This document shows, piece after piece, positions 1 through 42,821 of a stretch of DNA of 42,821 nucleotides. The position numbers and the translations under genes are program-made. The stretch comes from Marinobacterium profundum. GTDB taxonomy: Bacteria > Pseudomonadota > Gammaproteobacteria > Pseudomonadales > Balneatricaceae. How positions within the stretch are numbered: position 1 is the stretch's first letter; each line of letters starts with the position of its first letter. The notes beneath the pieces are model-generated. The model saw only the letters and a program-made list of their open reading frames with translations, searched no databases and was not told the origin of the DNA. The stretch covers positions 1 to 42,821 of the forward strand of contig NZ_BCNS01000101.1 in the NCBI RefSeq assembly GCF_001528745.1, written 5' to 3'.

Positions 1-6
1 GCTTGT

Positions 7-38
7 GAATAGTGGTTCTATGTAACGAAACACAGCAC
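7..38. repeat. Dispersed extragenic repeat, left copy
   Basis: This 32-base stretch matches 42768-42799 at 28 of 32 positions in the same orientation, including 15 identical bases at its left end. The core contains a small inverted repeat (ATAG, loop, CTAT). Both copies lie outside genes and run into an A-rich tract. It resembles a short dispersed intergenic repeat; the family was not identified. Confidence 0.6.
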
Positions 39-42
39 AAAA

Positions 43-70
43 AAACCGCAACTCCAGGTCGCGGTTTTTC
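43..70 (-). terminator. Intrinsic terminator of the hybrid kinase gene
   Basis: An AAAAACCGC arm and a GCGGTTTTT arm are separated by about eleven bases, 18 bases past the kinase stop codon. Both strands carry a T tract, so it could work in either direction. It sits next to the repeat copy at 7-38. Confidence 0.8.
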
Positions 71-87
71 ATACTAAGAAGCGGTTA

Positions 88-3000
88 TCAGAGGATTTTT
101 TCCTGCCCTATGGCGGTGTCGCTAGTGCCGGTCCGGTAGTGCTCGCGCAAACTGCGGTACTCCTTGAACGTATGATCCAGCAGGTTCAACACCCTGGGGG
201 CAAGCTGCATCACCTCATCAAACGCATCCGGCTGTATGCACAGAGCCTCCAGTTTGCCAGCGGACTGCTGTAGTTCCCTGGCACCAAAGGTCGCGGAGCA
301 TCCCTTGAGCGCATGGGCCGATTCTGCCAGCAACACCTGGTCCTGATCCAGCGTCGCCTGGGCCACGTCACTGCGACGCTGCCCCAGCTCTACGATGAAG
401 GCATCCAGCATCACCAGCACAATCTCCGCCGAAGTATCCCGCTCCAAACGCGTAATCACCTCTCGATCCAGCAGGTCGAGCTCAGCGCCATCCGGCTCTG
501 CCACGTCATTCGGTGCTTGCGTATCCGCGGCCTCGTCCCGACTGCAGAACTCCGCCAGAAGCCCAAGCAAACGCTCAACGTCAAATGGCTTGCTGATAAA
601 ATCATTCATGCCTGCGGCGAAGCAGCGATCAATCTCCGATTTCTCCGCATTCGCAGTCAGCGCGATAATCGGCGTATCCGCGTTAACGCCATCGCCACTG
701 CGCAAACGCTCAACCGCTTCGATCCCGTTCATGTATGGCATGCGAACATCCATCAGAATAACGTCGAACAGGCTGTCCTGGGCCTTTTCCAGCGCTTCAA
801 GTCCATCGCAGGCAATTTCAACTTCAAGCCCGCGCCGGCTCATCAATTCAGTCGCTACCAGGCGGTTGGCCTCTATATCCTCGACCAGAAGTACCCGCCC
901 GCTGAGTTTACCTTCGACAACAGGTGAAACCATTTCTGGCATGCCATCACCATTCAGATACGCATAGACCCTGGAGCAGCTAATCGGCTTTACCAGCCGA
1001 TAGGCATCGCTGGACAGAGTCGCAGGCCAGCGCACTTCCGGCCGTGTCAGAATCGCTACAGGTGTAGGCCAGCTCACCAGCCACCCGGGCAAATTCAACG
1101 CCCCCAGCTGCTGCAGCAGAGACTCATCGATCATGATGCGAGTCTGAGCACGTTCTTCGTCGTCAAAGCTGTCCAGCTTCCTGTGCAGCTCTTTCAGGCT
1201 GGCAACGCCCACCAGCGACTTGACCCAGCTACCCAGGCGGGTAGCAAATACGTCCTGAAATACCGTATTGGACGAGACCAGAACAAGGTTCAGCTGCGGG
1301 TCTAGCTTGCGCACGACTGGCTCGGCGTCCTTGAACACAACTGGAATAGCCACCTGGAAGCAACTACCCCTACCCGGCGCACTGGTGACACCGATACTTC
1401 CCTCAAGCAGCCCCACCAGACGACTGGCGATAGTCAGACCCAGCCCTGTGCCGCCGTGGTCGGCTTCGCGGCCAGATTCAGCCTGCTCGAATTCATCAAA
1501 GATCGAGGCCTGATGCTCCAGCGGAATGCCGACACCGGTATCACTTACCCGTATGCACAGCAGGTCCTTATCGTCCGCGCTTTTACTACGCTCGGCTCTG
1601 ACCTCGATAATGCCCTGGGTTGTGAACTTGCGTGCATTATCGACCAGAATATTTATGATCTGGCGCAACCGCACCGGGTCTGTCACCAGCCGCCCCTGAG
1701 CGCTAGCACCAATACTGGCCAGCAATTCCACCCCTGAAGTCCGCATACGCGTCTGGGCAGCACCCAGCACTTCTTCCACCAACTCAGTAAGGTTGTGCTC
1801 ACCGTGAACCAAATCCAGGTGGCCAGACTCAATCTTGGAGAAATCCAGAACCTCATTGATCACCGCCAGCAAGGCCGCACCACTGCTCTGGGCCGTATGC
1901 AGCAGGTGTCGCTGCTCTGTGTCCTCTACCCGCTCCGCGACCAGGTGCACCGCCGCCAGTACAGCATTAAGAGGCGAGCGAATTTCATGGCTCATATGGG
2001 ATAAAAACCTCGATTTGGCGTGTGATGCCTGCTCGGCATCCTCCTTGGCCTGCACGAGCTGTTGCTCGGCCTCCAGACGTCCTCTGATGTCGCGCATAAA
2101 CGCGGTGGCGTGCCAGTCGCCGTCAATTGCAGCCGCAACCAGTGAAAACTCAATAGGTATGCGCTGACCATCAGCACTCATGGCCTCAACTTCGATCCTC
2201 TTGCCAACCAGTGGCCCTTCACCGGTTTCAATAAAGTGCGCCATCCCCTTGCTGTGCATCTGGCGCATTTCCGGTGGAATAAGGTAGTCCTCCATTAACT
2301 GCCCCATCATCTCTTCGCGGCTCCAGCCAAACAGTGCCTCAGCAGCGGCGTTGTATTCCACCACCAGGCCTTGAAGATTAATGGTAACCAGCGCATCCAG
2401 ACTGGCATCTGCCACCATGGACTTGATTCGCCCGGAGCGACGTACTTCGGCTTCCATTTTCTGCTTCAGTGTCAGGTCGCGAATCATGCTGACGCAGACA
2501 TCTCTGCCCTCCAGACGCATGATCGACACCGATATATCAATAGGGAAGGCGGAGCCATCCTTGCGCACCGCCTTGATCTCCCGTCCCTTGCCCAGATAGT
2601 CCGACGATAGCGCGGCTATATCCCGCACGCTGTAGCCGGAAAAGTGATTCTTGTCAGTATCAGCCATCAGGATGGCCACATTGCGGCCGAGTAACTCGTC
2701 GGCGTCGTAGCCGAACAACTCCTCAGTGGCAGGGTTCACCCGGCTGATCACACCGTCATTTTCAATGGTGATAATGCTGTCGACAACGGACTCCAGCACC
2801 GTACGCAAATAAATTTCACCGCGCGCATTAAGCTCGCCCAACACCTGCGCCTCATGTGCCTTGGCACTCAGCTTTTTCTGTTCCGTCTTGAGCGAATTCA
2901 GCATGCTGTTAAAGGCACGCGCTGTGACCGCCAGCTCATCGTTGCCGTGTACCTCCAGCTCTTCGCGTGTTTCACCACTGGCTACCGCTTTGGCATGGCT

Positions 3001-3513
3001 CTGCAGCCGTACCAGTTGTTGTGTCAGATGAGCTCCCAGAAACCAGGACGCCAGCAATAACAATCCCATACCGACCAGCGCTATCAAGCTCAGTTGCCAG
3101 CGGGCCTCATCCAGCCGCTGCAGCAGAAAAGTCGTATCAAAACCCAGCCGGATCTTGCCAAAACTGTACCCAGCCTCTTCCACACCTGCTGCCACTGCCA
3201 GAACAGCCCCCTGGTCGGCGGCAGTAACCTCGCCCCTGGACGCCAGAACACCGTTGCTGTCGGAAACCTCGACATAGGCAACTTCCTGCAGCGCAGCCAC
3301 TTCGGCCACCATTTCTTCCAGCGTTGCCAGATCCGTCGAGATCAAAGCGTCTTTGGACATAGTGGCAAACAGACGACTGGTATCGTTGGCACGGCGATCG
3401 ACCGCCTCCAGCATCCAGCTATCCATGTAATAGGTCGCCAGCCAGACCAGCAGGGCCATTACCACGGCCTGCATGAGTGCTATACCCAGTATTGTTTTCA
3501 GTCGGAACGACAT
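88..3513 (-). CDS. Membrane hybrid sensor histidine kinase (HAMP-PAS-PAS-HisKA-HATPase-REC-HPt)
   Basis: This is a 1141-residue inner-membrane phosphorelay kinase. Domains in order: TM1 about 7-28, a periplasmic loop of about 110 residues, TM2 about 139-160, HAMP to about 215, PAS about 237-350, PAS about 366-485, HisKA with the phosphorylated His509 in SHMSHEIRSPLN, HATPase with N626, DTG at 658-660 and GGTG at 687-690, a receiver with acidic E878/D879, Asp922 and Lys975, and a C-terminal HPt with His1067 in the motif HALKG. Between about 740 and 860 lies a second receiver-like segment that keeps a late VKP motif but shows no phospho-acceptor Asp. The ATG is preceded by a strong GGAGG. It lies 28 bases after the PhnD-like gene and is probably co-transcribed with it. 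The layout is like BarA or TorS. No separate response regulator lies nearby, so the output partner is unknown. Confidence 0.93.
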   Translation of the reverse strand: MSFRLKTILGIALMQAVVMALLVWLATYYMDSWMLEAVDRRANDTSRLFATMSKDALISTDLATLEEMVAEVAALQEVAYVEVSDSNGVLASRGEVTAADQGAVLAVAAGVEEAGYSFGKIRLGFDTTFLLQRLDEARWQLSLIALVGMGLLLLASWFLGAHLTQQLVRLQSHAKAVASGETREELEVHGNDELAVTARAFNSMLNSLKTEQKKLSAKAHEAQVLGELNARGEIYLRTVLESVVDSIITIENDGVISRVNPATEELFGYDADELLGRNVAILMADTDKNHFSGYSVRDIAALSSDYLGKGREIKAVRKDGSAFPIDISVSIMRLEGRDVCVSMIRDLTLKQKMEAEVRRSGRIKSMVADASLDALVTINLQGLVVEYNAAAEALFGWSREEMMGQLMEDYLIPPEMRQMHSKGMAHFIETGEGPLVGKRIEVEAMSADGQRIPIEFSLVAAAIDGDWHATAFMRDIRGRLEAEQQLVQAKEDAEQASHAKSRFLSHMSHEIRSPLNAVLAAVHLVAERVEDTEQRHLLHTAQSSGAALLAVINEVLDFSKIESGHLDLVHGEHNLTELVEEVLGAAQTRMRTSGVELLASIGASAQGRLVTDPVRLRQIINILVDNARKFTTQGIIEVRAERSKSADDKDLLCIRVSDTGVGIPLEHQASIFDEFEQAESGREADHGGTGLGLTIASRLVGLLEGSIGVTSAPGRGSCFQVAIPVVFKDAEPVVRKLDPQLNLVLVSSNTVFQDVFATRLGSWVKSLVGVASLKELHRKLDSFDDEERAQTRIMIDESLLQQLGALNLPGWLVSWPTPVAILTRPEVRWPATLSSDAYRLVKPISCSRVYAYLNGDGMPEMVSPVVEGKLSGRVLLVEDIEANRLVATELMSRRGLEVEIACDGLEALEKAQDSLFDVILMDVRMPYMNGIEAVERLRSGDGVNADTPIIALTANAEKSEIDRCFAAGMNDFISKPFDVERLLGLLAEFCSRDEAADTQAPNDVAEPDGAELDLLDREVITRLERDTSAEIVLVMLDAFIVELGQRRSDVAQATLDQDQVLLAESAHALKGCSATFGARELQQSAGKLEALCIQPDAFDEVMQLAPRVLNLLDHTFKEYRSLREHYRTGTSDTAIGQEKIL

Positions 3514-3541
3514 TGCATTCCTCCCAGGCTATGCGCCATGA

Positions 3542-4399
3542 CTATTCAAGTCGATTAATGCGCAGAGCCCGCACATCATCCCATTCGTTATCGGACGCGA
3601 CCTGAAAGCCGCTGTATTTCAGCGCGGTCAAGAGCGTTGCGCCTTTTTCGTCCTGAGCAAGCCCACTGAATACCGCCAGCAACCGCTGCCGTACCTCGTC
3701 CGTCACCCGGGGGTGCGCTGCTATCGGGTGCGGGGTGTAGCCCGGGGAGGTCCAGAGCACCCTCAACTGGTCCCGCACCTCGGGCTCCAGAGAATTAAAG
3801 GTGCGCTGAATGCCCCCACCGGCTACAAATCGGCCCGCCGCCACGCCGCGATATACCGCATCGTGGGACAGGACATAAAAAGGCCGACTTTCCACGCCCA
3901 GACCCGCGAGTGTCGCCTGGGGCAGGATGGTAGCGGCGAAGGCCGCCGGCGCCGGATACGCCAGATCCGCCAGATTCAAATCCTCCAGCGACTGCAGCGG
4001 CGAGTCTTTGCGTACAACGAAAATGCCGCGAATACTTTGATCTCTGGCGCGCACCAGAGCCTCATAACCATTACTCTGGTGATACACGGTGTAATGGTAG
4101 GGGTTCATATAGGCCAGGTCATAAACACCCTCGCGTACACGCTGCTCGAAGGTCGGTATATCCGGTGCCGTGGCAAAGATGATTTCAACGCCTGAACGCT
4201 TCGACACCTCGGCAAGCAACGGCAGCCAGATGCGTGCCAGCTTGTAGGCGGACTGCTGCGGCACCACACCAAACATCAGACGCTGGGGTAACAGCCCGGA
4301 ATCAACACTCAGTTCAGACTGCGAAACCGTCGACGCCCATGAAGCAGCGCCTAACAGGGGGCAGAGACCTATGGCCATCAAAGCGGCTCTTCTTTTCAT
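3542..4399 (-). CDS. PhnD-like periplasmic substrate-binding protein
   Basis: The 285-residue product has a signal peptide of about 22 residues (MKRR, a hydrophobic core, cleavage near SWAS). The mature part fits the phosphate/phosphite/phosphonate binding-protein family: an early FGVVPQQS strand, the DLAYMNPYHYTVY segment typical of PhnD-like proteins, and a two-lobe length. No ABC ATPase or permease gene is adjacent. The next gene, 28 bases downstream on the same strand, is the hybrid kinase, so I infer that the protein acts as a periplasmic ligand-sensing partner of that kinase rather than in uptake. The ligand cannot be read from sequence. A GGGAG Shine-Dalgarno motif precedes the ATG. 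Confidence 0.85.
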   Translation of the reverse strand: MKRRAALMAIGLCPLLGAASWASTVSQSELSVDSGLLPQRLMFGVVPQQSAYKLARIWLPLLAEVSKRSGVEIIFATAPDIPTFEQRVREGVYDLAYMNPYHYTVYHQSNGYEALVRARDQSIRGIFVVRKDSPLQSLEDLNLADLAYPAPAAFAATILPQATLAGLGVESRPFYVLSHDAVYRGVAAGRFVAGGGIQRTFNSLEPEVRDQLRVLWTSPGYTPHPIAAHPRVTDEVRQRLLAVFSGLAQDEKGATLLTALKYSGFQVASDNEWDDVRALRINRLE

Positions 4400-4767
4400 C
4401 TCAAACTCCCGATTTATTGTTGATACAGTAAATAGAGCAAATATCGAGCCAAGATAAACAATTCCTTAGGAAACCGAGACCTGACTTGTATCGACAGCCG
4501 ATTCCTAGTGGTCTCTGGCGTCGACTCACATTCTGCAGCGTAAAACGGGATGCATTTTGCGTATTGCAAAATCGTCGATCCGAAGAAAATTCAAAATGAG
4601 CGCAGATGGGAGTAACACAAGGGCATTACGGCTGGAGCAAAAAAAGCAGGGCTTGAGATAACAGTGGCGCAGGGGTCGGTGTATTACGGGATTCGATGCA
4701 AGGGAGATAAAACGGGTCCACACAGCTGCCGCGGCCATATTGCATGGCCACGGCAAGGCGGGCAGGG
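4400..4767. other. Intergenic region without a gene
   Basis: These 368 bases separate the reductase gene from the PhnD-like gene, both on the minus strand. I see no convincing coding sequence. Near the reductase stop, CCGCGGCCAT and ATGGCCACGG (about 4730-4754) can form a ten-pair hairpin with one mismatch and no T tract, a possible weak terminator. The part next to 4399 is AT-rich and should hold the promoter of the binding-protein/kinase unit, but no good -35/-10 pair stands out. A short palindrome, TTCCTTAGGAA, lies at 4462-4472. Confidence 0.5.
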
Positions 4768-5823
4768 TTAACTGGCGGGTCTGGGTGCGTAGGCGAACAC
4801 ATCTGAATGCAGCTGATTGGCACCCATGCCATGCTGCTCGCAAGCTTCCAGCAGCGCATACACCATGGCCGGTGATCCGCTGGCGTAGACCTGGGTATCA
4901 GCAAAATGATCCATGTCTTCCAGCATGGCCTGGGGCAGCAGACCAGTACGACCGACCCACTCAGGGTTCAGCTCAGGCTCACTGACCACCGGAACAAAAT
5001 GCACATTGGGATATTCCCGGGCCCACTGCTCAGGCAGTGCCAGCTGGTAGAGATCCGTGGCATCCCGTGCGCCCCAGTAAATGCGAATCTGGTTTTTGAC
5101 CTGGCGAGCCAGCAAGTGCTCAACCATGCTCTTGATCTGGGAAAAGCCCGTACTGGCCGCCGCAAACACAAGCCGGTCATCGGCAGCCAGCGTTGCTGCA
5201 TTCAGACAGCAGACGCCTTTGGGGGCTTCTATATCTACCGTTTTTTCCTGCTGCAGGTGCGCCATTACGGCACAGGACATCTCGCTGTCCGGCAGCAGGC
5301 GAATATGCAGCTCCAGCATGCGCTCCAGCTCAGGGGCAGAGGCGATCGAAAACGAAGCCTTTTTGCCATTGGGCAGGCATATATCCAGATACTGCCCAGC
5401 CTGGAACTCCAGCGCCAGTGACGCTGTAGCCGGCAGGCGCAGCCGAACCAGATACACATCCCGGTTAAGCACCTCGACCGAGGTAATGTCACAGTTCAGT
5501 TTCTTCACTACTACTTCTCCAGGGAGTTTGAGTCCCTTTATCTTTACGCTAACGTCGGTCAACGGCACGCTGGTGCAGGCCAAGGCGAACATATCGCCCG
5601 CCGCGACACCCGGCGGTGGCGCACACAGATGGCGCCTTGGATAACGCTGCTGCAGTTCCCCCTGCAACAGGCTGACCTCACAAATTTCACAGACACCGTT
5701 ACGACAGCTGCGGCGCATGCCAAACCCCAGCCGTTCCAGCGCCTGCAGCAGGGTTTCACCGGGGTAGGTTTCAATCACCCGGTTCACGCCTGCCAGCAAC
5801 ACCCGGCGAGGCTCTTCAGTCAC
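4768..5823 (-). CDS. Ferredoxin-type NAD(P)H-flavin oxidoreductase, CDP-6-deoxyglucoseen reductase-like
   Basis: The product is about 351 residues from the GTG at 5823. A plant-type 2Fe-2S domain comes first, with Cys40, Cys45, Cys48 and Cys83 in the pattern C-x4-C-x2-C...C. It is followed by an FAD-binding beta barrel ([15 protein letters not shown]) and an NAD-binding domain ([22 protein letters not shown] near the end). It should move electrons from NAD(P)H through FAD to the iron-sulfur cluster or to free flavin. The gene overlaps the 3' end of ubiD by 8 bases. The same pair occurs in Pseudomonas, which suggests a role beside UbiD, perhaps supplying reduced flavin for its prenylated FMN cofactor (inference). 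An ATG at 5841 would add six residues; an upstream reading of 52 extra residues inside ubiD is not credible. The true CDP-sugar activity is unlikely. Confidence 0.88.
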
Positions 5824-7297
5824 CCAAAATACCCAGTTCATCCCAGATGGAGTCGATTCGAGCCTTGACCTCATCATCCATGCGGATGGGTACACCCCAC
5901 TCGCGCTGGGTCTCGCCTTCCCACTTGTTGGTGGCATCCAGTCCCATCTTCGACCCCAGACCCGACACCGGCGACGCAAAATCCAGATAGTCTATCGGCG
6001 TATTATCGATCAGTACCGTATCTCGCGACGGGTCCATGCGAGTGGTAATAGCCCAGATAACGTCGTTCCAGTCCCGCGCATTGATATCATCGTCACAAAC
6101 GATCACAAACTTGGTATACATGAACTGGCGCAGGAAGGACCAGACACCCAGCATCACGCGCTTGGCATGACCCGGATACTGCTTCTTCATTGTCACCACC
6201 GCCATGCGGTACGAGCAGCCTTCCGGTGGCAGATAGAAATCAATGATCTCCGGAAACTGCTTCTGCAGGATAGGGACGAACACTTCATTCAAGGCCACAC
6301 CCAGAATCGCCGGCTCATCCGGCGGACGTCCCGTATAAGTGCTGTGATAAATCGGCCGATTGCGATGCGTAATGCGATCGACGGTGAATACCGGAAAACG
6401 ATCCACCTCATTATAGTAGCCGGTGTGATCGCCGAAGGGCCCCTCATCCGCCATCTCGTCGGGATGAATATGCCCTTCCAGAATAAACTCCGCACTGGCA
6501 GGAACCTGCAGATCGTTACCCAGACAGCTTATCACCTCGGTTTTGCCACCGCGCAACAGGCCGGCAAAGGCGTACTCGGACAGCGTATCCGGCACCGGCG
6601 TTACCGCCCCCAGAATGGTCGCAGGATCCGCGCCCAGCGCCACGGCCACAGGGAATGGTTTGCCGGGATGCTGCTCTTTCCATTCCCGGAAATCCAGCGC
6701 CCCGCCCCGGTGTGCCAGCCAGCGCATAATCAGCTTGTTGCGGCCGATCAGTTGCTGACGGTAAATGCCCAGGTTCTGACGCGCCTTGTTAGGACCCCGG
6801 GTAATAACCAGCGGCCAAGTAACCAGAGGGCCGGCGTCGCCGGGCCAGCAGGTCTGGATCGGCAGCTTGTACAGGTCCACGTCGTCGCCTTCGATCACAT
6901 GGGTCTGGCAGGGGGCTGACTTCACTACCTTGGGACCCATGTTCAGCACCTGCTTGAAGATCGGCAGTTTTTCCCAGGCATCTCGCATGCCTTTGGGTGG
7001 CTCAGGCTCTTTGAGCTGCGCCAGTACCTTGCCCACCTCGCGCAGCGCCTCGACCGTCTCCTCCCCCATACCCAGCGCCACTCGCTGCGGCGTACCAAAC
7101 AGGTTGGCCAGTACCGGATAGTCATAGCCCTTGGGGTTCTCGAACAACAATGCCGGGCCACCCGCACGCAGGGTGCGGTCGCATATTTCGGTCATTTCGA
7201 GTTTGGGGTCGATCGGCTGGGAAATTCGCTTGAGCTCACCGCGCGCTTCCAGCATCGCCATGAAGTCACGCAGGTCTTTATATTTGGGTGAGGACAT
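5816..7297 (-). CDS. ubiD: 4-hydroxy-3-polyprenylbenzoate decarboxylase UbiD
   Basis: This 493-residue protein matches E. coli UbiD over its whole length (497 residues). It decarboxylates the polyprenyl-hydroxybenzoate intermediate of ubiquinone synthesis using prenylated FMN made by UbiX. Near-invariant blocks include [15 protein letters not shown] near the N-terminus, [13 protein letters not shown] with Asn175, [35 protein letters not shown] and [16 protein letters not shown]. The ATG has no strong Shine-Dalgarno motif. The gene ends inside the start region of the flavin reductase (8-base overlap), so the two are translated as a unit. It lies downstream of rho but is separated from it by a strong terminator. 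Confidence 0.97.
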
Positions 7298-7403
7298 AAT
7301 CGATAAACTTCAGTCGTTACAGTGTCTCTGCGGCAGAACCATTACCAGGGCAAAAAAACCGGGCAGGCAGAAACACAAATGAGTGACCGGACATTCCAAA
7401 CAT

Positions 7404-7433
7404 AAAAAAGGGTAAGCACAGGCTTACCCTTTT
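7404..7433 (-). terminator. Intrinsic terminator of rho
   Basis: A perfect 8-pair stem, GGGTAAGC and GCTTACCC with an ACAG loop, is flanked by A and T runs and lies 18 bases past the rho stop. The T tract follows on the minus strand. The gene for the termination factor thus ends in a Rho-independent terminator, which also isolates ubiD from rho. Confidence 0.93.
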
Positions 7434-7451
7434 CCAATTCCGGAACAACGC

Positions 7452-8711
7452 TTACTGGCGTTTCATCGACAGGAAGAACTCGTTGTTGGTCTTGAAGTCC
7501 TTCAGCTTGTCGATGACAAACTCGGTCGCGGAGGTATCTTCCATCGGATCCAGCAGACGACGCAGAATCCACATGCGCTGCATTTCGTCTTCGGTCGTCA
7601 GAAGGTCTTCACGGCGTGTGCCTGAGCGACGTATATTAATCGCCGGGAACATACGACGCTCTGCAGCCTTACGGTCCAGGTGTACTTCGGAGTTACCGGT
7701 ACCCTTGAACTCTTCGTAGATCACTTCGTCCATTTTCGAGCCGGTATCAACCAGCGCGGTGGCGATAATGGTCAGGCTGCCGCCTTCCTCGATGTTACGA
7801 GCCGCACCAAAGAAACGCTTGGGACGTTCCAGTGCATGCGCATCGACACCACCGGTCAGTACCTTGCCGGACGACGGAATCACCGTGTTGTAGGCACGCG
7901 CCAAACGCGTTACCGAGTCCAGCAGTATCACCACGTCTTTCTTGTGTTCAGTCAGACGTTTGGCCTTTTCCAGCACCATTTCAGCGACCTGCACGTGACG
8001 CGACGGCGGCTCATCAAAGGTAGAGGCAACCACTTCGCCGCGCACCGTGCGCTGCATTTCGGTTACTTCCTCTGGGCGCTCATCGATCAGCAACACGATC
8101 AGGTGGCAATCCGGGCTGTTACGGGTAATGCTGCTGGCGATATTCTGCAGCATCAGTGTTTTACCCGCTTTTGGCGGAGACACGATCAAGGCGCGCTGGC
8201 CTTTGCCCATAGGGCATACCAAATCGATAACGCGGGCCGTGATGTCTTCAGTACTGCCGTTGCCGATTTCCATGCGCAGGCGTTCCTGCGGGAACAGCGG
8301 CGTCAGGTTTTCGAACAGAATTTTGTTCTTGGCGTTTTCCGGCCTGTCGTAGTTAATTTCGTCGACTTTAAGCAGCGCGAAATAACGCTCACCATCTTTC
8401 GGCGGACGGATCTTGCCGGTAATGGTATCGCCAGTGCGAAGGTTAAAACGGCGGATCTGACTCGGTGAAACGTAAATATCGTCAGGGCCAGCCAGGTAGG
8501 ATGAATCAGCGGAGCGGAGGAAGCCGAAGCCATCCTGCAGTATCTCGAGAACGCCGTCGCCAGAGATATCTTCGCCGCCTTTGGAGTGTCTCTTCAGAAT
8601 TGCGAAGATCACATCCTGTTTACGAGAACGGGCAAGGTTGTCCATTCCCATTTCTTGCGCGATTTCCAGAAGCTCCGGAACGCTTTTTGTTTTGAGCTCG
8701 GTTAGATTCAT
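7452..8711 (-). CDS. rho: Transcription termination factor Rho
   Basis: The 419-residue product from the ATG at 8711 has the same length as E. coli Rho and is highly similar throughout. The N-terminal MNLTELK helix bundle is followed by the cold-shock-like RNA-binding fold with DGFGFLRS, the Walker A motif PPKAGKT, the Walker B segment [10 protein letters not shown] and the R-loop/Q-loop regions. It acts as a hexameric RNA-dependent helicase that ends transcription. An upstream TTG at 8741 would add ten unlike residues and is rejected. The gene follows trxA on the same strand, as in E. coli and Pseudomonas, but a hairpin with a T-rich tail separates them. The 218-base leader could hold autoregulation, as rho leaders do elsewhere. 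Confidence 0.98.
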
Positions 8712-8775
8712 ATGCTTTGGAGAAGGGCCACGAATGACCAAGTTAGAGTGGAAAACAGGAGAAAATCAGAGGTCG

Positions 8776-8807
8776 ATACTAATGACTGGGAGTCTGAAGC
8801 TTGTCAA
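8776..8807 (-). promoter_or_regulatory. Possible rho promoter
   Basis: On the minus strand a perfect -35, TTGACA, lies at 8807-8802. The best -10 is only TAGTAT at 8781-8776, and the 20-base spacer is long (ATTAGT at 18 bases is poorer). It lies in the gap between trxA and rho. Confidence 0.3.
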
Positions 8808-8885
8808 AGGGGGTGACAAGTACCCAGCAGTCGCAGTCAATATAAAGGCTTGGGTGGCGGCTGTCTAGACTGGAGGGCAAGAAAT

Positions 8886-8904
8886 ATAAATCGGCGGCGC
8901 CGAT
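8886..8904 (-). terminator. Probable terminator of trxA
   Basis: ATCGGCG and CGCCGAT form a perfect palindrome around one central base, 26 bases past the trxA stop. On the minus strand it is followed by the U-rich run TTTATATTTC. Confidence 0.6.
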
Positions 8905-8929
8905 CCATTTCCGCCCTCCGGATCACAAA

Positions 8930-9256
8930 TCAGAGGTTGGCGTCGATAAAGGCAGCCAGCTGGGACTTGGAAAGAGCGCCCACCTTGGTCGCTTCAACAT
9001 TGCCACCCTTGAACAGCATCAGGGTCGGGATACCACGAATACCGAACTTCGGCGGTGTTTCGTTGTTTTCATCGATATTGAGCTTGCAAACTTTCAGCTT
9101 GCCTTCGTAATCTTTGGCAATTTCTTCCAGTACCGGTGCAATCATCTTGCAGGGGCCACACCATTCAGCCCAGTAATCAACCAGCACCGCGCGCTCTGCT
9201 TTGAGCACTTCCTCTTCGAAAGATGCATCGGTCACGTTAACGATGTTTTCGCTCAT
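8930..9256 (-). CDS. trxA: Thioredoxin 1 TrxA
   Basis: The 108-residue product from the ATG at 9256 has the normal length for thioredoxin. The redox pair Cys33/Cys36 sits in WAEWCGPCK, and the cis-proline loop GIPTLMLF is present. It is a cytoplasmic disulfide reductase serving ribonucleotide reductase and many other proteins, kept reduced by thioredoxin reductase. An upstream in-frame extension of 42 residues is not conserved in the family and is rejected. The gene is divergent from ppx and upstream of rho, as in Pseudomonas. Confidence 0.97.
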
Positions 9257-9533
9257 AGGATCCATTCTCCAAACACGCGAGGTGTTCATATTAGTGCTTC
9301 TGCGGAAATTCCGACCCCAAATTCCTACTATAGGATGGGACAATAATGCCGGGATAACCTCAACTGCTGCCGATGATACCATTGCACAAAAAAAAATGTG
9401 AACACTAAGCGCGGATCATGACGTTTTCAGGCTACGTAAAGGCGACCTCACCCCGGCCAGAAAAACATCGATGGTCATATTATTCTGATATTCTTAGCCG
9501 CTCTGTTCCTGTGGCATGGTATGCACCAGAAAG

Positions 9534-11048
9534 ATGAATGATACGACTCCCTTATCCGCCGCACTAAAACCCCCTTCCCTGCTGGCGGCGATCGACCTTG
9601 GCTCCAACAGTTTCCACATGGTCGTCGCTCAGCTAATAGACGGTGAAATAAAACTGCAGGACGTGATGTCGGAAAAGGTCCAGCTTGCCGCAGGCCTTGA
9701 TGCCGACAAGGTGCTGAGCGAAGAGGCCCAGCAGCGTGGCCTTGAGTGCCTGGCACGCTTTGCACAGCGCGTAGCTGACCTGCCACGCAGAGCAATCCGC
9801 ATAGTGGCAACCAACGCCCTGCGTGAGGCTGTTAATAGCCGCGAGTTTCTCGAGCGGGCCGAAGTCATCATGCAAACATCCCTGGAAATCATTCCAGGTC
9901 GCGAAGAAGCACGACTGATTTATCTCGGTGTGTGTCAGACCCGCCCGCCGCAAGATGGCATGCGCATGGTGATTGACATAGGTGGCGGCAGTACTGAGCT
10001 GATACTGGGTGAGAAATTTCAGCCCCGCGCGCTCGAAAGCCTCGAAATGGGCTGCGTCAGCTTTACCCAGCGATATTTCCACGACGGACAAATCAGCAAG
10101 GCGGCCTTCCAGAAAGCCACCTACGCAGCCCTGCGTGAGCTGATGTCGATTCAGAAACGCTACAGGCGCCTCGGCTGGAGCAACTGTGTCGGCTCCTCCG
10201 GCACCATCAAAGCGATTCGCAATGCCTGCATAAACCTGGAACTCAGCGAAGAACACATTACGGCTCGGGCGCTGGACCAGCTGCGCCAGAGAATACTCGG
10301 CTATCGCCACGTCGATGAGATCACCGAAGTTAAAGCCGAGCGCCGGGCTCTATTGCCCGCAGGGCTGGCCATCCTCTGTGCCGCCTTTGATTCACTGGGC
10401 ATACGCGAGATGGCCTGCTCCGAGGGCGCACTGCGAGAGGGGTTACTATTCGAAATGGCCGGACGCCTGCAACACGAAGACATCAGAGAGCGCAGCATCA
10501 GCATGCTGGTACGTCGTTACCAAGTAGACCGTCACCAGGCCGAACGCGTCGAACGCAGCGCACTCCAAGCCCTGGAGCAGCTGCGCGACAGCTGGGGTCT
10601 GAACGAGCCCCAGCACGCCCAGATGCTGCGCTGGGCCGCGCACACCCATGAAATTGGCCGCGCCATCTCCCATGCCCAGTACCACAAACACAGCGCCTAC
10701 CTGCTGCAGAACTCTGATATCGCGGGCTTTACCAACCTGGACCGCCAGCAATTGGCACTACTTGCGCGCAGCCACCGTCGCAAATTCCCCAAGGACGACT
10801 TCAAACAGCTGCCCAACAGCCGCCAGCAGGCCTGCCGCCGCCTGGCGATTCTGCTGCGTCTGGCAAGCCTGCTGCACCGCAACCGCAGCCCCAACAAGCT
10901 TCCACCCGTGCAACTGGCTGTCGAAGACAAACAACTGTCACTGTACTTTCCCGCAGGCTGGCTAGAGCAGCAGCCGCTAACGCAGGCCGATCTGGAGCAG
11001 GAAGCCGAATACCTGAAATCAGTGGGGATAAAACTGCAGTTCAGCTAA
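9534..11048 (+). CDS. ppx: Exopolyphosphatase Ppx (Ppx/GppA family)
   Basis: The product is about 504 residues from the ATG at 9534 (AGAAAG just upstream); an ATG at 9516 adds six residues and cannot be excluded. The actin-like ATPase fold shows DLGSNSFHMVV at the start and DIGGGSTEL near residue 150, with EEARLIYLGV between them. The C-terminal half is the HD-like domain (RWAAHTHEIG, HKHSAYLLQNS). It removes terminal phosphates from polyphosphate and may act on pppGpp. In Pseudomonas the polyphosphate kinase gene lies divergent and next to ppx; here the divergent neighbour is trxA and ppk is not in the window. TGATATTCT at 9486-9494 could be an extended -10. Confidence 0.95.
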   Translation: MNDTTPLSAALKPPSLLAAIDLGSNSFHMVVAQLIDGEIKLQDVMSEKVQLAAGLDADKVLSEEAQQRGLECLARFAQRVADLPRRAIRIVATNALREAVNSREFLERAEVIMQTSLEIIPGREEARLIYLGVCQTRPPQDGMRMVIDIGGGSTELILGEKFQPRALESLEMGCVSFTQRYFHDGQISKAAFQKATYAALRELMSIQKRYRRLGWSNCVGSSGTIKAIRNACINLELSEEHITARALDQLRQRILGYRHVDEITEVKAERRALLPAGLAILCAAFDSLGIREMACSEGALREGLLFEMAGRLQHEDIRERSISMLVRRYQVDRHQAERVERSALQALEQLRDSWGLNEPQHAQMLRWAAHTHEIGRAISHAQYHKHSAYLLQNSDIAGFTNLDRQQLALLARSHRRKFPKDDFKQLPNSRQQACRRLAILLRLASLLHRNRSPNKLPPVQLAVEDKQLSLYFPAGWLEQQPLTQADLEQEAEYLKSVGIKLQFS

Positions 11049-11079
11049 CAGCAACAGCCATTTGATAAATCCAGAACAA

Positions 11080-11117
11080 AAAAAACCGCCGCGGGGTAAC
11101 CCCGGGCGGTTTTTTTA
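11080..11117. terminator. Bidirectional terminator between ppx and pckA
   Basis: An A run, CCGCC, GGGG, a TAA loop, CCCC, GGCGG and a T run form a strong hairpin with T tracts on both strands. It serves the two convergent genes. Confidence 0.93.
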
Positions 11118-11134
11118 AGCTGTGCAGAGTCTGC

Positions 11135-12682
11135 TTACAGACTCGGCCCTGCCGCCACAATTTTCTCGTCAACACCGCTGAACTTGCGGAAGTTCTCGAC
11201 GAACTGTCCGGCAAGATCCTTGGCAGTGGCGTCAAACGCACCTTTGTTTGCCCAGGTATTACGCGGGTTCAGCAGATTGGTTTCAACGCCAGGTACGGAC
11301 TTTGGTACCCTCAGGTTCAGACCATCCAACTGCTCGGTTTCAACGTCAATCAGGGCACCGCTCTGAATCGCTGCGATAATGCCGCGGGTCGTCGGGATGC
11401 TGAAGCGATCTCCGGTGCCGTAAGATCCGCCCGTCCAGCCGGTGTTCACCAGATAGACCCTGGAGCCGAACTCTTCAATGCGCTTGATCAGCAGATCGGC
11501 GTACTCACGCGCAGGACGCGGGAAGAAAGGCGCGCCGAAGCAGGTGGAGAAGGTCGACTTGATGCCGCCGCCTGAACCCATTTCGGTAGAGCCTACCAGT
11601 GCGGTGTAACCCGACAGGAAGTGGTACGCCGCCGCTTCCTTGCTCAGGATAGACACTGGCGGCAGCACGCCGGTCAGGTCGCAGGTGAGGAAGATAATGG
11701 CCTGTGGCTCGCCACCCAAATTGTGCTCGGTACGCTTTTCAACGTGCTCCAGCGGGTAGGCGCAGCGACCGTTCTCGGTCAGGCTGGTATCGACGTAATC
11801 CGCCGTGCGGGCTTCATTCAGAACCACGTTCTCAACGATGGCGCCAAAGCGAATCGCATCCCAGATGATAGGTTCGTTCTTCTGGCTCAGGTTGATGGTC
11901 TTGGCATAGCAGCCACCTTCCAGGTTGAAGACAACACCCTTGCCCCAGCCGTGCTCGTCGTCACCGATCAGGTAACGCTCAGGATCAGCGGACAATGTGG
12001 TCTTGCCCGTACCGGACAGACCGAAGAACAGCGTCGTGCTGCCGTCGTCGCCCACGTTGGCCGAGCAATGCATCGGCAGAACGTCTTTTTCCGGCAGCAG
12101 GAAGTTCTGCACCGAGAACATCGCCTTCTTCATTTCACCGGCGTATTCCATGCCGGCGATCAGTACTTTGCGCTTGGCAAAGTTCAGGATCACGCAGCCA
12201 TCGGTGTTGGTGCCATCACGCTCAGGGTCACAGCGAAAGCCTGCAACGTTGAGGATCTGCCACTCTTCCTTGCCCTTGGGGTTGTAGTCCGCAGGACGGA
12301 TAAACAGGTTCTGACCAAACAGATTCTGCCAGGCAGTCTGTGTCATCATTTTTACCGGCAGGTAGTGACCCTGATCGGCGCCAACGTGAACCATCGAGAC
12401 AAACTGTTCCCGATCGGCCAGATAGGCTTCAACCCGCTCCCAGAGGGCATCAAACTTGTCCGAATCGAACGGACGGTTGATGTTGCCCCAGTCAATTTCA
12501 TCGCTGGTGCTTGGCTCATTAACGATGAAACGATCCAGCGGCGAGCGCCCGGTGCGCTTGCCGGTAGTCACGACCAGCGCGCCTGAGTCAGCCAGCTGGC
12601 CTTCTCCGCGTTCGATCGCTTTTTCAACCAGCTGAGCACGGCTCAGGTTGGTGTGTACAGTATTCTCAGTTTCTATGGTCAT
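11135..12682 (-). CDS. pckA: ATP-dependent phosphoenolpyruvate carboxykinase
   Basis: The 515-residue product has the usual length of the ATP-type enzyme. It converts oxaloacetate and ATP to phosphoenolpyruvate, the entry step of gluconeogenesis. Visible signatures are the kinase-1 loop [14 protein letters not shown], the metal-binding kinase-2 motif [21 protein letters not shown] near the N-terminus, and [14 protein letters not shown] late in the protein. An AAGGGA Shine-Dalgarno motif lies before the ATG. The gene lies downstream of hslO on the same strand, as pck does near hslO in E. coli, with its own promoter in the gap. A neighbouring dicarboxylate uptake locus at 25-33 kb fits growth on C4 acids that needs this enzyme. 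Confidence 0.97.
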
Positions 12683-12799
12683 TACTGGATTCCCTTGGCA
12701 TAGGCGCCAATAACGCTACCTGTCTCGCAGATGCTGTCGTGCAGATGAAAGACCCAATCGCGCCCCTTTCGCGGTTATAGTATTTATTTGGGGAGGCGC

Positions 12800-12829
12800 A
12801 TTATCGCACAAAAAATAACGCATTGACTA
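12800..12829 (-). promoter_or_regulatory. pckA promoter with extended -10
   Basis: On the minus strand TGCGATAAT gives an extended -10 (GATAAT at 12805-12800). TAGTCA at 12829-12824, 18 bases upstream, is a fair -35 (4 of 6). The predicted start leaves a leader of about 110 bases before the pckA ATG. Confidence 0.55.
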
Positions 12830-12862
12830 TTCTATGAGCGGCAGCGGCGTGCTGCCTGAGCG

Positions 12863-13735
12863 TCAATGCAGCAGGTCAGATTTGGGAATATTTGCACTGT
12901 CGGAGAACATGCTCAGAATATCCGTTTCATCAAAGCTGTGGTGCTCATTGCAGAATTGACAGCCCACGCCGACTGAACCCTCTTTTGCCACAATTTCCAG
13001 CAATTCGTCGCGGGTAAGAAACTGCAGCGCATTGCCACAGCGCTCGCGACTGCAGTCACAATGAAAGCGCAGCGGGCGCGAATCGAACAGACGACAGCTC
13101 TCTTCGTGAAACAGCCGGTACAGCAGGGTTTCGCCATCAAGTGTCAGTAACTCTTCAGGCTTCAGCGTGGCGCCCAGCTGACTAATATGCGACCAGTCCT
13201 CTGCGGCCGTACCCGCCGCGGGCATTACCTGTAGCAGCAAGCCCGCCGCACGCTGACCATCCGCCGCCAGATGCACCTGAGTGGGCAACTGTTCAGACTG
13301 GCTAAAGTAATTTTCAATGCAGCGCGCCAGGGTTTCACCCTCCAGTGATACCACGCCCTGATAGCGGCGCCCTTCGGCAGGCTCAATGGTGATCGCCAGA
13401 CGTCCGTTGACCAGCAGCTCATTGAAGGCCAGCTCCTGCGGGATTTCACCCTCATAGCGGGCAATGGCGCGCAGATCCTGCTGATGGTTACATTCCGCCA
13501 TCAGCATTTGCACCGCCCCCTCACCTGATGCCTGCAGCACCAGACGGCCCTCGAATTTCAGCGTTGAGCTCAGCAGGCTCACCGCCGCCAGCATTTCACC
13601 CAACACCCGCTGCAACAGCGGCGGATACTCATGCAGCCCCAGCACCTGCTGATAGCTGTCTTCGAGTCCTACCAGGACACCACGAATATCAAGTTTATCG
13701 AACAGCACAGGCTGTATCTGATCGGTATTGCTCAT
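12863..13735 (-). CDS. hslO: Redox-regulated chaperone Hsp33
   Basis: The 290-residue product from the ATG at 13735 has the normal Hsp33 length. The C-terminal redox switch is intact: Cys226 and Cys228 (CDC) with Cys259 and Cys262 (CQFC) bind zinc when reduced and form disulfides under oxidative stress, turning on holdase activity. The N-terminal domain contains the family segments LLSSTLKFEGRL and ECNHQQDLRAIARY. It follows hslR and yrfG on the same strand as in E. coli, though a 270-base gap suggests a separate promoter. A hairpin GGCAGC/GCTGCC (12840-12856) lies just past the stop without a T tract. Confidence 0.96.
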   Translation of the reverse strand: MSNTDQIQPVLFDKLDIRGVLVGLEDSYQQVLGLHEYPPLLQRVLGEMLAAVSLLSSTLKFEGRLVLQASGEGAVQMLMAECNHQQDLRAIARYEGEIPQELAFNELLVNGRLAITIEPAEGRRYQGVVSLEGETLARCIENYFSQSEQLPTQVHLAADGQRAAGLLLQVMPAAGTAAEDWSHISQLGATLKPEELLTLDGETLLYRLFHEESCRLFDSRPLRFHCDCSRERCGNALQFLTRDELLEIVAKEGSVGVGCQFCNEHHSFDETDILSMFSDSANIPKSDLLH

Positions 13736-13849
13736 CAATATCTATCTCGCAACAGGCGCCGCGCGCCCGACCCTACAGGGAATCGTGCAGGCTATAGCGG
13801 AGCGCGGTGAGTCAGGTGTTGCAACAGCGAGGGACGGACAGCCGGCCAC

Positions 13850-13911
13850 TTTCAAGCCACCGGCTAGAGTGACCAAGGCCCTCGGCGTTACCATTTCGGC
13901 GCATTTTATCA
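13850..13911 (-). promoter_or_regulatory. Candidate hslO control region
   Basis: Within the gap 13736-14005 (no gene seen) the minus strand carries TGATAAAAT at 13911-13903, an extended -10 type sequence with a poor -35. It also carries CTTGAAA at 13856-13850, which equals the -35 consensus of the heat-shock sigma factor, although the expected CCCCAT-type -10 is weak (TCCCTCGC). Both lie 115-175 bases upstream of hslO, a gene known to be heat-induced in E. coli. Confidence 0.35.
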
Positions 13912-14005
13912 CAACCGAATTAGAACCCGGCATGCGCCGCGAGATCCGCCTGCCATGCCCTCAGCCCCTTGCTTTAGTGCCCTGATACGGACCTTCTAAA
14001 GCTCG

Positions 14006-14407
14006 TCACTCAACCTGACGTTCCTTGAAACCACGAATCTGCCGCCGGTCCTTCTTGTTGAGCTGGTGACGCGGATTCAGCCCGCTGCCGCCATTGAGTT
14101 TGCGCTCCGCCGCCAGCTTTTCGCGCTTTTCAATGCTCTCGGGGGTTTCACGATAGAGCTGCTGCGCCTCTGGGGCGCCGCGGCGTTGATCGGACAACTG
14201 CAGAATCTCGATTTCCTTGATATCCATACCCTGACGAATTTGCAACATGGCCCCCACCTCCACCAGCTTGCTGCACTTGCTGCGCTGGCCGTTGTAATGC
14301 ACCTTGCCACCTTCGATCATGTCCTTGGCCGTCGCCCGCGTGCGATAAAAACGCGCAGCCCAGAGCCACTTGTCGAGCCGTATCTTGCCTTCATGACCAT
14401 CATTCAT
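14006..14407 (-). CDS. hslR: Heat shock protein 15, ribosome-associated S4-domain protein
   Basis: The 133-residue product from the ATG at 14407 is exactly the length of E. coli HslR. The S4 RNA-binding domain covers about residues 6-70 (IRLDKWLWAARFYRTRATAK, then KVHYNGQRSK). The C-terminus is rich in Lys and Arg and ends in a basic tail. HslR binds stalled 50S subunits carrying nascent-chain tRNA and helps recycle them. The start overlaps the stop of yrfG by 8 bases, so translation is coupled. A longer reading with 88 extra residues inside yrfG is rejected because it has no family match. Confidence 0.95.
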   Translation of the reverse strand: MNDGHEGKIRLDKWLWAARFYRTRATAKDMIEGGKVHYNGQRSKCSKLVEVGAMLQIRQGMDIKEIEILQLSDQRRGAPEAQQLYRETPESIEKREKLAAERKLNGGSGLNPRHQLNKKDRRQIRGFKERQVE

Positions 14408-15071
14408 CGCGCTGATCACCATCTTTAAACAATTCATCAAACTGATCGACCGCCCGGAATTCGTCAATGCTGCGCGCCGGTGCCTGACTATCGGGCTGAA
14501 CAATGGACAGCAGGTGCGCGATGCCAAAACGCTCGGCGGAACGCAGCACCGGCAGACTGTCGTCCACCAGCAGGGTTCGAGCCGGATTGAATGGTTCGAC
14601 TGCCTGCAGTTGAGACCAGAACTGCACATCTTCCTTGGGCAGGCGGAAGTCATGGGAGCAGATGATGGCATCCACCAGGGTATCGAGGCCCGTGATCTGC
14701 AGCTTGAGATTCAGGCTGTCACGGTGTGCATTGGTCACGATCACTGAACGCATTCCGCGCTGTCGCAAACGCTGCAGAAAGTCCTGCACCTGGGGTCTGA
14801 AGCCAATGCGATCAGCCACTTCTCGCTTGAGCGCTGGAATATCGACGCCCAGCTGCTCGGACCAGTAGTCCAGGCAATACCAGTTGAGCGTCCCCTGCTC
14901 CTGTGTGATACGCTGATGCAGCCATTCCCGGGCGTCTTCGGGCTTAAGCCTGCGCAGCTGTGCATAGCGTAGGGGCAGGTGCTCCAGCCAGAAGTAAGAG
15001 TCGAAATGGAGGTCCAGCAGGGTTCCATCCATGTCGAGCAAAACGGTATCGACGGCACGCCAATCCAGCAT
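14400..15071 (-). CDS. yrfG: HAD-family GMP/IMP nucleotidase YrfG-like
   Basis: The 223-residue product matches E. coli YrfG in length (222) and context. HAD motif I is LLDMDGTLLD, with nucleophile Asp13 and acid Asp15. Motif II is VIVTNAH, a conserved Lys occurs in LPKED, and motif IV is LLVDDS. It dephosphorylates purine nucleotides, GMP and IMP in the E. coli enzyme. It is the first gene of a yrfG-hslR unit and divergent from nudE across 50 bases. In E. coli an igaA gene lies between nudE and yrfG; it is absent here. Confidence 0.92.
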   Translation of the reverse strand: MLDWRAVDTVLLDMDGTLLDLHFDSYFWLEHLPLRYAQLRRLKPEDAREWLHQRITQEQGTLNWYCLDYWSEQLGVDIPALKREVADRIGFRPQVQDFLQRLRQRGMRSVIVTNAHRDSLNLKLQITGLDTLVDAIICSHDFRLPKEDVQFWSQLQAVEPFNPARTLLVDDSLPVLRSAERFGIAHLLSIVQPDSQAPARSIDEFRAVDQFDELFKDGDQRDE

Positions 15072-15121
15072 TGTTATCGTCCGGGGTCAGGTCAGAATTC
15101 AGTCTCAGAGTCGCAATCAGT

Positions 15122-15691
15122 ATGCCCGTAAAGCCACAAATATTGAAGGTAACCTGCGTTGCACGCAGCCGCCTGTTTCACGTTGAAGCACTGGAACTGC
15201 GCTTCTCCAATGGCGTTGAACGCAACTATGAACGCCTGGCCACACGCGGTCACGGCGCCGTCATGATCGTACCCATACTGCCCAACGGTGATGTTGTGCT
15301 GATTCGCGAGTACGCCGCCGGGCTCGACGAATACACCCTCACACTGCCCAAGGGGCTGATCGATCCAGGTGAAAACGCCGAAGAAGCAGCCCTGCGCGAA
15401 CTTCAGGAAGAAGCCGGCTTTGGCTGTAGAAAGCTAGAGCGCTTGAAAGAGATGACCAGTGCCCCCAACTATATGGGACACCGTATAACGGTATTGCTGG
15501 CCCGGGATCTCTATCCAAGTCGCCTTGAAGGTGACGAACCCGAGCCGCTGGAGCCGGTGCACTGGCCCCTGTCGGAGCTGGAAACACTGGTACAACGCGA
15601 AGAATTCAACGAAGGGCGGGCGATCGCGGCACTCTACATGGCCCGATCCCGCCTTGCGCTTGAAGCCAGCGGCAGCAAAACAGCAGGCTAA
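15122..15691 (+). CDS. nudE: ADP compounds hydrolase NudE (Nudix)
   Basis: The 189-residue product from the ATG at 15122 compares with 186 in E. coli. The Nudix box runs from Gly78 to Phe100 and fits G-x5-E-x7-REU-x-EE-x-GU exactly. An N-terminal beta region precedes it and the segment TSAPNYMGHRITVLLARDL follows, as in ADP-ribose-type Nudix enzymes. It hydrolyses ADP-ribose, NADH and Ap3A-type compounds. It is divergent from yrfG, the same arrangement as in E. coli. A longer reading from 14960 runs antisense through yrfG and is rejected. Confidence 0.95.
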   Translation: MPVKPQILKVTCVARSRLFHVEALELRFSNGVERNYERLATRGHGAVMIVPILPNGDVVLIREYAAGLDEYTLTLPKGLIDPGENAEEAALRELQEEAGFGCRKLERLKEMTSAPNYMGHRITVLLARDLYPSRLEGDEPEPLEPVHWPLSELETLVQREEFNEGRAIAALYMARSRLALEASGSKTAG

Positions 15692-15800
15692 CTCAGGAGC
15701 CATCCTGGCGCAAAACGCCGGATGTCGCCTTCAGATCAGGGTGGCTAAAACTACACATTAGCCATCGAAAACAGACAAAAAAAACGCTGCATCTTGTGCC

Positions 15801-15829
15801 ATGAAAAGGTGCTTTAACGGTGCTATAGT
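15801..15829 (+). promoter_or_regulatory. sodB promoter
   Basis: TGCTATAGT is an extended -10 (TATAGT at 15824-15829). ATGAAA at 15801-15806, 17 bases upstream, matches the -35 at 4 of 6 positions. The leader is then about 70 bases and contains a small inverted repeat, GTCGA...TCGAC, near 15839-15858. No convincing Fur box is visible. Confidence 0.6.
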
Positions 15830-15908
15830 CTCTCGTCTGTCGAACCCACGGACTCGACAAACCGAGTTTTATGCTGAACCTGTCGACCTAAGATAAAAGG
15901 GAAATCTC

Positions 15909-16493
15909 ATGAGCTTTGAATTACCGCCACTGCCTTACGCCAAAGACGCTCTGCTGCCGCATATCTCTGCAGAAACTCTGGACTTCCACCACGGCAAACA
16001 CCACAACACTTATGTGGTCAAGCTGAACGGTCTGGTACCGGGTACCGAATACGAAGGCAAGTCACTGGAAGAGGTCATCATGGCCGCGCCGGCTGGCCCT
16101 GTTTTCAACAACGCCGCCCAAATCTGGAACCACACTTTCTACTGGAACAGCCTGTCCCCCAACGGCGGCGGCGCTCCTACAGGTGCGATTGCTGATGCCA
16201 TCAACGCCAAATGGGGTTCTTTCGAAGCCTTCCAGGCCGCGTTTAACGACAAGGCCGTTAACAACTTCGGTTCTTCCTGGACCTGGCTGGTGAAAAATGC
16301 CGACGGTTCCCTGGACATCGTCAACACCAGCAACGCCGGCACGCCTATGACCTCTGGCCAGACCGCTCTGCTGACCGTCGATCTGTGGGAACACGCCTAC
16401 TACATCGACTACCGCAACGTGCGTCCGGATTACCTGAAAGGTTTCTGGGCTCTGGCAAACTGGGACTTCGCCAACGCCAACCTGGCTGGCTAA
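15909..16493 (+). CDS. sodB: Superoxide dismutase [Fe] SodB
   Basis: The 194-residue product closely follows E. coli SodB (193). Metal ligands are His27, His75, Asp158 and His162, in [15 protein letters not shown] and [29 protein letters not shown] and GSSWTWLV are Fe/Mn-SOD signatures, and the iron form is favoured by overall similarity to SodB. It is a cytoplasmic dimer that converts superoxide to oxygen and peroxide. A strong AAGGGA Shine-Dalgarno motif lies before the ATG. It is a single-gene transcript with its own promoter and a strong terminator. Confidence 0.97.
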
Positions 16494-16506
16494 TCGATTC
16501 CGGTTA

Positions 16507-16537
16507 CGAAAAAAGGCACCCTCGGTGCCTTTTTTTG
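16507..16537. terminator. Bidirectional terminator between sodB and tesA
   Basis: A run of A, GGCACC, a CTC loop, GGTGCC and seven T form a textbook terminator 14 bases past the sodB stop. The A run also gives a T tract for tesA on the other strand. Confidence 0.94.
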
Positions 16538-16555
16538 TGCGCAAAAAACCTCCGT

Positions 16556-17200
16556 TTAACCCGCTTCTGTTAGCGCCTGTGCGGCAGGCGCCCGCAGTTC
16601 CTGCAGCAGAATATCCAACTGCCTCCAGACATTTTCCAGCAACCGCGGCTGGGCTTCGCTATTGGGATGCAGGCCGTCGTTTTGCATTAAGGCTCGCTCC
16701 AGCGCAACACCGTCCATCAAAAAGGGAACTCGCGCGACCTGTTGTGACTCAGACAACTCTGCGAAGATAGAATAGAAACCATCGCTATAGCGCGGACCGT
16801 AATTCGGCGGCAGGCGGATGCCCAGCAGCAGCACCTGAGCACCAGCCTCCTGTCCCAGAGTGATCAGATGGCTCAGGTTCTGGCGTATAACAGGCAAAGG
16901 TGTGCCACGCAGGCCATCGTTGGCACCCAGCTCCAGAATCAGAATATCGGGCTTATGCTGTGCCAGCAGAGCCGGCAGCCGGGTAATACCCCCCTGGGTC
17001 GTTTCGCCGCTGATGCTGGCGTTAACGACCTCGACATTGGCGGATTGCTGTTCGATACGCTGGCGCATCAGGGCAACCCAGCCCTGTTCAACCGGCATGC
17101 CATAGGCTGCGGACAGGCTATCCCCCAGAACCAGAATGGATTGTGCAGCCCCTATACCGGGCACTAATAACACACAGACAAATAGCAGCAGGCGGAACAT
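16556..17200 (-). CDS. tesA: Periplasmic acyl-CoA thioesterase I / protease I / lysophospholipase L1 TesA
   Basis: The 214-residue product has a signal peptide ending near GIGAAQ (residue 20). The SGNH/GDSL blocks are all present: block I GDSLS with Ser28, block II around SGETTQGG, block III GANDG near 93-96, and block V DGLHP with Asp175 and His178. TesA hydrolyses acyl-CoA thioesters and lysophospholipids in the periplasm. Its ATG overlaps the ATG of the divergent ybbA gene by two bases, an arrangement similar to E. coli, so each promoter must lie inside the other gene. Confidence 0.95.
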   Translation of the reverse strand: MFRLLLFVCVLLVPGIGAAQSILVLGDSLSAAYGMPVEQGWVALMRQRIEQQSANVEVVNASISGETTQGGITRLPALLAQHKPDILILELGANDGLRGTPLPVIRQNLSHLITLGQEAGAQVLLLGIRLPPNYGPRYSDGFYSIFAELSESQQVARVPFLMDGVALERALMQNDGLHPNSEAQPRLLENVWRQLDILLQELRAPAAQALTEAG

Positions 17201-17894
17201 GGACTCTCCAAAACCAGATCAAGTTGTCGTTTCGGCCCACGCGGTCAGCAAAAAGTTCCACACCCAGGGCGGAGAGTTACAGCTGTTCGAGAACCTCAAC
17301 CTTGAAGTTCGCCGTGGCGAAAGCCTTGCCATTATTGGTCCCTCCGGCGCTGGCAAGTCAACCCTGCTGAGCATGCTGGCCGGGCTCGATCAGCCCAGCA
17401 CGGGCATGATCCGACTCGCCGGCAGCAACCTGGCCGAACTGGACGAGACAGCCCGCGCCCGGCTGCGGGCCCGTTCGGTCAGTTTTGTGTTCCAGTCCTT
17501 CCATCTCCTGCCGGAGCTTAGCGCGCTGGACAATGTGCGCCTGCCACTGGAAATTCGCGGCGAAGCCGACAGCGAACAGCAGGCTCAGCACTGGCTGTCC
17601 CAGGTAGGCCTGGCAAGCCGGGCCGAACATCTGCCGGGCCAGCTGTCCGGCGGCGAGCAGCAGCGCGTCGCTATTGCGCGGGCCTTCGCCACCCGCCCTG
17701 ACATCCTCTTTGCCGATGAACCCACCGGCAATCTGGACAGCGAAACCGGCGCCAGCATTGTCGATCAGCTGTTCGGCCTGAATGCCCAGCAACAGACAAC
17801 GCTGATTCTGATTACCCACGACAGCCAGCTGGCGAGTCGCTGCTCCCGTCGCCTGCAACTGCGCCAGGGTCAACTGCTGGAGACCACAGCATGA
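17199..17894 (+). CDS. ybbA: ABC exporter ATPase YbbA (LolD/MacB-like)
   Basis: The 231-residue product from the ATG at 17199 has Walker [10 protein letters not shown] at 47-55, a Q-loop in [17 protein letters not shown], the signature LSGGEQQ at 149-155, Walker B ILFADEP and the switch His207. It belongs to the LolD/MacB/FtsE group of ATPases that work with FtsX-type permeases. The stop overlaps the start of ybbP (ATGA), so the two form one transporter. The substrate of YbbA-YbbP is not firmly known; linkage to TesA suggests lipids or lipoprotein-related cargo. An upstream in-frame extension would run inside tesA and is rejected. Confidence 0.95.
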
Positions 17895-20350
17895 GCCAGG
17901 CGGTACTGCGACTTGCCCGCCAACAGGCCTTCAGCAGCCTGCGCAGCCCCGAATGGCGCGCCCTGCTGGCAGCCCTGCTGGTAGCCATCACCCTGATTTC
18001 ACTGCTGACCCAGCTGGGCGACCGGCTGGAGCAAAGCCTCAATAGGCGCACCGCCGAACTGCTCGGCGCCGATCTGGTACTGCGCGCCGAAGAACCCGCA
18101 GTACTGGCAACCCAAGGCGCCATTCGCAGCAGCCGGGTGGCGCAGTTCCCCACCATGATCGAAGCCGGCGATGAAATGATGCTGGTCTCGGTGCGGGCCG
18201 TCACCGATCCCTACCCCCTGCGCGGCGCCATAGTCACGGAACCCGCGCAGCACCCGGACATCCCGGAACCGGGTACTGCCTGGGCGGAGCCCCGCATCTT
18301 CGAAATGCTGCAGCTTGAGCCTGGCGATACGGTACAGCTGGGATACAGCAAGTTTCGCCTCAGCCACCGCCTGATGAGTTCACCGGATCGCGGCAGCGGC
18401 TTTCGCAGTTTCAGCCCGGGACTGATTATGCGTTCCGATGCGCTGGAGGCCACAGGCGTTATAGCTCCTGGCAGCCGGGTTGAGTACCGTCAGCTGTTTG
18501 CCGGGCCCGCCGGTGCCGTTGCGACCCTGGAAGAACAGCTGCGGGAAAATCTCGGGCCAGACGAACGCCTCTACTCCCTGAGCGCCGACCAGCCCATGAC
18601 CGGTCGCGCACTGCGCAACGCCGAACTCTACCTGCGCCTGAGCGCCCTCTTTGCCCTGCTGCTGGGCGCCCTGACCATCACCCTGAGCCTGAGACGCTAT
18701 AATGCGGCGCAGCATTCCCGTGCCGCCTTGCTGCTGAGCCTGGGGCTGGAGAATCGCCAGCTCCTGCTGCTCTACGGTTACCAGTTGCTGTTCGGCTGGA
18801 TCATCTGCGCCCTGCTCGGCACGGCGCTGGGCTTTGGGCTGCAGCAACTGCTGGTACAGCTCATTGGTGACCTTTTGCCGCAGCCCGTACCTCAGGCAGG
18901 CATCGCCGCCATGAGCAGCGGAGCCCTGATCGGCCTGTTACTGCTAACAACACTGGGCCTGCCGGCCTTCTATCGCCTGAGCCAGGTGTCCGTGGTGGCA
19001 CTGTTTCGCGAAACCAGCCTGCCATCAAACATCCGCTCACGTCTAATTCAGCTGCTGGGCTTTGGGCTGCTGGCGGGGCTGATGAGTGTTTATATTGAAT
19101 CCCTGACACTGGCCCTGCTGTTACTCGGCGCCCTGACCCTCAGCGGCCTGGTGGTCGGCTGGCTGGCCCAAGCCTTACTGCAGCGCCTGGCCGAGGGGTT
19201 CCGCCACCGCATGCGCCTTGGCAGCCTGCTGCTGCTGCGCATTCGCCAGCAACGCAAATGGCACCGCCTGCAGGCCGCCACCATGACCCTGCTGCTGACC
19301 ATGCTCGCCACCCTGATTATTGCCCGCGGCGACATGCTGCAGCAGTGGCGTACCCAGTTTCCGCCCGATACGCCGAACTATTTTCTTATCAATATTCAGC
19401 CCTGGGAAAAAGAACCTCTGGATCAGTTATTTGCCAGCAACGACCTGAGCCCTGCGCTCTACCCCATGATTCGCGGGCGCATCAGCAGCCTCAACGACAC
19501 TCCGCTGGCCGAGGTCACGCTATCGACGGAGCAACGGCGACACAACGCGCTGCGGCGTGAACTCAATCTGACCTGGACTGAGCAGATGCCAGACAATAAC
19601 AGCCTGCTCAGTGGCAGCTGGTGGCAGGGGACGCCATCCGAACCGCTGATATCAGTGGAGCAGGATCTGGCCGCAGCCATGGGAGTCGATATCGGCGACA
19701 GGGTGAGCTTCCAGATCGGCAGCCAGCTGATTCAAGCAGAGGTCAGCAATATACGCGCGGTGCAGTGGGAGTCATTTACCCCCAACTTTTACGTGATTTT
19801 CTCGCCCGGTGCGCTGGATAATCTGCCAGCCACCTATATCACGGCGCTGCGCCTGGACGGCGAGCAACGCACGCTTGCCCGCACGCTGCTGCAGCAGTTT
19901 CCGACCCTGACCCTGATCGATATCGACCAACTGCTTAATCAGGCCCAGGCGCTGATCGAAAAGCTGGTGGACAGCTCGAGCATGATTCTGGCGCTGACAC
20001 TGCTGGCGGGGCTGTTATTGCTGGTGGTGACACTGATGCAGGAGCTGGAACGACGCCGCTATGAAAGTGCGTTACTGCAGACCCTGGGCGCAACGCCGGG
20101 GCAAAGCCGCCAGCTGGATCTGCTGGAACTGCTCTGGCTAGGTCTGATCTGCGGTGGCCTGGCCGCCGTGGCGAGCGAGGCTATCCTCTGGCTGATCAGT
20201 GCCCGCGTGTTGCAGATACCTCTGACACTGCATCCGCTGAGCTGGCTCTTGCTGCCACCATTGTCGGCGCTGCTCTTTACCGGCATAGGTGCGCTGATCC
20301 GCAAGCCGCTGGATCAGGCGCGCTGTTACAGCCTGCTCAAGGCCAACTGA
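17891..20350 (+). CDS. ybbP: FtsX-type ABC permease YbbP
   Basis: The 819-residue membrane protein compares with 804 in E. coli YbbP. One TM segment near 21-42 is followed by a periplasmic domain of about 200 residues. A first FtsX block of several TM segments (about 246-440) comes next, then a second soluble domain (about 480-690) and a C-terminal FtsX block with three TM segments (about 695-810). The duplicated FtsX layout is typical of this family. It is translationally coupled to ybbA. The complex is probably a mechanotransmission or extraction pump rather than a classical channel. Confidence 0.94.
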   Translation: MSQAVLRLARQQAFSSLRSPEWRALLAALLVAITLISLLTQLGDRLEQSLNRRTAELLGADLVLRAEEPAVLATQGAIRSSRVAQFPTMIEAGDEMMLVSVRAVTDPYPLRGAIVTEPAQHPDIPEPGTAWAEPRIFEMLQLEPGDTVQLGYSKFRLSHRLMSSPDRGSGFRSFSPGLIMRSDALEATGVIAPGSRVEYRQLFAGPAGAVATLEEQLRENLGPDERLYSLSADQPMTGRALRNAELYLRLSALFALLLGALTITLSLRRYNAAQHSRAALLLSLGLENRQLLLLYGYQLLFGWIICALLGTALGFGLQQLLVQLIGDLLPQPVPQAGIAAMSSGALIGLLLLTTLGLPAFYRLSQVSVVALFRETSLPSNIRSRLIQLLGFGLLAGLMSVYIESLTLALLLLGALTLSGLVVGWLAQALLQRLAEGFRHRMRLGSLLLLRIRQQRKWHRLQAATMTLLLTMLATLIIARGDMLQQWRTQFPPDTPNYFLINIQPWEKEPLDQLFASNDLSPALYPMIRGRISSLNDTPLAEVTLSTEQRRHNALRRELNLTWTEQMPDNNSLLSGSWWQGTPSEPLISVEQDLAAAMGVDIGDRVSFQIGSQLIQAEVSNIRAVQWESFTPNFYVIFSPGALDNLPATYITALRLDGEQRTLARTLLQQFPTLTLIDIDQLLNQAQALIEKLVDSSSMILALTLLAGLLLLVVTLMQELERRRYESALLQTLGATPGQSRQLDLLELLWLGLICGGLAAVASEAILWLISARVLQIPLTLHPLSWLLLPPLSALLFTGIGALIRKPLDQARCYSLLKAN

Positions 20351-20452
20351 TGCTCGCAAGGGTGGCGGCGCATACAGCTATAAAGGCTACTATTTTATTG
20401 GTAGAATCGCGGCAATTACTGCTTTTAAAACTTAAACAGACAGGGATACAAG

Positions 20453-20578
20453 ATGGCACATCACGACGAGAACTTCCGTGATCCTGCGGGCTACGGCTGG
20501 GTTTTCATTAATCTGCTGGCACTGCTCTGGATCACGATGCCGGTCAGCATCGCGCTGATCAAGATCGTACAGTGGTAA
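20453..20578 (+). CDS. Small single-pass membrane protein, 41 residues
   Basis: An ATG at 20453 with a good AGGGA Shine-Dalgarno motif opens a 41-residue frame ending in TAA at 20578. It begins MAHHDENFRDPAGYGW, then has about 20 hydrophobic residues (VFINLLALLWITMPVSIALI) and a short KIVQW tail. It reads as an acidic, histidine-containing cytoplasmic or periplasmic head with one membrane span. TAGAAT at 20402-20407 could be its -10 with a weak -35. The MerR-family gene starts 27 bases downstream, so they may be co-transcribed. I do not recognise the protein; its function is unknown. Confidence 0.7.
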   Translation: MAHHDENFRDPAGYGWVFINLLALLWITMPVSIALIKIVQW

Positions 20579-20605
20579 GACTGCGCCTGCAGTCGGGCAA
20601 CTGAC

Positions 20606-20998
20606 ATGAGTCAGCTGCGCATTGGCGATATCGCCAAAGGATCAGGCCTTAGCGTCGAAACCATTCGGTATTACGAACGCCGCGGCCTGATCAGTCCTCT
20701 CGGTCGCCTGCCATCGGGCTACCGCTGTTACGACGCACACACCCTTGAACGTCTGCACTTTATCGTGCGCTGCAAGTCGCTCGGTTTTACCCTGGATGAA
20801 ATTCAGGAACTGCTGCTGCTCGATCCCAACGCCGAGTCGGCGCAGGTCAAGACGAAGGTGGATCTGCGCATTCAGCAGATCGAAGAAAAGATTACACAGT
20901 TGCGTGAACTGCAACATTCACTGCATCAGCTGTCCGATCTGTGCTCCGGCAAAGGGCCCGTTTCAGACTGCCCGATCATCGACACTCTGAAACACTAA
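20606..20998 (+). CDS. MerR-family metal-type regulator, CueR-like effector loop
   Basis: The 130-residue product has the MerR winged helix (RIGDIAKGSGLSVETIRYYERRGLI) and a dimerisation helix around 80-110. A C-terminal loop carries Cys113 and Cys122 before the final helix, ending DCPIIDTL, much like CueR. The position where zinc, cadmium and mercury sensors carry an extra Cys aligns with Ser78, and a Ser there marks sensors of monovalent ions in CueR. The loop has eight residues between the cysteines, one more than E. coli CueR. I predict a Cu(I)/Ag(I)-type sensor, with moderate confidence. No copper ATPase or oxidase gene is adjacent; the only upstream partner is the 41-residue membrane peptide. 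Confidence 0.85.
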   Translation: MSQLRIGDIAKGSGLSVETIRYYERRGLISPLGRLPSGYRCYDAHTLERLHFIVRCKSLGFTLDEIQELLLLDPNAESAQVKTKVDLRIQQIEEKITQLRELQHSLHQLSDLCSGKGPVSDCPIIDTLKH

Positions 20999-21044
20999 CT
21001 CTCCACCGCTGCCCACAAGACCAGACCCACTGTGCTCAAACCCC

Positions 21045-21091
21045 AGCGCCCTAAAACAGTAGCGCCCTGAATCAGCAGCGCCCTGAAAGCG
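21045..21091. repeat. Three tandem copies of a 16-base unit
   Basis: AGCGCCCTAAAACAGT, AGCGCCCTGAATCAGC and AGCGCCCTGAAAGCG follow each other without spacers between the convergent merR-type and rpiA genes. The constant part is AGCGCCCT. No terminator hairpin is visible in this gap. Confidence 0.75.
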
Positions 21092-21109
21092 ACCCGCGAT
21101 GGATAACGA

Positions 21110-21784
21110 CTACGGCGCCTTGATGGTCTCCACGCCGGTGGTCGTCCCCATCAACACGACGTTCGCCGCTCGGCGGGCAAAGAGCCCGTTGGTGACGACG
21201 CCGACCAGGTTGTTAAGCTCGGTTTCAAACGCCTTGGGATCGCGAATTTTCAGATTGTAGACATCCAGAATCAGGTTGCCATTGTCGGTGACAAAACCTT
21301 CGCGCAGCTCCGGCTGTCCGCCCATGCGTACCAGCTCCCGGGCCACCAGCGAGCGCGCCATCGGAATCACTTCCACCGGCAGCGGGAAGGCACCCAGGCA
21401 GGACACCTGCTTGGAAGCATCGACGATACAGACGAACTCTTTGGCCGCCGCCGCGACAATTTTTTCCCGCGTCAGCGCACCGCCACCGCCCTTGATCAGG
21501 TTCAGCTCGGCATCAAACTCGTCGGCGCCATCAACATAGGTATCCAGCCCCGTCACCGCATTGAGGTCGTATACCGGGATACCATGGCCACGCAGCCGCT
21601 CGGCGGTTGCCTCTGAACTGGCCACTGCGGCCTCAAACAGATGCTTGATGCCCGCCAGCTCGTCAATAAAGAAGTTCGCCGTTGAACCCGTGCCCACTCC
21701 CACTATGGACTCAGGCTTCAGGCCACCCTTGATATAGTCCAGAGCCGCCCGCGCAACAGCCTGCTTCATTTCATCCTGCGTCAT
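21110..21784 (-). CDS. rpiA: Ribose-5-phosphate isomerase A
   Basis: The 224-residue product from the ATG at 21784 begins [10 protein letters not shown], matching E. coli RpiA (219). Family motifs are [48 protein letters not shown] (substrate loop with Asp and Lys), VDASKQV and GVVTNGLFA. It interconverts ribose 5-phosphate and ribulose 5-phosphate in the pentose phosphate pathway. An ATG 15 bases upstream (21799) would lie very close to the predicted transcription start and is less likely. It is divergent from ilvA, as in many proteobacteria. Confidence 0.96.
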
Positions 21785-21817
21785 CACACTTGAACCCATA
21801 TGCTAGTAAGGCGATAA

Positions 21818-21846
21818 ATTATACGCCCTGTGCCGGCGCGCTTGTA
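21818..21846 (-). promoter_or_regulatory. rpiA promoter
   Basis: A perfect TATAAT lies at 21823-21818 on the minus strand. The -35 17 bases upstream (TACAAG) is weak. The predicted start leaves a leader of about 27 bases before the ATG at 21784, which supports that start codon over 21799. Confidence 0.5.
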
Positions 21847-21871
21847 GACGAAAGCGGTGCCAGCTTATACC
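21842..21871 (+). promoter_or_regulatory. Possible ilvA promoter
   Basis: TTGTAG at 21842-21847 and TATACC at 21866-21871, separated by 18 bases, overlap the -35 of the divergent rpiA promoter. No leader peptide or attenuator rich in branched-chain codons is visible before ilvA. Confidence 0.3.
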
Positions 21872-21933
21872 ATTTCCTGCTCTTTGCGGCCGCGACCTGC
21901 GCCGCCAGACCTAACTTATGGCACTGCATCCCC

Positions 21934-23451
21934 ATGGCTCATCGATATATCAAGAAGATTTTGGAGGCGCGTGTCTATGACGTAGCCATCGAGACCCCAC
22001 TGGATTATGCCCGCAGCCTGTCTGAACGGCTGGACAACCGGGTGCTCCTCAAACGTGAAGACCTGCAACCGGTGTTCTCGTTCAAGCTGCGTGGCGCCTA
22101 TAACAAGATGGCTCAGCTCAGCGCCGCGGAAAAGGCCAAGGGCGTGGTTACCGCATCGGCCGGCAACCACGCTCAGGGGCTGGCCTATTCGGCCCGCCAC
22201 ATGAGCGTCAAGGCGACCATCGTCATGCCCAAGACCACACCGGACATCAAAGTCAGCAACGTCAAGGCACTGGGCGGCAAGGTCATACTGCACGGCGATA
22301 CATTTGAGGAAGCCAAGACCTACGCCGAGCGACTGGTCGAAGAAAAGGGTCTGGTCTATGTACCGCCCTACGATGATCCCGATGTCATTGCCGGCCAGGG
22401 CACCATTGGCATGGAGCTGCTGCACCAGGAAAGCGGCCCCATTGATGCCGTTTTCGTCCCCGTGGGTGGAGGCGGACTGATCGCCGGTATCGCGGTCTAC
22501 ATCAAATACCTGCGCCCCGACGTCAAGGTAATAGGCGTCGAGTCCGAGGATTCCGCCTGCCTGCACGCAGCCCTGGCTGCGGATGAGCGGGTCAAGCTGT
22601 CACAGGTTGGCATCTTCGCCGAAGGCGTGGCCGTGGCCCAGATAGGCCAGCACACCTTTGATCTGGCGCGACAGTATGTCGATGAAGTCATCACCGTCAC
22701 CACCGACGAGATCTGCGCGGCCATCAAGGATATCTTCGATGACACCCGCTCGATCTGCGAGCCGTCCGGCGCCCTGGGCGTGGCGGGTCTGAAGAAATAT
22801 GTGGCGCGCGAACAGTGCAGCGAGCGCACCCTGATTGCCATCGACTCCGGCGCCAACGTCAACTTCGACCGCCTGCGTCATATCGCCGAACGCTCTGAAG
22901 TCGGCGAAAAACGCGAAGCCATCATTGCCGCCCGCATACCGGAACGTCCCGGCAGCTTTCGCAAGTTCTGCGCGGCACTGGGCAAGCGCAACATCACCGA
23001 GTTCAACTACCGCTACAGCGACGACAAGGAAGCCATCGTCTTTGCCGGCATCCAGACCAGCCCCCAGGGCCCGGGGCGCGCCGCCCTGCTGAGTGAACTG
23101 CGGGAACACCTCGACGAAGTCATAGATCTGACCGACAACGAGATGGCCAAGCTGCATATCCGCTATATGGTCGGCGGCCACGCACCTGCAGCCGTAAACA
23201 ATGAAGTGGTATTTCGTTTCGAGTTTCCGGAACGCCCAGGGGCGCTGATGAAGTTCCTCAGCAAGCTAGGCGGACGCTGGAACATATCCATGTTCCATTA
23301 CCGCAACCACGGCGCAGCCTACGGGCGCGTACTGGTGGGCATGCAGGTTCCCGCCGAGGAACATGAGCAGGTCAAAGCTTTCCTGACAGAGATCGGCTAC
23401 AACTTCTGGGATGAAACCGACAACACCGCCTACCGTCTGTTCCTCGGCTAG
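21934..23451 (+). CDS. ilvA: Biosynthetic threonine dehydratase IlvA
   Basis: The 505-residue product from the ATG at 21934 compares with 514 in E. coli. The PLP-dependent catalytic domain covers about 1-320 with Lys51 in SFKLRGAYN, ASAGNHAQGLAYSA and the phosphate-binding glycines VGGGGLIAGIA. Two ACT-like regulatory repeats follow, starting near REAIIAARIPERPGSF and VVFRFEFPERPGAL, which mark the isoleucine-inhibited biosynthetic form rather than the short catabolic TdcB. It deaminates threonine to 2-oxobutanoate, the first step of isoleucine synthesis. A longer reading from 21790 adds 48 residues that do not match the family and overlaps the rpiA start region. Confidence 0.96.
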   Translation: MAHRYIKKILEARVYDVAIETPLDYARSLSERLDNRVLLKREDLQPVFSFKLRGAYNKMAQLSAAEKAKGVVTASAGNHAQGLAYSARHMSVKATIVMPKTTPDIKVSNVKALGGKVILHGDTFEEAKTYAERLVEEKGLVYVPPYDDPDVIAGQGTIGMELLHQESGPIDAVFVPVGGGGLIAGIAVYIKYLRPDVKVIGVESEDSACLHAALAADERVKLSQVGIFAEGVAVAQIGQHTFDLARQYVDEVITVTTDEICAAIKDIFDDTRSICEPSGALGVAGLKKYVAREQCSERTLIAIDSGANVNFDRLRHIAERSEVGEKREAIIAARIPERPGSFRKFCAALGKRNITEFNYRYSDDKEAIVFAGIQTSPQGPGRAALLSELREHLDEVIDLTDNEMAKLHIRYMVGGHAPAAVNNEVVFRFEFPERPGALMKFLSKLGGRWNISMFHYRNHGAAYGRVLVGMQVPAEEHEQVKAFLTEIGYNFWDETDNTAYRLFLG

Positions 23452-23468
23452 CAATATTTGCCGGCCAC

Positions 23469-23506
23469 AAAAAAGCCCCGAAGGTGCAAACCGTCGGGGC
23501 TTTTTT
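23469..23506. terminator. Bidirectional terminator between ilvA and the first phasin gene
   Basis: An A run, GCCCCGA, a 12-base loop, TCGGGGC and six T form a strong hairpin, 17 bases past the ilvA stop and 18 bases past the phasin stop on the other strand. Confidence 0.93.
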
Positions 23507-23524
23507 ACAGGCTAATGGCAGCCC

Positions 23525-23821
23525 TTATTTAACCAGTTTAGCGGTGGCCGCTTCGCTTGCTTTGGTGGCCAGGCCGGAGAAGGCTTCGCCCTGGGCCTTG
23601 AGCAGTTCAAACAGCGCCTTGCTCGAATCCATATTGAAAGTCACCAGATCCTGCGGAGTCTTCAGCGTCTTGGCCTTGTCGGCATTGGCTTTGAAGAAAG
23701 CGGCCAGTTCTTCGCCGCTTTTTTTCTGCAGTTCAATCGACTGGCTGATGGTGCTGGTCTGGAGTTCAACCAGAGACTGCACGGTTTCAAAAGCGGTCTT
23801 GATAGTCGCGTTGGTGCTCAT
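23525..23821 (-). CDS. Phasin family protein, copy A
   Basis: The 98-residue product is small, alpha-helical, Ala/Lys-rich and lacks cysteine and tryptophan, as is typical of granule-coating phasins. The segments GEELAAFFK and ALFELLKAQGEAF are shared almost exactly with the paralogue at 24118-24423, and the two align without gaps through most of their length. Phasins cover polyhydroxyalkanoate granules and control their size and number. No PHA synthase gene is in the window. The gene has its own promoter with two palindromic operators (see 23844-23915) and a shared terminator with ilvA. A regulatory role other than PHA binding cannot be excluded. Confidence 0.88.
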   Translation of the reverse strand: MSTNATIKTAFETVQSLVELQTSTISQSIELQKKSGEELAAFFKANADKAKTLKTPQDLVTFNMDSSKALFELLKAQGEAFSGLATKASEAATAKLVK

Positions 23822-23843
23822 GATGTCATTCCTCTTCAGTTAA

Positions 23844-23860
23844 ATTGTGCACTGCACAAT
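23844..23860. promoter_or_regulatory. Palindromic operator at the transcription start of phasin A
   Basis: ATTGTGCA-C-TGCACAAT is a perfect 17-base palindrome. It begins right at the predicted transcription start, centred 31 bases before the start codon. It is one of four related sites in this region. The TGC/GCA symmetry resembles sites reported for PHA regulators of the PhaR type. Confidence 0.85.
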
Positions 23861-23867
23861 AATGCTG

Positions 23868-23895
23868 ATTATACCCATCCGGATACGCCTGACAA
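23868..23895 (-). promoter_or_regulatory. Phasin A promoter
   Basis: On the minus strand TTGTCA (23895-23890) and a perfect TATAAT (23873-23868) are separated by 16 bases. The promoter is framed by the palindromes at 23844-23860 and 23901-23915. Confidence 0.85.
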
Positions 23896-23900
23896 CTAAT

Positions 23901-23915
23901 TTGTGCACTGCACAA
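23901..23915. promoter_or_regulatory. Upstream palindromic operator of phasin A
   Basis: TTGTGCA-C-TGCACAA is a perfect 15-base palindrome just upstream of the -35 element, 56 bases centre-to-centre from the site at 23844-23860. Confidence 0.83.
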
Positions 23916-24011
23916 TAAATAATAATCAGGCCTGTTTCGCGCTGCCTGCGGTCACCCTTAGACGGCCAGGTATAGGCGCCGGCCAGCGCCCCAAATCCGG
24001 ACCTCAGACGC

Positions 24012-24048
24012 AAAAAGGCCCCGCAGATTTTCATCTTAGGGGCCTTTC
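24012..24048 (-). terminator. Terminator of phasin B
   Basis: AAAGGCCCC and GGGGCCTTT pair, with an inner AGAT/ATCT stem. Read on the minus strand the hairpin ends in TTTTT, about 70 bases past the phasin B stop. Confidence 0.85.
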
Positions 24049-24117
24049 TGTGTGCGGCTTGTCGGACTCGGCCCGGCAGCAATGCTGCGAGACAGGATCA
24101 GACCACAACCAGTCGAC

Positions 24118-24423
24118 TTACTTGGACAGCTTGCTGAACTCGGAAGCAGCAGCGTCACGAGCTTCATTAGCGATAGCGGTGAAAGCTTCGCCCTGGCCTT
24201 TCAGCAGCTCGAACAGAGCAGCGTTGGTATCGACATTGAACTTGATCAGGTCTTCAGGTGATTTCAGCTCTTTGGCTTTTTCAACTTCAACCTTGAAGAA
24301 GGCTGCCAGCTCTTCGCCGGTTTTCTTCTGCTGTTCAACAGATTTGGTGATAGCAGCAACCTGGATGTTCATCAGAGTCTGCATAGCTTCAAAAGGCTTC
24401 TGGAAATCTACGGAATTAGTCAT
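24118..24423 (-). CDS. Phasin family protein, copy B
   Basis: The 101-residue product from the ATG at 24423 (GGGAGAG upstream) is a paralogue of the 98-residue protein at 23525-23821. Conserved blocks include EQQKKTGEELAAFFK, a PEDLIKFNVDTNAALFELLK stretch and GQGEAFTAIANEA. A 13-residue upstream reading would translate part of the operator and is rejected. The promoter and the two palindromes upstream repeat the layout of copy A almost base for base in spacing, so gene and control region were probably duplicated together. The likely function is PHA granule coating. Confidence 0.89.
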   Translation of the reverse strand: MTNSVDFQKPFEAMQTLMNIQVAAITKSVEQQKKTGEELAAFFKVEVEKAKELKSPEDLIKFNVDTNAALFELLKGQGEAFTAIANEARDAAASEFSKLSK

Positions 24424-24447
24424 CACTTCTCTCCCAAGTTCAAGTTG

Positions 24448-24462
24448 TTGTGCACCGCACAA
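24448..24462. promoter_or_regulatory. Palindromic operator at the transcription start of phasin B
   Basis: TTGTGCA-C-CGCACAA is the same palindrome with one mismatch. It is centred 32 bases before the start codon, matching the 31-base distance at phasin A. Confidence 0.82.
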
Positions 24463-24470
24463 TTAAGCTG

Positions 24471-24498
24471 ATTATAGAGCGAATGCCGACAGGATCAA
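24471..24498 (-). promoter_or_regulatory. Phasin B promoter
   Basis: On the minus strand TTGATC (24498-24493), a 16-base spacer and a perfect TATAAT (24476-24471) repeat the phasin A promoter; the TATAATCAGC string is identical in both. Confidence 0.83.
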
Positions 24499-24504
24499 GC
24501 ACTT

Positions 24505-24523
24505 TTTTGTGCAGTGCACAAAA
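24505..24523. promoter_or_regulatory. Upstream palindromic operator of phasin B
   Basis: TTTTGTGCA-G-TGCACAAAA is a perfect 19-base palindrome, the longest of the four, centred 59 bases from the site at 24448-24462 and just upstream of the -35. Confidence 0.85.
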
Positions 24524-24560
24524 GCTTTATCAGCCCGTTTTCGCCACCAGCTCAAGCCTG

Positions 24561-24597
24561 CCACAGGCTCTTTGCTGTTTTATGAAAAAACCTGTGG
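24561..24597. repeat. Inverted repeat upstream of phasin B
   Basis: CCACAGG and CCTGTGG are separated by 23 bases between the phasin B operators and the 3' end of the membrane protein gene. A further hairpin, GCCGC...GCGGC (about 24616-24636), lies just past that gene's stop without a close T tract. Either could help end its transcript. Confidence 0.35.
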
Positions 24598-24638
24598 AAA
24601 AAACATATAAATGCAGGGCCGCATGGGTGCATCGCGGC

Positions 24639-25139
24639 TTAGGGCGTTTCCGGCGAGTGGCGAAAATCGCTGCTAAAAAAAGCCTGCAGCGTAAAGACAG
24701 CCAGCGATATTATGCCCCAGGCGAGCCCCAGCACCACGCCGGCATCAACAATTCCCCGCCAGGGCTGAGCCAGTAAATGCACCAGTTGCACCAGCACAAT
24801 GATCCCCAGTGTCAGGCAGATGGTGATGATCTGACGCTTGCGCTGCACATGGAAAAAGCCCATGCAAAAAAGCGGCGCCAACAGCAGCCGTAGCGGCGTG
24901 ACATGCTGCGACAGATAATGAATACGCGCTGCCACACGCGGAGAAAAACCACACTGAAATCCGCGATAGCCTTCGGAAAAGCCCATGAACACGAGGCTAA
25001 AAACCAGCGCGGCCCAATGGTATGCACTCAACGGCTGGCCAAACATCTGCCAGCTGATCTGGCTCAAACGATAAATGGCACTGCCAAACAGCAGCGCAAT
25101 GCCACTGAAACCCCAAATTGCCGCAAGAGAACCTAGCAC
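24639..25139 (-). CDS. Conserved-looking integral membrane protein, unknown function
   Basis: The 166-residue product starts at a GTG (25139) with AGGG at a suitable distance. About five hydrophobic segments are visible: roughly 3-24, 42-58, 82-97, 103-124 and 129-155. Loops contain FSEGYRGFQCGFSPRVAARIHYL and a basic HVQRKRQ. No enzyme or transporter motif is recognised. It stands alone between the phasin and dct loci and overlaps no neighbour. Steady reading frame, plausible start and membrane-type composition support a real gene; the function is unknown. Confidence 0.8.
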   Translation of the reverse strand: MLGSLAAIWGFSGIALLFGSAIYRLSQISWQMFGQPLSAYHWAALVFSLVFMGFSEGYRGFQCGFSPRVAARIHYLSQHVTPLRLLLAPLFCMGFFHVQRKRQIITICLTLGIIVLVQLVHLLAQPWRGIVDAGVVLGLAWGIISLAVFTLQAFFSSDFRHSPETP

Positions 25140-25234
25140 TGTCTTGCCCTGACTGATTCCAAGAGGCGGCTATTATAGCCTTCTGACAGGCATTGGACAT
25201 CCTTGTGCGCAGCCTCCTGTTCCCTGCACCTTAA

Positions 25235-25269
25235 CGAAAAAAGCCACCTGTGCGAGCAGGTGGCTTTTT
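25235..25269 (-). terminator. Terminator of the dctPQM operon
   Basis: An A run, GCCACCTG, a TGCGAG loop, CAGGTGGC and five T form a strong hairpin with T tracts on both strands, 45 bases past the dctM stop. Confidence 0.92.
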
Positions 25270-25313
25270 GAACGAACAGGCGCCGCAGGGGCCAACCCCA
25301 TGGCGCTCAGGTT

Positions 25314-26930
25314 TTACTTGGTAATAAGCTCCGGCCCCATGATGCTGTACGGCAGGAAGGTGGACAGCCAGGGGATGTAAGTCACCAGAATCAGGAACAC
25401 GAACAGCACCGCCACGAACGGCATGGCTGCTTTGACGACCTGCGCCAGACTCATGCCGGTAATGCCCGAGGTCACGAACAGGTTGAGCCCTATGGGCGGC
25501 GTGATCATGCCGATCTCCATGTTTACTACCATGATGATGCCCAGGTGAATCGGGTCCACACCCAGCGCCATAGCGATCGGGAATACCACGGGGGCCACAA
25601 TAACCAGCAGGCCTGAAGGCTCCATGAACTGGCCACCAATCAACAGCAGCACGTTAACCGCTATCAGGAAGGTAAACCAGTTGAACCCGGCGCCCAGCAT
25701 CCACTCGGTCACCATCTGCGGAATCCGCTCAGACGACAGCGTATGGGCAAACAGCAAGGCGTTGGCGATGATAAACATCAGCATCACGGTAGTCTTGGTG
25801 CCGTCGAGGATTACCTTGCGACTTTCGCCTCCCAGCATGGCCGGGAAAAAGCAGCGCCCGACTGCCACCAGGTTGCGACTCCAGACCGGCAGACCTGACC
25901 CCAGACAGCGCAGCATGGAGGCATCCAGATCTTTGCCTCGCTTGTATATGTAGAACAGGGCAATCACCAGACTCATGCCCAGACCCCAGGCCGCTCGTTC
26001 ACCAACGCTGGTTGTTTCGCTCTGCGCGGTGGCAAAGAACGACATGATCATCCAGACCAGAAAGAATGAGACGCCATAGACACTGCCGTTAAAGCCCACC
26101 CGGGCTATGGCAGAATCCGTTTCTGCCACCCAGGGTATGCCCTTAAGCGGCCCCATGTCACGGTACACAAAGAGTGCAATCAGCATGGAGTAAACCGCTG
26201 CCACCACCGCCGCTTCCGTCGGTGTAAAGACGCCGCCATAAATGCCGCCCATGATGATTACGATCAGGAACAGGCCCCAACCCGCTTCCTTGCCGCCGCT
26301 CACTATATTGCCAAAACCCTTCCAGGGCTCAGCCGGCAAATTCTTGATGCGTGCCACCACATAGATGGCCAGCATTAGCATGAAGCCTGCCAGCAAACCC
26401 GGAATCACGCCCGCCAGGAACATGCGACCGACCGACACATCGGTAGCGGCGGAATAGACCACCATGACGATGGACGGTGGAATCAGGATGCCCAGGGTAC
26501 CGGCGTTGGCGATGATACCGGAGGCAAATTCCTTGGAGTATCCCACCTGGCGCATGCCGGCGATGGCAATGCTGCCGATAGCCACCACCGTGGCCGGCGA
26601 GGAGCCGGACAGCGCAGCAAACATCATGCACGCCAGTACCGACGCCATGGCCAGACCACCGCGAAAATGCCCCACACCGGCAATCGCAAAATTGATCAGG
26701 CGCTTGGCCACCCCGCCCGTCGACATAAAGGCCGACGCCAGGATAAAGAACGGAATCGCCAGCAGAGTGTAATGCTGGCCGACACCGAACAGCGATATCG
26801 CCACAGAGGACAGCGAATCGGCGGATATAAAGGTGATATACAGGATTGAAGACAACCCCAGGGATATACCGACGGGCAGGCCCAGAAATAGCAGGACCAG
26901 CACCATCACAAACAGAATTATTGCATCCAC
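25314..26930 (-). CDS. dctM: TRAP transporter large permease DctM with an inserted segment
   Basis: The 538-residue protein carries the sodium-dependent transport core of a TRAP carrier. Typical DctM sequences include FFILASAFMSTGG, ALSGSSPATVVAIGSIAIAGM, GILIPPSIVMVVY, GGVFTPTEAA, and GMITPPIGLNLFV. Usual DctM proteins have about 425-430 residues. The extra length lies between about 259 and 355, after GGVFTPTEAAVVAAVYSML, and holds two more hydrophobic spans (about 280-303 and 311-332). The reading frame is intact, so this looks like a natural subfamily trait rather than damage. The start is a GTG with GGAG upstream, 16 bases after dctQ. It completes dctPQM for uptake of C4-dicarboxylates such as succinate, malate or fumarate. 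Confidence 0.93.
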   Translation of the reverse strand: MDAIILFVMVLVLLFLGLPVGISLGLSSILYITFISADSLSSVAISLFGVGQHYTLLAIPFFILASAFMSTGGVAKRLINFAIAGVGHFRGGLAMASVLACMMFAALSGSSPATVVAIGSIAIAGMRQVGYSKEFASGIIANAGTLGILIPPSIVMVVYSAATDVSVGRMFLAGVIPGLLAGFMLMLAIYVVARIKNLPAEPWKGFGNIVSGGKEAGWGLFLIVIIMGGIYGGVFTPTEAAVVAAVYSMLIALFVYRDMGPLKGIPWVAETDSAIARVGFNGSVYGVSFFLVWMIMSFFATAQSETTSVGERAAWGLGMSLVIALFYIYKRGKDLDASMLRCLGSGLPVWSRNLVAVGRCFFPAMLGGESRKVILDGTKTTVMLMFIIANALLFAHTLSSERIPQMVTEWMLGAGFNWFTFLIAVNVLLLIGGQFMEPSGLLVIVAPVVFPIAMALGVDPIHLGIIMVVNMEIGMITPPIGLNLFVTSGITGMSLAQVVKAAMPFVAVLFVFLILVTYIPWLSTFLPYSIMGPELITK

Positions 26931-26946
26931 AGCAGGCTCCCCGCTC

Positions 26947-27636
26947 TCAGTCTTTTAATATGTTCAGGTTTTCTTCGACCAGATCCTTAGCTTCATGCCC
27001 GCTGATAAGCATGGGGCGCTTGTCCTGCCAGATATCAATGAACGCCTGCAGTGAGCGGTAAACCAGCAGCGCCAGGCTGATGGGCAATATGAGCAGCACC
27101 AGCCAGCGGTGTACACGCGGCTGCAAGCCAAAGGTTTCCTGCATGAATTCGGGGTACCGCAGTTCTTCCACGCCTATGCCGATCTTGTACATCTTGGCCC
27201 AGTACTCAATGGCCCCGCCGCGTACATCAACACCGAGCATTGCCAGCCAGGTGGAGTCGAGCAGGATCAGGCCGTACATCAGGGTTGCAAAGGCTCCAAA
27301 TAGCGACAGCGCCTTGCACAACTTGTGTGGTACCGCATTGAGCAAGATATCCACGCCCAGGTGAATACCGGTTTTAATGCCATAACTCATACCCAGCAGA
27401 ATCAGCCAGGAAAACGCCAGGGTGTTGAACTCAAGCGCGGCAGACCAACCGGTGTTGAAACCGTAACGCGCAATCACCTGCCCAAAAGACACCAGCATGA
27501 TGGAGCTGATCACCAGCACCAGCAGGTTTTCTTCGGCCTTGGCCATCGCGGTGGGAAACAGCTTCTCCAAAATCCAGAGGATAATGATGAAGACCAGTAG
27601 ATATAAGTGCGGCCAGTAGTCCATAGGAGACACCAT
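26947..27636 (-). CDS. dctQ: TRAP transporter small permease DctQ
   Basis: The 229-residue membrane protein has TM segments near 8-27, 37-56, 70-88, 104-130 and 174-196, with the family motif region FNTLAFSWLILLGMSYGIKTGIHLGVD. It is longer than usual (about 160-200) because of a loop of roughly 45 residues between the last spans (GGAIEYWAKMYKIG...). DctQ assembles with DctM and positions the binding protein. A second ATG at 27624 is an alternative start. It lies between dctP and dctM, 154 bases after dctP, with stable hairpins in that gap. Confidence 0.93.
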   Translation of the reverse strand: MVSPMDYWPHLYLLVFIIILWILEKLFPTAMAKAEENLLVLVISSIMLVSFGQVIARYGFNTGWSAALEFNTLAFSWLILLGMSYGIKTGIHLGVDILLNAVPHKLCKALSLFGAFATLMYGLILLDSTWLAMLGVDVRGGAIEYWAKMYKIGIGVEELRYPEFMQETFGLQPRVHRWLVLLILPISLALLVYRSLQAFIDIWQDKRPMLISGHEAKDLVEENLNILKD

Positions 27637-27732
27637 TCAGGAATCAGGCCGTGGCCAGCCTGGAACAAATTAAAGGAAATAACTTGATGGCAACGACAGC
27701 ACAGGACTATCGCTAACCGGGGTGAGCGGGCC

Positions 27733-27783
27733 CAGGCCAGAACGGCCTGAGCCCATGCCCGGCATCAGTCGCTGATGCCGGGC
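27733..27783 (-). promoter_or_regulatory. Tandem hairpins between dctP and dctQ
   Basis: A perfect 12-pair stem, GCCCGGCATCAG and CTGATGCCGGGC with a 3-base loop (27757-27783), lies 7 bases past the dctP stop. A second stem, CAGGCC/GGCCTG (27733-27749), follows. Neither has a T tract, so they probably stabilise the dctP part of the message or give partial termination rather than full stop. Confidence 0.8.
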
Positions 27784-27790
27784 GCAACCA

Positions 27791-28780
27791 TCAGGAACCG
27801 GCTGCGGTTTTGATCAGATCGGCACCGATTTCGCCTTCGAACTGATCCCACACAGGCTTCATGGTATCAACCCACTTCTGACGCTGAGCATCATCCAGGG
27901 TGTTGATCTTGCCTTTGGCCTCCAGGATGTTGGCACGGTTGGCAGCTTCCGCCGCCTTCACTTCTTCGTTGGCCGCCTGAGTTACTTCATCAGCAATGGC
28001 CAGGAACTGCTCGCGCGCTTCAGGTGTGAGACTGTCCAGAAACTCGGTCGATGTCATGAACAGGTAAGCCAGCAACTGATGGTTGGTTTCGGTCACGCTG
28101 TCCTGCACTTCGAAGAATTTCTGAGTGTAGATGTTGGACCAGGTATTTTCCTGACCATCCACCACGCCGGTCTGCAAAGCGCCATAGACTTCTGCAAACG
28201 CCATTGGCTGCGGCGAAGCGCCCATGGCCTCGATCATGGCCTTGGCCACATCTGAGGTCTGTACCCGGAATTTCATGCCCTTTGCATCAGATGGCGCGAT
28301 CAGGGGCTTGTTGGCCGAAAAGTATTTCATGCCGGACATCCAGTATCCCAGACCGACAAAACCAACATCTTGCATTTCGTTCAGCAGACCCTTGCCGGCA
28401 TCAGACTTGGTGAAACGAATAGCTGCATCCATGTCCTTGAAGATGAACGGCAGATCAAAGACGCCATATTTGGAGCTGTAGGAACCAAACTTGGACAGGG
28501 AAGGCGCCAGAATCTGCACGTCACCCAGTAGCAAAGCTTCAAGTTCCTTGCTGTCGCCAAACAGGGTGGAGTTCGGGAACACCTCAACACAGAGCACGCC
28601 ATTCATTTCTTCGTTGACGCGCTGGGCAAAATTATTGGCTGCAACCACCTTGGGGTGGGTTGTTCCGCCGGTCACATGGCTCAGCTTGGCGACGATCTCA
28701 CCGCTCTCGCAGGAGGCGAACGCCGTAGTGGCAGAGATGGACAGCGCAAGAGCAGAAAGGGCCAGAGTGAGTTTTTTCAT
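27791..28780 (-). CDS. dctP: C4-dicarboxylate TRAP binding protein DctP
   Basis: The 329-residue product from the ATG at 28780 has a signal peptide of about 22 residues (MKKLTL..., cleavage near TAFAS). Family segments include VEVFPNSTLFGDSKELEALLLGDVQI, GLGYWMSGMKYFSANKP, MKFRVQTSDVAKAM with the conserved substrate-binding Arg, FAEVYGALQTGVVDGQENTWSNIY and a C-terminal FEGEIGADLIK ending like Pseudomonas DctP. It captures dicarboxylates in the periplasm and hands them to DctQM. Upstream lie a sigma-54 promoter and activator-like sites, and the adjacent dctB-dctD pair is the expected control system. A longer in-frame reading through the leader is rejected. Confidence 0.96.
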   Translation of the reverse strand: MKKLTLALSALALSISATTAFASCESGEIVAKLSHVTGGTTHPKVVAANNFAQRVNEEMNGVLCVEVFPNSTLFGDSKELEALLLGDVQILAPSLSKFGSYSSKYGVFDLPFIFKDMDAAIRFTKSDAGKGLLNEMQDVGFVGLGYWMSGMKYFSANKPLIAPSDAKGMKFRVQTSDVAKAMIEAMGASPQPMAFAEVYGALQTGVVDGQENTWSNIYTQKFFEVQDSVTETNHQLLAYLFMTSTEFLDSLTPEAREQFLAIADEVTQAANEEVKAAEAANRANILEAKGKINTLDDAQRQKWVDTMKPVWDQFEGEIGADLIKTAAGS

Positions 28781-28866
28781 ATTATTGTATCTCCATAGAG
28801 GTCTGTACTTATGAGCTGCAAGCCAACCGCGGCAAGCGCCCACCGGAACGTGCAACACATATAGAC

Positions 28867-28884
28867 AAGCACAGGACGTGCCAA
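28867..28884 (-). promoter_or_regulatory. Sigma-54 promoter of dctPQM
   Basis: On the minus strand TTGGCACG-TCCT-GTGCTT gives the required GG at -24 and GC at -12 with exactly ten bases between, close to the consensus TGGCACG-N4-TTGC. The predicted start near 28857 leaves a leader of about 77 bases. Confidence 0.88.
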
Positions 28885-28968
28885 CAATATAAAAACCCAG
28901 CATAAGCAAGGCCGGCAGCGCTCATAAGCTCTGTTTATGGTAGCAGTGAAATAAAAAAACAGCGGGAA

Positions 28969-28986
28969 ATGACGGAAATTCACCCA
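28969..28986. promoter_or_regulatory. Second candidate DctD binding site
   Basis: The stretch around CGGAAATTC matches about 12 of 18 positions of the rhizobial DctD upstream activator consensus as I recall it (TGTGCGGAAATCCGCACA). It is centred 33 bases, about three helical turns, from the better site at 29002-29019. Confidence 0.4.
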
Positions 28987-29001
28987 TAAAAACAATAACA
29001 A

Positions 29002-29019
29002 TGTGCGGATAACCACCCA
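29002..29019. promoter_or_regulatory. Candidate DctD upstream activator site
   Basis: TGTGCGG-ATAA-CCACCCA has a perfect left half-site and a 5 of 7 right half-site of the DctD dyad. It lies about 150 bases upstream of the predicted sigma-54 transcription start, a normal distance for an enhancer-binding protein. Confidence 0.6.
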
Positions 29020-29204
29020 TTTTCGATAGGGCTGGGCCCCAGCGCCACTCAGACGAGAAAAAGGAGGGAATAAACCGAAAATCACCGTTGGCGAAGCCTG
29101 GCTAATACCACTGCGGCCATTGCAGCCGCCATTACGACACTGCGTCGCTCGCCAAACCGGTGTTTAAGACACTGAAAGCAAGGGATCGGACGGGAGACAT
29201 GGCG

Positions 29205-29230
29205 GGCTTGGGCGGTTTTCCGCCCAAGCC
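29205..29230. repeat. Perfect inverted repeat just past dctD
   Basis: GGCTTGGGCGG and CCGCCCAAGCC with a TTTT loop form an 11-pair stem, 17 bases past the dctD stop. No T tract follows on either strand, so it may stabilise the 3' end or act as a weak terminator. Confidence 0.7.
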
Positions 29231-29247
29231 TGACTCAGGCAGCCAAC

Positions 29248-30621
29248 TTACTTGAAATCACTCTTGTCCAGGCCGTACTTTTTCATCTTGTCATAGAGTG
29301 TTTTGCGCGGCAGGCCCAGAAACTCGAGGGTGTCCCGAATAGAACCACCGGTACGCGACAGTGCCGCCTGAATCAGCATTTTTTCAAAACGCTCTACCTG
29401 ATCCGGCAACGACAGGGTAGCGCCGCCATCGTTGTCGATAATCAGGCGGTTATCAAAATCAAAGCTGCCGGACTCTCCCAGCAGCACATAACGTTCGGCC
29501 AGGTTGCGCAATTCGCGCACATTGCCGGGCCAGTCGTGCAACATCAGGCTGTGCAGGCGCTCGGCCGAGAGCGTCGGTATCTCGCGGTTGTACTGCGCCG
29601 AGGCCACCAGTGCAAAATGCTGGAACAGCAGGCCTATATCCTCGCGCCGCTCACGCAGCGGCGGTATATCGAGCCGCACCACGTTGAGCCGGTAGTACAA
29701 ATCTTCACGAAACTCGCCTCTGGCCGCCAGCGTCTTGAGGTCGGTCTTGGTGGCCGCGATCACGCGCAGATTCAGCGCTATGACTTCATTGGACCCCAGG
29801 CGCTCAATGGCGCGTTCTTCCAGCACCCGCAACAGCTTGATCTGCAGCGCCAGCGGCATGCTCTCAATCTCGTCGAGGAACAGGGTGCCGCCATTGGCAT
29901 GCTCAAACTTGCCGATACGTCTTGTGCGCGCATCGGTAAAAGCGCCCTTTTCGTGCCCAAAGAGCTCGGACTCGATCAGACTTTCCGGCACGGCGCCGCA
30001 GTTGATCGCGACAAAATTATGATCACGCCGTCCGCTGTGTTCATGGATATAGCGTGCCATCAAATCCTTGCCGGCACCTGTTTCCGCCTGAATCAGGATA
30101 TCCGCCGGCGCATCCGCAATGCTGTGCAGCAGGCGCCGCAGCTGGGTTACCGCCGGTGCATTGCCGAGCAGGCGCGGCCCAGGTGCACTCTGGGCTTCAA
30201 GCTCCAGTTTGAGACGCCGGTTTTCAATGGTCAGGGCGCGCTTTTCCATGGCCCGGCGCACCACATCGAGCAACAAATCCGCTGCAAAGGGCTTTTCGAT
30301 AAAGTCGTAGGCTCCGGCGCGCATGGCGGAGACCGCCATGGAAATATCACCGTGGCCGGTAATAAGGATCATCGGCAGGTCGGCATCAATGGCGCGTACC
30401 CGCTCCAGCAGTTCTAGCCCATCCATGCCGGGCATGTTGATATCGGAGATCAGTACCCCGTTCCAGTCGTCACTGAGCAGTTCCAGCACCCGCTCGCCCC
30501 GCTCCAGCGTCGTTACATCGTAACCGGCCAATTCCAGCGTCTGGCCCGCCGCCAGACGAATATGCTTCTCGTCATCGACCAGGATAATGGGGCGACAGGC
30601 CAGGTTCTTGTTCATCGACAT
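29248..30621 (-). CDS. dctD: C4-dicarboxylate response regulator DctD (sigma-54 activator)
   Basis: The product is about 457 residues from the ATG at 30621 (ATG 30615 is equally possible; an upstream TTG is less likely). The N-terminal receiver has acidic VDDE and Asp60 in SDINMPGMDG with Lys110 in EKP. The AAA+ domain has Walker A AETGAGKD near 179-186, ELFGHEKGAFTDA and GGTLFLDEI. A Fis-type helix-turn-helix (GGSIRDTLEFLGLPRKTLYDKMKKYG) ends the protein. The sigma-54 contact loop reads GAFTDA rather than the usual GAFTGA. It lies 38 bases after dctB and upstream of dctPQM, whose promoter is of the sigma-54 type, so the circuit is complete in the window. Confidence 0.95.
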   Translation of the reverse strand: MSMNKNLACRPIILVDDEKHIRLAAGQTLELAGYDVTTLERGERVLELLSDDWNGVLISDINMPGMDGLELLERVRAIDADLPMILITGHGDISMAVSAMRAGAYDFIEKPFAADLLLDVVRRAMEKRALTIENRRLKLELEAQSAPGPRLLGNAPAVTQLRRLLHSIADAPADILIQAETGAGKDLMARYIHEHSGRRDHNFVAINCGAVPESLIESELFGHEKGAFTDARTRRIGKFEHANGGTLFLDEIESMPLALQIKLLRVLEERAIERLGSNEVIALNLRVIAATKTDLKTLAARGEFREDLYYRLNVVRLDIPPLRERREDIGLLFQHFALVASAQYNREIPTLSAERLHSLMLHDWPGNVRELRNLAERYVLLGESGSFDFDNRLIIDNDGGATLSLPDQVERFEKMLIQAALSRTGGSIRDTLEFLGLPRKTLYDKMKKYGLDKSDFK

Positions 30622-30659
30622 AGGCAAATGGGTTCACTCAATATCAGGGCCCAAGCGGG

Positions 30660-32933
30660 CTATTCGGTGATCGTGGGTTGAGGTACCAGCCGCAGCTCCA
30701 GCGTAAAACAGGCACCGCCATCGGGATGGTTGCTGGCACGCAGACAGCCGCCCAGGCTTTCGATAATGCGATGGGATATCGACAACCCCAACCCAAGCCC
30801 CTGGCCGGCCTTCTTGGTGGTAAAGAATGGTTCGAACAGGTGCTCCAGATACTCCGGAGATATACCGGGACCTGAGTCCCGCACGCTCAGTTGCACCGTA
30901 TCATCACTGCACTCAAGGCCGATGTCGATGCGCCCTGCGGGCTGATCTTCCAGTGCCTGCATCGCATTGCCGATCAAATTCACCAGCACCTGCTCGAGAC
31001 GCAGGATATCACCCAGCACATAGATATGTTCAAGCCCTGCCTGCCAGTGAATGCTTACTGACTGTCGATCCAGCTGACCATAGAGAATCGACATGGCACC
31101 ATCACGAACCGCCTTGAGGCACACCGGTTCCGGCGCCCCGCTGCTGACCCGGGCAAACTCCTTCAGCGGGTGAATGATCTTGGCCATGCGTTCAGTGAGC
31201 TGCGATATTTCTTCCAGATTGGCCAGGGCACGCTCAGGGCGCTCCCGCTCCAGAAAGACACGGCCATTGTCGGCATAACTGCGAATGGCGGTCAGGGGCT
31301 GGTTCAGTTCATGGTTGATACCGGCTGACATCTGACCCAGCACTGCCAGCTTGGCAGTCTGGATCAGCTCGTTCTGGGTTTGCTGATGCTGGGTCATTTC
31401 CTGCTGCAAGCGCGCATTGGCCAGGGTGAGATCCTGGGTCCGTTGCTCCACCCGGCTTTCAAGCAACAGCTGCGCACGCTGCAGCTGCGTTTCCTGCTGC
31501 TTGCGCTCGGTAATATCGTGAATCGTCACTATAAAGTGCCGCTCACCATTGGCCGCCATGCGCCCGATGGTGAGCTCAATAGGAAACAGCGTCTGATCTG
31601 CACGCAACGCCGCCGCCTCTATATGCAGCTCCCGCGTGCCATCATCGGCTTCAGTGGTAATGTGCTGCCAGCACACAGCCCTGTCGGGATGCGCCAGCAG
31701 CTTGCTGAAATACTCGCCGCGGATGTCGTCTTCACGGTAGTGGAACAGCTTTTCTGCGGTCGGATTGCAGGATTCAACACGGCCCTGACCATCGAGCGTA
31801 ATCAGCCCGGCCTGGGTATTGTCGATAATGGCGCGAATACGGGCGTCATTTTCTTCCAGCGCATGCAGTTCACGCTGGCGAAACAGTGCCCGTTCCTGCG
31901 TGATACGGTTACGCGCCAGCACGAACAGCACCAGCAACAGCAAGGCACAATAGATAATGGCTGTCAGCAACAGGGCGCGGAACACTCTCTGCTCCACGGG
32001 CTTCATGCTCGCCAGCACCGCCACACTGAGTCCGCTATTGGGCACCGGGCTGTTCTGCAGCAGATAATGTCGCGTACGCACGCCATCCAGGCTCGGATTA
32101 TCCTGCCGCGAACCCTCCACCAGCGTAATCAGCTGACTGCCATCCGGGCCCTTGTCACGCCAGAGGATATCCAGCGATGTCAGCTCCTGGGCACCGTAAC
32201 GCAGGCTGTCGACGATGCGATACAGGTCCGGCTGAGTTAGCGGCCTGAGGGTGCGGAACTTCCAGTCCGGCCGGGTGGAGATCACGATAATGCCGTCTTC
32301 GTCGGTCACCAGGATATCCAGCAGAGGATCGTTCCAGTCACCTTCTATATCATTGAGGTCAATTTTGACGGCGATAACGCCGGTGACTTTGCCCCCAATG
32401 CGCACAGGATAGGAATAGAAATAGCCGCGTTTTTTCGAGGTAGTGCCCAGCGCAAAGTAACGCCCGGCATGACCCGCCATCCCCTGCTGGTAATAAGGCC
32501 TGAAGGAAAAGTTCTGGCCAATAAAGGTACGCTCCTGCGCCCAGTTGCTGGCGGCGATGGTTTCCCCCGCCGCATTCATCAGATAGGCATCGGTGGTGCC
32601 TATGGTCGTGTTGACCTGTTCGAGATAGAGGTTGGCGCGCATGCGCGCATCGGCGTCACTCTGATGCAGCAGCGCATTCAGCAACTCCGAATGCGACGCC
32701 AGCAATTGGGGCAGATCCTTGTAGCGATCCAGCTTCTGTTGCAGGCTCAGGGTATAGCGATTCATGTCTGCGGCACTGCGCAGTTTAACGTCCTGCATCG
32801 CCTGCTGGCGCACCAGCACAGACACCTGTGCCATCAGAAACAGGAACAGCAGCAACAGCAGTATTACCGCCACCGGACGCTGGGCCCGTACAGGTGATAT
32901 CGAAGTCAGGGAAGCTCGTTGAGTATCATTCAT
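30660..32933 (-). CDS. dctB: C4-dicarboxylate sensor histidine kinase DctB with an extra PAS domain
   Basis: The 757-residue inner-membrane kinase has TM1 about 19-41, a double-Cache periplasmic sensor (about 45-315) with NFSFRPYYQQ and KKRGYFYSYPV segments typical of DctB, and TM2 about 318-340. A cytoplasmic PAS domain (about 362-475) and a coiled coil to about 525 follow. HisKA carries His541 in SAGINHELNQPLTAI, and the HATPase has N652/N656, DSGPG and GQGLGLGLS. Typical DctB proteins are about 600 residues and lack the PAS domain, so this copy may sense a second, internal signal. The gene is first of a dctB-dctD pair directly beside the transporter it should control. Confidence 0.95.
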   Translation of the reverse strand: MNDTQRASLTSISPVRAQRPVAVILLLLLFLFLMAQVSVLVRQQAMQDVKLRSAADMNRYTLSLQQKLDRYKDLPQLLASHSELLNALLHQSDADARMRANLYLEQVNTTIGTTDAYLMNAAGETIAASNWAQERTFIGQNFSFRPYYQQGMAGHAGRYFALGTTSKKRGYFYSYPVRIGGKVTGVIAVKIDLNDIEGDWNDPLLDILVTDEDGIIVISTRPDWKFRTLRPLTQPDLYRIVDSLRYGAQELTSLDILWRDKGPDGSQLITLVEGSRQDNPSLDGVRTRHYLLQNSPVPNSGLSVAVLASMKPVEQRVFRALLLTAIIYCALLLLVLFVLARNRITQERALFRQRELHALEENDARIRAIIDNTQAGLITLDGQGRVESCNPTAEKLFHYREDDIRGEYFSKLLAHPDRAVCWQHITTEADDGTRELHIEAAALRADQTLFPIELTIGRMAANGERHFIVTIHDITERKQQETQLQRAQLLLESRVEQRTQDLTLANARLQQEMTQHQQTQNELIQTAKLAVLGQMSAGINHELNQPLTAIRSYADNGRVFLERERPERALANLEEISQLTERMAKIIHPLKEFARVSSGAPEPVCLKAVRDGAMSILYGQLDRQSVSIHWQAGLEHIYVLGDILRLEQVLVNLIGNAMQALEDQPAGRIDIGLECSDDTVQLSVRDSGPGISPEYLEHLFEPFFTTKKAGQGLGLGLSISHRIIESLGGCLRASNHPDGGACFTLELRLVPQPTITE

Positions 32934-33040
32934 AGTCAGGCCACATTATGCGCCGGCCGGCATGAACTTGAAATAGCGTCGCCGCGCCCTTACTGTGTGC
33001 CTGAGTTCCATTGACTGGCTCATGCCTGCCGACAGCTTCC

Positions 33041-33084
33041 AGGGTGCTGTATCGCACTGTCCACTCGTTAAACTCCAGCACCCT
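33041..33084. repeat. Inverted repeat in the tex leader
   Basis: AGGGTGCTG and CAGCACCCT are perfect 9-base arms separated by 26 bases, ending 38 bases before the tex ATG. They could form a leader hairpin or bind a regulator. The gap 32934-33122 also has to hold the divergent dctB and tex promoters, neither of which is clear. Confidence 0.5.
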
Positions 33085-33122
33085 GCGCCCAAGTCGCCGG
33101 GCAACCTGGCAAGAGATTCACC

Positions 33123-35429
33123 ATGCAGATTGAAAAGCTGATTGCCAGCGAGCTGAATGCCCGCACCGAACAGGTTAATGCCGCCATACGGCTGCTTGAT
33201 GAGGGCGCCTCAGTGCCCTTTATTGCCCGTTACCGCAAGGAAGTCACCGGCGCTCTGGATGATACCCAGCTGCGTACCCTGGAACAGCGCCTGGGCTATC
33301 TGCGCGAACTGACAGAGCGGCGCAGCAGCGTACTGGAGAGCATCCGCAGCCAGGGCAAGCTCAGCGCGGAACTGGAGCAGCAGATTCTTGCCGCCGATAC
33401 CAAAAACCGGCTCGAGGACCTGTATCTGCCCTTTCGCCCAAAACGCCGAACCCGTGCCCAGAAGGCCCGCGAAGCCGGCCTCGAGCCCCTCAGCGACGCC
33501 CTGCTCGGCGGCAAAGGTCAGGGGTCGCCTGAGCAGCAGGCGCAGAGCTATGTAAACCCCTCGGCCGGTATCGAATCCCCGGCCCAGGCGCTGGAAGGCG
33601 CGCGCCATATACTGATCGAACGCCTGGCCGAAAATGCCGATCTGCTTGCCTCGGTGCGCAGCTGGCTTTGGCAGCAGGGAGAACTGCTGGTCACTGTGGC
33701 CAAGGGCAAGGAAACCGAAGGACAGAAGTTCAGCAACTATTTCGACTACCGAGAGCGCTGTGGTCGCATTCCTTCACACCGGGCGCTGGCTATTCTGCGC
33801 GGGCACCAGGAAGGCGTGCTGCGTTACAGTCTGCAGCCTCCCGCAGGCCAGGAAAAGGAAGGTACGCAGCGAATCGCCAGACACTGGCAGCTGCGTGCCG
33901 GCAATGGCAAGGCACAGCTCTGGCTCGATGAAACCCTGCAGCAATGCTGGACGCAGAAGCTGCTGCCGGGTATCGAGAATGACCTGGTACGCCAATTGCG
34001 CAGCGCAGCCGAGGCCGAAGCCATCCAGGTGTTTGCCCGCAATCTGCGTGACCTGCTGCTGGCCGCCCCGGCCGGCCAGCGCGCGACCCTGGGGCTGGAC
34101 CCTGGCCTGCGCAGCGGCGTCAAGGCCGCCGTGGTCGATGCCACCGGCAAGCTGCTGGCCTATGAAACCCTCTATCCCCATGCTCCCAGCAAACGCTGGG
34201 ATCAGGCGCTGGCATCACTGGCGAAGCTCTGTCGCAGCCATAATGTCGAGCTGATCGCCATCGGCAACGGCACCGCGTCGCGCGAAACCGAACAGCTGGC
34301 CCGCGAACTGGCGGAAAAAGAACCCGCGCTCTCGCTGATGCCTGTGGTGGTGAGCGAGGCCGGCGCCTCGGTCTATTCGGCGTCTGAGCTGGCCGCCAAG
34401 GAATTCCCCGATCTCGATGTCACTATCCGTGGCGCGGTCTCCATCGCCAGACGCCTGCAGGATCCGCTGGCCGAACTGGTCAAGATCGAAGCCAAGGCCA
34501 TAGGTGTGGGTCAGTATCAGCATGATGTCGATCAGAGCGCACTGGCACGCATGCTCAACGCTGTGATCGAGGACTGTGTCAACCATGTCGGTGTTGATCT
34601 CAATACCGCCTCGGTGGAGCTGCTCAGCCAGATTGCAGGCCTGAGCCGCAGCGTCGCCAGCAACATAGTCGAACACCGCAACCAGCAGGGCGCCTTCAGC
34701 CGGCGCCAGCAGCTGCTGAAAGTGCCGCGTCTGGGCCCCAAGGCCTACGAGCAGTGCGCCGGTTTTCTGCGCATTCGCAACGGCGCTCAGGCACTGGACA
34801 ACTCCGCCGTACACCCCGAAGCCTATCCGCTGGTTGAGCGCATGGCCGCCCAGCTCGGCTGTTCCCTGAGTCAGCTGATTGGCGACTCAGGCCGCCTGGC
34901 GCAACTCAACCTCGGCGCCCTGCGCTCGGATCGGTTTGGCGACTACACTCTGACCGATATAGTGCGGGAACTGGAAAAGCCCGGCCGCGATCCGCGACCT
35001 GAGTTTCACAGCGCGCGCTTCGACGATGCCATTACCAGCATGGCCGATCTGACAACCGGACTGCAGCTTGAGGGGGTAATCACCAATATCACCAACTTCG
35101 GCGCCTTCGTGGATATAGGCGTACACCAGGACGGGCTGGTGCATATATCGGAGCTGGCTGACCGTTTTGTGAAAGACCCCCATGACCTCGTCAGCACCGG
35201 CCAGATTGTGCAGGTACGGGTGGTCTCCGTGGATGCCAAGCGCAAGCGCATCGCCCTGAGCATGAAGTCGCAGAACAAGAGTGGTGAAGCCCAAAAACCG
35301 CCACACACTGCCAGCGCCGCGTCTAAGTCCGCATCAAGGCCAGCCGCCAGACCAGCGGAAAAACCCGTGGCCCCAGCCGAAGGATCCCTGGCCGCCAAGC
35401 TTAGAGCCGCCGGGCTGAGCAAGGGCTGA
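33123..35429 (+). CDS. tex: Tex family transcription accessory protein (YhgF-like)
   Basis: The 768-residue product follows the Tex plan: an N-terminal helical region (MQIEKLIASELNARTEQVNAA, VPFIARYRKEVTGALDD), a YqgF/RNase H-like domain around 325-450 (LGLDPGLRSGVKAAVVD), a helix-hairpin-helix region around 495-560 (DLNTASVELLSQIAGL), and a C-terminal S1 RNA-binding domain around 645-715 (GVITNITNFGAFVDIGVHQDGLVHISEL). An Ala/Pro/Lys tail of about 50 residues ends the protein. It binds nucleic acid and influences transcription and RNA decay. It is next to gshA on the same strand, as in Pseudomonas, with a promoter-like -10 in the 105-base gap. Confidence 0.96.
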   Translation: MQIEKLIASELNARTEQVNAAIRLLDEGASVPFIARYRKEVTGALDDTQLRTLEQRLGYLRELTERRSSVLESIRSQGKLSAELEQQILAADTKNRLEDLYLPFRPKRRTRAQKAREAGLEPLSDALLGGKGQGSPEQQAQSYVNPSAGIESPAQALEGARHILIERLAENADLLASVRSWLWQQGELLVTVAKGKETEGQKFSNYFDYRERCGRIPSHRALAILRGHQEGVLRYSLQPPAGQEKEGTQRIARHWQLRAGNGKAQLWLDETLQQCWTQKLLPGIENDLVRQLRSAAEAEAIQVFARNLRDLLLAAPAGQRATLGLDPGLRSGVKAAVVDATGKLLAYETLYPHAPSKRWDQALASLAKLCRSHNVELIAIGNGTASRETEQLARELAEKEPALSLMPVVVSEAGASVYSASELAAKEFPDLDVTIRGAVSIARRLQDPLAELVKIEAKAIGVGQYQHDVDQSALARMLNAVIEDCVNHVGVDLNTASVELLSQIAGLSRSVASNIVEHRNQQGAFSRRQQLLKVPRLGPKAYEQCAGFLRIRNGAQALDNSAVHPEAYPLVERMAAQLGCSLSQLIGDSGRLAQLNLGALRSDRFGDYTLTDIVRELEKPGRDPRPEFHSARFDDAITSMADLTTGLQLEGVITNITNFGAFVDIGVHQDGLVHISELADRFVKDPHDLVSTGQIVQVRVVSVDAKRKRIALSMKSQNKSGEAQKPPHTASAASKSASRPAARPAEKPVAPAEGSLAAKLRAAGLSKG

Positions 35430-35495
35430 GCCACGCAGAATTCACGGCGGAAACAGCCCCACGCTTTCTCCGTCTTAATTATTGACCGGTTGGTT

Positions 35496-35501
35496 TATAA
35501 T
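35496..35501 (+). promoter_or_regulatory. gshA -10 element
   Basis: A perfect TATAAT lies 33 bases before the gshA start. No good -35 exists at 16-18 bases; TTGACC occurs only 8 bases upstream. An activator may be needed, or the spacing makes this a chance match. Confidence 0.4.
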
Positions 35502-35534
35502 AGCCGCCGTTTCTCACGCTAAAGGGGCAGGAAC

Positions 35535-37100
35535 TTGTCTGCAGCACTTCAAAAGCAGCTGGACCAGTTGGTCCAAAATGGTCAGGCAGTATTGCTCAAG
35601 GGCATCCTGCATGGCATCGAAAAGGAAGGCCTGCGGGTTGACGCAAAGGGCCAACTGTCCCAGGCGGAGCACCCCCGTGCGCTGGGTTCAGCGCTCACCC
35701 ACAGCTATATAACAACGGACTATTCCGAAGCCCTGCTGGAGTACATCACACCGGTTTTCAAGCGCTCGGAAGACGCACTGTCCTTCCTGGCGGACCTGCA
35801 TCGCTTTGGCTACGGGCCCCTGGGTGATGAACTCATCTGGTGTACCAGCATGCCGTGCGATATCCCGGATGAAGAAAGCATCCCCATCGCCCACTTCGGC
35901 AGCTCCAATGTCGGCCAGCTCAAACATGTCTACCGTACCGGGCTCAAGCATCGCTACGGCAAGATGATGCAGACCATCGCCGGCATTCACTACAACTTTT
36001 CTCTGCCAGAAGCCCTGTGGCCGGCATTGCAGCAACAGCAGCAGAATCGGGACAGCCTGCAGGACTTCCGTTCAGAGCAGTACTTCCGCCTGATACGCAA
36101 CTTCCGCCGCTACGGCTGGGTACTGCTGTATCTGTTTGGCGCCTCCCCGGCCCTGTGCAGCTCCTTCCTCAAGGGACGCAGCCATCAGCTAGAGGCACTG
36201 GGCGAGGATACTCTCTACCTGCCCTACGCCACCTCCTTGCGCATGAGCGATCTGGGCTATTCCAACAAGGCGCAGTCATCCCTTGGAATCTGCTTCAACC
36301 ATCTGAAAACCTACACCGCATCGCTGCACCGGGCCATCCACACCCCGTACGAGCGCTACGATGCCATAGGCGTGAAAGTTGACGGCGAATATCGCCAGCT
36401 CAACACCAGCATTCTGCAGATCGAAAACGAATATTACAGCGATATCCGCCCCAAGCGCGTCGCCCACTCCGGCGAGAAACCGCTGCATGCACTGCACACC
36501 CGCGGCGTGGAATATGTCGAGATCCGCAACACCGACATCAACCCGCTACTGCCGCTGGGCATTGATCAGCAACAAGCCGACTTTATGGACGCTTTCCTGG
36601 TGACCTGTCTGCTGGCCGGCGACGAGCTGATTGATGATGATGAATGCGAGCGCATCAGCGAAAACCTCAAGCGTGTGGTCACACGCGGCAGAGAGCCAGG
36701 CCTGACGCTGCAATGCAGTGATAGCGAGCGTTCACTGGCGCAGTGGGGGCACGAAATTCTGGATATGGTTAGCCAAACCGCCACCGTGCTGGATAAAAAC
36801 GAACACGGCAACACTTTCAGCGATGCCGTTGCGGCACAGCGCCTGAAACTCGACAACCCCGCACTGACGCCCTCAGCGCAGATTCTGACCCAGTTGCTGG
36901 AACAGAATATCAGCCACAGCGAGTTCAGCCTGGCCCAAAGCCGGGCGCATCGGGAAGCCCTGCTGCAGAACCCGCTGAGCGAGAAACGCCAAGCCTATTT
37001 TAGCGAACTGACCGGCAGCTCACTGAATGATCAGGCCCGTATCGAAGCCGAAGACAGCCTCGATTTCGATCAATACCTGGCCGACTACCTGGCGCAGTAA
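35535..37100 (+). CDS. gshA: Glutamate-cysteine ligase GshA
   Basis: The 521-residue product compares with 518 in E. coli. It joins glutamate and cysteine, the first and rate-limiting step of glutathione synthesis. Conserved stretches include GIEKEGLRV near residue 27, TDYSEALLEYITP, a GIHYNFSLPE segment, SLGICFNHLKTY and VEYVEIRNTDINP. The start codon is TTG, as reported for E. coli gshA, preceded by AGGGGCAGGAAC; a rare start may keep synthesis low. The next gene is convergent, with a long hairpin between them. Confidence 0.96.
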   Translation: MSAALQKQLDQLVQNGQAVLLKGILHGIEKEGLRVDAKGQLSQAEHPRALGSALTHSYITTDYSEALLEYITPVFKRSEDALSFLADLHRFGYGPLGDELIWCTSMPCDIPDEESIPIAHFGSSNVGQLKHVYRTGLKHRYGKMMQTIAGIHYNFSLPEALWPALQQQQQNRDSLQDFRSEQYFRLIRNFRRYGWVLLYLFGASPALCSSFLKGRSHQLEALGEDTLYLPYATSLRMSDLGYSNKAQSSLGICFNHLKTYTASLHRAIHTPYERYDAIGVKVDGEYRQLNTSILQIENEYYSDIRPKRVAHSGEKPLHALHTRGVEYVEIRNTDINPLLPLGIDQQQADFMDAFLVTCLLAGDELIDDDECERISENLKRVVTRGREPGLTLQCSDSERSLAQWGHEILDMVSQTATVLDKNEHGNTFSDAVAAQRLKLDNPALTPSAQILTQLLEQNISHSEFSLAQSRAHREALLQNPLSEKRQAYFSELTGSSLNDQARIEAEDSLDFDQYLADYLAQ

Positions 37101-37112
37101 AAACCAAATGAC

Positions 37113-37160
37113 ATGCCCTGTTGTCAGGCACACAAAAACCTGTGGCTGACAGCAGGGCAT
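37113..37160. terminator. Long hairpin between the convergent gshA and FliL-like genes
   Basis: Arms of 15 bases, starting ATGCCCTG and ending CAGGGCAT, pair with a single G-T wobble, and an inner CACA/TGTG extends the stem. No T tract follows on either side. It lies 13 bases past gshA and 18 bases past the opposite gene, so it may end or stabilise both messages. Confidence 0.6.
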
Positions 37161-37177
37161 ATGCATGCGCCGCAGCG

Positions 37178-37579
37178 CTACTGAATGACCAGACTTGTGA
37201 AAAACAGATCGGTCACAAAAGGCTCACCCTCTTCCTCCTGCAGCATCGCCTGCACCTGCGCCAGCGCTTCCTTGGCGAGTATCGCCTGCGCATCCGCGCT
37301 CGACAATGCCGCCTCGTCCTGCACGCTCAGCAAAAACACAATGTCATTGCGAATGCTGGGCAGGTGATAGTTCACCGCATGATGCCCATCCTCACTGCCA
37401 ACCTGAAGGGTGATTTCGCATTTTATGAATCGCAGCGGCCCAGTGCCGCCGAAATTGGCCACAAACGGCTTGAGCTCGACATAACCGACATAACCTGACG
37501 CGCCCGACTCCTCTTCGGCGGCCCATACCGGCTGCAGCATCAACCCCAACATCAGTCCAAACAGCAGTCTTCGCAGCAT
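37178..37579 (-). CDS. Secreted FliL-like protein
   Basis: The 133-residue product has an N-terminal signal (MLRRLLFGLMLGLMLQPVWA, likely cleaved before AEEES) and then a FliL-type domain: VGYVELKPFVANFG, a FIKCEITLQV strand, LPSIRNDIVFLLSVQDEAAL, and a helical QAILAKEALAQVQAML ending in VTDLFFTSLVIQ. True FliL has a cytoplasmic start and a membrane anchor that stays in place; here the hydrophobic part is at the very N-terminus with a good cleavage site, so the mature protein may be free in the periplasm. No flagellar genes are nearby. It is probably a FliL-domain relative rather than the motor FliL itself. Confidence 0.85.
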   Translation of the reverse strand: MLRRLLFGLMLGLMLQPVWAAEEESGASGYVGYVELKPFVANFGGTGPLRFIKCEITLQVGSEDGHHAVNYHLPSIRNDIVFLLSVQDEAALSSADAQAILAKEALAQVQAMLQEEEGEPFVTDLFFTSLVIQ

Positions 37580-37761
37580 TATGTTCCCGTCCCTTACGTT
37601 TTCATGGCCCTGGCAGACGGGCCAGTATAGCCCGGGGCCGCAGCAGCGTTAAGGCATAGCCGCAATAACTACAAGCCGTCGCCAACCATTGTCCGGGTTC
37701 TATTGCGCCTGCCTTCGCGTTGGGATTAGTATTGGGTCTGACTGAGATAAGGAGCCAAGCA

Positions 37762-38247
37762 ATGCTGGAGAAATGTCGCACTGCGAAAGAACGCTGGGGC
37801 GGTGTCAGCGAGATCATCGATCACTTGCTGGAGGAACGACAACTGCTCATCAGTCGTTTCGTCGCGCTCCCAACGCTGGCGCTGAACGAAGAGTTCAAAC
37901 GGCACACCGAAGCCTTCTGTGATCTGCTGATGGATTATCTGTCCTCCGGTCATTTTGAAGTCTACGAGCAGCTACTGCGCGAAGGCAGCGAATTTGAAGA
38001 CGGCAGCCTCGAAAAGGCCCAGAAACTGTTCCCGCTGATTCAGCGCAGCACCGATTTCGCGCTGGACTTCAACGACAACTGCGCCAGTCGTCTGGCTGAT
38101 CTGACGCTGCGCCAGGTACGCGAGTTTTCCGAGCAGCTGTCCCGCCTCGGCGAGATGCTCGAAGAGCGCTTTGAACTTGAAGACCGCATGATCGAAATAC
38201 TGCACAACTCACACCGCGATCTGGTGCTGGCCGAAAACAGGGAATAA
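37762..38247 (+). CDS. rsd: Anti-sigma-70 regulator Rsd / AlgQ
   Basis: The 161-residue product from the ATG at 37762 has a strong AAGGAG motif. It begins MLEKCRTAKERWGGV and contains FCDLLMDYLSSGHFEVYEQLLREG and a LEERFELEDRMIEILH segment, all as in AlgQ of Pseudomonas and Rsd of E. coli. It is an all-helical cytoplasmic protein that binds region 4 of sigma-70 and frees RNA polymerase for other sigma factors. The WD40 lipoprotein gene starts 3 bases after its stop. TAGTAT near 37728 could be its -10. Confidence 0.95.
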   Translation: MLEKCRTAKERWGGVSEIIDHLLEERQLLISRFVALPTLALNEEFKRHTEAFCDLLMDYLSSGHFEVYEQLLREGSEFEDGSLEKAQKLFPLIQRSTDFALDFNDNCASRLADLTLRQVREFSEQLSRLGEMLEERFELEDRMIEILHNSHRDLVLAENRE

Positions 38248-38250
38248 GGC

Positions 38251-39228
38251 ATGCGCACCACCCTGGCCGCCGGTACGGTGGCCACTCTGGCAATACTGCT
38301 GTCAGGCTGCAGCCGCACCGATACGCCGGTCTCATGGCATGAGTACGCCCTGCAGGGCGCATACTCCGCCAGCCTGTCCGAGCAGGGCCGCTTTGGCCTG
38401 ATAGGTTCCATTCAGCACGGTGCTAGCCTCTGGGATACCAGCAGCAACGCCCGTCTGTTCAGCTGGAATCACCAGCCAGGCCAATACTCCATTATTGCCG
38501 CCACCGCGCTGTCACCGGACGAAAGCTTCGCCGCTACCGCCGGCCAGCAGGATCTGGTGCTTTGGAACCTGATCAGTGGCCAGGCTGTGTGGTACTGGAG
38601 CTCACCGGCCGAAATTCTGGCCATGGACCTCAGCCGTGGCGCCGACTATGCCCTGTTGGGACTCGCCAACCACGAAGCGGTCTATTTCGATATCAAGAAT
38701 GGCGGCGTCAAACGCAGCCTGCGTCACGATGCTCGGGTACGTGCCGTAGACCTGAGCCTGGATGGGCGCCTCGCCCTGACCGGCTCCGACGCCTACAAGG
38801 CCAAGCTCTGGGATCTGCAATCCGGCGCGCTGTTGCAGACGCTGGAGTTTGGCAATCAGGTCGATACCGTAGCGTTATCCCCCGACGGCCGTTTGGCCTT
38901 TAGTGCCGGCAACCTTGATCGGGCGGTCATCTGGGATACGGCCAGCGGCGAAGTGCTGCATACCCTGTCCGACTTCGGCAGCCTGTTTCAGCGTCGCATG
39001 AGCTTTCTCAGTGCGCGCTTTTCCAGCAATGGCGAGCAGTTGCTGACCGGTAGCGCCGCAGGCTTCGTGCAGCTCTGGGATGTCGCCAGTGGACAGGAGC
39101 TGCGCCGCTGGGAGCTACACAAGCGCGCCGCCTACGGCCCGACCAGCACCGCCACCTATGCCGTCGCCTTTTCCAGCGACGGCTACTACGCCATCGGCTC
39201 CAACGGTCTGATCAACCTGCTGCGTTAA
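38251..39228 (+). CDS. WD40-repeat lipoprotein
   Basis: The 325-residue product has a lipoprotein signal with lipobox LLSGC (Cys20). The rest consists of about six to seven WD40-like blades with recurring patterns ALSPDESFAATAG...LVLWNL, DLSLDGRLALTGSDAYKAKLWDL, ALSPDGRLAFSAGNLDRAVIWDT and LLTGSAAGFVQLWDV. Position +2 is Ser, which favours the outer membrane. It should form a seven-blade propeller on a membrane anchor and serve protein-protein contacts. It is 3 bases behind rsd with GGGAATAAGG as ribosome site, so the two are co-expressed. No function is known to me. Confidence 0.9.
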   Translation: MRTTLAAGTVATLAILLSGCSRTDTPVSWHEYALQGAYSASLSEQGRFGLIGSIQHGASLWDTSSNARLFSWNHQPGQYSIIAATALSPDESFAATAGQQDLVLWNLISGQAVWYWSSPAEILAMDLSRGADYALLGLANHEAVYFDIKNGGVKRSLRHDARVRAVDLSLDGRLALTGSDAYKAKLWDLQSGALLQTLEFGNQVDTVALSPDGRLAFSAGNLDRAVIWDTASGEVLHTLSDFGSLFQRRMSFLSARFSSNGEQLLTGSAAGFVQLWDVASGQELRRWELHKRAAYGPTSTATYAVAFSSDGYYAIGSNGLINLLR

Positions 39229-39284
39229 AAGCCAGCGTCGATCCTTTGCAGCGCGGCACTAACACCTCCCCTGCAATCGAAAAA

Positions 39285-39310
39285 AAACCCGCAGCTCAGG
39301 CTGCGGGTTT
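39285..39310 (-). terminator. Terminator of the FKBP gene, convergent with the WD40 gene
   Basis: AAACCCGCAG, a CTCAGG loop and CTGCGGGTTT form a perfect ten-pair stem. On the minus strand it ends in a run of eight T; on the plus strand only three T follow, so it is strongest for the FKBP gene. Confidence 0.9.
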
Positions 39311-39337
39311 GCGGATAATCCATGCGCTATCGGCTAA

Positions 39338-40063
39338 TTACTTGGCGGCGGCTTCGGCCTGAACTTCTTCTGCCTGTGGATTGATTTCCAGCAGCTCGAC
39401 TTCAAACACCAGTGTTTCGTTAGGGCCTATTGCATTGCCCATGCCGCCTGGGCCGTATGCCAGCTCAGCCGGAATCACCAGGCGGGCCTTGCCGCCTTGC
39501 TTCATCAACTGCAGACCTTCGGTCCAGCCCGGAATAACACCGTTGAGCGGAAAGGAAACCGGCTCGCCACGGGAGTAGGAGCTATCGAATTCGGTACCGT
39601 CGATCAGCTCACCCTTGTAGTGCACCTTGACGGTATCGGCGGCAGCAGGATTAGCACCCTTGCCAGCGGTCAGTTCTTCGTATTGCAGACCGGACTCAGT
39701 AGTGGTGACTGCCTTGTTTTTGCCGTTATCGGCCTGATAGGCCGCGCCCTTGTCGAGGTTGTCCTGAGCGACCTGGGCGAATTCCTGCCGCTGCTCTTCC
39801 ATTTTCTTCATCTGGAAGGCCTGCATGACCTGCCCTACCTGCTCCTGATCCAGCAGCGGCTCCTCGCCCTTGTAAATGGTTTCAACGCCATGCCGGAAGG
39901 CATCTATGTCCAGCGTATCAATATCCTGCTTGAGCTTGTCGCCAAGGATCAGACCCAGGCTGTAGCTCAGCTTCTTGTCTTCGGTATCCAGCGCGTCAGC
40001 CTGAGCGGCCGATGTCACTGCGACCAGAGAGGCCATGGCTACTGCCAGAAACGTTTTCTTCAT
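39338..40063 (-). CDS. FKBP-type peptidyl-prolyl isomerase, periplasmic (FkpA/Mip type)
   Basis: The 241-residue product has a signal peptide (MKKTFLAVAM..., cleavage near AQADA). The N-terminal dimerisation domain covers about 25-115 with the long helix QAFQMKKMEEQRQEF. The FKBP domain covers about 120-230 with VKVHYKGELIDGTEFDSSY, GVIPGWTEGLQLMKQGGKARLVIP and AYGPGGMGNAIGPNETLVFEVELL, which hold the active-site Tyr, Asp, Phe and Trp. It assists folding of periplasmic and outer-membrane proteins. Its place beside rsd/algQ matches the FKBP gene next to algQ in Pseudomonas. The C-terminus is rich in Glu and Ala. Confidence 0.95.
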   Translation of the reverse strand: MKKTFLAVAMASLVAVTSAAQADALDTEDKKLSYSLGLILGDKLKQDIDTLDIDAFRHGVETIYKGEEPLLDQEQVGQVMQAFQMKKMEEQRQEFAQVAQDNLDKGAAYQADNGKNKAVTTTESGLQYEELTAGKGANPAAADTVKVHYKGELIDGTEFDSSYSRGEPVSFPLNGVIPGWTEGLQLMKQGGKARLVIPAELAYGPGGMGNAIGPNETLVFEVELLEINPQAEEVQAEAAAK

Positions 40064-40132
40064 TCCAAATTCCCTACTGATAATGCTGAATGTCGTTGTT
40101 TAGTGACCGATTTAACTCTAAAGTTCACGCCA

Positions 40133-40657
40133 TTACCACTGCAATTGCAGCACCTGCCGGGCAGGCACTGGCCCCGCCGCAGCCTGGACCAGAACCTGCA
40201 ACACAGCCAACAGACCAGGTTTAGGCTCCATAGCTTCCAGGCTCAGGTACTGGCCGATGTTCTGTAGCAGCAGGTCCCCGCAGGTAACAGGCGCCATCAC
40301 CGGCCAGTCGCGACCGAGCGCAAACAGCCAGGCCAGCTCCACCTGCTCCGCGGCCAGCTCTGCCTGACGCAACGCCTGATAACAGCGTTCCAGTTCGGGC
40401 TCATGCTGGCGCTGTGTCCGCACCTGGTAGCGCAGCACGCGCAGCGGCTCTGTGGTACTGTGCTGCCACTGCGACGCTTCGCAGGTACGCAGCTGTTGCG
40501 CCTGCAAGGCCCGGCCTTCGGTCGCCAGCCAGCAGCAAAAGAGCAGGCGATTAACACTGAGCGACCACTCCTGTTGCAGCTGCAGACACGCCGATTCAAC
40601 ACCCGGTCTGGCATAGAGTTGCAACGCATAGTCCCAAAGGTCGTTGTGCAGCTTCAT
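40133..40657 (-). CDS. TIGR02444 / DUF2390 family protein
   Basis: The 174-residue soluble, helical protein starts with LWDYALQLYARPGVESACLQLQQE and CCWLATEG, the recognisable core of the TIGR02444 family, which is found next to an ABC-F ATPase gene and near algQ in Pseudomonas. No catalytic motif is visible, and the protein is rich in Gln and Leu. It is divergent from yheS across about 120 bases and upstream of the FKBP gene on the same strand (69-base gap). The function of the family is not known. Confidence 0.88.
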   Translation of the reverse strand: MKLHNDLWDYALQLYARPGVESACLQLQQEWSLSVNRLLFCCWLATEGRALQAQQLRTCEASQWQHSTTEPLRVLRYQVRTQRQHEPELERCYQALRQAELAAEQVELAWLFALGRDWPVMAPVTCGDLLLQNIGQYLSLEAMEPKPGLLAVLQVLVQAAAGPVPARQVLQLQW

Positions 40658-40762
40658 CGAACGCCTCCCCTAATACCGGGAGACGCAGTTCGAATATGTC
40701 CGCCTCGCAACTGCGGACCCGTGATCAGCGCCATTGAATTAGTCTTAATCTCGACAGGTTGT

Positions 40763-40768
40763 TAAAAT
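40763..40768 (+). promoter_or_regulatory. Possible extended -10 of yheS
   Basis: TGTTAAAAT gives an extended -10 only about nine bases before the yheS ATG. If used, transcription would begin at or within a few bases of the start codon. There is no good -35 and no Shine-Dalgarno motif before the ATG. Confidence 0.35.
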
Positions 40769-40776
40769 TCGCCACC

Positions 40777-42696
40777 ATGATTCAGATATCCCAGCTTAAC
40801 CTCCAGCGCGGCATTCAGCGTCTGCTGCACCAGGCCAACCTGACCATCCATCATGGATGGAAAACCGGCATCATCGGCGCCAATGGCGTCGGTAAGTCAA
40901 GCCTGTTCAAACTGATCCTGGGCGAGCTGCAGCCGGATTCCGGTGACCTGCAAATCGCCGGCAACCTGACCATCTCACACATGGCGCAGGAGGTCACGTC
41001 GGTTGAGCGCCTCGTACTCGACTATGTACTGGATGGCGATGCGCAGCTGCGTCAGGTAGAGCGGGAGATAGCGGCGGCTGAAGCCGACCAGCAACACCAT
41101 CACCTGGGTGAGCTCCACGCCAGACTCGACAGTATCGACGGCTACAGCGCCGAAGCTCGGGCGCACCTGTTGCTGAATGGCCTGGGCTTTATGCCAGGCG
41201 ACGCCAGCCGCCCTGTGGGGGATCTGTCAGGCGGCTGGCGTATCCGTCTCAACCTGGCCCAGGCACTGATGTGCCGTTCCGACATACTGCTGCTTGATGA
41301 GCCTACAAACCACCTGGATCTGGATGCCACCCTCTGGCTGGAACAGTGGCTGCGCCAGTATCCCGGCACCCTGCTGCTGGTATCCCATGACCGCGACTTT
41401 ATCGACAATGTGGTCAGTCATATAGTGCATATGCATAACGAGCAGCTGGACCTGTACAAGGGTAACTACAGCGCCTTTGAACGCATGCGTGCCGAGCGCC
41501 TGGCACAGCAGGACGCTCAGTTCCAGAAGCAGCAACAACGCGTATCCGAAATCGAGAGTTTTGTACGCCGCTTCCGTGCCAAGGCCACCAAGGCCAAACA
41601 GGCCCAGAGCCGCCTGAAAGAACTCGAGCGCATGGAGCTGATAGCACCGGCCCATGTGGATAGCCCGTTCAGCTTCCGCTTTACCCCGGCAGACAAGGTG
41701 TCCAACCCCTTGCTGACACTGCACAAGGCCGACTGCGGTTATGCCGGCAAACCGATCATGCAGCAGCTTAACCTGTCACTGGCACCCGGCGCCCGCATTG
41801 GCCTGCTGGGCCCCAACGGCGCCGGCAAGTCGACCCTGATCAAAACCCTGGTGGGCGACCTGCCCCTGCTCAGCGGCGAGCAGCGCGGCGGCGAGCACCT
41901 CAAGGTCGGCTACTTTGCCCAGCATCAGCTCGAAGCACTGGACCTGGAAGCGTCGCCGCTGCTGCATATCAAACGCCTCTCCCCCAAATCGAGCGAGCAG
42001 CAGGTACGTGACTTTCTTGGCAGCTTCGGTTTCTTCGGCGACGACGCCATGGAGCCGGTCAAGCGTTTCTCCGGCGGCGAAAAAGCCCGTGTGGCACTGG
42101 CGCTGATCGCCTGGGAAAGACCCAACCTGCTGCTGATGGATGAGCCCACCAACCATCTGGATCTGGAGGTTCGCCACGCCCTTACCCTGGCGCTGCAGAC
42201 ATTCGAAGGCGCGCTGATTCTGGTGTCCCATGACAGGCACCTGCTGCGCAATACTGTGGATGAATTCTGGCTAGTGGCTGACGGTAAGGCTCAGCCGTTC
42301 GATGGCGACCTTGACGACTACCACAGCTGGCTGGGGGATCGCCGTCGTCAGGCGCCCGTCGAGGTTGAGAAAACAGATCTTAGCCGCGGCAACAGCGCCG
42401 CCGATCGCAAGGAGCAAAAGCGCCTGGAGGCACAGAACCGGGCCAAGCTGAGACCCCTGCGCCAGCACATCGAGAAGCTGGAACAGCAGCTCGAAAAGTG
42501 CAGTTCGCAACTGAGCGACATTGAAGCCCAGCTGGGTGACAGCGAGATCTATCAGGACGCCAACAAGGAAAAACTCAAAACCCTGCTGGGTCAGCAGGCC
42601 GACCTGACACGCAAGTCACAGCAGATTGAATCCGAATGGCTGGAGCAGCAGGAAGCCCTAGAAGCACTGGAGCAGAGCCTGGAGGCGAGCGACTAG
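40777..42696 (+). CDS. yheS: ABC-F ATPase YheS
   Basis: The 639-residue product from the ATG at 40777 compares with 637 in E. coli YheS and is similar throughout. The first ABC domain has GANGVGKSS at 34-42, the signature DLSGGW and LLLDEPTNHLDLD. The linker contains FRAKATKAKQAQSRLKELERME, the P-site tRNA interaction motif region. The second ABC domain has GPNGAGKST, FSGGEKAR and LLMDEPTNHLDLE. A C-terminal coiled coil (about 555-635) is rich in Gln, Glu and Lys. There are no membrane spans, as expected for ABC-F translation factors that act in the ribosomal E site. A TTG at 40759 would add six residues and is less likely. Confidence 0.95.
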   Translation: MIQISQLNLQRGIQRLLHQANLTIHHGWKTGIIGANGVGKSSLFKLILGELQPDSGDLQIAGNLTISHMAQEVTSVERLVLDYVLDGDAQLRQVEREIAAAEADQQHHHLGELHARLDSIDGYSAEARAHLLLNGLGFMPGDASRPVGDLSGGWRIRLNLAQALMCRSDILLLDEPTNHLDLDATLWLEQWLRQYPGTLLLVSHDRDFIDNVVSHIVHMHNEQLDLYKGNYSAFERMRAERLAQQDAQFQKQQQRVSEIESFVRRFRAKATKAKQAQSRLKELERMELIAPAHVDSPFSFRFTPADKVSNPLLTLHKADCGYAGKPIMQQLNLSLAPGARIGLLGPNGAGKSTLIKTLVGDLPLLSGEQRGGEHLKVGYFAQHQLEALDLEASPLLHIKRLSPKSSEQQVRDFLGSFGFFGDDAMEPVKRFSGGEKARVALALIAWERPNLLLMDEPTNHLDLEVRHALTLALQTFEGALILVSHDRHLLRNTVDEFWLVADGKAQPFDGDLDDYHSWLGDRRRQAPVEVEKTDLSRGNSAADRKEQKRLEAQNRAKLRPLRQHIEKLEQQLEKCSSQLSDIEAQLGDSEIYQDANKEKLKTLLGQQADLTRKSQQIESEWLEQQEALEALEQSLEASD

Positions 42697-42821
42697 GAGG
42701 CTGTCCGAGAATGCTAGCCGTAGCGAGAGCCGACTGATTTGAGCGGGTTTTTGCGGTGTTTTAAGGCGAATAGTGGTTCTATTTAACACAAAACAGCACA
42801 AAAAACAGCCAAACTAAGGTG
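42697..42821. repeat. Dispersed extragenic repeat, right copy, at the window end
   Basis: Bases 42768-42799 match 7-38 at 28 of 32 positions in the same orientation, with the AATAG-TGGTT-CTATT dyad and the A-rich tail. The preceding 70 bases, starting GGCTGTCCGAGAATGC, look like part of the same element but have no counterpart because the left copy is cut by the window start. No transposase or coding sequence is visible. Confidence 0.6.

Follow-up and report, generated by a model that had tools for sequence, protein, structure and literature searches.

Two neighbouring phasin-like genes of Marinobacterium profundum, located on the minus strand of a 42,821-nucleotide stretch of DNA that was analysed as a whole (hereafter the window), are each preceded by a promoter-like sequence lying between two copies of a short palindrome. 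This locus raises the question of which regulator would recognise the four palindromes, and of what a pair of sites at each promoter would do. An original prediction, made from the letters of the window, had pointed to a PhaR-type regulator, had suggested that a repressor binds both sites and loops or clamps the promoter, and had considered the paired arrangement unusual.

Contrary to that last view, published descriptions place paired PhaR sites at phasin promoters of R. eutropha (phaP1) and S. meliloti (phaP1 and phaP2). At phaP1 of R. eutropha H16, footprints by Potter and others are reported to define one PhaR site (BS1) directly upstream of the -35 element and a second one (BS2) around the start point, and the deduced PhaR motif is given as YTKNTGCRNYGCANMAR (PMC12849132). 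In S. meliloti, phaP1 and phaP2 are each described as carrying two palindromes for PhaR (AniA) that flank the -35 element; Table 3 of that report includes TTATTGTGCACTGCACAAATT at phaP1, which was efficiently bound by PhaR, removal or mutation of the palindromes abolished the shift, either copy alone sufficed in gel shifts, and a PhaR motif with weak binding is given for panC (PMC12542648). Further, the PhaR homologue of H. seropedicae, PhbF, is reported to have the probable motif TG[N]TGC[N]3GCAA and to repress phaP1 in E. coli lacZ fusions (PMC3206438).

Results

Paired palindromes at two phasin-like genes

The features of the locus, in the order in which they are read on the minus strand, are the following:

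24507-24521, no strand assigned: distal PhaR-type palindrome of gene 1, TTGTGCAGTGCACAA
24498 to 24471, minus strand: sigma-70-like promoter of gene 1, TTGATC-16-TATAAT, 10 of 12 consensus bases
24448-24462, no strand assigned: proximal PhaR-type palindrome of gene 1, at the inferred start point, TTGTGCACCGCACAA, one mismatch to TTGTGCANTGCACAA
24118..24423, minus strand: phasin-like gene 1, 101 aa, starting MTNSVDFQKPFEAMQ; homology to relatives, no Pfam match of its own
24012-24049, minus strand: hairpin 3' of gene 1, likely terminator, -22.1 kcal/mol, z -5.5, with an inner mismatch
23901-23915, no strand assigned: distal PhaR-type palindrome of gene 2, TTGTGCACTGCACAA
23895 to 23868, minus strand: sigma-70-like promoter of gene 2, TTGTCA-16-TATAAT, 11 of 12 consensus bases
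23845-23859, no strand assigned: proximal PhaR-type palindrome of gene 2, at the inferred start point, TTGTGCACTGCACAA, the same 15-mer as the distal copy
23525..23821, minus strand: phasin-like gene 2, 98 aa, starting MSTNATIKTAFETVQ; Pfam Phasin_2 E 6e-5, 23.6 bits, cut-off 24.9
23468-23507, minus strand: hairpin 3' of gene 2, likely terminator, -24.6 kcal/mol, z -6.6, with an inner mismatch

The elements named in the original prediction, namely two phasin genes and two promoters with 16-base spacers and TATAAT boxes between palindromes, are all present, and its distances were reproduced: the 15-base sites that frame each promoter are separated, centre to centre, by 59 bases at gene 1 and 56 at gene 2, and the proximal centres (24455 and 23852) lie 32 and 31 bases before the A of the ATG codons at 24423 and 23821. 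The site positions and geometry also held, with three amendments: both genes are read from the minus strand, the last site ends at 24521 instead of 24523, and the site at 24448 has one mismatch. Transcription start points were inferred from the position of the -10 element, and the proximal palindromes lie at these predicted points. Promoter-like matches in the region amounted to 3, against 0.8 expected.

All four sites are dyads built on a TGC-N3-GCA core, with a single spacer base at the centre. Over the whole window, matches to the palindrome with up to three mismatches numbered 6, against 2.8 expected, and 4 of 100 shuffles reached 6; this excess is weak on its own, but the four sites at the phasin-like genes have zero or one mismatch. 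In R. eutropha phaP1 a third, in-frame site has been predicted, whereas here the matches found inside both phasin frames, with two or three mismatches, were no better than the window background (18 matches with up to two mismatches on the scanned strand).

The proteins encoded by genes 1 and 2 are 50% identical to each other, and relatives of gene 1 (77-97% identical) were found in 5 of the 6 other genomes of the genus. A Pfam profile search gave no phasin match for the protein of gene 1, while that of gene 2 fell just under the curated Phasin_2 cut-off; at E 0.001, Phasin_2 was reached by 8 of 31 aligned family members, both window proteins counted. The naming of both as putative phasins draws on weak profile matches together with homology.

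As a strong hairpin follows each gene, the twin genes are read as independent units that each comprise a promoter, an operator pair and a terminator. A simple terminator scan of the region called neither hairpin, both of which have an inner mismatch, and the one following gene 2 is possibly shared with a convergent frame at 21790-23451 on the plus strand, named threonine-dehydratase-like from its translation alone. Elsewhere in the window, at 25314-32933 on the minus strand, the translations suggest three TRAP-transporter-like frames (large, small and solute-binding parts) and two frames resembling a two-component pair of the DctD/DctB type.

In a phasin tree, from which four rows (L037, L041, L046 and L058) similar to retained ones were omitted, the two copies of the genus formed two distinct groups (support 98/96 and 90/84), so that the duplication seems to be older than the species of the genus. 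Two to three tandem copies also occur in other genera, in genomes G020 and G045 (genus g15, which holds an Amphritea record) and G012 (genus g7), and a separate pair of sites, exact or nearly so, accompanies each of these copies. A single old duplication for the short-spacing phasins of the genus of the window and of g15, tested as one clade, was neither rejected (p-AU 0.29) nor demonstrated, for a group that was named after an earlier tree had been seen.

PhaR and its co-occurrence with paired sites

The genome encodes one PhaR (PF07879, E 4.6e-27; TIGR01848, 136.8 bits against an equivalog cut-off of 109.45), whose gene is convergent with class III phaC-phaE; phaE scored under the NCBIfam cut-off and over that of Pfam. 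A PDB search with PhaR returned just a chance-level match to talin (E 0.077). Within the 3.2 kb around phaR (L011), no site with up to three mismatches to TTGTGCANTGCACAA was found, unlike the situation in H. seropedicae, where phbF is described with an operator of its own, and in R. eutropha, for which self-regulation of phaR has been reported.

Exact site pairs were detected in 45 of the 116 genomes of the family, corresponding to 45 of the 91 with PhaR and none of the 25 without it (Fisher p 9e-7). Of 293 genomes sampled evenly across the order, 14 had pairs, and every one of these 14 belongs to the 47 that encode PhaR (Fisher p 1e-12). These p values overstate independence, because the genomes share ancestry. 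Exact pairs were absent from 46 of the 91 PhaR-bearing genomes of the family and from 33 of the 47 in the order sample, under a strict pattern by which genomes with degenerate sites count as negative and which allowed spacings of 40-70 bases, so that closer pairs such as those of S. meliloti would not be found. Within the genus, genome G004 has PhaR and the patatin-gene site described below, with no phasin match and no site pair.

Loci were fetched for 30 of the 45 pair-bearing family genomes, and in 27 of them a phasin-like frame lies immediately downstream of the pair (the exceptions being L047, L048 and L059). A scan of GTDB species genomes yielded at least 118 stretches with exact pairs. 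Those listed are mostly alpha-, beta- and gammaproteobacterial, a breadth that likewise speaks against the pairing being unusual, and they include single bins labelled Clostridia and Deltaproteobacteria. According to local models, a phasin-like frame follows directly in 98 of the 118 listed stretches, a count that leans towards phasins since the models were seeded from members of the same set and iterated; free of that bias, Pfam Phasin_2 matched 92 of 137 candidate downstream frames in these stretches. No phasin-like frame was found downstream in the other 20 of the 118, and some of the frame-less pairs (3 of 30 in the family, 20 of 118 in the GTDB stretches listed) are due to a cut frame or the wrong strand. 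A phaR open frame falls inside 6 of the 118 listed stretches, and in all six it lies 9-66 bases from the pair; these belong to Marinobacter nauticus, a Litoricola bin, Leeia oryzae and three gammaproteobacterial records. In one Chromatiales bin (L143:4882-4960), a third palindrome-like copy, TTGTGCATTGCAACA, is located between the two outer ones.

Geometry of the paired sites

Family geometry was taken from the 30 fetched loci (L033-L062), considering frames that start within 60 bases; of 41 distinct pairs, 5 weak ones were set aside and 36 promoter-bearing pairs were counted. The promoter spacer is usually 17 bases long, one more than here. In the family it was unusually constant, at 16 bases in 35 of the 36 pairs, the exception being a non-phasin locus with 19 bases (L059), and this length was not built in, as the promoter scoring favoured 17. 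The distal centre was located 13-17 bases before the -35 element in all 36 pairs, and the proximal centre 20-26 bases past the first base of the -10 element, mostly 21-23.

Over the wider collection, 132 of 166 distinct pairs were kept and grouped in 57 clusters; symmetric pairs contribute both of their orientations to the 166, pairs lacking a frame of at least 60 aa in the 250 bases downstream (e.g., L083, L108, L128, L162 and L184) were excluded here and from the family set, and the kept pairs still include a few in the wrong orientation or at non-phasin genes. The distal offset was 12-17 bases before the -35 element in 53 clusters, the other 4 having 26-29. The proximal offset, in contrast, ranged from 4 to 31 and looks lineage-typical in these sequences. 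In sphingomonad stretches (among L071-L188) it was mostly 9-11, the palindrome thereby overlapping the -10 box and perhaps blocking the promoter in another manner; the offset was 17-18 in Burkholderiales and 28-31 in three Kiloniellales or Rhodospirillales bins, and in one other Kiloniellaceae bin the proximal site was called at 17 and the distal one at 29. Total spacings occupied 22 of the 25 values between 45 and 69.

Distribution of the palindrome in the genome and further candidate targets

The original prediction had suggested scanning the complete genome with one mismatch allowed, and had taken many copies at unrelated genes as evidence against it. Instead, TTGTGCANTGCACAA with up to one mismatch occurs at 6 places in the 5,637,742-base genome, and four of these are the phasin sites, all within 680 bases. 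The fifth (G000:C159:26300-26314; L004:1501-1515) lies upstream of a patatin-like gene, 20 bases from its ATG, and the sixth, with one mismatch, is upstream of a Gcw_chp (porin-like) gene. Allowing up to two mismatches, 19 places were found over the whole genome, against 4 for a reversed-pattern control. The centre-relaxed pattern TTGTGCRNYGCACAA added two one-mismatch places, namely L216, which falls within a reading frame, and L215, in the interval that separates panP from metH, giving 8 in total.

A perfect palindrome directly precedes the start of the patatin-like gene in all seven genomes of the genus (also L207, L208, L210-L212 and L214), the identity of the gene being based on Pfam for two genomes and on translated starts for the remaining ones. 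This hydrolase gene is a likely additional PhaR target in the genus, as judged from site conservation, and among the titles listed by a literature search on patatin none concerned PhaR control of such a gene. Between the divergent panP and metH genes, a near-palindrome, ATGTGCACCGCACAA (G000:C124:121340-121354; L215 and L231-L234), was found in five of the seven genomes. It lies on the panP side of the interval and closes a conserved block of about 50 bases, with TATTAT immediately before it and variable bases around the block. Given the weak PhaR site reported at panC of S. meliloti, PhaR may also touch coenzyme A supply here, through panP, an enzyme gene of the pantothenate/coenzyme A route. 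Two of the seven genomes, G006 and G003, additionally have a perfect palindrome ahead of the gene for a CBS-domain protein (L209:1648-1662 and L213:1660-1674).

Discussion

The four palindromes are, with high probability, PhaR operators, through which a PHB-binding repressor (PHB_acc_N/PHB_acc) would control both phasin promoters and from which it would be released by PHB; the binding, repression and PHB response of the PhaR of this organism are what we infer from its relatives. The sites themselves, the presence of a phaR gene, the co-occurrence of both across genomes and the published relatives all support the PhaR-type regulator that the original prediction had in mind for these genes. The locus resembles R. 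eutropha phaP1 in having one site just upstream of the -35 element and one at the start point (here inferred), and in sharing the dyad core YTKNTGCRNYGCANMAR, which there accompanies repression by PhaR and release by PHB; it differs in that its palindromes are near perfect and that a pair is present at both neighbouring phasin-like genes. Like phaP1 and phaP2 as described for S. meliloti, there are two phasin genes with two palindromes each at the promoter, and the PhaR-bound phaP1 site given in that report contains the 15-mer of gene 2, TTGTGCACTGCACAA, letter for letter; the sites of S. meliloti, however, flank the -35 element at 18 and 28 bases apart, whereas here they are 56 and 59 bases apart and frame the whole promoter.

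Following the proposed mechanism, in the absence of polymer PhaR would occupy both sites of each phasin promoter, behind the -35 element and at the start point, and RNA polymerase would be excluded by steric hindrance, with the two bound PhaR units probably aiding each other. Once PHB is made, PhaR would move onto the granule surface and both promoters would open; the phasins thus produced would cover the granules, and free PhaR would then shut the genes again.

Regarding the identity of the bound protein, another regulator, such as the TetR-type PHA regulator named as an alternative in the original prediction, is very improbable: the same 15-mer lies within a site reported to be bound by PhaR in S. 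meliloti, site pairs are confined to PhaR genomes in both the family and the order samples, and six pairs adjoin phaR. The regulator acting at the four palindromes is almost certainly PhaR, as far as these comparisons go. That the palindromes are chance occurrences, or hairpins formed in the RNA, is scarcely credible and is largely refuted by conservation. Chance is countered by the recurrence of exact pairs in 45 of the 116 genomes of the family, with a phasin-like frame downstream in 27 of the 30 whose loci were fetched; the proximal palindrome would indeed sit at the extreme 5' end of the mRNA, as a hairpin reading would have it, but the distal copy falls beyond the predicted transcript, and at gene 1 the folding of the proximal copy does not exceed that of shuffled sequences (z -0.23).

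How the two operators of a promoter cooperate is a related matter, for which the suggestion of looping or clamping, with PhaR bridging both sites as a tetramer or as two associated dimers and with both sites and their helical phase being relevant, appears possible though rather unlikely. It draws on reports that the PhaR-type proteins of H. seropedicae (PMC3206438) and P. denitrificans are tetramers in solution, that two-site fragments of R. eutropha phaP3 are shifted by PhaR at a lower concentration than single sites, and that the authors of the latter study compared the phaP1 arrangement with the main and auxiliary operators of LacI (PMC12849132). Furthermore, the spacings of the 57 clusters cluster at a period of 10.5 bases (R 0.42, p 0.0006 when compared with a uniform range); the same statistic gave p 0.053 against permuted promoter parts, however, and the periodogram is broad, with its peak at 11 rather than 10.5. 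Spacings within the same genome (55/60, 56/59, 57/60 and 56/58/60) differ by 2-5 bases and hence correspond to different helix faces, and both the close spacing of the S. meliloti pairs and the sufficiency of a single copy for gel-shift binding, as reported there, also argue against a required bridge. We therefore read the arrangement as promoter occlusion by PhaR with possible cooperation between sites, and with a hint of phasing at most.

The most interesting residue of this analysis is the constant distal offset in combination with a lineage-shifted proximal site. A conjecture that we hold to be improbable, although worth stating, is that of an old module common to the proteobacteria, with a fixed distal site and a lineage-placed proximal one, in which PhaR would touch RNA polymerase and the loop size would be tuned by lineage; if true, PhaR at the distal site would do more than help the operator at the start site.

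The paired architecture is ordinary, as such an arrangement has already been described at phasin genes elsewhere, yet it is neatly conserved; the motif, the pairing and the idea of cooperation between sites are all known already, and little surprise is expected for a PHB specialist. Among the papers listed by a literature search, judged by titles and the openings of abstracts, none dealt with PhaR operators in Marinobacterium or Marinobacter-type gammaproteobacteria. The operators of M. profundum are very clean, with four of the six genome places contained in 0.7 kb, which makes them suited to testing the role of the second site and looping versus occupancy. Further targets are suggested for the genus, namely the patatin-like hydrolase and possibly panP. 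By sequence, these results would extend the PhaR-phasin circuit to gammaproteobacteria of the Marinobacterium type that carry a class III PHA synthase.
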